From a virus: a stretch of 35,488 nucleotides of DNA. The DNA lies in IMG/VR virus record IMGVR_UViG_3300034110_000238, positions 1 through 35,488 of that record; one strand, given 5' to 3'. Below are positions 1 through 35,488 of the stretch, in pieces. The notes beneath the pieces were generated by a model, which was not told where the DNA came from, did not search any database, and saw only the letters and a list, made by a program, of their open reading frames with translations. Position 1 is the first letter of the stretch. Every line of letters begins with the position of its first letter. Position numbers and translations under genes: made by a program.

Positions 1-342
1 TAACTCGCACCTTCTAAATTGCTCTGAGTAAACCTTATCCCAAGTCATAAGGTCGAATAGTGTTTGTATTCTCGTTATGATAGTGCTGTGATCAAGCCCA
101 CCAAGTTCAAGCCCTACTTTTTTAGTACCGAAAGGAGTGTAATAATACATTAAGTAAGCTGCTATTTTATTTGCATAAGCTACCTCGCGTTTACGGCTAC
201 CACTTTTTAACTGAAACTTAGTAATGCCGGTTTCTTTTTCAACCACGTTATAAATATGGTTAATAACTTCATCAACTGTTCTTGTGGTTGGGCGCGGTTT
301 GTAAACGTTACGTATAACGTTATATGTCGGTGTTAGTTGCAT
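1..342 (-). CDS. DnaA domain IV-like DNA-binding protein (5' part; continues at 35334)
   Basis: The reading frame starts at ATG 342 and runs off the window start. Because bases 1-154 repeat at 35335-35488, it continues there and stops at 35290, giving about 128 residues. The region from VEKETGITKFQLKSGSRKRE to LGGLDHSTIITRIQTL resembles domain IV of the replication initiator DnaA: the helix-turn-helix, an SRKRE stretch and the GGxDHST signature that binds DnaA boxes. The AAA+ ATPase domain is absent, so it cannot act as a full initiator. It may bind an origin or compete with host DnaA; that role is inferred. It lies downstream of two tiny genes and overlaps the first by 10 bp, so it belongs to the leftward operon. 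Confidence 0.75.
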   Translation of the reverse strand, partial: MQLTPTYNVIRNVYKPRPTTRTVDEVINHIYNVVEKETGITKFQLKSGSRKREVAYANKIAAYLMYYYTPFGTKKVGLELGGLDHSTIITRIQTLFDLMTWDKVYSEQFRRCEL

Positions 343-506
343 GTTACAGTCCTCACTAATCTTAACTCTTTTTGATTAAATAATTGTTTGGAAATTGAGG
401 CGTTGTCATCCTCAAATGTTCTGTGTTTCTTAGCCTCTAATACGCGGGATAAGTGGTCTTCGTTTGTTCGGTGCTTGATTGACCGCGCTGTAATGTTTGT
501 TTTCAT
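333..506 (-). CDS. 57-residue hypothetical protein
   Basis: An ATG at 506 behind the A-rich stretch GTAAAAAAACATT opens a 57-residue frame beginning MKTNITARSIKHRTNED. It is polar and rich in Lys, Arg and Asn, with no membrane segment and no motif I recognise. It starts 9 bp after the stop of the HTH gene at 516-716 and its last 10 bp overlap the start of the DnaA-domain gene. The tight packing on the same strand supports it as a real gene. Function unknown. Confidence 0.5.
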   Translation of the reverse strand: MKTNITARSIKHRTNEDHLSRVLEAKKHRTFEDDNASISKQLFNQKELRLVRTVTCN

Positions 507-515
507 AATGTTTTT

Positions 516-716
516 TTACAACCAGTCGAGGTTGTTATCCGTTTTAATGTTTGTAAAATCGTTTCTTTGCATTTTGCCTCTGCTTCTATAAGTATCAATT
601 ACCGATACCTCGCAATCATCAAGTAATATTGCAGTGCCTTTTTTTATGCGCTTATAAACACTCTCACGGCTTATGCCGCACATCTTAGCGTAAGTAGTAA
701 TTGATACGTATCTCAT
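516..716 (-). CDS. excisionase/MerR-like helix-turn-helix protein
   Basis: I place the start at ATG 716 (MRYVSITTYAKMCG) rather than the TTG nine bases upstream. The 66 residues open with a helix-turn-helix of the excisionase/HTH_17 kind, ITTYAKMCGISRESVYKRIKKG, followed by a short beta wing (AILLDDCEVSVIDT) and a basic tail. Such proteins bind DNA as small regulators or as recombination directionality factors. No integrase is present, so a transcriptional role is more likely. It lies in the leftward operon. Confidence 0.65.
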   Translation of the reverse strand: MRYVSITTYAKMCGISRESVYKRIKKGTAILLDDCEVSVIDTYRSRGKMQRNDFTNIKTDNNLDWL

Positions 717-727
717 GGTTGACAAAG

Positions 728-770
728 TGTAGCATAAAGTGCATAAAGCAGTAAGTTATGCGCAAGGCTA
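728..770 (-). repeat. possible degenerate attC-like element (I)
   Basis: A GCATAA/TTATGC stem (741-746 with 756-761, approximately) with a flanking TAG/CTA pair lies just beyond the stop of the 65-residue gene at 768. The core GTTATGC at 755-761 matches the GTTATG cores of the better elements C, D and E. The second arm is weak, so this is tentative. Confidence 0.3.
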
Positions 771-965
771 CTCTACTAGCAAAATTGAGTCCTCATCTTC
801 TTTGGCATTAGTTAGTAACTTAAAAAAAGATGAATAATTTAGCCCATTTTTTTCTAATACCTCATCAGTAATGTTGTCTATACTACCACAGTAAATAATC
901 TGTTCAGGTGAAATGCCTTCTTGCTTTTCACACTCATTTTCTTTGTTAAATGTAATTACTTTCAT
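768..965 (-). CDS. 65-residue hypothetical protein (cassette-like gene)
   Basis: The frame begins MKVITFNKENECEKQEG and is acidic, ending in DEDSILLVE. No family is recognised. It lies between the palindromic element A on its 5' side and the GTTATGC core at 755 on its 3' side, with the stop codon 10 bp from that core. The A-rich leader TTTAAAAATG fits Bacteroidota starts. The context marks it as a cassette-like accessory gene; function unknown. Confidence 0.5.
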   Translation of the reverse strand: MKVITFNKENECEKQEGISPEQIIYCGSIDNITDEVLEKNGLNYSSFFKLLTNAKEDEDSILLVE

Positions 966-1004
966 TTTTAAAAATTAAATTTAGTGCTGATAAACCGCCC
1001 AGCA

Positions 1005-1085
1005 CATAACAGCGGTTTGTGGTCATTAGCCCGACCACACAAGGCTTTGCTTCGCTAACGAACCACAAGCCGCAAAGCGTTAGCG
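1005..1085 (-). repeat. attC-like imperfect palindrome A
   Basis: Outer cores CATAAC (1005-1010) and GTTA (1079-1082) flank arms 1012-1023 (GCGGTTTGTGGT) and 1062-1073 (ACCACAAGCCGC), which pair 12 of 12 allowing one G-T. An inner TTAGC/GCTAA stem lies in the loop. Read on the minus strand it runs TAACGCTTTGCGG ... CCGCTGTTATG. The stop codon of the upstream gene (1080-1082) is the TTA of the core. Confidence 0.65.
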
Positions 1086-1298
1086 GCTATTTAAAAATTT
1101 TAATAGTGCTTCTTTCTCCGCTCGCTTACCTTCTTCGTAGCCAATACTCCTTATGTCTGAAATAAGTTTGTATAAAAGTATTGCCCTTTGATTACCTTCA
1201 ATGTTATTTATTATTTCAAACATCTTATGAAAGTAGTCTGTAAACGGAGCATTTCGCTCGCTCATTTCTTCTAAATCTTTAAATAATTTTTCTTGCAT
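1080..1298 (-). CDS. 72-residue helical hypothetical protein (cassette-like gene)
   Basis: A charged, probably helical protein opening MQEKLFKDLEEMSERNAP and ending KALLKFLNSR-like (EALLKFLNSR). No membrane segment or known motif. Its TAA stop at 1080-1082 is formed by the GTTA core of element A, and its start lies 40 bp from the core of element B. It thus spans one complete interval between two palindromes, like an integron cassette gene. Function unknown. Confidence 0.5.
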   Translation of the reverse strand: MQEKLFKDLEEMSERNAPFTDYFHKMFEIINNIEGNQRAILLYKLISDIRSIGYEEGKRAEKEALLKFLNSR

Positions 1299-1340
1299 GA
1301 TATTTTGTTTTTAAAATTTTTAAACAGTTCACTTCGTCCG

Positions 1341-1393
1341 CTAACACCGCATAAGCGGCATTAAAACGACCGCCTATGCGGATGCCGTTATGT
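1341..1393 (-). repeat. attC-like imperfect palindrome B (short form)
   Basis: Cores CTAAC (1341-1345) and GTTATG (1387-1392) flank arms CCGCATA (1347-1353) and TATGCGG (1375-1381), with an inner GCGG (1355-1358)/CCGC (1370-1373) stem and a small loop. At about 53 bp it is the shortest of the set. Confidence 0.6.
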
Positions 1394-1399
1394 GCAATG

Positions 1400-1597
1400 T
1401 TAAGACCGCTTCATAGTTTGAATGTAAGTTACTATTGATGCTATCGTAAATCCTACAACCGCAATCCAATTACCAATTAATATTGAGTAAATCATTCCTA
1501 ATTTACTCACAACGTAAAGCCACCAATAAACACTGCACATAACATCGGTTTTGCGTAATGCCTGCTGTGGTGCTTCATTCAAGTTTTGTGCTTCCAT
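1400..1597 (-). CDS. small membrane protein (cassette-like gene)
   Basis: The frame from ATG 1597 has 65 residues. The last 46, from the internal ATG at 1540, hold two hydrophobic stretches (about residues 24-38 and 44-58), ending in TYIQTMKRS, so it is probably an inner-membrane protein. The ATG at 1540 is part of the GTTATG core of element C, and the first 19 residues are encoded within that element. The original cassette gene may start at 1540, with the upstream ATG adding a leader fused in frame. The stop is 9 bp from the core of element B. No known family. Confidence 0.5.
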   Translation of the reverse strand: MEAQNLNEAPQQALRKTDVMCSVYWWLYVVSKLGMIYSILIGNWIAVVGFTIASIVTYIQTMKRS

Positions 1598-1668
1598 TTT
1601 TCTTTTGTTTAAAATTTGAGCATTAGTAATTCTATTACGGCACTAACGCAAAGCCGTGAACCGTTATG
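1538..1668 (-). repeat. attC-like imperfect palindrome C (long loop)
   Basis: Cores CATAAC (1538-1543) and GTTATGC (1663-1669) flank arms CGGTTTTGCGT (1546-1556) and ACGCAAAGCCG (1646-1656), 11 of 11 pairs with one G-T, extended by GCC (1560-1562)/GGC (1639-1641). The 75-bp loop holds the start codon of the neighbouring gene at 1597. Confidence 0.65.
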
Positions 1669-1882
1669 CGTAATGCTTTGCAAACCATTCGTAAAAAGGC
1701 AAATGTTTATCATCTACATTAGCAACATCCATATCACTATCGGTTTCTAATTGTTCAAATTTTCTTCCGTGTATAAATGCCTTTTTCATTTCCTCTCTAA
1801 AAAAAGCACTACGCATAACAGCAGATATAAGCAATTGCTCATCGCTGTTTTTAGGTTTTTGTTCTAATTCTGTGTTTTCCAT
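1664..1882 (-). CDS. 72-residue hypothetical protein (cassette-like gene)
   Basis: The frame begins at ATG 1882 and its TAA stop (1664-1666) is the GTTA core of element C. A second in-frame ATG at 1816 lies inside the GTTATG core of element D; the 50 residues from there (MRSAFFREEMKKAF onward) fill exactly one interval from core to core. The first 22 residues are encoded in the loop of element D. The protein is charged and ends LPFYEWFAKHYA; no known domain. Either start is possible. Confidence 0.5.
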   Translation of the reverse strand: MENTELEQKPKNSDEQLLISAVMRSAFFREEMKKAFIHGRKFEQLETDSDMDVANVDDKHLPFYEWFAKHYA

Positions 1883-1943
1883 TTTATCTAAATTTTAGTC
1901 ATTAATTAAAAGAGCAACTGCTCATATCTGCAAAACGTTAGGC
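1814..1943 (-). repeat. attC-like imperfect palindrome D (long loop)
   Basis: Cores GCATAAC (1813-1819) and GTTAGGC (1937-1943) flank arms GCAGATAT (1821-1828)/ATATCTGC (1924-1931), then GCAATTGCTC (1831-1840)/GAGCAACTGC (1912-1921) with a single mismatch. GTTAGGC fits the integron R core GTTRRRY. On the minus strand the ends read GCCTAACGTTTTGC and GCTGTTATGC. Confidence 0.7.
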
Positions 1944-1956
1944 AATTAGTTTGCGC

Positions 1957-2193
1957 CTATACGCTACATTTAGCATTTCCGCAATGATAACCGCCTGTTG
2001 TTTTTACTAACCTACTTCCGCACGAGCAAACTAACTGTTCGCTTCGCCATACAACATTGTATAACCGCAATTGCTCGTTCAGTTCTTCAATAAGCAAATC
2101 GGTTTTTATTAACTCTGTTATAGGGGCGTTTTCTCTTTGTATTAAACTTTGTGGTTGTCCGAGTTCTATTATTTCAATTATTCTGTCTTTCAT
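1957..2193 (-). CDS. 78-residue protein with C-terminal zinc-ribbon-like cysteines
   Basis: The protein starts MKDRIIEIIELGQPQSLI. Residues 58-76 carry CSCGSRLV and, after a glycine-tyrosine stretch, HCGNAKC, an arrangement of Cys/His like a small zinc ribbon. The N-terminal part looks helical and could be a protein-binding region. The stop lies 17 bp from the GTTAGGC core of element D. I cannot assign a function beyond probable zinc binding. Confidence 0.5.
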   Translation of the reverse strand: MKDRIIEIIELGQPQSLIQRENAPITELIKTDLLIEELNEQLRLYNVVWRSEQLVCSCGSRLVKTTGGYHCGNAKCSV

Positions 2194-2235
2194 AATTTCG
2201 TTTTATTTATACGAAACTGCGGTTATACTTTACCG

Positions 2236-2379
2236 TTATTCCTCAACAACCTCGCTAAAATCACCCTCACAACAAGGACTCGCAGGTTCTTTGTGCGGCA
2301 TATCCGAATACACACCACCAGAGTCAACCATAATAGGCGTTTCAAATTCTTTGCCGCATCTGTCGCATGTGTAACTCAT
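2236..2379 (-). CDS. 47-residue zinc-finger-like protein
   Basis: The frame opens MSYTCDRCGKEFETPI and ends in an acidic tail after PASPCCEGDF. A CxxC knuckle at residues 5-8 and a CC pair near residue 37 suggest a single bound zinc. Its ATG (2377-2379) overlaps the TGA of the upstream gene in the ATGA arrangement typical of translational coupling, which is strong support for such a short gene. Function unknown; a DNA- or protein-binding accessory factor is the obvious guess. Confidence 0.6.
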   Translation of the reverse strand: MSYTCDRCGKEFETPIMVDSGGVYSDMPHKEPASPCCEGDFSEVVEE

Positions 2380-2618
2380 AACGTTGTAGTGCTAATAGGT
2401 TTAATAACATCTATTTGATTAAACACATCCTCAACAAACTTTGGATCAAAAGTATTAAGGTGCATTGCTTGTCGGCTAACTTGAACTAACCTATCAAGTA
2501 ATACAATAGGGTCTTTAACCTCTGAGTGAATGTTTGAAATTTGCGCGTTAATGTGCGACTTTGTGCTTTCAATTAGAAATGCTAAAGTAGTGTTATCTAC
2601 TGCGGTGAAATCTGCCAT
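2376..2618 (-). CDS. 80-residue hypothetical protein
   Basis: I take ATG 2618 (MADFTAVDNTTLAFL) as the start, because the longer frame from 2675 would overlap the small membrane peptide at 2638-2724. It is mostly helical in appearance with an amphipathic stretch (IVLLDRLVQVSRQAM). No domain recognised. It is coupled by ATGA to the zinc-finger gene downstream and lies in the leftward operon behind the Cro/C1-type regulator. Confidence 0.55.
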   Translation of the reverse strand: MADFTAVDNTTLAFLIESTKSHINAQISNIHSEVKDPIVLLDRLVQVSRQAMHLNTFDPKFVEDVFNQIDVIKPISTTTL

Positions 2619-2637
2619 AATGTTTATTTGTTTTGGG

Positions 2638-2724
2638 TTATAAATGTCTTGTAATAAAATCAAAAATAATACCACCTAAAATTACTGCGGCTAATACAAG
2701 CCTGTTAATTGCTGTTCTATTCAT
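2638..2724 (-). CDS. 28-residue membrane peptide
   Basis: A short frame starts 1 bp after the stop of the upstream regulator gene and encodes MNRTAINRLVLAAVILGG, then IIFDFITRHL: one hydrophobic segment with a basic start and a charged end, as in a single-pass membrane peptide. The tight spacing to both neighbours supports translation. Function unknown. Confidence 0.4.
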   Translation of the reverse strand: MNRTAINRLVLAAVILGGIIFDFITRHL

Positions 2725-2725
2725 G

Positions 2726-2917
2726 TTACTCAAGTGTTATAGTTACTTTTTTGTTTAATGCTTTAGCTACCTTAGTAAGCGGTTTTAAGTCGCTGTATTC
2801 GCCTTTTTCTATCTTAACAATAGTTGTCATGCTTACTCCTGATTTATCGCTAATCTCGCGCTGTGTGTAGCCAGATAATACTCGGGCTAATTTGAATTGG
2901 TTTGTTACTTTTGCCAT
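2726..2917 (-). CDS. XRE/Cro-C1 family transcriptional regulator
   Basis: The 63 residues are almost entirely a five-helix Cro/C1-type DNA-binding domain: FKLARVLSGYTQREISDKSG, then VSMTTIVKIEKGEYSDLKPL. There is no dimerisation or peptidase domain, so it is Cro-like rather than a LexA-type repressor. It is the second gene after the leftward promoter at 3259-3290, a position suited to autoregulating the divergent control region. The repeated TGTAAA sites at 3263-3346 are candidate operators, by inference. Confidence 0.8.
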   Translation of the reverse strand: MAKVTNQFKLARVLSGYTQREISDKSGVSMTTIVKIEKGEYSDLKPLTKVAKALNKKVTITLE

Positions 2918-2956
2918 GTGTTTTAATTAAGGGCTGTGGTCAGATAGCCCAAGTGA

Positions 2957-3229
2957 TTACTTTTTAACTTTAAAAATACGATAGCCTTTGTCTGTTGTCC
3001 TTACACTAATTTTAAAACCATCATTTCTCCTTTGTGCAATAACAGACATTTTAGCTCTTACTGAGTTAGCTCTATCATAATCTTCAATCAAAAAACTATC
3101 ACCATCATTTAACTTATTGTAAAGTTTTTCAATTTCACCTTGTCTTTTGCTTGGAGGAGTAAACTCATTTGCTGTGTCGATTTTAATACCTTGTAAAAAA
3201 TCAACGCTGTACTTTTTGGTGTCAATCAT
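2957..3229 (-). CDS. DUF7303-like small phage protein
   Basis: The 90-residue protein carries EIEKLYNKLNDGDSFLIED, then a basic region (RAKMSVIAQRR) and the end SVRTTDKGYRIFKVKK. This order, 'L..GDSF', a basic helix, then 'k..vRt...G.RiwR', is the layout of a small protein family common in phages and called DUF7303, as far as I recall it. Its role is unknown, though the basic helix and final beta hairpin suggest nucleic acid binding. It is the first gene of the leftward unit, about 22 nt from the predicted start of transcription. Confidence 0.7.
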   Translation of the reverse strand: MIDTKKYSVDFLQGIKIDTANEFTPPSKRQGEIEKLYNKLNDGDSFLIEDYDRANSVRAKMSVIAQRRNDGFKISVRTTDKGYRIFKVKK

Positions 3230-3258
3230 AATGTTATTTTGTTGTTGTTTTGTGAGTA

Positions 3259-3290
3259 CAAATGTAAAGTAAAATACAAATACGTGTCAA
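3259..3290 (-). promoter_or_regulatory. leftward early promoter
   Basis: On the minus strand TTG (3290-3288), 21 bp, then TACATTTG (3266-3259): a full match to the Bacteroidota -33 TTG / -7 TAnnTTTG pattern. Transcription would start near 3253, about 24 nt before ATG 3229. Confidence 0.75.
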
Positions 3291-3346
3291 GTGTTTTGTA
3301 AAATATTTTTAAAATAATTGATAAAAAGTTTGTAAAGTGCTGTAAA
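3263..3346. promoter_or_regulatory. TGTAAA repeats, candidate operator sites
   Basis: TGTAAA occurs at 3263, 3297, 3331 and 3341; the first three are exactly 34 bp apart, and the first overlaps the -7 box of the leftward promoter. These could be binding sites for the Cro/C1-type protein at 2726. The A/T richness of the area makes chance possible. Confidence 0.35.
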
Positions 3347-3367
3347 TCAAAGTGAATGTTTTTAAAT

Positions 3368-3397
3368 AAAAAAGGGCTACCAAATAAATGATAGCCC
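3368..3397 (-). terminator. intrinsic terminator facing left
   Basis: Read on the minus strand, GGGCTA (3397-3392) pairs with TAGCCC (3379-3374) around a 12-nt loop and is followed by six T. No leftward gene lies upstream of it, so it most likely ends the short RNA that starts near 3445. Confidence 0.7.
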
Positions 3398-3445
3398 GAT
3401 TTCAACAAAACATTATGAAGATGCGGCATTGCACCGCTACTTGAG
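3368..3445 (-). ncRNA. putative ~75-nt small RNA
   Basis: A complete minus-strand promoter (3450-3481) and an intrinsic terminator (3368-3397) bracket about 75 nt with no convincing gene. The 5' end can fold as GCGG TGCAATG CCGC, followed by a single-stranded U-rich stretch and the terminator hairpin, a typical small-RNA layout. A reading frame starting MPHLHNVLLK crosses the terminator and is probably spurious. Targets are unknown. Confidence 0.5.
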
Positions 3446-3449
3446 TGAA

Positions 3450-3481
3450 CAAAAGTAAATAAATAAAGTTAGCTATTGCAA
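3450..3481 (-). promoter_or_regulatory. leftward promoter of the putative small RNA
   Basis: TTG (3481-3479), 21 bp, TACTTTTG (3457-3450), matching the Bacteroidota consensus. Its -33 TTG is the other strand of the palindrome TTGCAA that also supplies the -33 of the rightward promoter. Confidence 0.6.
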
Positions 3482-3505
3482 TGTTGTGAATAAGTAATAT
3501 ATTTG
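3476..3505 (+). promoter_or_regulatory. rightward early promoter
   Basis: TTG (3476-3478), 19 bp, TATATTTG (3498-3505), a full consensus match. Transcription would begin near 3510 and read a leader of about 255 nt before the first gene at 3767. Confidence 0.75.
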
Positions 3506-3598
3506 AAGTGGGGTTTAAATAAAAATCGTTTAATGTAATTGCAAGTTACAACCAGTTAAGCGATGTCTGGAAATGGGAATGTGGTTACACGTTCGACT

Positions 3599-3628
3599 AA
3601 GGCTGTGATTAATTTCACGGCCTTTTTT
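3599..3628 (+). terminator. intrinsic terminator in the rightward leader
   Basis: AAGGCTGTGA / TCACGGCCTT stem (8 pairs plus two A-T, one G-T) around TTAATT, followed by TTTT. It would end transcripts about 115 nt after the rightward promoter unless it is overridden. Confidence 0.75.
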
Positions 3629-3635
3629 ATTTTTC

Positions 3636-3666
3636 TTGCATTATTCAAAACTATTACTTTACTTTG
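3636..3666 (+). promoter_or_regulatory. possible second rightward promoter
   Basis: TTG (3636-3638), 21 bp, TACTTTG (3660-3666), one base short of TAnnTTTG. It lies directly after the leader terminator and would drive the replication genes. Weak match. Confidence 0.35.
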
Positions 3667-3712
3667 TGGCGTTGATGTACGTGCAGGTACTTAACCATAA
3701 CAAAGAAATTCG

Positions 3713-3760
3713 ACCTCGTAAGGTGGATGGGCTGCACCCCTGAAACCTTGCGGGGTTTTT
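3713..3760 (+). promoter_or_regulatory. possible attenuator before the first rightward gene
   Basis: ACCCC (3736-3740) can pair with GGGGT (3752-3756) ahead of a T tract, a terminator 7 bp before ATG 3767. AGGT (3721-3724) can pair either with ACCT at 3713-3716 or with ACCT at 3745-3748 inside the terminator loop, and GGTG with CACC overlaps the terminator arm. Such competing pairings are typical of attenuators; the trigger is unknown. Confidence 0.4.
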
Positions 3761-3766
3761 AATTTT

Positions 3767-4072
3767 ATGGAAGTTGAAAAACTAAAACAACAATTTCAAA
3801 CTTATCCATATAGCAGCGAATTTATTGATGCTGTTATTGAGATGAACCCAAGTGGCAAACCGTCAGAGGTTGCCAAATTTATCAGTGCTACATTTATGAA
3901 CAACCGAATTGAGGATTGTTCTAGTACAACATTTTTTAGGTTATCTAGGCATTGGGATAACATTGCTAACCAAAAGATTCAAATGTTAGATTACAACTCT
4001 TTTTTTAGGTCGGCATTTACAAGCACAAAATATTTTGCAGTTGCCACACTTTTAAAAAGTAAGGGGATTTAG
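3767..4072 (+). CDS. hypothetical protein, first gene of the rightward unit
   Basis: The 101 residues begin MEVEKLKQQFQTYPYSSEF and contain SGKPSEVAKFISATFMN, with alternating helical stretches and no membrane segment. No family is recognised. The gene ends 3 bp before the helicase-loader-like gene and lies behind a probable attenuator, so it may be a replication accessory or early regulator. That role rests on position alone. Confidence 0.6.
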   Translation: MEVEKLKQQFQTYPYSSEFIDAVIEMNPSGKPSEVAKFISATFMNNRIEDCSSTTFFRLSRHWDNIANQKIQMLDYNSFFRSAFTSTKYFAVATLLKSKGI

Positions 4073-4075
4073 TAA

Positions 4076-4753
4076 ATGAATAGCTACGAACTTAGTCGGG
4101 CTTTTTGCAACTGGGCTTTTGAAAACCCCGAAAAAATTAAACCTATTCATTACGCTATTTACTTTTTTACTATTGAGCACTGTAACCGTTTAGGGTGGAA
4201 GGAGAAATTTGGGCTACCTTCACAAATGGTTATGGAGGCTATTGGGGTAAAAAATTGGCGGACCTATTCCGAAGGATTAAACGAGTTAATATCATTTGGG
4301 TTTTTAACCATGATTGAAACGAGCAAAAATCAATACTCAAGCAATATAATTGCCATTGTAAATTTTACCAAAGCACCTACCGAAGCAGGCACAAAAGCAT
4401 TAGACAAAGCACTGTCAAAGCACGGTACAAAGCAAAGCCAAAGCACTGTTAGTATAGATAAACAATTAAACAAAGAACAATTAAACAAAGAACAATTAGA
4501 GAAACGCAAATTGGAATTTGCTTCCACGCTCGAACCATTTTTAAATACTTACGGTAAAGAGTTATTAAAAGACTTTTACGACTATTGGACCGAACCAAAC
4601 AAATCAAACACTAAGTTTAGGGCTGAGATAGAAAAAACTTGGAGCCTTGAAAGAAGATTGGCAACATGGGCTAAAAACGATAGTAAGTTTGGCACACCTA
4701 AACAAACAGTACCACAACAAGGACAAATGAATTATAAAGACTTAAACGTATGA
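4076..4753 (+). CDS. replication initiator / helicase loader-like protein
   Basis: The 225-residue protein has a winged-helix-like N-terminal region (about residues 1-95), a low-complexity linker with KQLNKEQLNKEQLEK (about 128-142) and a C-terminal helix block containing FYDYWTEPNKSNTKFRAE and WSLERRLATWAKND (about 160-205). This layout, with the conserved FYxYW...K.RFE..k.W....RL..W pattern, is found in phage replisome organisers that bring DnaB to the origin. Its stop overlaps the ATG of the dnaB gene in an ATGA, so the two are translationally coupled. Function is inferred from layout and neighbour. Confidence 0.65.
   Translation: MNSYELSRAFCNWAFENPEKIKPIHYAIYFFTIEHCNRLGWKEKFGLPSQMVMEAIGVKNWRTYSEGLNELISFGFLTMIETSKNQYSSNIIAIVNFTKAPTEAGTKALDKALSKHGTKQSQSTVSIDKQLNKEQLNKEQLEKRKLEFASTLEPFLNTYGKELLKDFYDYWTEPNKSNTKFRAEIEKTWSLERRLATWAKNDSKFGTPKQTVPQQGQMNYKDLNV
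4461..4499 (+). repeat. 15-bp in-frame tandem repeat
   Basis: The unit aacaattaaacaaag is present about 2.6 times and encodes the QLNKE repeats in the linker of the loader-like protein. Copy number could vary without breaking the frame. Confidence 0.8.
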
Positions 4754-6111
4754 AACAAATAGATAAAGGATATTTACCACCTCAGAACCAAAACGCAGAA
4801 GAGGCACTTTTAGGATGTGTTTTAGTTGAAGCTAAGCGATTACATGACTTTATAGATTTTCTTCAACCTGAGGCTTTCTATAACGAAAATAACGGTGAAG
4901 TTTACAAAGCTATACTTGCATTGCAATTAAAGGTTGAACCGATTGATGTAATAACCGTTTCAAAAAAACTAAAAGAGTTGGGTAAATTTGAGCAGGTTGG
5001 CGGTACCATGCACATTATCGGTTTAACAAATAAAATCGGTAGCACGGCTAATGCGGTTGCTTACGCTCGTATGATAAACGACTGCTATACTAAACGTAAG
5101 GCTATTAATTTTGCACAAGAATTACAGCAATTGGCGTATCAAGATACCTCAGACGTAAACGATGTTATTGATTTTTCGCAACGTGGTGTAAATAAAATTT
5201 GCGACAACATTATTTTAAACAATACCCAAACCGCAAGCGAACTGTTTGTAGAAACTTTAAAAATTAATGATAAGCTAATACAACACACTGGAGATTTAAT
5301 AGGAGTTGATACGGGGCTAAAAACATTGAATAAATTAACGTGTGGTTTTCAAAAGTCGGATTTGATTATTTTGGCAGCACGTCCGGGTCAGGGTAAGACA
5401 AGTATGGTTGTAAGTTTTATGGATGCAGCTGCTCAATCTGATGTTGCAGTGGGTATATTCTCGCTTGAAATGAGTAGCAGGCAGTTGTACGCCCGTTTGA
5501 TAGCGCAAAAGACTGAAATATTTTTGGATAGCATTTTGAGAAAGGGAATGAACCAATACGATTTATCTCAAGTGTTAGCAAAACAAACAGAGTTAACGAA
5601 TAAAAACCTATTGTTTGACGATACAGGAGGGGTGACTTTATCTTCTGTAATCAATAAGGCTCGCAAGTGGAAACGTGAAAATGGATTGGGGTTGTTGGTA
5701 GTTGATTATCTACAATTGATAGTTAATAAGCAGGCAGGACTAAGCCGTGAGCAAGAAGTAAGCGAAGTTAGCCGGACCTTAAAAACATTAGCAAAGGAGT
5801 TGGACATTCCGGTTATAGCAGTTGCATCAATGAGCCGTGCAAGCGAAAAACGTGGAATAAGTGCAAGACCTATGAACTCAGATTTAAGGGAGTCAGGTGG
5901 GATTGAAAGTGATGCAGACATGATAATGTTTATTCACCGACCAAGCGAGTACGGAGTAACAGAAATGGAGGATGGGAGCACAAGTGAAGGCAAAGCTGAA
6001 TTGATAATAAGCAAACACCGTAACGGCCCAACAGGTAAAGTAGTTATCGGATTTGATGGCTCAAGAACTAAATTTTACGATCTACAAACATATAACAAAC
6101 CAAATTTTTAA
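4750..6111 (+). CDS. dnaB: DnaB-type replicative DNA helicase
   Basis: This protein unwinds DNA ahead of the fork as a hexameric 5'-3' helicase. The 453 residues are close to the usual length. The N-terminal DnaB domain covers about residues 10-115 (QNAEEALLGCVL onward), and the RecA-like domain runs from about 185. The Walker A motif ARPGQGKTS is at 210-218, the Walker B aspartate in LLVVDYLQL near 319, and the arginine-finger region is followed by ISKHRNGPTG. It starts inside the stop of the loader gene and is the clearest sign that the phage carries its own replication machinery. Confidence 0.95.
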   Translation: MKQIDKGYLPPQNQNAEEALLGCVLVEAKRLHDFIDFLQPEAFYNENNGEVYKAILALQLKVEPIDVITVSKKLKELGKFEQVGGTMHIIGLTNKIGSTANAVAYARMINDCYTKRKAINFAQELQQLAYQDTSDVNDVIDFSQRGVNKICDNIILNNTQTASELFVETLKINDKLIQHTGDLIGVDTGLKTLNKLTCGFQKSDLIILAARPGQGKTSMVVSFMDAAAQSDVAVGIFSLEMSSRQLYARLIAQKTEIFLDSILRKGMNQYDLSQVLAKQTELTNKNLLFDDTGGVTLSSVINKARKWKRENGLGLLVVDYLQLIVNKQAGLSREQEVSEVSRTLKTLAKELDIPVIAVASMSRASEKRGISARPMNSDLRESGGIESDADMIMFIHRPSEYGVTEMEDGSTSEGKAELIISKHRNGPTGKVVIGFDGSRTKFYDLQTYNKPNF

Positions 6112-6113
6112 TT

Positions 6114-6326
6114 ATGACAATACAAGAAATTTACGCAATTAACCCTGAGATTAAAAATATAATTTCAGTTGCGAAAAAATTACCAAACCCAAACTTCCAA
6201 ACATACCAAAGGTTTAAAGCAATAATTAGAACCAAGGTTGGGTTTGAGAGTAATGACCCAAAACTAAATACAGCACGTGCTTATGAAGTCGTTATTGGTG
6301 AATTATCAAAAGCACTTAAATTTTAA
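6114..6326 (+). CDS. 70-residue hypothetical protein
   Basis: Starts 3 bp after dnaB behind tttttaattATG. The sequence begins MTIQEIYAINPEIKNIISVA and has a basic middle; no motif. It may be a helicase-associated factor, on position only. Confidence 0.55.
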   Translation: MTIQEIYAINPEIKNIISVAKKLPNPNFQTYQRFKAIIRTKVGFESNDPKLNTARAYEVVIGELSKALKF

Positions 6327-6372
6327 AGGCAACCGCTAGAGATTTGGCTTTAATCGATTATTTTAGAACATT

Positions 6373-6639
6373 ATGCAGTTAGGTTTATTTGATGTACAAA
6401 ATAATGAAATAAAAAAATATCCTTGGAGTGGGATATTTGATTGGGAACCAAAAGAAGGAGACAAATGCCAAATAAATTCAGTTATAATTGATGGTTATGG
6501 TTATACTTATGGGTTGAAATGCGTTATAAAAACCATTAAACCATTAGTGCTGTTGCCTATTATAGATAAATGGCAACAAAGCGAACATTCCGAAATACTT
6601 TGTGATATAAATGATTTATGGCCTAAAATTTACATTTAA
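6373..6639 (+). CDS. 88-residue hypothetical protein
   Basis: The protein starts MQLGLFDVQNNEIKKYPWSG and is rich in Trp and aromatic residues (WEPKEGDKCQINSV), with predicted beta strands. The opening MQLGLFD recalls a number of small phage proteins, but I cannot name a family. It is the last gene before the promoter at 6641-6670. Confidence 0.55.
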   Translation: MQLGLFDVQNNEIKKYPWSGIFDWEPKEGDKCQINSVIIDGYGYTYGLKCVIKTIKPLVLLPIIDKWQQSEHSEILCDINDLWPKIYI

Positions 6640-6640
6640 T

Positions 6641-6670
6641 TTGGATTAACAAAAAATAACATTAGATTTG
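6641..6670 (+). promoter_or_regulatory. promoter before the YopX-like stub
   Basis: TTG (6641-6643), 19 bp, TAGATTTG (6663-6670): a full consensus match. It would start RNA near 6675, ahead of the stub at 6693. Confidence 0.65.
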
Positions 6671-6692
6671 AAATACCAAAACAAAATACATT

Positions 6693-6725
6693 ATGAGAGA
6701 AATTTTATTTAGGAATATCAAATAG
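6693..6725 (+). pseudogene. YopX-like 5' stub
   Basis: ATG at 6693 encodes MREILFRNIK and then a stop. MREILFR is how YopX family proteins characteristically begin, compared with MTTREITFRG at 7271. The stub has its own promoter and lies 18 bp before the endonuclease-like gene, so it looks like the remains of a YopX gene cut by that insertion, or of a duplicated 5' end. Confidence 0.5.
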
Positions 6726-6731
6726 TATTGT

Positions 6732-6739
6732 TATATTTG
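6732..6739 (+). promoter_or_regulatory. -7 box placing the RNA start at the endonuclease ATG
   Basis: TATATTTG lies 4 bp before ATG 6744. Transcription would begin at about the start codon itself, giving a leaderless or nearly leaderless message. No good -33 TTG is visible at the right distance. Confidence 0.4.
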
Positions 6740-6743
6740 CCTT

Positions 6744-7274
6744 ATGGAATGCAATAAATGTGGATATAATACTGAAAACAAAAAGTCTTTTGCAAATCAT
6801 ATTAGATATGGATGTGGGCTAAATCATGAAAACAACGAAAAATGTTTGTATTGTAATAATATTAAGCCAATTAAAAAGCCATCAGAACGCGGATATTACT
6901 GTAATAGGGCATGCTATTTTAAACACGTAAATGAAAGTTCATTAAAAAGCGGTAAAAAAAGTGGAAGATACATAACAGGAGAGAGCAGGACTAGGCTTTA
7001 TTCTATATGGTTGGGTATAAAAAGAAGGTGTACTAAATCAAATTGTAAAGACTACAAAAATTATGGTGGAAGGGGTATAACATTTAATAGTGATTGGAGT
7101 GATTTTTTAATATTTAAAGATTGGGCTGAAAAAAATGGGTATCAAGACAATCTTACTATTGAACGTATTGACGTAAACGGAAATTATACGCCTACCAACT
7201 GTACTTGGATACCAAATAACAAGCAATGGGAGAACACAAGAAAAAACAAAACTAAAAATAATAAAACATTATGA
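6744..7274 (+). CDS. putative homing-endonuclease-like protein with zinc knuckles
   Basis: The 176 residues begin with cysteine pairs suited to zinc: CNKC (3-6), a C2H2-like stretch to about 28, CLYC (35-38) and YCNRAC (53-58). The C-terminal half carries RLYSIWLGIKRRC, NYGGRGI, W..F..F..WA and LTIERIDVNGNYTPTNCTWI. This second block is widespread in phage-encoded proteins often regarded as HNH-like or DNA-binding homing elements. The gene has its own -7 box and interrupts a YopX-like context, as mobile endonuclease genes do. Nuclease activity is inferred, and no exact HNH triad can be pointed to. Confidence 0.6.
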   Translation: MECNKCGYNTENKKSFANHIRYGCGLNHENNEKCLYCNNIKPIKKPSERGYYCNRACYFKHVNESSLKSGKKSGRYITGESRTRLYSIWLGIKRRCTKSNCKDYKNYGGRGITFNSDWSDFLIFKDWAEKNGYQDNLTIERIDVNGNYTPTNCTWIPNNKQWENTRKNKTKNNKTL

Positions 7275-7660
7275 CAACAAGGGAAATAACATTTAGAGGC
7301 TTAAAAGCTGATGGAAGTAACGAGTGGATTTACGGTGACTTAATTCACAATTACATACACCATAAAACAGGCTGTTCAATAGTAAACGGTGGTGGCTGCA
7401 TTTGGCACGAAGTAATCCCCGAAACAGTCGGCCAATTTACAGGCTTAACGGACAAGAACGGAACACGTGTGTTTGATGGTGATGAAATTGAGCACCAAGA
7501 TTATTCAAAAGGCGGGTGTATTGGCTTCCCTCAATTCAAGACAGTATCAATAGTAAAAATTGATAATTTAATGAATGGGTGCAATACCTTAAAAGGTTTG
7601 CCACCTGCGATTATTGAATCTAGCAAAATTGAAGTAATCGGCAACATCCACCAAAAATAA
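7271..7660 (+). CDS. YopX family protein
   Basis: The 129-residue protein follows the YopX layout: MTTREITFRGLKADGSNEWIYG, then VIPETVGQFTGLTDKNG, then VFDGDEIEH and the C-terminal IEVIGNIHQ. YopX proteins are small beta-rich phage proteins of unknown function. Its ATG overlaps the end of the endonuclease-like gene by 4 bp, so it is expressed with it. A truncated relative lies at 6693-6725. Confidence 0.85.
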   Translation: MTTREITFRGLKADGSNEWIYGDLIHNYIHHKTGCSIVNGGGCIWHEVIPETVGQFTGLTDKNGTRVFDGDEIEHQDYSKGGCIGFPQFKTVSIVKIDNLMNGCNTLKGLPPAIIESSKIEVIGNIHQK

Positions 7661-7665
7661 AAGCT

Positions 7666-7992
7666 ATGAGAAACTTAGAAGACCACTTTTGCACTTATGA
7701 GCAGGAAAACCAATTAATACAAATTGGCTACACAGAAAAATTTATAAGTTTATTTGAAGGCTTACAGCAAACCGAAAACTTTACATCAGGCATACTTCGC
7801 AGTCAGGCATTAGACTATTTTAGGGAGTTGGGTTATAAAATAGTAATCAATCAAAACGAACGCGGTAATTGGTATGAAATAGAAAAAGACGGCATCACAC
7901 GTACACAGGGCGTATGGCATGCTTATGAATTTTCCGAAAGTGAAGCCATTTCACGGCTTATCAAATTAGAAAAGGAGGTACGCAATGAATAA
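7666..7992 (+). CDS. 108-residue hypothetical protein
   Basis: The protein has an N-terminal CTYEQENQLIQIGYTEKFI stretch and then YFRELGYKIVINQNERGNW and GVWHAYEFSESEAISRLI. This mix of a short helix pair and a beta-alpha end is seen in many small Bacteroidota phage proteins without known function. It overlaps the next gene by 8 bp, within which AAGGAGGT, an unusual Shine-Dalgarno-like sequence for this genome, precedes the ATG at 7985. Confidence 0.55.
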   Translation: MRNLEDHFCTYEQENQLIQIGYTEKFISLFEGLQQTENFTSGILRSQALDYFRELGYKIVINQNERGNWYEIEKDGITRTQGVWHAYEFSESEAISRLIKLEKEVRNE

Positions 7993-8227
7993 CGAGGCAA
8001 ATAAAAAAGCAAAGGAGCTCATTAAGTGGTTTTATAACGCACAGATGCAAGTAAACCAAGATTTCTTTGGAAATCAACTTATTTCAATAGAACTTGTTGA
8101 AAATTTAGCCAAAAAATGCGCATTAAAAGTTGCTAAGTCTGAATGGGAAGTATTAGAACAATCTAGAGTATTTGAGGAGCACGACTTTTATTTAGAACTT
8201 TTTAATGAGATTGAAAATTATGAATAA
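7985..8227 (+). CDS. 80-residue hypothetical protein
   Basis: A helical protein beginning MNNEANKKAKELIKWFYNAQ and ending HDFYLELFNEIENYE, with an AKKCALKVAKSEW middle. Many phage accessory proteins share the pattern KA.ELI..fy.......A...A...v, a short helical fold of unknown function. Behind an AAGGAGGT ribosome site at 7974-7981. Confidence 0.55.
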   Translation: MNNEANKKAKELIKWFYNAQMQVNQDFFGNQLISIELVENLAKKCALKVAKSEWEVLEQSRVFEEHDFYLELFNEIENYE

Positions 8228-8420
8228 CGAACCAAACTACAAAGTATTAGCCACTACCACAATAAACGGTAATAAAGTGGAGTTAAGACAAAACAATAAA
8301 GGTGTTTACAGCGTTGCGTTTACCGATACTTTCGGTAACTTAAAAGACGAAGTAAAGCAATCTTATGAGGCTGCTAAAACGTTTTACACTAAAGTAATAG
8401 TTGACAGCGTATGTCCTTAA
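8220..8420 (+). CDS. 66-residue hypothetical protein
   Basis: I choose ATG 8220 (MNNEPNYKVLATTTING) over the ATG at 8205 because it overlaps the previous stop by only 8 bp. The sequence is beta-rich (VELRQNNKGVYSVAFTDTFG) with a C-terminal helix. No recognised family. Confidence 0.5.
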   Translation: MNNEPNYKVLATTTINGNKVELRQNNKGVYSVAFTDTFGNLKDEVKQSYEAAKTFYTKVIVDSVCP

Positions 8421-8551
8421 CTCATGAGCAAATAGAAGGTATCAAGCAATTCGAAAAGGATCGTGCCGAAATAATTAACCGAGTAATGGCAAAGTATAAG
8501 GTAGTTAATGGTAAGTGGGTTAAAATAGAAATTGACAAAAAGAAGAAATAG
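8411..8551 (+). CDS. 46-residue basic peptide
   Basis: A frame overlapping the previous stop by 10 bp encodes MSLTHEQIEGIKQFEKDRAE then IINRVMAKYKVVNGKWVKIE and a lysine-rich end. It looks like one long amphipathic helix and a short hairpin. Tight packing on the same strand supports it; function unknown. Confidence 0.5.
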   Translation: MSLTHEQIEGIKQFEKDRAEIINRVMAKYKVVNGKWVKIEIDKKKK

Positions 8552-8560
8552 TTATATTTG
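8532..8560 (+). promoter_or_regulatory. promoter of the sigma-like gene
   Basis: TTG (8532-8534), 18 bp, TATATTTG (8553-8560). RNA would start near 8565, about 13 nt before GTG 8578, placing the following genes under a separate switch from the replication genes. Confidence 0.65.
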
Positions 8561-8577
8561 TTAAACATTAAATACAA

Positions 8578-9084
8578 GTGAGTAACAAAATAATCTCTCA
8601 TATAGTCAGCAATAACCAATATAAACAGCTTTGTAAAAAGTTATGTGGAGCGCACGCTGACGATGTTTACCAAGATATACTTATTACTTTAATGGAGATG
8701 AGTAATGAGAAAGTTCCAGATATAAACTACTTAAACTTTTGGTATGTAAGGGTGGCTTCCAATATGTGCAGCAAGTACGGTAAGTATGGGAGGTTATTCC
8801 GAGAAGACATGTACGACAGAAGCCAAGATGTAACCGATATGAATATTCGTGAGGCAGTTGATATTTTTATGGCTGATGAAGATTACACAACGGTTGAGGG
8901 GTTTATGTTACAACAAGATGAGTTTACAAATAGGATAATTCATTTATACAACAAAACAGGTAGCATGTTACAAGTCAGCAAAATGACAGGTATAAGCTAC
9001 TCGGCACTTAGGAAAATAAAAGAACTACTAAAGCATGAAAGTATTACTAATAATACCAAGCACGGGGAAGCTATCAGGTGTTGA
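8578..9084 (+). CDS. small sigma-70/ECF-like factor
   Basis: The 168 residues resemble a short sigma factor. A region-2-like segment lies at about 26-70 (HADDVYQDILITLME, then YLNFWYVRVASNM, the DxxQE-like helix and aromatic core), and a region-4-like HTH at about 128-151 (GSMLQVSKMTGISYSALRKI). Region 2 would bind RNA polymerase and the -10 element, region 4 the -35. It starts with GTG 13 nt after a good promoter. It could direct late transcription of the structural genes, for which no host-type promoters are evident; that is an inference. Confidence 0.65.
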   Translation: MSNKIISHIVSNNQYKQLCKKLCGAHADDVYQDILITLMEMSNEKVPDINYLNFWYVRVASNMCSKYGKYGRLFREDMYDRSQDVTDMNIREAVDIFMADEDYTTVEGFMLQQDEFTNRIIHLYNKTGSMLQVSKMTGISYSALRKIKELLKHESITNNTKHGEAIRC

Positions 9085-10090
9085 TTACCACCGTATGCAC
9101 ATCCCGCACAACTACCTTGCTGCACATGGCGAAGGTGTAGAGTATAGCCAATGCAATGACTTAACCGCGCTAAGATTGGATGAGTTAAAAGATTTTGGCG
9201 TTATAGTATGCAATAGGGGTATAAGTAAGTTAGGCAAGCATAGAGAAAGTATAGATTTACTTAAACAACTTGATGCTAAGTTAATAGTTGATATGGACGA
9301 TGACTACATGCTACCAAGTTGGCACATCTTATACGAAGGCGCAAAGGCTTCAAATCACACTAAAGAGATTATTGAAACACTAAATCAAGCCTACATAGTA
9401 ACATGCACACACAGCGGATTAGCAGATACTTTAAGACATGTTTATAAAGGTAAAATAGTAATTGTACCTAATAGTATAATACCAGAAGGTCAATTCAAAG
9501 TAACCAAAGAGTTAGTGACTGATAGATTAATTTTTGGATGGAGCGGTTCGGTTACCCACTTTGATGACGTGATGGAGATGTATGACAGCTTAGTTCCACT
9601 TTATAAAGATTCCGATTTAGGTAATAAGTTTAAATTCGTTTACGGTGGGCATGACCACAAAGACGTAATAAGTAATTCAATATTAAGTGTGTTAAGCGCA
9701 AAAGCCACAGCAACCGATAACCAGTTTAGCACTTACGCTGCAACCGGAGTGCATGAATATGCTAACTTTTACGACCTTATCAATGTGATGACAATACCTT
9801 TAAGGGCAAATAGGTTTAATTCAAATAAGTCTAACTTGAAAATGTTGGAGTCTGGGTTCAAAAAAAGAGCGTGTATAGTTAGCCTGGTTGAGCCTTATGC
9901 CTCATTAATAAAAGGCGGCCAAAACTGTTTAACCGCAAAAAATAAACACGATTGGTATAGGCAAATGGTAAAGTTAATAAATAACCCAGAGTTAAGATTT
10001 GATTTAGCAGATAGGTTGTATGAAGACGTACAAGCATACCACGTTAAAAATGTAGCACCAATACGAGAATCAATTTATAAACTATGTTAA
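9035..10090 (+). CDS. glycosyltransferase-like protein
   Basis: The 351-residue protein starts MKVLLIIPSTGKLSGVDYHR, a Rossmann beta-loop-helix typical of GT-B glycosyltransferases. It has DMDDDYMLPSW (about 90-100), a mid-protein VPNSIIPEGQF and FGWSGSVTHFDD, and a C-terminal GxNCLTAKNKHDWYRQM, which matches the donor-binding half of GT4-type enzymes. It would move a sugar onto an unknown acceptor such as host surface polysaccharide, virion protein or DNA. The start overlaps the sigma-like gene by 50 bp. Confidence 0.7.
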   Translation: MKVLLIIPSTGKLSGVDYHRMHIPHNYLAAHGEGVEYSQCNDLTALRLDELKDFGVIVCNRGISKLGKHRESIDLLKQLDAKLIVDMDDDYMLPSWHILYEGAKASNHTKEIIETLNQAYIVTCTHSGLADTLRHVYKGKIVIVPNSIIPEGQFKVTKELVTDRLIFGWSGSVTHFDDVMEMYDSLVPLYKDSDLGNKFKFVYGGHDHKDVISNSILSVLSAKATATDNQFSTYAATGVHEYANFYDLINVMTIPLRANRFNSNKSNLKMLESGFKKRACIVSLVEPYASLIKGGQNCLTAKNKHDWYRQMVKLINNPELRFDLADRLYEDVQAYHVKNVAPIRESIYKLC

Positions 10091-10308
10091 TACTACTTTC
10101 AATTGCATTTATGAGCGTAATAGTTACCTCATTTATTACTTATCCAAAATGGTTAGACCGCAAGCCGTTTAATTGCGTAATCTGTTTAGCGTATTGGATA
10201 GCACTCGCTTATCAGATATACTCAGGCGCAGAATTGTTTGAGGTTATTTTCTATCCATTTGTAGTTAGTTATATTTCTTACATGCTAAAAAAAACACTTT
10301 ATATATGA
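10084..10308 (+). CDS. small membrane protein
   Basis: Three hydrophobic segments (about residues 1-18, 30-47 and 53-69) and a KPFNCVICLAYWIALAY stretch with a CxxC before a tryptophan. This KPFxCxxCxxFW arrangement recurs in small phage and bacterial membrane proteins. It overlaps the glycosyltransferase gene by 7 bp and may support surface modification. Function unknown. Confidence 0.6.
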   Translation: MLILLSIAFMSVIVTSFITYPKWLDRKPFNCVICLAYWIALAYQIYSGAELFEVIFYPFVVSYISYMLKKTLYI

Positions 10309-10619
10309 GAACATTTGCAGAAATATACGACATCGCATTAAAATCAGGAATAGTTGACGAGTACAACCGTTACAACTTATTATTAGCAGAGGCAATAAGT
10401 AGCGGCAAAGATACCAATTCATTAAATTATAACTTTGATCAACAACAGATTAAAATATTAGTATCTTTGCAATATGAAATAACAGGTATAAGACCAGGCA
10501 GTTGTAACGGGTGTGTTCGTGATGTAATTAAAAACATGAATAACTGGTTAAAGAAAAACGAACCAATAAAACAAAACAAGAATGAGAAACATAATCGGAA
10601 TCGCATTAATCGCAAGTAA
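10305..10619 (+). CDS. 104-residue hypothetical protein
   Basis: The sequence starts MRTFAEIYDIALKSGIVDEY, has a GIRPGSCNGCVRDVIKNMNN stretch with a CxxC (about residues 66-69), and ends in a polar KQNKNEKHNRNRINRK tail. The CxxC may bind a metal or be a small disulphide. It overlaps the membrane protein gene by 4 bp and the next gene by 38 bp. Confidence 0.55.
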   Translation: MRTFAEIYDIALKSGIVDEYNRYNLLLAEAISSGKDTNSLNYNFDQQQIKILVSLQYEITGIRPGSCNGCVRDVIKNMNNWLKKNEPIKQNKNEKHNRNRINRK

Positions 10620-10971
10620 CTTGTGTGGATGCCAAAAGGAAGAAGTAACAACAATATCAAGTGTGCCTTCTTATTTTCAACCCAAGGGTGTTTATGAGAT
10701 AGTAGGTAGTAAGTATCAAGTTGCATTTAATACAAACATAGGTCATTATCATATTTTACTTTATGGCCCACAATTACTTAAAAACCCTTTAGTGGTTGAT
10801 AGTTTTGTGAAGGTAGTGTTAAAGTCTGATTTTAAAATGGATGTATATAATCCTGAGATGAGTATAATAGGTGAAGCTCAGTTTATAGATACTAACTATA
10901 ATCTGCCAAAAATTAAGACACACAACGGGAAAATAATTAATTTAAAAAGGTTAACCTCTTACCACCATTAA
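10582..10971 (+). CDS. putative phage lipoprotein
   Basis: The 129 residues begin with a lipoprotein signal: a short basic start (MRNIIGIALIASNLCGCQ) with a lipobox-like end L-C-G-C at about 14-17. The rest is beta-rich (VPSYFQPKGVYEIVG, then HYHILLYGPQLL). A phage lipoprotein at the cell envelope could block superinfection, but this is an inference. The gene lies between two surface-glycosylation genes and overlaps the previous gene by 38 bp. Confidence 0.6.
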   Translation: MRNIIGIALIASNLCGCQKEEVTTISSVPSYFQPKGVYEIVGSKYQVAFNTNIGHYHILLYGPQLLKNPLVVDSFVKVVLKSDFKMDVYNPEMSIIGEAQFIDTNYNLPKIKTHNGKIINLKRLTSYHH

Positions 10972-10973
10972 TT

Positions 10974-11711
10974 ATGATTGTTAAGCATAGTGGACATATT
11001 GGAGATATAATTTATTCTTTATCATTTGTGAAGTCTTTAAATGAAAAAGTAAATTACACACTAGGGTTTGATATGTTAAATCAAACACCTAACCATCCAA
11101 GCGGTAAGTATACCATGACACCGAAAAGTTATGAATACATTAAACCATTGCTTGAGCATCAAGAATATATTGACATTGTTACTAAACATAGAGGCATTCC
11201 AGTAAATTATGATTTAGACTTATTTAGGAGTAAGGGCTTTAATGTTGCGTCTTACGACTTAAGAAAGTGGTACGAATTAGTATACCCAATTACAAGTGTG
11301 GATTTAAGCGACCCAGGAATAAAATGCGACTTGCCAAACTTAGACTATTTAAAAGATAAAATAGTTGTAAATTTTTCTTTAAGATATAGGAACAACCAAA
11401 TAGATTATTCAAAATTAAAAAAGTTTGAGGATAGTTTGGTTTTTGTAGGGCTTGATGAAGAGTACGCTAACTTTAATCATATTAGTAAGTTAAACATTAA
11501 AAGGGTTAACATTAAAGACGCGCTTCACATGGCTCAAGTAATTAAATCTTCTAAGCTATTTATTGGCAATCAATCAAGTAGTTTTGCCATAGCCGAACAG
11601 CTGAAACACCCAAGGTTGTTAGAGTTATATAATCAAAGCCCAAATGTAATAACAGTAAACAAAGGGGCTGCATATACTAATACAGAAACATTATTAAAGA
11701 AAATATATTAA
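10974..11711 (+). CDS. GT9-type glycosyltransferase-like protein
   Basis: The start MIVKHSGHIGDIIYSLSF matches the 'h.GDiiyslp' opening of heptosyltransferase-like (GT9) proteins, and FIGNQSSSFAIAEQLKHP (about 196-213) matches their donor-binding G.qss..ia..l region. The 245 residues are shorter than a full heptosyltransferase, so the middle is reduced. Together with the glycosyltransferase at 9035 and the lipoprotein, it suggests a module that changes the host surface or the virion. The substrate is unknown. Confidence 0.6.
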   Translation: MIVKHSGHIGDIIYSLSFVKSLNEKVNYTLGFDMLNQTPNHPSGKYTMTPKSYEYIKPLLEHQEYIDIVTKHRGIPVNYDLDLFRSKGFNVASYDLRKWYELVYPITSVDLSDPGIKCDLPNLDYLKDKIVVNFSLRYRNNQIDYSKLKKFEDSLVFVGLDEEYANFNHISKLNIKRVNIKDALHMAQVIKSSKLFIGNQSSSFAIAEQLKHPRLLELYNQSPNVITVNKGAAYTNTETLLKKIY

Positions 11712-11713
11712 TT

Positions 11714-11902
11714 ATGATTAAACAAATATTACTTGTAAAATTTCCTTCTACAATGGAATATGAAACAATAACGCGCATATTAGAAAAGTATCAAAATACT
11801 GTATACAAAGTATTATACGATAATGACTTTATATTTATACCAGTTGTAAGCGCAACAGTTAAAGATATTGAATTTGAAATATTGAAAAACCCAAATACAT
11901 AA
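11714..11902 (+). CDS. 62-residue hypothetical protein
   Basis: A small protein with alternating hydrophobic and charged stretches (MIKQILLVKFPSTMEYETIT, then VLYDNDFIFIPVVSATVKDI), suggestive of a small alpha-beta fold. It starts 3 bp after the GT9-like gene and ends 3 bp before the small terminase gene. Confidence 0.5.
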   Translation: MIKQILLVKFPSTMEYETITRILEKYQNTVYKVLYDNDFIFIPVVSATVKDIEFEILKNPNT

Positions 11903-11904
11903 CC

Positions 11905-12324
11905 ATGGCAAAAGGTAAATTTACACAAGAACTATTTGAAAGCATATGCAAAGACATAGCAACATCAAGTAAGGGTTTGAAAGATGTATGCGAAAAGCAT
12001 GGCGTGAGCAGTGTTGCTTTTTATTCATGGATTCAAAATGATAGTCAGCTACTTAACACATACACGCGTGCGCGCGAAGAGCAAGCCGATTTATTAGCTG
12101 ATGAAATAATCAAATTAGCAGATGATAAAACAGGTGATACTCAAGCAGGTGAGTTTGGTGATGTAGGTAATGCAGCCAACATAGCACGATCTCGACTACA
12201 GGTAGAGGCGCGCAAATGGATAGCCGCGAAACTTAAACCGAAAAAGTACGGTGATAAAGTTGAGGTTGAGAGTAATGTAAACATTCAATCACTACCTGAT
12301 TGGTTAACTAAAAAGATTGAGTAA
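11905..12324 (+). CDS. terminase small subunit
   Basis: The 139-residue protein opens with a DNA-recognition helix-turn-helix (SKGLKDVCEKHGVSSVAFYS, about 23-42) followed by long helices (NTYTRAREEQADLLADEIIK) and the ADDKTGDTQ and NVAN-like NAANIARSRLQVEARKW region. This matches phage terminase small subunits, which bind packaging sites as rings and pass DNA to the large subunit. Its position directly before the large subunit confirms it. Confidence 0.85.
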   Translation: MAKGKFTQELFESICKDIATSSKGLKDVCEKHGVSSVAFYSWIQNDSQLLNTYTRAREEQADLLADEIIKLADDKTGDTQAGEFGDVGNAANIARSRLQVEARKWIAAKLKPKKYGDKVEVESNVNIQSLPDWLTKKIE

Positions 12325-12394
12325 ACAGCAACTCATATAAATCAAAGTAGCTTAAAACGCGGCAAAATACTAAAAAGACTTCCATTCGTATAAA

Positions 12395-13562
12395 ATGAAA
12401 CTGAACCCAAACTTTATATTTATAGAAAAAAACATAAACGATAAGCGCGTGCTTGCTCTACAGGGCGGCACGCGTTCGTGAATCTGGTAAGACCTACTCA
12501 GTACTTCAATGGTTAATACGCCAATGTATGCAGTATAAAGGTATGACTATTTCTGTAGTTCGTGCTACGTTACCAGCATTAAAGAGTTCAGCTATGCGCG
12601 ACTTTGTGGAGATACTAACTAACTTAGGCTTATACTCTGAAAGCCAACACAACATGACTGAAAACGTTTACACGCTAAACGGGAATACAATCGAGTTCTT
12701 TAGCGTAGATAACGAGCAGAAGTTAAGGGGTCGAAAACGAGACCTTTTGTTTGTGAACGAAGCAAACGAAATAACACTTGAGCAGTGGAGACAATTAGTG
12801 TTTAGAACCACAGGCCGAATAATAATAGACTATAACCCTTCGATGGTTGACTCGTGGATATACGACCATGTAATAACACGGGAGGATTGTGGCCTATTAG
12901 TTACGACTTATAAGGACAACCCACACTTAAGCGAGTATATCATACGAGAAATTGAAGCCTTGCAAGATGCTGACCCTGAATATTGGAAAGTGTTTGGGTT
13001 GGGAGAGCGCGGGCAGTTAAAAGATTTAGTTTTCAATAATTGGGCTCAAGTGCCTGAAATGCCGCAAGATGCAAAACTAATCGGTTACGGAATGGACTTT
13101 GGGTTTAGTGTTGACCCAACCACGTTAATTGAAGTACGCCAACAGAATGGTGAGTTATGGTTACGTGAAGTATTGTATCGTACCAACATGACTAATACCG
13201 ATATAGGAAACTTTTTAAAATCAGTACCTATTATTCGTGATGAAATAGTGGCGGATAGTGCAGAGCCAAAGTCAATTGAGGAAATAAGGAGGCAAGGGTT
13301 TAATATTCAACCAGCCATGAAAGGGCCTGACTCAATCAATAACGGTATAGACATTTTAAGGCGGTACAAAATGAACGTTACTCAAGATAGCTTAAACTTA
13401 ATTAAGGAGTTAAGGTCATACAAGTGGGCAACGGATAAAGATGGTAAGGCAACAGGCAAGCCAGTAGACTACATGAACCACACAATAGATGCCTTAAGAT
13501 ATTTGGCACTTAATAAATTGAACAACAGACCACGAGGCGTTTACAAGCTAATCGGGTTTTAG
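12395..13562 (+). CDS. terminase large subunit, frame broken in the Walker A motif
   Basis: The frame from ATG 12395 reads MKLNPNFIFIEKNINDK and VLALQGGTRS, then TGA at 12479-12481. The downstream frame picks up with ESGKTYSVLQWL. Removing the 7 nt 12479-12485 (or an equivalent 7) gives GGTRSGKTYS, a regular P-loop. The ATPase part has Walker B RDLLFVNEANE and the nuclease part has YGMDFGFSVDP, DSAEPKSI and MNHTIDALRY, all as in Terminase_3-type motors. It pumps DNA into the prohead and cuts it. The break may be a real mutation, an assembly error or a recoding site. Confidence 0.85.
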
Positions 13563-13594
13563 CAAATTTCACGGCTTATTATATTTTAAGTTAT

Positions 13595-14188
13595 ATGATA
13601 AGCGACTACAAAAATCTTACTATTAAGCAATTTTTAAACTGCAAGCGAATAAGCGACACGGTGCAAGACCCTATTGACCGTAATGTTAGGTTGTTGGCAG
13701 AGATAACGGATAGGACCGTTGACGAAATAGAGAGCCTACCACTTGGGGAATTAAAGGAACAGCTAAAGCAATTAGCCTCGATTGAAACTATTGATACCAA
13801 CCAAAAGCTAAAACTTAAATTCAAAATAAAGGGTAAGAGGTTTGAGGTGATTTGGAAGGCTCAGGAGTTGACCGCTGCTCAGTACATAGACGTTACCCAC
13901 TTTGCAAAGGATAGTACACAAGTAATTTACAACATTCATAATATGTTAGCTGCAATAAGTGTAGAGCGCACATGGTACGGTAAGCGTAAAAAGTACGATG
14001 GGGCAAAACATAAAAAGATTTCGGAGTTGTTTTATAACCACATGACAATAGAGCAAGCATACCCTATCATGCTTTTTTTTTGCAAGTTCTACGAGGAATT
14101 GGCAAACAATATCCTAACTTATTTGAGCGAGGAAGCGAAGTCGGTGATCGAGAAAGTGGAAGCGGATTTTGGGAGAAATACGGCATAA
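13595..14188 (+). CDS. tail assembly chaperone, zero-frame product
   Basis: The 197-residue protein begins MISDYKNLTIKQFLNCKRIS and has DPIDRNVRLLAEITDRTVDE and LPLGELKEQLKQL, a pattern of tail assembly chaperones in Bacteroidota phages. These bind the tape measure protein before tail polymerisation. The gene holds a nine-T run at 14073-14081. The zero frame continues past it to a stop at 14188, while a -1 slip gives the longer protein, as in the lambda G/GT pair. The gene follows the terminase, whereas such chaperones usually lie directly before the tape measure gene. Confidence 0.75.
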   Translation: MISDYKNLTIKQFLNCKRISDTVQDPIDRNVRLLAEITDRTVDEIESLPLGELKEQLKQLASIETIDTNQKLKLKFKIKGKRFEVIWKAQELTAAQYIDVTHFAKDSTQVIYNIHNMLAAISVERTWYGKRKKYDGAKHKKISELFYNHMTIEQAYPIMLFFCKFYEELANNILTYLSEEAKSVIEKVEADFGRNTA

Positions 14189-14346
14189 TAGCCATAATTA
14201 ACCAAATGGCTAATAACGACCGCAGCAAATGGGATTATTATTTTGACATGAATGTGATTGAGTTTCTAAACACGATCGCATTTCACAAAGATAGGGCGGA
14301 ACAAGAACGAATTGAATTAGAACGTATAAAGAATGGCAAAGTTTAG
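13595..14346 (+). CDS. tail assembly chaperone, -1 frameshift product
   Basis: T TTT TTT at 14074-14080 is in the correct phase for a -1 slip: after Phe (14078-14080) the ribosome would read TTG at 14080-14082 and continue QVLRGIGKQYPNLFERGSEV to a stop at 14346. The extended product would be about 250 residues. The downstream frame has no good start codon of its own. This mirrors gpG/gpGT of lambda. The extension ends RAEQERIELERIKNGKV and overlaps the next gene by 14 bp. Confidence 0.7.
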
Positions 14347-14986
14347 CGAGGCGCAAAACATAGCAAGTAAGTTTGGAACAGCAACCGAAGACATAGAGCA
14401 GGCGGTGGACAATACTATCGAAGGCATAACCATGGCTTGGATGAACGAAGGTATGCAGTTAATGAATACACACTTACAACGCACATCCAAAAGCCGCGCG
14501 AATAACTTAGGGCAAAGTTTATTCTTAACTCCGGTTGAGGTAGCAGGTGATACGTTCACATTTAAAATAGCTGTACCACCAAAACAAGCGCAATACGCGG
14601 ACTACGTAGATAAAGGGGTACAGAAATCACCTAAGTTGAGAGGTGGCAAAACAAACACGGCAGTAAACAAAGCACCTAATAGCCCGTACAAGTTTAAGAA
14701 TTTAGGTACACCTAAGGCTATGGTTGACAGTTTTAAATCATGGTCAGCACAAGCCGGAGTGATAGCAGTGAAAGGTACTAAGGCCAGCTTCAAAGGTAAG
14801 ACTAAAAAGAAGGCAGTATCGGACCAAGAACGTATTGCCAAAACATTAGCAGTATGGACAAAGATTGGCGGTATAAAACCAAAGAACTACATCGAGAAAG
14901 CAGCAAGCCCTAAACGAGTAAAACAATTAGCCGATACTTTAAGCAAAGCAATAGGCCGCACAATAACAGTAAATTTAACAGCATAA
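14333..14986 (+). CDS. tail completion-like (HK97 gp10-like) structural protein
   Basis: The 217 residues have an N-terminal helix (MAKFSEAQNIASKFGTATED), then NTHLQRTSKSRANNLGQSL, a beta region (FTFKIAVPPKQAQYADYVDK) and a C-terminal basic part with NYIEKAASPKRVKQ. The TR...GNL...l and YA.yvd.G pattern recalls tail completion proteins of HK97 gp10 type. It overlaps the chaperone frameshift product by 14 bp and the next gene by one base (TAATG). The assignment is moderate. Confidence 0.5.
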   Translation: MAKFSEAQNIASKFGTATEDIEQAVDNTIEGITMAWMNEGMQLMNTHLQRTSKSRANNLGQSLFLTPVEVAGDTFTFKIAVPPKQAQYADYVDKGVQKSPKLRGGKTNTAVNKAPNSPYKFKNLGTPKAMVDSFKSWSAQAGVIAVKGTKASFKGKTKKKAVSDQERIAKTLAVWTKIGGIKPKNYIEKAASPKRVKQLADTLSKAIGRTITVNLTA

Positions 14987-16548
14987 TGGCAATAACAGTA
15001 GTAGAAACACCAAAGAGTTACAACCCGATTTATAATGATAACGTGGTATTGTTATCGAGCAACCTAACATCAAACCCAAAGTTTAAGTTTGTGCTTGATG
15101 TGGAACTTCAGGAGGGGGCAACATTTATAAGTTTAGGGCGTTTCAAATGCCCTGCAATATCGGACATACAAACGGGGACAATCAGAGGGTATTTCAACTT
15201 AAGTCAGTTACTAAGTAGTTCAATTTTTTTTTCAACTAAAGACGTAACAATATTTGATAAAAAAAGCTATCCAGTTCGCGTAACACCAGGAGAGGAATAC
15301 GCAGCAAGTCCAACAGCCGCACCTGTGTATTACCCTGCAAGTGGGCAAGTGTTTACTTATGTAGGGTTCAACGGTTCGTTAAGGCTTAAAGAATACATCG
15401 ACTTTGTTCCAAGTGATTTAATTGACCCGACAATTATTGCTGCATCAAGTGGAATAGCTCAATATCCTTTAACTACTTACAGGCTACCTAGGAAAGTATT
15501 AAAGTCTACCATTAGCGAGTTAACGTTTTTAACTAATGGCGGTACGAATACTCGTGCAATAGCAAGTTATTATATCAATAATGCGTTAATAACCACGCAA
15601 ACAATATCATTAACCACTGTAAATAACACCGATGTAACAATTGATGCAAGTTACTCAACATTAGCAGTGCCACCAACAACTGATAAAATAGGCATAAGAA
15701 TAGAGCGCATATCAAATGGGGAGTGGCTAAGTAACCAATACGAGTATGACATAGTAGATGCGTGCAGTAAATTCGACAAAGTAAACGTGTACTTCCAAAA
15801 TAAGTGGGGTGGTATGGATGCTTTTGTGTTTAATATGCGCGAAACGGTAACAGATCAGATAGAACGCAAGAACTATCAAAAGATGGACAGGTACATCCAA
15901 ACATACAACGCATATAACCAAGCCTCACAAACTTACGCAAGTACAATTAAAACCACTCACTTACTAAATACAGATTGGGTAACAGAGGCTGAAATGAATT
16001 GGTTGAGCGAGTTAGCAGAAAGTAATAATGTATTGATAAGTTATAACGATGAATACATAGAAGGAACCAGAGCGCAGTTTACTCTAACAATTACTAAATC
16101 GCAAAATGATGAATGGGAGATATTTAATAGCCAAACGTTAGCAGCAACTAAAAGTGGACCTGTGAGTTTAACGTTAACGTTAACAGGAGGTGGTCCAACT
16201 TATTCGTTTGCTGATGATTTGTACTATGCTGAAATCGAGCCTGTAATAGGTGCGAGTAATTGGGCTACGTATTTTGACATAGATGCAAGCGGGGTGGATG
16301 CCAATAACATTGTTTTAGTATTTACCGCTAAAGCTAAGGGTACATCATACAACTTAACAAGTATTACAGATGGCGACCAGATGACAGTAACAGGTTACAC
16401 TGACGGAACAAACGAAACACTGCCAACACTTATTCCAGTAACAGTAGATAACAACTCATTTGAGTGGAAAAAGTCAACAGTAGACAAGCTATTTCAACTT
16501 GAATTAAGAGCAACAGAAACTTCACTTTATAATCGCCAAACACAATAA
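14986..16548 (+). CDS. large tail structural protein
   Basis: The 520 residues are beta-rich: an N-terminal block (TSNPKFKFVLDVELQEGATF, about 30-50), a central CSKFDKVNVYFQNKWGGMDAF (about 260-280) and a C-terminal Ser/Thr-rich TLTLTGGGPTYSF. The 'v.w.NkyGg.D.f.F' motif is shared by tail or baseplate proteins of Bacteroidota phages, whose exact role is unknown to me. The start codon overlaps the previous stop in TAATG, as does the end with the next gene. Confidence 0.55.
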   Translation: MAITVVETPKSYNPIYNDNVVLLSSNLTSNPKFKFVLDVELQEGATFISLGRFKCPAISDIQTGTIRGYFNLSQLLSSSIFFSTKDVTIFDKKSYPVRVTPGEEYAASPTAAPVYYPASGQVFTYVGFNGSLRLKEYIDFVPSDLIDPTIIAASSGIAQYPLTTYRLPRKVLKSTISELTFLTNGGTNTRAIASYYINNALITTQTISLTTVNNTDVTIDASYSTLAVPPTTDKIGIRIERISNGEWLSNQYEYDIVDACSKFDKVNVYFQNKWGGMDAFVFNMRETVTDQIERKNYQKMDRYIQTYNAYNQASQTYASTIKTTHLLNTDWVTEAEMNWLSELAESNNVLISYNDEYIEGTRAQFTLTITKSQNDEWEIFNSQTLAATKSGPVSLTLTLTGGGPTYSFADDLYYAEIEPVIGASNWATYFDIDASGVDANNIVLVFTAKAKGTSYNLTSITDGDQMTVTGYTDGTNETLPTLIPVTVDNNSFEWKKSTVDKLFQLELRATETSLYNRQTQ

Positions 16549-18698
16549 TGAAAACAAGACTATACATAGGAGGGGTTAATGTTGATTTATTTGAGGATGT
16601 TCCGATAACGGTTAACTACTCGGTAACGGACATCAAGGATCCTGCGAGCCGTACTGTATCATACACCAAAACAATTGAACTACCCAACACTCCTAACAAC
16701 GCGCAAATATTTAAACAATTATTTGTGGTTAATAAGGATAATACGATTAATTCATTCGACCCTAACTTAAGGGTAGTTGCCTTTGTGCAAAATGGTACAT
16801 CAACTTTAATAGAGGGGTACTTTCAATTGACAAATATTGTCAAGTTAGGCAACGATGTAAAGTACGAAGGTGTAATTTATAGTGAAGGGAAAAACGTATT
16901 TAGTCAAATGGGCGATAGTTTCCTTATCGGGAACTCTGATAGCAGTAAAGATGTTGATTTAGAAACAGGAACTACTCAAGTCTTATATCAATACACCGCA
17001 ACCGAGTACGGAAAAACAGTAGCTAATAACTTTGTGAGTAGCAGCCGTGAAGGTGGTTTGTTTATGATGGATAGCGGCACAAATACTACAAGCGCAAGTT
17101 ATCCGTATTACTCAGTGCCTTATACTAATTTAAGGATGGGCGTTAAGTTTAAGCATATATGGGATAAGATATTTACTAAATACGGTGCTACCTATTCGAG
17201 TACATTCCTTAACTCTACTTTATTTAAAAGTATGGTTTATATGGATATGCACAAAACAGCTAATTTAACTACTACTCAAAGAAATAATTTAGTAGTATCT
17301 GCGGAGTTAACAACAGATACCGCATATGCAACAGGCGAAACTGCATTTAAGTACGACAGCGAAATACAAGATATAGGCAATAGATACAGTACATCAACAG
17401 GAGTTTACACTTGTAATTCAACAAGAGATTTGAGGTTTTCAATGTTTACTAATTTAAAGGCAAAGATAACATGGACAGCAACAGACGTGATAGCATCACC
17501 TACTAATGTTAATTGTTTTCTTACAATTATAGTAGTTAAAAACGGAGTTAATATACCAACAACAGGCTCTCATGCATTTCAAATAGCAGTACCCGCAGGA
17601 ACATATAATTTAGGTGATTTTATTGAGTCTGATATTTACCAAGTTCCATTGGATTTAATATGGGATACCCAAACAGGAGATTTAATAACTTTTGAGTACC
17701 GTGCAAGTTTTAACGGGCCAAATACTTTAAGTATAGATATTACAGGTAAAGCTATTAGCGACTCAACAATTTACATTCAGCCATCAACAAACAGCATATC
17801 TGCTGGTGATGTTTATGATAAAAATAGCGTGCCAGCAAACCAACACAAACAAAAAGACTTTATAGGGGATATACTTAAACTGTTTAACCTATACGTATTA
17901 TTTGATGGGGTTAATTATATTATTGAGCCGAGAGATACATTTTATCAATTAGGTTTTGAATGGGATTGGACAAATAAGATAGACCGCTCGCAGGCTATCG
18001 AGATATTGCCTGTTGGTCAGTTGAATTGGAAACAAATAACCTTTAAAGGTGCAGCAGACAAAGATTACTACTCAGACAAATACACGACAGATTACGCTGA
18101 GGTGTACGGACAACAAGATGTATTTAATAACAACGAGTTTATAAGCGAAGTTAAAACGGTTGAGCTAAAGTTTGCACCACCATTATCGGTAAGTGAACAG
18201 TTCAACTACCCTAAACTTCAGCACATGTATAAACTAAATAACGGAGTGGCAGAGGCTATTGATGGAATGCCACGTTACGGGTATTGGGCAGGATGGGTAG
18301 AAGAAGGGGTTACGAGCAATGAGATTACAGGCATAAGTGGATCTAATAACTACGATGGATATTTGTTTGTAGGTGAATTTGATAACCCAACTACACCTAC
18401 CTTGAGCGTGTTATTCGGTCCACCTAAAGCAATCTACTATCAAACAGCTGGTATATTGGCAATAACCAATAACGACCTATACAATACTTATTATAATAAC
18501 GAACTAAACAACCAAATTAGCGCGAATGCTAAGTTAATTAGGTGCTATGTGTTAATCACACCAGAGGAAATTAACAACCTAAAACTTTATGACACAGTAA
18601 TAGTAGATGGTGTTCAGTGCTTAATAAGTAAGATAAGTGATTACGATACCAATAATTTACAAGCTACTCAAGTTGAGTTAATCCAATACGTACAATAA
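16548..18698 (+). CDS. large tail/baseplate structural protein
   Basis: The longest virion gene (716 residues) begins MKTRLYIGGVNVDLFEDVPI. Near the start it has DIKDPASRTVSYTKTIELPN, a segment I know from Bacteroidota phage structural proteins (S.siS.S.TitLP.T.nN). The rest is a series of beta-strand-rich regions with WDTQTGDLITFEYRA and WDWTNKIDRSQAIEILP. It probably belongs to the tail tip or baseplate, since it lies between the tail protein at 14986 and the tape measure. Confidence 0.55.
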   Translation: MKTRLYIGGVNVDLFEDVPITVNYSVTDIKDPASRTVSYTKTIELPNTPNNAQIFKQLFVVNKDNTINSFDPNLRVVAFVQNGTSTLIEGYFQLTNIVKLGNDVKYEGVIYSEGKNVFSQMGDSFLIGNSDSSKDVDLETGTTQVLYQYTATEYGKTVANNFVSSSREGGLFMMDSGTNTTSASYPYYSVPYTNLRMGVKFKHIWDKIFTKYGATYSSTFLNSTLFKSMVYMDMHKTANLTTTQRNNLVVSAELTTDTAYATGETAFKYDSEIQDIGNRYSTSTGVYTCNSTRDLRFSMFTNLKAKITWTATDVIASPTNVNCFLTIIVVKNGVNIPTTGSHAFQIAVPAGTYNLGDFIESDIYQVPLDLIWDTQTGDLITFEYRASFNGPNTLSIDITGKAISDSTIYIQPSTNSISAGDVYDKNSVPANQHKQKDFIGDILKLFNLYVLFDGVNYIIEPRDTFYQLGFEWDWTNKIDRSQAIEILPVGQLNWKQITFKGAADKDYYSDKYTTDYAEVYGQQDVFNNNEFISEVKTVELKFAPPLSVSEQFNYPKLQHMYKLNNGVAEAIDGMPRYGYWAGWVEEGVTSNEITGISGSNNYDGYLFVGEFDNPTTPTLSVLFGPPKAIYYQTAGILAITNNDLYNTYYNNELNNQISANAKLIRCYVLITPEEINNLKLYDTVIVDGVQCLISKISDYDTNNLQATQVELIQYVQ

Positions 18699-20344
18699 TG
18701 GCAGAGAAAATAGTTTTAGAAACCGAAGTTAAAACGGGTAATAGTACCAACTCAGTAAAAGGATTAAAGACTGAGTTGCGTGAGTTAACTAAACAATTAG
18801 GCACGCTTCAGCAAGGCAGTGAGGCCTTCAATCAAGCAGCACAAAGGGCTGGTCAATTAAAGGAACAAATTAGAGGGATTAATGATGCAATAGACGATGC
18901 AGACCCTGAAAAAGCGTTTGGTCCTTTTGCTCGTACCGTGTCTGGTATAGCAGGTGGATTTGCAGCCGCCCAAGGAGCTATGGCTTTGTTTGGTTCGGAA
19001 AGTGAAGACCTCGAAAAGACTTTAGTAAGAGTACAGGGTGCTATGGCATTAAGCCAAGGTATTAACTCGTTATTGGAATTTAAAAACGACTTTAAGGACT
19101 TAGGTAAAATAATTTCAGGGCAAGTAGTTAAAGCATTTACTACATTAAGAGGTGCTTTGATTGCAACAGGGATAGGGGCGTTGGTTGTTACATTAGGTAC
19201 TTTAATTGCGAATTGGAAGGACTTTAGCCGCGCAATGACTGATGCGTTTCCTGGGTTTAAAGTAGTTACAGATTTCTTTAAAAACTTTAGGCAAATAGGT
19301 GTAGGTACATTAAAAGCCATAGTAGAAAGTTTTAAAGTTATAGGAGACGTAGTAGCAAAATTATTTAAAGGTGAGTTTAGCGAGGCAATGGATGCGGCCA
19401 AAGGTTTTGGCGAAAGGGTTGCTAATGCTTATAATGTTGGATTTGCTGAAGAGGATAGAAAGGTAAAAATAGAAAACGGTTTAAAAGACCGTAAGTTTCA
19501 ACTTGATTTAGAAGAGGCCAAAGGCAAAGATGTAAGAGCAAAGCGCATCCAATTAATGAAGGATGAGTTATCAATACTTGAGAAAGGTAGCGAAGAGTAT
19601 AATGCTAAATTGATTGAGATTGAAGGGTTGCGTAAAATATTAAGAGATGAAGCCTACAATAAAAGATTAGAGCAAGAACAAAAGCACGAAGAGGATTTAG
19701 CCATGTGGCGTGCAGAAGCTGAGGAACGCAGAAAGAAAGAGGATAAGAAAAGAGATGAAGAGCGAATAGCACTTAAAAAGAAATTAGAGGTTGATTTACC
19801 TAAGCAATTTTCACAAGAGCAAATAAACGTTTACCGTAATGCAGCAGAAACTCGCAGACAAATAGACATAGCAGAACAAAACGCAAAGTTAAATAGCATT
19901 CAAACTATTAGCAACGCATTGTCAGGCTTTGCAGCATTAGCTGGTGAACAGACAGCAGCAGGAAAGGCTATAGCAGTTGCACAAACGACTATTGATACTT
20001 ATGTAGCAGCCCAAAAAGCATACACATCTCAGTTAGTTCCGGGCGACCCAACAGGTCCGGTAAGGGGTATTTTCTTTGCAGCCGCCGCAGTGGCTTCAGG
20101 TTTAGCTAACGTAAGACGTATTTTATCAGTTCAGGTACCAGGTGGAGCTGGTGGAGGCGGTTCAGTACCAAGTGCGCCAAACATGAGTATACCAAGAATG
20201 GCCGCAGCAGGTAACGAGGTAAGTGGTGCAGGTGCTATTAGTTTAAGTTCACAGCCAAACAATAAAGTTTACGTGGTTGAAAGTGATATAAGGCGCGTAC
20301 AAAATAAAGTAGAGGTAATTGAGAATAACGCGAGGATAGGGTAA
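18698..20344 (+). CDS. tape measure protein
   Basis: The 548 residues show the tape measure pattern: an N-terminal heptad region (GLKTELRELTKQLGTLQQGS, about 23-42), an alanine/glycine-rich core (GGFAAAQGAMALFGSESED), a hydrophobic segment (TTLRGALIATGIGALVV, about 148-165), a long charged coiled coil (about 250-380) and a Gly-rich end (PGGAGGGGSVPSAPN). Tape measure proteins set tail length, so at roughly 1.5 Angstrom per residue the tail would be near 80 nm. It uses TAATG coupling with its upstream gene. Confidence 0.85.
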   Translation: MAEKIVLETEVKTGNSTNSVKGLKTELRELTKQLGTLQQGSEAFNQAAQRAGQLKEQIRGINDAIDDADPEKAFGPFARTVSGIAGGFAAAQGAMALFGSESEDLEKTLVRVQGAMALSQGINSLLEFKNDFKDLGKIISGQVVKAFTTLRGALIATGIGALVVTLGTLIANWKDFSRAMTDAFPGFKVVTDFFKNFRQIGVGTLKAIVESFKVIGDVVAKLFKGEFSEAMDAAKGFGERVANAYNVGFAEEDRKVKIENGLKDRKFQLDLEEAKGKDVRAKRIQLMKDELSILEKGSEEYNAKLIEIEGLRKILRDEAYNKRLEQEQKHEEDLAMWRAEAEERRKKEDKKRDEERIALKKKLEVDLPKQFSQEQINVYRNAAETRRQIDIAEQNAKLNSIQTISNALSGFAALAGEQTAAGKAIAVAQTTIDTYVAAQKAYTSQLVPGDPTGPVRGIFFAAAAVASGLANVRRILSVQVPGGAGGGGSVPSAPNMSIPRMAAAGNEVSGAGAISLSSQPNNKVYVVESDIRRVQNKVEVIENNARIG

Positions 20345-20378
20345 AAGGCAAATAAGTAAAAGTAAAATATTTAGTAGT

Positions 20379-21017
20379 ATGGATAAACTTCCTATTTATA
20401 GATTTTTAGTACCCGATGATGACAGTGAGATAGGTGTAGATGCGGTTGCATTGGTAGACTATCCAGCAATTGAAATGAATTGGCAAGCGTTCAGTTCTGA
20501 TGCTAATAAGTATGGTTTCAAAGCCGACAAAGAAAAACGAATTATAAGCGGCCCGTTAATGGTTGCTGAATTACCGATTTACCGCAAAGACGAAACAGGC
20601 GAATATTACGGGGTATTCACCAAGACCGACATTTACAACATCGTAAAAAAGTTTTTTAAGAACGGCAACACACACCAAGTAAACATGATGCACGACAGTA
20701 ACTTAATGGTTAGTGATGTGTATATGATTGAAAGTTTTATTGTAGATAGTGAGCGCGGCATTTACGCACCTAAAGGTTATAATTTAACCGAAGGTAGCTG
20801 GTTTGGATCATTCAAAGTAGACAACGAAGATGTGTGGGAAGACTACGTAAAGACAGGAAAGTTTAAAGGTTTCAGCGTTGAGGGTATGTTTCAAACCGTA
20901 AAGATTGACAAACAACCTAAATCAAAGATTGAACACATTATTGATATAGTGAAAAATGTAGACTCAACAAAGGTTGACGCAGTAAAAGATATTCTCAAAA
21001 AAGCAAATATTAAATAA
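20379..21017 (+). CDS. prohead protease, XkdF/S78_2-like
   Basis: The protein, 212 residues, has VDAVALVDYPAIEMNWQAF near its start, then IISGPLMVAELPIYR, a candidate catalytic histidine in NMMHDSN (H105) and a candidate serine in MIESFIVDSE (S119), and GSWFGSFKVDNEDVW with KGFSVEGMF. This order fits the XkdF-type serine proteases that mature the head by cutting scaffold and capsid proteins. It sits just before the scaffold and capsid genes, which confirms the role. Confidence 0.8.
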   Translation: MDKLPIYRFLVPDDDSEIGVDAVALVDYPAIEMNWQAFSSDANKYGFKADKEKRIISGPLMVAELPIYRKDETGEYYGVFTKTDIYNIVKKFFKNGNTHQVNMMHDSNLMVSDVYMIESFIVDSERGIYAPKGYNLTEGSWFGSFKVDNEDVWEDYVKTGKFKGFSVEGMFQTVKIDKQPKSKIEHIIDIVKNVDSTKVDAVKDILKKANIK

Positions 21018-21033
21018 ACTAATAATTACAAAT

Positions 21034-21630
21034 ATGACACGCAAAGAAGCATTTGCAAAAATTTCAAAGTTGTTGTTTGGTGAACAGCAATTTGAGCAAG
21101 CAAAATTATCTGATGGCACAGTAGTAGTGTGGGAGGATGAGTTGCAAACAGGCACTCCATTATTCGTTATTGACGAAGCAGGAACGCAACAACCAGCCCC
21201 GGATGGTGAACATACCTTAGAGGATGGTACAGTAGTAACTACTGCCGGTGGGTTAGTTGTTACCGTAACTCCGAAAGAACAAGAAGAGGAAGTTGAAGTT
21301 GAGGCTGCTAAAGAAGAAGAAAAGAAAGATGAGATGGCAGGCGAAATGGAAATGATGGTTACTAAGTTAGCTGAAAAAGTAGCTGAGTTAGAAGCCAAAA
21401 TGGAAGAGATGGGCAAAAAAGAGGCTATGAGTTCTGATGAGGTAGAAGCTAAAGTTAGCGAAGTTAAAAACGAATTGGAAAACAAATTTGCCGCTATCCG
21501 CGAAACAGTAGAAGCTATTGCAAGCGAGCCAGCAGCACCGGAAGCGCAACCAGTTAAAAGTGCATTTAAGAAAGAGCGTAAAAACTCAATCGAAGATTTA
21601 GCAAAAGTAATTCACAATATTAAAAAATAA
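21034..21630 (+). CDS. scaffold-like protein
   Basis: The 198-residue protein is very acidic and rich in Glu and Lys, with a coiled-coil region at about 85-165 (EEVEVEAAKEEEKKDEMAGE onward, then KLAEKVAELEAKMEEMG). No enzymatic motif. It lies between protease and major capsid protein, which is where scaffold proteins occur; these are assembled inside the prohead and then cut by the protease. The basic C-terminus (SAFKKERKNSIEDLAKV) is a plausible capsid-binding tail. Confidence 0.75.
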   Translation: MTRKEAFAKISKLLFGEQQFEQAKLSDGTVVVWEDELQTGTPLFVIDEAGTQQPAPDGEHTLEDGTVVTTAGGLVVTVTPKEQEEEVEVEAAKEEEKKDEMAGEMEMMVTKLAEKVAELEAKMEEMGKKEAMSSDEVEAKVSEVKNELENKFAAIRETVEAIASEPAAPEAQPVKSAFKKERKNSIEDLAKVIHNIKK

Positions 21631-21635
21631 AATAT

Positions 21636-22574
21636 ATGGCATTTAATGTAACCGGTCTAACCAATTACACAAAGACCAACGAGCAAATGCTCGTAACTAA
21701 GTCGCTATTTAGCGCAAAGACTGCATCAGTATTATCTAAATTAACTGGTGTTAAAAGTTCAATTCAAGTCCCTATTTTAGAGCAGTCATTGTTCTTACAA
21801 GCTGGTGGCTCATGCGGTTTTAACGCATCAGGCGACACTACTATTTCATCACGTAACTTAACAATCGGTAAGATTAAAGTTAACATGGAGTGGTGCGTAA
21901 AAGATTTAGAAACTAAGTATACTCAGTTGTTATTAAACAACGGCTCTTACTATGAGTCTTTACCAGGTAAAATTGAAGGCGCAATGGTTGAGCAATACGC
22001 AGGCTTAGTTGGTGAGGCAATAGAAACAGCAATTTGGCAAGGCGATACCGCAAGTGGCAACGTTAACTTAAACAAGTTTGATGGTTTAATTAAAATCATC
22101 GGTGCTGCTTCAGGTGTAGTTAATGCAAATGATGCTCCATACATCACAACTGTTACTGCTATCACTGCTGCTAATGTTATTAGCGTAATGCAAGCTATTT
22201 ACAACGCTATCCCTGTTCAAATCTTAGATAAGTCAGACTTAGCGGTATTCTGCGGTAATGACATTATGAGATTGTACCAATTAGCTTTAGTTAATGCGAA
22301 CTTATTTAATTACAGACCAAATGAAGATTCACAAGCTGAGTTCACCATTCACGGTACTAATGTAAAGTTAATTCCTGTTAACGGGTTAAACGGTACTTCC
22401 GACTTATTTGCAGGTCGCGCGTCTAACATGTTTGTTGGTGTTGACTTAGAATCAGACGAAGACACTTTCAAAATGTGGTACAGCGAAGACTTTGATGTAG
22501 TACGTTTTAAAGCTGAGTTCAAATATGGTACTCAAATCGCTATCCCTTCTGAAGTAGTTAAATTTATCATCTAA
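21636..22574 (+). CDS. major capsid protein
   Basis: The 312 residues begin MAFNVTGLTNYTKTNEQMLV and continue with LEQSLFLQAGGSCGFNASGD and EWCVKDLETKYTQLLLNNG, then long helix (KIEGAMVEQYAGLVGEAIE) and a beta domain ending FKYGTQIAIPSEVVKFI. This is the pattern of HK97-fold capsid proteins of Bacteroidota siphoviruses, which have a similar length. It follows protease and scaffold, and an intrinsic terminator lies just after it, which suits a highly expressed gene. Confidence 0.85.
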   Translation: MAFNVTGLTNYTKTNEQMLVTKSLFSAKTASVLSKLTGVKSSIQVPILEQSLFLQAGGSCGFNASGDTTISSRNLTIGKIKVNMEWCVKDLETKYTQLLLNNGSYYESLPGKIEGAMVEQYAGLVGEAIETAIWQGDTASGNVNLNKFDGLIKIIGAASGVVNANDAPYITTVTAITAANVISVMQAIYNAIPVQILDKSDLAVFCGNDIMRLYQLALVNANLFNYRPNEDSQAEFTIHGTNVKLIPVNGLNGTSDLFAGRASNMFVGVDLESDEDTFKMWYSEDFDVVRFKAEFKYGTQIAIPSEVVKFII

Positions 22575-22578
22575 TAAA

Positions 22579-22604
22579 AGGGGAGTTAACGCTCCCCTAT
22601 TTTA
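22579..22604 (+). terminator. intrinsic terminator after the capsid gene
   Basis: AGGGGAG (22579-22585) pairs with CTCCCCT (22592-22598) around TTAACG, followed by a short A/T stretch (attttaatt). The T tract is weak, so termination may be partial. Confidence 0.6.
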
Positions 22605-22619
22605 ATTAATAGTAAAAAT

Positions 22620-23135
22620 ATGGCATGTGCAATAACAACAGGTTACGCATTAGATTGTAAAGATGTAGTTGGTGGTGTAAAAAACATTTACATTACTGAG
22701 TTATCTAACGTATCGAGCGTGGCCGCTAATGCAAGTGGCTATGTTACTGCTATCACAATGGCTGCGACTAAGAAATTCTACAAATATGCGTTAATGCCAA
22801 AAGGTGCTAACACTTACACGGAGAATATTCAAACAGATCCAGCCAATGGTACAGTAGCTTATGAGCCAACAATATCAGTGGTATTTTCAAAACTTCAACA
22901 AGATAGCGCGTACTTATTTGACTTGGTAATCAAAAACAGAACAGCTATTATTGTAGAGATGAAAGACGGTTCTTACTTCTTATGCGGTAAGGAAAACGGA
23001 ATGGAGTCATCAGGCGGAACTGCTGCAAGCGGTCAAGCTATGAATGATTTTCAAGGCTACACTCTTAACTTTTCAGGGATGGAAAAAACATTCTCACCTG
23101 AAGTGGATGCAGCTATAATCGCAGGGCTTTTGTAG
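22620..23135 (+). CDS. putative tail tube / major structural protein
   Basis: The 171-residue protein starts MACAITTGYALDCKDVVGGV and has KNIYITELSNVSSVAANASG and a beta-rich rest with KENGMESSGGTAASGQAMND and GYTLNFSGMEKTFSPEVDAA. This pattern resembles tube or major tail proteins of Bacteroidota phages. Two terminators flank it (22579 and 23163), as expected for a separately controlled high-copy protein. It could alternatively be a head decoration protein. Confidence 0.55.
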   Translation: MACAITTGYALDCKDVVGGVKNIYITELSNVSSVAANASGYVTAITMAATKKFYKYALMPKGANTYTENIQTDPANGTVAYEPTISVVFSKLQQDSAYLFDLVIKNRTAIIVEMKDGSYFLCGKENGMESSGGTAASGQAMNDFQGYTLNFSGMEKTFSPEVDAAIIAGLL

Positions 23136-23162
23136 TTTTTCATAAATTTAAAGTGTTAAAAG

Positions 23163-23190
23163 GAGGTTGCTATATGCAGCCTCTTTTTTT
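23163..23190 (+). terminator. intrinsic terminator after the tube-like gene
   Basis: GAGGTTGC (23163-23170) pairs with GCAGCCTC (23176-23183) around TATAT, followed by seven T. A good match to a rho-independent terminator. Confidence 0.75.
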
Positions 23191-23227
23191 GTTTAACAAA
23201 TTACCTATCTTTTTATATTTATCAATA

Positions 23228-23710
23228 GTGATTAGGTTTCAAAAAAATACAACCAATAAAGTAGTGGTTACGTTAACCGAGAATAGCACGGCCTCAAACC
23301 CGTATTATTTGTTTCAGTTTACCAACCAAACGAGTAAAGTTGATTATTACTTTATTGCATCTGATATATCTAACTTCAAAGAAAGATATAACGAGTTTAA
23401 TGTAACTGAAAGAGATAGCCCTAACACATTACAAGGGCAAGTGCAATTGGGCGAAGAGGGATTTTACAACTATACTGTATACCAAACTAACCTATCAACA
23501 TTAACCGGGTTAACCAATGCAAGCGAGGCGGTAAGTAACATTACTAAAACAGTTGAGTTAGGCAAAGTTTGGGTAGTACCAAGTAACTCCCAAATCCCAA
23601 CATATACAGGGCAGGATGATACACTTGTGATTTATACTCCTTATGAGTTTTTACTTCAAGAAAATGGAGGTTATTTATTGCAAGAAAACGGACAGCTAAT
23701 AATACTATAA
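23228..23710 (+). CDS. structural protein with terminal LLQENG repeats
   Basis: I start it at GTG 23228 (VIRFQKNTTNKVVVTLTE) because the longer upstream frame runs through the terminator at 23163. The beta-rich body has FTNQTSKVDYYFIASDIS and ERYNEFNV. The C-terminus carries two copies of LLQENG in EFLLQENGGYLLQENG, seen at the end of several Bacteroidota phage virion proteins. A TATATTTA box at 23214-23221 would start RNA at about the GTG. Its virion role is unknown. Confidence 0.55.
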   Translation: MIRFQKNTTNKVVVTLTENSTASNPYYLFQFTNQTSKVDYYFIASDISNFKERYNEFNVTERDSPNTLQGQVQLGEEGFYNYTVYQTNLSTLTGLTNASEAVSNITKTVELGKVWVVPSNSQIPTYTGQDDTLVIYTPYEFLLQENGGYLLQENGQLIIL

Positions 23711-24216
23711 TGGCAGAAAATAAAACAATATTAGAGTTAAACGAAGTAACAGCAAACGCAAGCGGTGATACATTTGTTGTAGTTCAAGGTGGAGTAACAC
23801 AAAAGACAACCATGTCTAAAATATTTGATTACTTATCAAATGCTTTTAATGTTGCTAACTACTATACTAAAACGCAAACGGATAATCTTTTAGCCACTAA
23901 AATAGGCAAACAGTCTACTGAAACAGTTGCAATAGATGCAACCGAAACAAGCGATTTATCGGTAAGTAATTGTGTGTTATCAATATCAAACATCCCAAGT
24001 GGCACGGGTAATAAAACCATAAGTATTCGAGTATTAGATGATGCACTAACAATAGAAGATATAATTAGCACATCATTAATATATAGAGGGTTTGACGTAA
24101 ACCTAAGATCGTGGGTAATAAGAGAGGCGGCTGGCGAAACTTTATTGGAGTTATTTATCAATGTACACTCAAGCCCGACAGAGCCTATATTGATAGCTAT
24201 TAATAAGATTAACTAA
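23710..24216 (+). CDS. fibre-like virion protein
   Basis: The 168 residues begin MAENKTILELNEVTANASGD, with VQGGVTQKTTMSKIFDYL and NYYTKTQTDNLLATKIGKQS (about 56-75). The YYTKTQTDNLLAxK pattern is the repeat of trimeric fibre shafts. The C-terminal part is beta-rich. It probably forms a head or tail fibre. Its ATG overlaps the previous stop (TAATG), and the portal gene follows the same way. Confidence 0.6.
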   Translation: MAENKTILELNEVTANASGDTFVVVQGGVTQKTTMSKIFDYLSNAFNVANYYTKTQTDNLLATKIGKQSTETVAIDATETSDLSVSNCVLSISNIPSGTGNKTISIRVLDDALTIEDIISTSLIYRGFDVNLRSWVIREAAGETLLELFINVHSSPTEPILIAINKIN

Positions 24217-26198
24217 TGAAAAACAATACAATAGTTTTAAATTTTAGTAACGACAAAGTCCCTGAGTTTACTGAGGTAAGAGGTAAGGAGTGGATTAAGT
24301 ACGGGGAAAATAACGATTACCCAAACTACTTAGTTACGCTATTCAATAGATCGGCTAAACATAACGCAATAGTAACGAGTAAGCAGCTATATATTTGTGG
24401 GCAAGGCGTTCAGTTTAATACTGACGGATTACCACCTGAGAAAATAGCAAGCACACAAGCGTTTATTCAATCCCCTAACCCATACGAAGACCTAAACGAG
24501 TTAAATCGTAAAATGGTTTTAGATATGGAATTGTTTGGGGGCTTCTATCTTCACATAGTTAAGACTAAAGATAAAAAAGGCATAGCTGAAGTTTATCATT
24601 TAGACTACTGTAATGTACGCTCGAATAAAGATGGTAGTAAATTTTTCTACTCTGAGGAGTGGTTAAATGAGCAAGGCGAAGAAAATAGTAAAGTAGACCC
24701 TAAGCCTTACATTGCATATGGAAGTAAAGAATGGGATAAGGCAAAAGAAGGTATATTGTACGTTAAACAATACAGACCTAACGTGGCTACTTATGCTTTA
24801 CCTGATTATATCGGTGCAGTAAACGCTATTATAACCGATGCTGAGATAGCCAACTTCCATAGGGCCGCAATTCAAAATGGATTTCAAGGTGGCACTATGA
24901 TAGTGTTTAAAAACGGTCAGCCTTCAGATGAGGAAATGGCTACGATTGAACGCCAAATCAAAAAGAAGTTTACTGGAACAGATAGAGCAAATACGTTTGT
25001 CATTGACTTCGTTGATGATCCGACAAGAACGCCTGAAATTATTCCTTTAAATGGCAATGATTTTGATAAGCGTTACGATGCCTTAAACGATACTATCCAA
25101 CAAGAAATATTTGTTGGGCATAAAGTAACAAGCCCTATGTTATTTGGGGTAAGAGTAGAGGGGCAATTAGGCGGCCGTAACGAAATGGCAACGGCTTACT
25201 CATTATTCCAGAATACATATATCACACCTAAACAACTTTTAATCGAAGCTGTATTAAACGAGTTAGTAGGTTTAAGCGGTAGATTGACTATTAAACCAGT
25301 TGAGCCTATCTTACCTGACTTTAGCGAGCAGACCTTATTATCTATTCTAACAAAAGATGAAATGCGTGAGATTATCGGACGTAAGCCATTAGACACAAGC
25401 GTTACTCAAAATGCTGTTAATGATGCTATAAATACTTTAAGCCCATTAGTTGCAAATAAAGTACTTGAGTCAATGACACCAAATGAGATTCGTGCATTAG
25501 TTTCATTACCCGCTAAAGATGAGGGAGCTGAGTTGCCAGAAGAGGTAGCAGCTCCAGTTGCAATGTGCAAGCATACATTTAGCAAAGATGACGATTTAAA
25601 AGACTTAGAAGTATTTTCAAAGTTTGGCAGACCGAGCGATGATTACATGAGTGTAAAAGCGGTAAAGGCTATGTTTAGCACTCAAGAAATGGACAACGTA
25701 CAGCATCAAATGTTTGCGTTAACAAAGACTGAAAAAGCTATTTTGGACTTGCTAAAGACAAGCCAGGATGCAAGTGCTAAGGATGTAGCCAAATATCTTA
25801 AGATAACCGAAAAAGAGGCTACTGATATAATGACTAACCTACTTGATAAAGGTTATTTGGATGATAATTTAAAACTAACCGACAAAGGTGCTGAGGCTAA
25901 AACACCTGACCTTACAGAGTTAGTAGTGATGTATACGTATGAGGAACGTTTTAACGCACCAGCATTAGTACCAGGAGGTGAAAGTAGACCATTTTGCAAA
26001 GGAATGATGGCCGCAAAAAAACTTTATACACGTGAAGAGATTAACCAAATAGGCGAAGAGTTAGGTAACATTTACGGTGAGCCGGGTTATGATGTATTTC
26101 GTAGACGTGGTGGATGGTATACTGACCCAGTAACAGGCGTACATCAGCCAGCATGTAGACACGTATGGATGCAAGGTATTTATAAAAAGAGAAGATAA
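24216..26198 (+). CDS. portal protein with C-terminal winged-helix-like and minor-head-like extension
   Basis: Residues 1 to about 440 resemble Bacteroidota phage portals: KYGENNDYPNYLVTLFNRS, EDLNELNRKMVLDMELFGG, a PYIAYGSKEWDKAKEG region and IQQEIFVGHKVTSPMLFGV, with the stem-like part after. Residues about 500-565 look like a winged helix (LTKTEKAILDLLKTSQDA, then YLKITEKEATDIMTNLL). The end (about 588-655) has SRPFCKGMMAAKKLYTREEI, RRRGGWYTDP and CRHVWMQ, resembling motifs of phage minor head proteins. This gene lies nearly 12 kb from the terminase. Confidence 0.8.
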   Translation: MKNNTIVLNFSNDKVPEFTEVRGKEWIKYGENNDYPNYLVTLFNRSAKHNAIVTSKQLYICGQGVQFNTDGLPPEKIASTQAFIQSPNPYEDLNELNRKMVLDMELFGGFYLHIVKTKDKKGIAEVYHLDYCNVRSNKDGSKFFYSEEWLNEQGEENSKVDPKPYIAYGSKEWDKAKEGILYVKQYRPNVATYALPDYIGAVNAIITDAEIANFHRAAIQNGFQGGTMIVFKNGQPSDEEMATIERQIKKKFTGTDRANTFVIDFVDDPTRTPEIIPLNGNDFDKRYDALNDTIQQEIFVGHKVTSPMLFGVRVEGQLGGRNEMATAYSLFQNTYITPKQLLIEAVLNELVGLSGRLTIKPVEPILPDFSEQTLLSILTKDEMREIIGRKPLDTSVTQNAVNDAINTLSPLVANKVLESMTPNEIRALVSLPAKDEGAELPEEVAAPVAMCKHTFSKDDDLKDLEVFSKFGRPSDDYMSVKAVKAMFSTQEMDNVQHQMFALTKTEKAILDLLKTSQDASAKDVAKYLKITEKEATDIMTNLLDKGYLDDNLKLTDKGAEAKTPDLTELVVMYTYEERFNAPALVPGGESRPFCKGMMAAKKLYTREEINQIGEELGNIYGEPGYDVFRRRGGWYTDPVTGVHQPACRHVWMQGIYKKRR

Positions 26199-26797
26199 TG
26201 GCAAGGGTATTATTTTTAAGTGAGGCTACATTGAAAGCCGAAAGTATACTACAAGATAATGTAGATATGAAGGTTGTAACTCCTACGATTTTGGATGTGC
26301 AGAATTTTTACATCCTGCCAATATTAGGAACTACTTTATACAATGACTTATGTGCTAAGGTTATTGCAGGATCATTAGCGGGTGCAGATAAAACCTTAAT
26401 GGATGACTTTATAACTCCTACCATGATTTGGTATTGTAGGTTAGAGTTGCCATTCAATATGAATTATAAATACTTCAACAAGGCCGTAGGCGTTCAGAGT
26501 GCAGATAACATGACACCAGCATCACTTGAAGAGATAGCTATGGTAACAGATCGTGCAAAGAATAAAGCCGAGTGGTACGCTGAAAGATTAACTAAGTATC
26601 TTTTGAGTAATGAGACCTTATACCCTAAGTACATCACTCAAGAAAACCCAAATATTGATACTATCTATCCTAAACGCACAAACTATACAAGTGGTATGTA
26701 TTTAGGTGGTGTTGGTGGAGCGTGTTGCGAAGGTGAGAAAAACTTTAAAGGATTAACAGTTGATAGAGGCCGTAGAGAATACTGTAATTATTGCTAA
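26198..26797 (+). CDS. head-tail connector-like protein, DUF6712-like
   Basis: The 199 residues start MARVLFLSEATLKAESILQD and include VQNFYILPILGTTLYNDLC and TPTMIWYCRLELPFNMNYKY, an all-helical layout of the DUF6712 type found next to portal genes in Bacteroidota phages. Such proteins join the portal to the tail. The cysteine-containing end (GGACCEGEKNFKGL ... REYCNYC) is unusual and could bind a metal. Confidence 0.65.
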   Translation: MARVLFLSEATLKAESILQDNVDMKVVTPTILDVQNFYILPILGTTLYNDLCAKVIAGSLAGADKTLMDDFITPTMIWYCRLELPFNMNYKYFNKAVGVQSADNMTPASLEEIAMVTDRAKNKAEWYAERLTKYLLSNETLYPKYITQENPNIDTIYPKRTNYTSGMYLGGVGGACCEGEKNFKGLTVDRGRREYCNYC

Positions 26798-26800
26798 AAC

Positions 26801-26917
26801 ATGAAAAAAGGACCGAGTAAAAAAAACATTCAAAAACTTTACGCATTTATAAATGACAAGTCTAAATCAGATAATAAACAAACTAAACCAAATAGCATCA
26901 AACCACGCACAAATTAA
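26801..26917 (+). CDS. possible 38-residue basic peptide
   Basis: ATG 26801 follows the previous stop by 3 bp and opens MKKGPSKKNIQKLYAFINDK with an equally basic tail. It overlaps the next gene by 65 bp in another frame, so only one of the two may be translated here. Kept at low confidence. Confidence 0.3.
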   Translation: MKKGPSKKNIQKLYAFINDKSKSDNKQTKPNSIKPRTN

Positions 26918-27281
26918 TGGGTTTGGGTTTGGTGAAGATTACGACATAAGCACGGTACAAGAAAGTTATCCGTTAATGTGGGCTAATGTTTTAGACTCAA
27001 CATTGAACGATAAGATTTTAACCGTTGGGATTGGTATTTTGATTTTAGACATTGTTTCTGATGATGACCGAAATATGAATGATACTTTGAGTGATTGCCT
27101 GAGTATAGCGTGTGATGTTTACGCATTATTAGCGCAAGAAAATGACCAATACGAAGTACAACCAACAGTAAACCTTACACCAATATTTGAGGCGTTTGCA
27201 GATAAGGTAAACGGGTGGAGAATGGATTTAACCTTAAACTTAGTAACAGGCGTAAATAGATGCCAAGTACCTTTAAAATAA
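26853..27281 (+). CDS. neck / tail completion-like protein
   Basis: The 142 residues contain HAQINGFGFGEDYDISTVQE, YPLMWANVLDST, ILILDIVSDDDRNMNDTLSD and GWRMDLTLNLVTGVNRCQVP. This sequence of motifs (fGfG..., YPlmW, D.v.dD, L.SD, GW...l.l....RC..P) is what I know from small neck proteins of Bacteroidota phages. It most likely lies between connector and tail. It follows the connector gene in the expected order. Confidence 0.6.
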   Translation: MTSLNQIINKLNQIASNHAQINGFGFGEDYDISTVQESYPLMWANVLDSTLNDKILTVGIGILILDIVSDDDRNMNDTLSDCLSIACDVYALLAQENDQYEVQPTVNLTPIFEAFADKVNGWRMDLTLNLVTGVNRCQVPLK

Positions 27282-27311
27282 CTAAAAAATAACAATTTAA
27301 TACTTAATAAT

Positions 27312-27578
27312 ATGGCAGTAGCATTAGAAGTAATAGCTGGAACAGGCGGTTTCAAAGTAGTATCAACAACAACAGCAGAAACGGGAGTTGAGTATAACTC
27401 TATTGTAGTAATGGCGGATTCGGTGTTTAGCGCATTTGCTATAAACGGCACAAATGTGTTATCTACAAATGGGTTAAGCGGTGTAACTATAAAGGCAGGT
27501 ACGTTTTTACCAGCAGGAACAACTGGTAAAATTACCGCATTTACATTGGCTTCAGGATCAGTAATAGCATATAAGTAA
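27312..27578 (+). CDS. small beta-rich virion protein
   Basis: An 88-residue glycine- and threonine-rich protein (MAVALEVIAGTGGFKVVST, then AGTFLPAGTTGKITAF). The layout is like short head-decoration or tail spike base proteins, with no enzymatic motif. Coupled to the next gene by TAATG. Confidence 0.5.
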   Translation: MAVALEVIAGTGGFKVVSTTTAETGVEYNSIVVMADSVFSAFAINGTNVLSTNGLSGVTIKAGTFLPAGTTGKITAFTLASGSVIAYK

Positions 27579-28669
27579 TGATAGGCTTAGGACTTAGGAC
27601 AAATAAGTTACGGGCCGAGAGTGGTGGCGGTGGAGCAACCCCTCCTGTATTCACGGTTGCGCCTCAGATTAGCGGTACAGCAGTAGTAGGCCAACCCCTG
27701 ACATGTGATGGAGGTACGGTAACGGGTACAGAACCTATTACACGTAGTTACCAATGGTACAGAGGAGCAACACCCGTAGGCACAAATTCAAATACGTATA
27801 CGCTTGTACAAGCAGATGCGGGTAACACAAGTAATATAAAATGTGTAGTAACCGCAACAAATGTAGCAGGTTCAGCAAGTTCAGATAGTAATACGGTGGC
27901 GCAGGTATTAGATGCTGATGCAAATGCTTACTTTACAGCAATAGCATTGACAAATTCAACTATTAAGGCGGCTGAAAACACTTTCTTTATTTCACGTAAA
28001 AATTTATTTGCGTTAAATACGGCAATAGCATCTTATCATTTAATTACGGATAGCGTAACTAATTCAGATAGATTAAATCAGTTTAAATTCAATGCTTATA
28101 ATCCAATAAATGCAGATGCTAATAAACGGCTTGTATTTGGAGGTACTGTAACCGCTAATACAACAGGTTTGCAGGGTAGTGCAAATGGATTTGCTAATAC
28201 ATTTGTAAACCCATCAACTGATTATAGTGGAACTGATTTTACTTGTATATATGCTATAAACACAAGCAGTAGTAATGGTGTAGATTTTGGTAATGTAGAT
28301 AGTGGTGGAAATGGATTATGGATTGCAACAAAATTCACAGACGCCAATACATATTACGGAGCTTACACAGGCTCACAAAACAAAGGTAATGTAATAGCTA
28401 ATAGTAAAGCAATTTACTCTTATAAAAGAAGCGGGAACACTGTCACTTTAAAACGGAACAATGTAACAATTTTTACAGATACTATTGCCGCTGGTTCTAA
28501 ATTGAATTATTCAATGTATTTGTTATGTAGGAATTTCAATGGTACTGGACAATTATATACGACAAAAGAGTATTCTTTTTTTGAATTTATTGGAAGTGCA
28601 ATTACCGCGCAACAAGAAACTGATTTTTATACCGCATTAGCTGCAAGGGAGGCAGCTTTAGGAAGATGA
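27578..28669 (+). CDS. Ig-like adhesin / tail fibre protein
   Basis: The 363 residues start with a glycine-rich linker (GGGGATPPVFTVAPQISGTA) and then an Ig-like domain with PITRSYQWYRGATPVGTNSN and KCVVTATNVAGSASSDSN (about 35-110). The second half is a beta-sandwich-like region (NAYFTAIALTNSTIKAAENT onward) of the kind that binds carbohydrate. Such proteins recognise the host surface. The location between neck genes and lysis genes suits a receptor-binding accessory. Confidence 0.7.
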   Translation: MIGLGLRTNKLRAESGGGGATPPVFTVAPQISGTAVVGQPLTCDGGTVTGTEPITRSYQWYRGATPVGTNSNTYTLVQADAGNTSNIKCVVTATNVAGSASSDSNTVAQVLDADANAYFTAIALTNSTIKAAENTFFISRKNLFALNTAIASYHLITDSVTNSDRLNQFKFNAYNPINADANKRLVFGGTVTANTTGLQGSANGFANTFVNPSTDYSGTDFTCIYAINTSSSNGVDFGNVDSGGNGLWIATKFTDANTYYGAYTGSQNKGNVIANSKAIYSYKRSGNTVTLKRNNVTIFTDTIAAGSKLNYSMYLLCRNFNGTGQLYTTKEYSFFEFIGSAITAQQETDFYTALAAREAALGR

Positions 28670-28875
28670 TAGGATACAGATTAACATCAGAACAAGCCGC
28701 AAGCATAAGTGGTCAATATTTGAATGATACCACTATCTTTAACCCCGTTCAAGACATCAACGGAGATTGGTTTATTTTCGAAGGAGAAGTAAACGGACAT
28801 ATAACCAATTCCGAATTTGATTGGGTTAAAGAATTAGAGCCGAGTGAATACATTGCGCCAATAAGTAACAATTAA
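28666..28875 (+). CDS. 69-residue hypothetical protein
   Basis: A small acidic protein (MIGYRLTSEQAASISGQYLN, then FNPVQDINGDWFIFEGEVN). ATG overlaps the stop of the adhesin gene (ATGA). It may be a fibre chaperone or end plate piece; unproven. Confidence 0.5.
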   Translation: MIGYRLTSEQAASISGQYLNDTTIFNPVQDINGDWFIFEGEVNGHITNSEFDWVKELEPSEYIAPISNN

Positions 28876-28892
28876 CTTTAATAAATAAAATC

Positions 28893-29120
28893 ATGGCAGG
28901 ACCAAAACCTCTAAAAAAACCGAAACCAAAACCAATTAAACACTCAAACGGAATGTACTCATTTATTGACTGCGAAGATACATTTGCGGTAGGGACAGAG
29001 ATATTTCAATGGGATGAACTCTCGGAACAATACATTGAAGAAAATGCAGGAACTCACACGCTGGAAAGCGGTCAAGATTTTGAAGTAGACAATGAAGGTA
29101 AGATTTCCAACATCTATTAA
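28893..29120 (+). CDS. 75-residue hypothetical protein
   Basis: Starts with a basic, proline-rich MAGPKPLKKPKPKPIKHSNG and continues with an acidic FNED-like region (DCEDTFAVGTEIFQWDELSE). A two-part, charge-polarised protein. It overlaps the next gene by 29 bp. Role unknown. Confidence 0.5.
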   Translation: MAGPKPLKKPKPKPIKHSNGMYSFIDCEDTFAVGTEIFQWDELSEQYIEENAGTHTLESGQDFEVDNEGKISNIY

Positions 29121-29526
29121 CACCAATCTGCTACTTGCACAAGTAATAGTCATGTATTGCTTGTTCTGCTTTGGCTTTGCTAATAAGTACGAACATTCAG
29201 TATATGACTATGTGCTGTTTAAAAACGATTTTAAAATAGCAGGTACTTTGGCGTGGGTGTTATCCTCGTTAGAAGTATCTGTTTTTACACTTATTATTAC
29301 ACGTGCTGCATGTGTTTATGCAGAAAATAGAGTTATCAAATCAATGTTTTTTGCGTTGATGATAGACAGCGTGTTTAGTATTTTTAACACAATTATTTTT
29401 GGATTTTATGAAAACGCATATTCAATTATTGCCCGTAATGGATTTGTAATATTAGCCATACTTTACTCATACCTAATCTTATTTAACAATGACTCACGAA
29501 GAACAAATAGCAGAAATAAAACATGA
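29092..29526 (+). CDS. multi-pass membrane protein
   Basis: The 144 residues have about four hydrophobic segments (near residues 14-30, 52-72, 84-105 and 115-132). The N-terminal LLLAQVIVMYCLFCFG and the middle LAWVLSSLEVSVFTLIITRA are the clearest. It sits at the start of the lysis block and overlaps genes on both sides by 29 and 38 bp. A holin or antiholin role is possible but not shown. Confidence 0.5.
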   Translation: MKVRFPTSINTNLLLAQVIVMYCLFCFGFANKYEHSVYDYVLFKNDFKIAGTLAWVLSSLEVSVFTLIITRAACVYAENRVIKSMFFALMIDSVFSIFNTIIFGFYENAYSIIARNGFVILAILYSYLILFNNDSRRTNSRNKT

Positions 29527-29818
29527 TATAAACGGACTCAGGCAACAATTTAACAACTCGCAAATTATACAAAGCGAGCAGATTAATGAGTTATCCAAGA
29601 AAATAGACAGCTTAGTACTGTTAATGGAAGGGCATTCAGCCGACAAAGATAGAGGCATGATTGCACGAATGATAGCCATTGAAAAGTTTATTATAGGAAT
29701 GAAAGATACTAAGACTTATCTAATGGGTAATATTGCTGCAACTGTTTTTATTATTACTGCTTTGGGTGGAGTTATTGCATTTTGTATTAAGGCATACCAA
29801 TGGATAAAGGGATTATAA
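29489..29818 (+). CDS. holin-like protein with one C-terminal membrane segment
   Basis: Residues 1 to about 60 are helical and charged (MTHEEQIAEIKHDINGLRQQ), then one clear hydrophobic segment (MGNIAATVFIITALGGVIAF, about 79-98) and a short basic tail. This N-terminal-coiled, one-TM layout is common in phage lysis-region membrane proteins. It lies immediately before a second holin candidate and the amidase. Confidence 0.5.
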   Translation: MTHEEQIAEIKHDINGLRQQFNNSQIIQSEQINELSKKIDSLVLLMEGHSADKDRGMIARMIAIEKFIIGMKDTKTYLMGNIAATVFIITALGGVIAFCIKAYQWIKGL

Positions 29819-29819
29819 C

Positions 29820-30020
29820 ATGAAGCTAACTAAAAAACAGCGCAGCATTTTAAGCACCGTAATGGGTGGAATAGTTGCCGTTGCTACTGCATGGGTAACG
29901 GTTGATTTTGAAACTTTCGCATTTGACTTCAAGCACATTGCGCCACTTGTATTAAGTGGGCTTGTGGCATTGGGGGGATACATGACTTCAATTAATAGTA
30001 AAGATAATGAGGGAAATTAA
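29820..30020 (+). CDS. holin candidate (two hydrophobic segments)
   Basis: A 66-residue protein with a basic start (MKLTKKQRSILSTVMGG), two hydrophobic segments (IVAVATAWVTV and LVLSGLVALGGYM) and an acidic end. Size and shape are those of class II holins, which open the inner membrane so the endolysin can act. Its stop overlaps the start of the amidase gene by 14 bp, so expression is coupled. Confidence 0.6.
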   Translation: MKLTKKQRSILSTVMGGIVAVATAWVTVDFETFAFDFKHIAPLVLSGLVALGGYMTSINSKDNEGN

Positions 30021-30444
30021 ATACATAGTGTTTCATTGCACGGCAGGAAGTTCAACTCAAAGCACGCAATCAATAAAACAATATTGGGCAAATAAACTTG
30101 GGTGGAAGTCTTACGGATACCACATGCTTGTAAACGCAGACGGCTCAATTGAATATTTAACACCAATTGACAAGACAACAAATGGAGTTGCAGGGTTTAA
30201 TGCTAACTCTATCCATGTTTGTTACAAGGGTGGATTTGGCGGTAAAGACACACGCACACCACAACAAAAGGTTGAGCTTATGCGAATAGCCTCCGCACTA
30301 AAAACAAAGTTCCCAAAAGCGAAATTAATGGGTCATAGAGATTTTAGCAAAGACTTAGACGGTGACGGAGTTATTGAGCCTCACGAGTGGGTAAAACTTT
30401 GTCCATGTTTTAGTGTTACAAAAGAATATTCACACATCAAATGA
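30007..30444 (+). CDS. N-acetylmuramoyl-L-alanine amidase endolysin
   Basis: The 145-residue protein has the Amidase_2 (T7 lysozyme-like) layout: H10 in IVFHCTAGS, SYGYHMLVNADGSIEY, and the C-terminal MGHRDFSKDLDGDGVIEP with H110, then LCPCF with C132. H10, H110 and C132 fit the zinc ligands of this family. The enzyme splits the amide bond between MurNAc and the peptide. Length and absence of signal peptide mean it needs the holin for export. DGDGVIEPHEW is a typical insertion of Bacteroidota phage amidases. Confidence 0.85.
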   Translation: MREIKYIVFHCTAGSSTQSTQSIKQYWANKLGWKSYGYHMLVNADGSIEYLTPIDKTTNGVAGFNANSIHVCYKGGFGGKDTRTPQQKVELMRIASALKTKFPKAKLMGHRDFSKDLDGDGVIEPHEWVKLCPCFSVTKEYSHIK

Positions 30445-31022
30445 CAACCTCACGCTATAAAGACTTAGTGGTTATCCTACTCGCTGCAATAATTGTAATG
30501 CTTGTAATAAGCAGATGCAACAACGACCACAAACACGCTGCACAAGTAACCGAATACGACAACCTTGTAGCCGATTTAGAAGCCGATAGACTGTTGATAT
30601 TAGATAGCGTTGATGTATTGAACGAGCAACTACAAATCGAACGTGAGGCGTTACCAAAAAGGTTAAACGAGTATTCTCAACTACCCACCAAAGAGCGCAT
30701 TAAGCTAATTACTAAGGTTGATACGTTGGTTGTAATTACTGATACAAGTGCGTGCTTATCTATTGCAGGTGTAGATAGCGTTAATAAACTAACAATCCAC
30801 TATCAATCGTGCATGTTTCAATCTGCAATAAAAGACAGCATAAACAAAGCTTTATTAGGCGTGATTTCAAACGACAGCACTCAAAAAGAAACTATCAAAA
30901 TTGAGTTTGAATACTACAAAAAAAAGGAAGCCTCCCGCAATAAAAAAACTTATTGGAGAGGTTTTAAACATGGTAGCGGTGTTACTACGGGTTTATTTGC
31001 TGTGATTAGGGCGTTGTTTTAG
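30441..31022 (+). CDS. spanin-like envelope protein
   Basis: The 193 residues begin with a short basic head and one membrane segment (LVVILLAAIIVMLVISRC), then a coiled-coil region (LVADLEADRLLILDSVDVLN) and a basic C-terminus (RNKKTYWRGFKHGSGV) with a second hydrophobic stretch. The location after the amidase (ATGA overlap), one N-terminal anchor and a coiled periplasmic part fit an inner-membrane spanin, which completes lysis of the outer membrane. No outer-membrane partner lipoprotein was identified. Confidence 0.5.
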   Translation: MTTSRYKDLVVILLAAIIVMLVISRCNNDHKHAAQVTEYDNLVADLEADRLLILDSVDVLNEQLQIEREALPKRLNEYSQLPTKERIKLITKVDTLVVITDTSACLSIAGVDSVNKLTIHYQSCMFQSAIKDSINKALLGVISNDSTQKETIKIEFEYYKKKEASRNKKTYWRGFKHGSGVTTGLFAVIRALF

Positions 31023-31089
31023 TTATCAAGTTTATTAAAGCTGCTGTAATGAGTGGTTTAGTTGGGATTATAATTGGTGTATTTTTGTA

Positions 31090-31133
31090 AAAGGTATATC
31101 GAGAAGCCTCGTTATCATTGAAGTGTTACCTTT
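31090..31133 (-). terminator. weak hairpin between converging transcripts
   Basis: AAAGGTA (31090-31096) pairs with TACCTTT (31127-31133), with an inner CGAG/CTCG hairpin. It lies between the end of the rightward late unit and the end of the leftward unit, where a shared terminator is expected. The flanking T tract is short on both strands. Bases 31023-31153 hold no other recognisable feature except the GTTATGC core at 31153. Confidence 0.35.
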
Positions 31134-31153
31134 AGGGTACGCATATTAAGAAG

Positions 31154-31309
31154 TTATGCCCAATAAAAGTTGATAGCCTTTCCATCCTTACCTTTACGGA
31201 GTTTCTTGTTCATCAATCGTTTAATCTTCTTTTTTAGCTTTCGGTTTTTACGTTTGTTCTTTACAAATCTGCACTGTTCACAAGTGCATACAAATATTTT
31301 ACTGGGCAT
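31154..31309 (-). CDS. 51-residue basic protein with CxCxxC (cassette-like gene)
   Basis: The start is ATG 31309 (MPSKIFVCTCEQCRFVKNKR). The CTCEQC motif at residues 8-13 could bind zinc. The remainder is very basic (NRKLKKKIKRLMNKKLRK), ending KDGKAINFYWA. Its ATG lies within the GTTATG core of element E, and its TAA stop within the GTTATGC core at 31153, so it fills exactly one interval from core to core. It is probably nucleic acid-binding. The longer frame from a TTG at 31339 is less likely. Confidence 0.6.
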   Translation of the reverse strand: MPSKIFVCTCEQCRFVKNKRKNRKLKKKIKRLMNKKLRKGKDGKAINFYWA

Positions 31310-31402
31310 AACAGCGTGTTTATGCAAGCGGGCGGACAACTTGCGGTTAATAATTAAAGTTCGTGCTATGCCCGCCTGACATAAACACGCAAAACGTTAT
31401 AG
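31307..31402 (-). repeat. attC-like imperfect palindrome E
   Basis: Cores CATAAC (31307-31312) and GTTATAG (31396-31402) flank perfect arms GCGTGTTTATG (31314-31324) and CATAAACACGC (31380-31390), then inner arms GCGGGC (31328-31333) and GCCCGC (31370-31375). The clearest of the set. Ends on the minus strand: TATAACGTTTTGCGTG and CACGCTGTTATGC. Confidence 0.75.
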
Positions 31403-31409
31403 CCAATAG

Positions 31410-31805
31410 CTACCATTCACGGTCAACACCGACTTGTATGAAGTCAACACTTTCCGAATAATAACCATTTGATTCTCCGTACCAACGAATATCTACATAC
31501 CCTTTTATCGTTGCTAATTTGTAAAATGTCCAAGTACAAGAACCCCAATCATTTGCTTCTTTGGTTTTTTTAATGTCTTCTTCGGAAGTAGGTTCGTAGT
31601 TTGAAACTTCTTCGGCTGTTAATATTGGTGTTCCGATTAAGTCATTCAAATCTCCGTTAATATCTTCAATTGAAACACTTTCACAGCAATCTTGTCCGTG
31701 ATACATTTTATATTGTGTTCCATCGTCAACGATAAAAATTAACTCATCGCCATTGTTTTTAATTTCGGCAAGTGTTTTACCTACTAAGTCTTTAAATTCT
31801 GCCAT
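31410..31805 (-). CDS. DUF7448-like protein (cassette-like gene)
   Basis: The 131 residues begin [20 protein letters not shown] and contain [20 protein letters not shown] and [20 protein letters not shown], then [16 protein letters not shown]. The HGQDCCE...V.iedi.Gdl and T.TFYk.aT.kG..d.RW.G.SNGYYSe pattern is the signature of a small protein family (DUF7448 in my recollection) found in scattered bacteria and phages; its function is unknown. The stop lies 10 bp from the core of element E and its start 48 bp from element F. Confidence 0.65.
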
Positions 31806-31850
31806 TATATTTGTTTTTAAATTAAGTTTCTATTAATCAATCCGCTACTG

Positions 31851-31954
31851 GCTATAACAGCACCTTAGCGTCAGTTTTTGGCTATTTAGTTTATCGGTAA
31901 ACTTGAACATTTCGGTAAGCCAAAAACCGAACGCCAAGCCGCAAAACGTTAAAT
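31851..31954 (-). repeat. attC-like imperfect palindrome F
   Basis: Cores TATAAC (31853-31858) and CGTTA (31947-31951) flank arms GCGT (31868-31871)/ACGC (31931-31934) and GTTTTTGGCT (31874-31883)/AGCCAAAAAC (31918-31927). Inner AGTTT/AAACT hairpin. On the minus strand the left end reads TTTAACGTTTTGC, the same as in D and E. Confidence 0.7.
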
Positions 31955-31960
31955 GAAAGC

Positions 31961-32200
31961 TCAATACGACCCCCCGAAAGTTCGTGGCAGACATTTAACA
32001 AGCTGTTTTATTTCATCTTCTTCTAACTTTATAGTTGTTCCATTTTTACTTATAACCATTTTCAATCCCTTTGACCAGTGAACCCATTTATCAGCATCAT
32101 CCATATCAATTAGTGAGTATGCGTGTACTGAAAATGAGCCTTCATTTAACACTATATTGCCATCATTACGGCTTTCCTTTGTTTTTTCAACTGTTTGCAT
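31961..32200 (-). CDS. 79-residue hypothetical protein (cassette-like gene)
   Basis: The protein starts MQTVEKTKESRNDGNIVLNE and has a mixed beta pattern (FSVHAYSLIDMDDADKWVHW, then MVISKNGTTIKLEEDEIKQL). No family recognised. The stop lies 10 bp from the GTTA core of element F, as with the other cassette-like genes. Function unknown. Confidence 0.5.
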   Translation of the reverse strand: MQTVEKTKESRNDGNIVLNEGSFSVHAYSLIDMDDADKWVHWSKGLKMVISKNGTTIKLEEDEIKQLVKCLPRTFGGSY

Positions 32201-32245
32201 ATATTTAGCTTTTAATTGTTATTGAACTTTTGTTTTATAATGTCG

Positions 32246-32271
32246 TAACGAACGGCAATACTTTTACGTTA
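32246..32271 (-). repeat. minimal attC-like remnant (G)
   Basis: TAACG (32246-32250) and CGTTA (32267-32271) form a 26-bp inverted repeat with a very small loop. The TTA at 32269-32271 is the stop codon of the NinG gene, the same arrangement as elsewhere in the array. Confidence 0.35.
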
Positions 32272-32922
32272 AAAATTGCAATACTCATTGGCATAAATTC
32301 CCAGCTCAACATTTACCCAATTTCGCAAGTGTATTCTCGAAGTTGCTGAGCGTGGTTGTTGTAGTTGATTATTCCACTCTGTCAATTGCTTGATAATTTG
32401 CCGTGCCTTTTGCAAAAATAACTTGTAATCCTCATTTGTGTATTTCTGAACAGGTGTAGATTTTAGCGAAGTAATGAAGTCGAGGTAATCAGATCCAAAC
32501 ACTCTTACAACTCCATCCCGCATTAGGCCATCATCATTTTGAAAGTGATTGCTTGCTGCGGATTGCAAAAATATGTTATGCAAGTTAAGAGCAAAATTAG
32601 CATTTGAACCTCGAGAAAATACATGACCCCCGTGTGCTTGACGTGGTACAATGTTACGAGCCAAACACAGACATTTAAAGTCTATTAACCTAGCTATCTT
32701 CTGCACTTCGAATTGAAGTATTTTGCGGTAATCAATTAAACTTTCTTTGGCTTTCATCTTTTCAACTCGTAATTCTTTTTTGTACTCGTTAACTTTTTTT
32801 TGCTCACGTTTGGCCGTTTGCCTGATACCGTACTCAATCCCACACTTTGCACCACAAACCATTTGTAATGCGCGTATAGGAGTGAATACGGTTTGGCAAA
32901 TTTTACACTTTTTAGGCTTCAT
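32269..32922 (-). CDS. NinG-like recombination protein
   Basis: The 217 residues start with CKICQTVFTPIRALQMVCGA (C6, C9, C23, C27), the zinc-knuckle opening of lambda NinG (Rap). Residues about 95-150 carry RQAHGGHVFSRGSNANFALN and LHNIFLQSAASNHF, the HNH-like part. NinG acts on recombination intermediates and promotes exchange by recombinase pathways. The TAA stop is formed by the CGTTA of element G. Upstream lie the winged-helix-like gene and further on the YqaJ and Rad52-like genes. Confidence 0.85.
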   Translation of the reverse strand: MKPKKCKICQTVFTPIRALQMVCGAKCGIEYGIRQTAKREQKKVNEYKKELRVEKMKAKESLIDYRKILQFEVQKIARLIDFKCLCLARNIVPRQAHGGHVFSRGSNANFALNLHNIFLQSAASNHFQNDDGLMRDGVVRVFGSDYLDFITSLKSTPVQKYTNEDYKLFLQKARQIIKQLTEWNNQLQQPRSATSRIHLRNWVNVELGIYANEYCNF

Positions 32923-33170
32923 TAAATTAGCTTATTCTTTTTTGCGTGGTTGACGTCTAAAGTGTAGGCCACATGTTGCCCGTGCGTCTTGTACCTTGTA
33001 GTATGGTTAACTCGGTCCTTGTTTATCTTGAAACCTTGCTGGATAAACTCACTTATTCTACTTCTAATTGTTGTGCATCCTGTTAGCTGTTCGGCCTTGT
33101 GGTGGTCAACTGGCTTGCCTTTTAGTAGTAACTTTAATAAGGCTGCTTTCTGTGTTAGTTTCTTTGCCAT
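32922..33170 (-). CDS. winged-helix-like DNA-binding protein
   Basis: The 82 residues contain AALLKLLLKGKPVDHHKAEQ and LTGCTTIRSRISEFIQQGFK, a winged helix-turn-helix of the type seen next to NinG in several phages, ending VNHTTRYKTHGQHVAYTLD. It would bind DNA in a regulatory or recombination-linked role. The last base of its start overlaps the stop of the upstream gene region and it is closely packed with ninG. Confidence 0.6.
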   Translation of the reverse strand: MAKKLTQKAALLKLLLKGKPVDHHKAEQLTGCTTIRSRISEFIQQGFKINKDRVNHTTRYKTHGQHVAYTLDVNHAKKNKLI

Positions 33171-33174
33171 GTAT

Positions 33175-33411
33175 TTAAGATAGTTGTTTAACGTTTGGTA
33201 TCATTTCTACCTCTGTAATTGCTTGCACAACAAATGCTTTTTTGTTTTCTCTTTTAGCAAGTCGTAGTGCTTCAGCAAAGGCATCATCATACTCTTCATG
33301 TTGTTTATTTGGTGGGGTATGCCCGCCTTCAACAACTACCATGTAAAATACTTTGCTTTTACTTAGTGGTTCAATTTTGCCCTGAAACCTTGGGTTTACT
33401 TTCTTTGCCAT
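33175..33411 (-). CDS. 78-residue hypothetical protein
   Basis: Short protein with VNPRFQGKIEPLSKSKVFYM, then EGGHTPPNKQHEEYDDAFAE and ANKKAFVVQAITEVEM (approximate). The HTPPN motif is seen in some phage early proteins of unknown role. It is closely packed in the operon. Confidence 0.45.
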   Translation of the reverse strand: MAKKVNPRFQGKIEPLSKSKVFYMVVVEGGHTPPNKQHEEYDDAFAEALRLAKRENKKAFVVQAITEVEMIPNVKQLS

Positions 33412-33647
33412 TTGTTTAATGTGGTTTTATTCGGTTCAACTACTTTTAATTTTGGTTTGGTTACTATTCGCTCAAAGTCGGCTAATACTTCTTTAACAGT
33501 ATCTACCATTGGCCAACATCTTGGGGCGTGAATGTCAGTGAAATCGTCAATGATGTAATTGTATTGACTCATTGCGTCAAACCCTCCACTACTCTTTAGT
33601 GGTGTGGCTTTCTTTATTGGTTGTTCAGTTCCGTTAATTCGTGCCAT
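33396..33647 (-). CDS. 83-residue hypothetical protein
   Basis: Starts MARINGTEQPIKKATPLKSS and has YNYIIDDFTDIHAPRCWPMV with a C-terminal basic stretch. No motif recognised. Overlaps genes on both sides by 14-16 bp. Confidence 0.45.
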   Translation of the reverse strand: MARINGTEQPIKKATPLKSSGGFDAMSQYNYIIDDFTDIHAPRCWPMVDTVKEVLADFERIVTKPKLKVVEPNKTTLNKWQRK

Positions 33648-34371
33648 TGATTTTAGATAGTAATTGTTGTTTGTACTCTTTAGCCTTCAATAGCTTTGAT
33701 TTAATTAGGTTGATGTGTTCTTCATCGCGTGGCACGTTTACCGTGTGTAAATGGTGCGAATCGTTATAGTATCGGTCATCAAATGAAATAAACACACCAT
33801 CGGTTGCATCGCATAACCATATGTTCATTTGCATTTGTGTGTAGTATTGCGGAACGGCTGCCTTTAATTCCTCTGCGTTGCTAATCATTAAATACTCAAG
33901 GTGTGTTTTACTCAAAGGACATTTAATCTCGCAAATTGTGGATCCGATTATAATGTCAGGTGTGCCTCCTGCATCATGCTCGTCATCGCTAAAAAACACG
34001 AAGCCCCCTATTGAAGTGTAGATAAAGTCATCATCATTAACCGACTTACCTATTTTATTAGCGTAAGCCATTACTGCTTGCGGTTCTACTTCATTACCGC
34101 GCTCCATGCTAGAGTTGTAGTATTGTGGTTCTTCAGGTGCGAGTAATACAGCTACACGCTCACGAACATAAGTTTTAGCCCCTTCACTAAGTAAGTTAAC
34201 ATCTGTAATAGTTCGTGCTTTTGACTTATTACGTTTCGCCTCTTCTAACTCTTGAGGTGTCATTTCTCGTTTCGCCTCACCCAATAATCTGTGAGCCTCA
34301 CTTGCGGTAAATAATCCTTTACGGAATTTACTCCAATCTTCTTTGGTTTCAAATACGTTATACTTAGCCAT
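33634..34371 (-). CDS. YqaJ-type phage exonuclease
   Basis: The 245-residue protein has the lambda exonuclease/YqaJ layout: WSKFRKGLFTASEAHRLLG near the start, MERGNEVEPQAVMAYANKIG (about 89-108) and GGTPDIIIGSTICEIKCPLS (about 135-154) with the D139, E148 and K150 positions of the PD-(D/E)xK nuclease. It degrades one strand of duplex DNA and hands the other to the annealing protein. The two are coded in the same operon, an exonuclease/annealing pair for recombination-dependent replication or repair. Confidence 0.85.
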   Translation of the reverse strand: MAKYNVFETKEDWSKFRKGLFTASEAHRLLGEAKREMTPQELEEAKRNKSKARTITDVNLLSEGAKTYVRERVAVLLAPEEPQYYNSSMERGNEVEPQAVMAYANKIGKSVNDDDFIYTSIGGFVFFSDDEHDAGGTPDIIIGSTICEIKCPLSKTHLEYLMISNAEELKAAVPQYYTQMQMNIWLCDATDGVFISFDDRYYNDSHHLHTVNVPRDEEHINLIKSKLLKAKEYKQQLLSKINGTN

Positions 34372-34688
34372 TATATTACATCCCCCCTATTAATTTTATC
34401 TTGCATAACAGTTGAATGATAATATTTAGTAGATTCAATGTGCGCTAAAATAGATTTAGCAAAAATCTCTAAATCGTACATACTTACATCATAAGTAGCT
34501 AAATGTTCTTTTTCTTGCCTATTTAATGGTTTGTGCAATTCAATTTTAAAAACACTTTCACCAATTTCTCTTTCATTAGATATACTATCTAACCCACGAG
34601 AATAAATATGTATCATAAAGTTACCACCAAATTGGTCTTTTGCATTGTTGTCTTCTTGACTATAAAATAAACTTGCTGTATTATACAT
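34371..34688 (-). CDS. 105-residue hypothetical protein
   Basis: The sequence begins MYNTASLFYSQEDNNAKDQF and has FKIELHKPLNRQEKEHLATY, VSMYDLEIFAKSILAHIEST and a basic end. Mixed alpha-beta; no family. It sits between the annealing protein and the exonuclease and overlaps the former by 8 bp, so it is probably a third component of the recombination module. Confidence 0.55.
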   Translation of the reverse strand: MYNTASLFYSQEDNNAKDQFGGNFMIHIYSRGLDSISNEREIGESVFKIELHKPLNRQEKEHLATYDVSMYDLEIFAKSILAHIESTKYYHSTVMQDKINRGDVI

Positions 34689-35235
34689 TGTTACCTCCCA
34701 TTTTTTCAGCGTTTGACTTAGTAAATGTTTCTGTTAGGTTAGCATCCGTACTATAAGCCATAGTTTCTTTACGGTTTAAATCGCGCCCAAACAACTTACC
34801 TATATGCTCGGCTGCATCCTTAATAGCGTAACTCTTAGCCATTGGTAAGGCCATCATTACTGCACCTTTGTTTATTGCTGATAGGTCTGCTGCGCTCGCT
34901 CCTGACTTTGTTTGAAGTTCAGCAGCACCTACACCATCAACATGGAACATCTCGCTTGTTACTGGGTGCTTTAAATGTATTCTTACCGTTACATAAACAG
35001 CATTAAACATTACACCTTCGCGGATAACCTCAACTGTAAACGTTTTAAATACTTTTTGTAGTAGTGTTTCTACTATCCCTACGGGGATGTAATTAGAATT
35101 ACCAGCGTATTTGTTTTGTTTTACCCACTCTTTGCGTGGTTCTGCGTTCATAAGCATATTAAACTGATCGTTTTTAAATGCCTCTTCGACTTTACTAACC
35201 TCGTATAAGTCGGCTAATTTTGGTAGATTACTCAT
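34681..35235 (-). CDS. Rad52-type single-strand annealing protein
   Basis: The 184 residues contain NSNYIPVGIVETLLQKVFKT, then EVIREGVMFNAVYVTVRIHL and the helix AADLSAINKGAVMMALPMAK with YAIKDAAEHIGKLFGRDLN. This is the Rad52/Sak-like fold pattern: a beta hairpin, the conserved GxG..., and the long helix. It anneals complementary single strands, working with the YqaJ-type exonuclease. Directly upstream is a promoter at 35256-35286. Confidence 0.75.
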   Translation of the reverse strand: MSNLPKLADLYEVSKVEEAFKNDQFNMLMNAEPRKEWVKQNKYAGNSNYIPVGIVETLLQKVFKTFTVEVIREGVMFNAVYVTVRIHLKHPVTSEMFHVDGVGAAELQTKSGASAADLSAINKGAVMMALPMAKSYAIKDAAEHIGKLFGRDLNRKETMAYSTDANLTETFTKSNAEKMGGNNV

Positions 35236-35255
35236 AATGTTTTTGTTTTGTGGTA

Positions 35256-35286
35256 CAATGTTACAATTCTAAAATGATATATGCAA
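35256..35286 (-). promoter_or_regulatory. promoter of the recombination module
   Basis: On the minus strand TTG (35286-35284), 20 bp, TAACATTG (35263-35256), 7 of 8 of the -7 consensus. RNA would start near 35250, about 15 nt before ATG 35235. Confidence 0.5.
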
Positions 35287-35289
35287 GAA

Positions 35290-35488
35290 CTAATCTCGCT
35301 TTTTAATAAACTTTTTTTGCATTGACGATACTGATAACTCGCACCTTCTAAATTGCTCTGAGTAAACCTTATCCCAAGTCATAAGGTCGAATAGTGTTTG
35401 TATTCTCGTTATGATAGTGCTGTGATCAAGCCCACCAAGTTCAAGCCCTACTTTTTTAGTTCCAAAAGGAGTATAGTAATACATTAAG
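35290..35488 (-). CDS. DnaA domain IV-like protein (3' part)
   Basis: The same protein as at 1-342 but seen on the other side of the circle junction. In this copy it covers the last 64 or so residues: YYTPFGTKKVGLELGGLDHS, TIITRIQTLFDLMTWDK and the tail SVSSMQKKFIKKRD, stop at 35290. The four differences from the first copy (127, 130, 139 and 142 against 35461, 35464, 35473 and 35476) all fall in third codon positions and change no residue. Confidence 0.75.
   Translation of the reverse strand, partial: LMYYYTPFGTKKVGLELGGLDHSTIITRIQTLFDLMTWDKVYSEQFRRCELSVSSMQKKFIKKRD
35335..35488. repeat. terminal direct repeat of 1-154
   Basis: Bases 35335-35488 match 1-154 with four differences, all within 127-142, while bases 1-126 are identical. 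Such an overlap indicates a circular or terminally redundant molecule, or a circularly permuted assembly. Confidence 0.9.

Follow-up and report, generated by a model that had tools for sequence, protein, structure and literature searches.

Two integron-like cassette arrays without an integrase in a tailed phage, and related arrays in Bacteroidota chromosomes

To our knowledge, integrons have been described mainly in the Gammaproteobacteria and hardly at all in the Bacteroidota, the phylum that is dominant in water, soil, and guts. A survey of the Bacteroidetes with IntegronFinder 2.0 found In0 elements and, in Salinibacter ruber, a single complete integron (PMC9024848). IntI1 recombines the attC sites of virulent phages, including one site of a Polaribacter phage (PMC9892861).

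The DNA analyzed here is a viral stretch of 35,488 bases (the window) that carries two blocks of hairpin sites and single-gene cassettes. Matches to PHROGs families across the window include a DnaB-like helicase, terminase, portal, tape measure, exonuclease, and NinG, and the DNA is therefore that of a tailed phage. The reading frames at the two ends of the window (35290–35488 and 1–342) resemble a single gene split by the cut. It is therefore probable that the record is a whole genome in circularly permuted form, with about 5 kb between the two blocks on the circle. A first-pass annotation made from the sequence had described the left block as an array of integron-like cassettes that a phage carries without any integrase. 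That description holds up: a search of all 35,488 bases found no integron-type recombinase. Rfam gave no match anywhere in the window.

Hairpin sites and cassettes in the phage genome

A search for AACGTTTTGC..GCTGTTATG gave 36 stretches in viral contigs and 13 in species genomes, mostly Bacteroidota. From this seed search came the covariance model R1, which rests on 49 diverse sites from other genomes, viral contigs, and related loci, with none from the window. Run over the window with filters off, R1 recovered blind the palindromes A–D in the places first claimed for them (E 4e-12 to 7e-7), together with sites E, F, and G of a right block that belongs to the same system (Table 1). The other matches in the window are weak, with the opposite strand of site E at 17.8 bits and the next at 14.6 bits. 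Relative to shuffled sequences, the six good sites reach z scores of -2.3 to -4.9 when folded as single-stranded DNA (plus strand).

Read on the gene-coding strand, the sites have the form TAAC-GTTTT-GC(stem)..(stem)GC-T-GTTA and are thus asymmetric, with a spacer of 5 nt (GTTTT) on one side and of 1 nt on the other. All 11 of the 11 stem pairs vary on both sides, and 95.5% of cells are paired, compared with 26–47% when slid, a measure that is biased toward pairing because most of the sites had been selected by a scan that required it. Site D carries GTTAGGC, as had been seen at first pass, and so fits the R box (GTTRRRY/RYYYAAC), which the other sites, with GTTATGC or GTTAAAT, do not match. 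The core GTTA is constant, and the remaining bases of the R box are free but complementary within the cassette. The core of site G (32268–32271) overlaps the stop codon of NinG, so that the right array abuts this gene.

Both blocks have two or more sites separated by less than 4 kb and no integrase in the vicinity, which is how a CALIN is recognized; there are four sites in 1.0 kb on the left and two or three in 1.0 kb on the right. The sites themselves are called attC-like here, short of proven attC sites. R1 found no match, at E values up to 10, in four class 1 integron loci, which suggests that these are not classical attC sites. Of the attC and cassette layout proposed at first pass, the part that stands is the cassettes that run from core to core, and the part that probably does not is the identity of the sites with classical attC.

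With sites A–G as boundaries, the two blocks fall into seven cassettes of one gene each. The four left-hand genes of Table 1 and a further gene at 1957–2193 all end 0–17 bp from a core, in agreement with the first-pass description. A Pfam search of the cassette genes found no family except DUF7448.

Table 1. Sites, cassettes, and array starts in the 35,488-base window
Feature	Position	Strand	Details
attI-like start, left array	735-758	+	core GTTA 755-758; placed by its complementarity to the R' flank of site A
Cassette 1	756-1079	canonical +	bounded by cores; start TGCGC and end GCACA pair at 4/5 positions
Cassette 1 gene, 65 aa	768-965	-	no Pfam match
Site A (attC-like)	1007-1082	-	R1 45.0 bits, E 4e-8
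Cassette 2	1080-1387	+	gene 1080-1298 on minus, stop codon within core
Site B (attC-like, short)	1342-1390	-	R1 39.5 bits, E 7e-7
Cassette 3	1388-1663	+	minus-strand gene 1400-1597 with its start codon in site C; ends TGTGCAATGTT/AACACTGCACA complementary
Site C (attC-like)	1540-1666	-	R1 55.4 bits, E 2e-10; loop contains start of gene 1400-1597 (ATG at 1597)
Cassette 4	1664-1937	+	gene 1664-1882 on minus, start inside D, stop in C core; ends TGCGTAATGC/GCACTACGCA complementary
Site D (attC-like)	1816-1940	-	R1 62.4 bits, E 4e-12; loop contains start of gene 1664-1882
attI-like start, right array	31133-31156	+	core GTTA 31153-31156
Cassette 5	31154-31396	+	ORF 31154-31339 on minus; ends TGCCCAATAAAA/TTTTACTGGGCA complementary
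Site E (attC-like)	31309-31399	-	R1 51.4 bits, E 1e-9
Cassette 6	31397-31948	+	gene 31410-31805 on minus, DUF7448 (Pfam PF24240, E 6.5e-33)
Site F (attC-like)	31855-31951	-	R1 50.1 bits, E 3e-9
Cassette 7 (decaying)	31949-32268	+	minus-strand gene 31961-32200 that starts within site G; ends AATGAAAGCTCA/TGAGCCTTCATT complementary
Site G (degenerate attC-like)	32147-32271	-	R1 17.2 bits, E 0.09; fold z -0.2

Relatives of the phage differ at these places. Both blocks are absent from two of them (L093 and L090), a third (L100) has a different array with four sites and a methyltransferase-like gene, and L092 and L097 have other arrays again. In the segment comparison of these relatives, no segment was common to the window and the arrays of L092, L097, and L100.

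The cassette as the unit of exchange

The bases that follow GTTA at the start of a segment are complementary to those that precede the next TAAC. Among 84 chromosomal segments, a few of which are counted twice through overlapping loci, positions 1–5 of the two ends pair in 96–99% of cases, compared with 40–68% in shuffled segments. Positions 8–11 pair in 76–87% (44–71% when shuffled), and position 7 never pairs. In the 70 viral segments, positions 1–5 pair in 83–90%. Pairing between the two flanks of a single site does not exceed the shuffled level. The ends of the same segment pair and the flanks of the same site do not; therefore, the segment is the unit, and only the excised circle would show the full palindrome.

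The plus strand is called canonical here because most cassette genes in Bacteroidota chromosomes read with it. Seven usable pairs of homologous segments found in different contexts have the hairpin on the canonical 3' side in common (96–100%) and not the other hairpin; no pair shares the neighbor's hairpin instead, and one shares neither. The seven come from three independent families, namely a tandem copy in one genome (G056), a cassette found in three genomes, and cassette 6 in the window and in the viral locus L191; an eighth was left out as one locus held twice. The ownership of the hairpin at the canonical 3' side points to exchange at G/TTA beside the 5-nt spacer, as in integrons.

Cassette 6 illustrates the boundaries well. 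Together with site F it recurs at 92% identity in L191, an unrelated virus of 89 kb, where the homology spans the TAAC of F to the TAACG of E and then stops, with unrelated flanks. The gene segment of the same cassette is found at 98% in L190, again with homology that ends at the cores, and this DUF7448 cassette is without most of its hairpin. The gene segment of cassette 2 is found at 88–89% in L270 and L271, where homology stops at the TAACG core and the hairpin is not shared, and in L271 hairpin F is attached to another gene. This indicates that a hairpin and its gene can part. No target duplication was seen in the alignments of shared cassettes. At the level of sequence, these comparisons establish the sites, the cassette as the unit, and past exchange of whole cassettes.

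Other loci add further observations. One chromosomal array (L174, G056:C8) contains the same cassette segment twice, at 3138–4084 and 13203–14149, with 100% identity including the hairpin, which appears to be a sign of recent activity. A cassette whose gene product begins MK(T/A)D(N/K)KLIGAGLLTAIAASLCCITP is 97–98% identical across L174, L171, and L180, with a hairpin that is 98–99% identical, and is on these identities a recent transfer. A hybrid site at L021:124–173 joins the left arm of one hairpin family to the right arm of another; it could be a product of recombination inside sites or an assembly chimera.

The orientation of the gene within the cassette separates the phage arrays from the chromosomal ones. 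The gene is reversed relative to the site in 66 of 70 viral cassettes compared with 7 of 75 chromosomal ones, and it lies in the canonical sense in 68 of the 75 chromosomal cassettes, some of them double-counted through overlapping loci, compared with 4 of the 70 viral ones. With the gene antisense to the site, the phage cassette genes read with the leftward genes of the phage. The site would then stand at the 5' end of the gene and often supply its start codon. Open ATG codons in the frame of the gene occur in 35 of 51 long viral sites, mostly in A-rich contexts, versus 20 and 10 in the other two frames, so the start codons inside sites are partly due to chance.

Arrays and recombinases in Bacteroidota chromosomes

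Of 247 genomes from one Bacteroidota class, that of the Flavobacteriales MAG G003, 167 contain sites that match R1, in arrays of up to about 20 sites. The first-pass view that the phage belongs to a group in which integrons are not the norm is contradicted by how common such arrays are. In the chromosomes the palindromes also flank single genes, as dividers of one-gene cassettes that there lie beside an integrase, in line with how the left block had first been read.

A tyrosine recombinase adjoining sites was found first in two genomes, L084 and L082, and a profile was built from their proteins. At E ≤ 1e-45 the profile matches in 27 of 35 array genomes versus 3 of 19 siteless ones, and at 1e-100 in 18 versus 0, where the array genomes were chosen as site-rich and the counts ignore kinship. 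In G202, a single contig of 3.47 Mb, 17 of the 20 sites lie on one strand within 35 kb (109,953–145,036), and the recombinase gene is found at 146,593, 1.6 kb from the end of the array. In G240, the contig that bears one of its two recombinases also holds 22 of its 23 sites. The arrays occupy one strand beside the recombinase gene, and two layouts exist, in which the gene either reads into the array or diverges from it. In these genome comparisons, the association of sites and recombinase in chromosomes is clear. A further recombinase, in G001, lies 3 kb from a site and was dropped as a candidate; it sits beside an IS91-type transposase gene.

In 17 of 17 aligned array-linked recombinases the catalytic residues R, K, HxxR, H, and Y are conserved, and all 17 are without the IntI-specific insertion (the additional domain around patch III). 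A single IntI over the cut-off was found among 295 genomes, and this sole true IntI of the class, in L060, has the insertion. The recombinases of L084 and L082 score 199–205 bits with the IntI model, below its cut-off of 265. As a group, the array-linked proteins score about equally with the XerA, XerD, and integron models, and XerA is their best structural relative by sequence. In a tree of recombinases, a first group forms one branch (99/95), with less clarity for a second group and weak support for the position of IntI. Most of the array-linked proteins begin with about 90 additional residues that form a conserved N-terminal domain with two invariant Trp residues (e.g., L084:3867–4166), which might bind the folded site. 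By eye this part had suggested a HARP domain, an assignment that was rejected, with only weak DUF5710 matches in Pfam and nothing useful in the PDB. In two types of phages a related recombinase gene lies close to the array (L009/L018, at L009:173–1006, and L072, at L072:1216–2055, record L028), and these recombinases form a separate branch in the tree.

The starts of the arrays were located solely through the complementarity of cassette ends. A position weight matrix of the 20 bases before the core was made from all 14 integrase-adjacent chromosomal starts. On leave-one-out, the true start ranks 1 in 12 of the 14 chromosomal loci, and among viral loci it ranks 1–3 in 11 of 14. In the window, the right start ranks 4 and the left start 11 of 881 GTT[AG], with neither first, and at three viral array starts (L021, L028, and L009) the matrix did not find the motif. 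The attI-like starts would be the places that receive cassettes, with exchange at the left start presumably between 755 and 756. The presence of such a start would make each block more than a cluster of attC sites.

A candidate integron lineage and the systems it resembles

The two blocks are likely to be integrase-less integrons of a Bacteroidota-specific type, served in trans by a recombinase of the host or of a co-infecting element. Each block would consist of an attI-like start (~755 and ~31153) followed by single-gene cassettes in the plus direction, every cassette extending from the G/TTA of one site to the G/TTA of the next with its own asymmetric hairpin at the end. A tyrosine recombinase of the array-linked type, supplied by the host or a co-infecting element, would excise cassettes as circles, which rebuilds the full palindrome, and the circles would be inserted at the attI-like or other sites, probably through a folded single strand. 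It is the chromosomal type of recombinase that we infer to move the phage cassettes, using folded single strands; the integrase would then reside in the phage's host, and the phage may benefit. IntI1 recombines one site of the Polaribacter phage (PMC9892861), so a classical IntI could also act here. The N-terminal domain of the recombinase and the asymmetric spacer set the system apart from known integrons and count against reading the blocks as integrase-less integrons, as do the ranks of the two attI-like starts and the parting of hairpin and gene seen with cassette 2 and hairpin F. On balance, we lean toward a broader version, in which the Bacteroidota have a widespread integron lineage of their own, with asymmetric sites and recombinases that never had the IntI insertion, and phages represent integrase-less branches with reversed cassettes, start codons within the recombination site, and a trade in single genes through the host enzyme during infection.

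Several alternatives have to be weighed. It is unlikely that the blocks are fossil CALINs, with cassettes acquired once and then spread among phages by homologous recombination and with no present site-specific reaction. A phage without an integrase would fit such a history, as would the decay of site G and the DUF7448 cassette of L190 with most of its hairpin missing. Relatives of the phage, however, have different cassettes or none, the homology of the L191 cassette stops at the cores between unrelated flanks, and six of the seven sites are intact. There is also little reason to expect ordinary integrons here, with classical attC sites on which IntI acts. While IntI1 recombines attC sites of virulent phages (PMC9892861), and the Polaribacter phage in question has sites related to those described here (best 22.5 bits), R1 does not match the class 1 loci, the spacers are of 5 and 1 nt, and one IntI over the cut-off in 295 genomes of the class stands against sites in 167 of 247.

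Modules in which genes are flanked by sites of the host Xer recombinase, as with dif, are a very improbable reading. The roughly equal scores of the array-linked recombinases with XerA/XerD and integron models speak for it, but the sites are hairpins of 49–128 nt with an attI-like partner rather than short dif sites, and the tree separates the dedicated recombinase from the Xer group. Small MITE-like transposons with inverted ends GTTATGC...GCATAAC and one gene each are scarcely credible. Every unit does have inverted complementary ends, of 9–17 nt, but the units stand head to tail with a hairpin between them, on one strand per array and beside a tyrosine recombinase; their ends vary between units yet match within a unit, and shared cassettes align with no target duplication.

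If the integrase-less arrays and their chromosomal counterparts are a working integron lineage, much single-gene exchange among the Bacteroidota would have gone unseen, because searches demand IntI and classical attC. Recombinases that lack the IntI insertion would bear on how integrons recognize folded DNA, and the existence of phages that have attI-like sites and no enzyme of their own suggests a traffic of cassettes between phage and host.

A search of the open-access literature found no description of this system. With XerA/XerCD-dif it shares the recombinase fold, but dif is a single, short site of about 28 bp and the sites here are long hairpins in arrays. It is like the classical integrons, i.e., class 1 and the sedentary chromosomal integrons of Vibrio, in its tandem single-gene cassettes, its G/TT core, an imperfect palindrome of about 50–130 bp per cassette, and an array on one strand that begins near a tyrosine recombinase gene with a candidate attI-like start. 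It is unlike them in a recombinase that lacks the IntI insertion and mostly carries about 90 extra N-terminal residues, in the 5- and 1-nt spacers, and in a complementarity of cassette ends that extends past the 7-bp R box.

A known phage of comparable make-up is Polaribacter phage P12002L, with six weak R1 matches between genes (13–22 bits, best 22.5, versus 39–62 in the window). Its genes are on the same strand as these matches, as in the window, and the loop TCGTTTTAATG of site B recurs in one of its sites. The CALIN of P12002L is likewise a set of integrase-less cassette sites in a virulent Bacteroidota phage (PMC9892861), and the site that IntI1 recombines is related to those of the window but different in form. 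That paper, as far as available, does not report an attI-like start or complementary cassette ends, and it draws no link to the array-borne recombinases of Bacteroidota chromosomes. The IntegronFinder 2.0 survey (PMC9024848) concerns the same phylum; here, sites are found in two thirds of the sampled genomes of one class, beside a recombinase that the IntI cut-off rejects.
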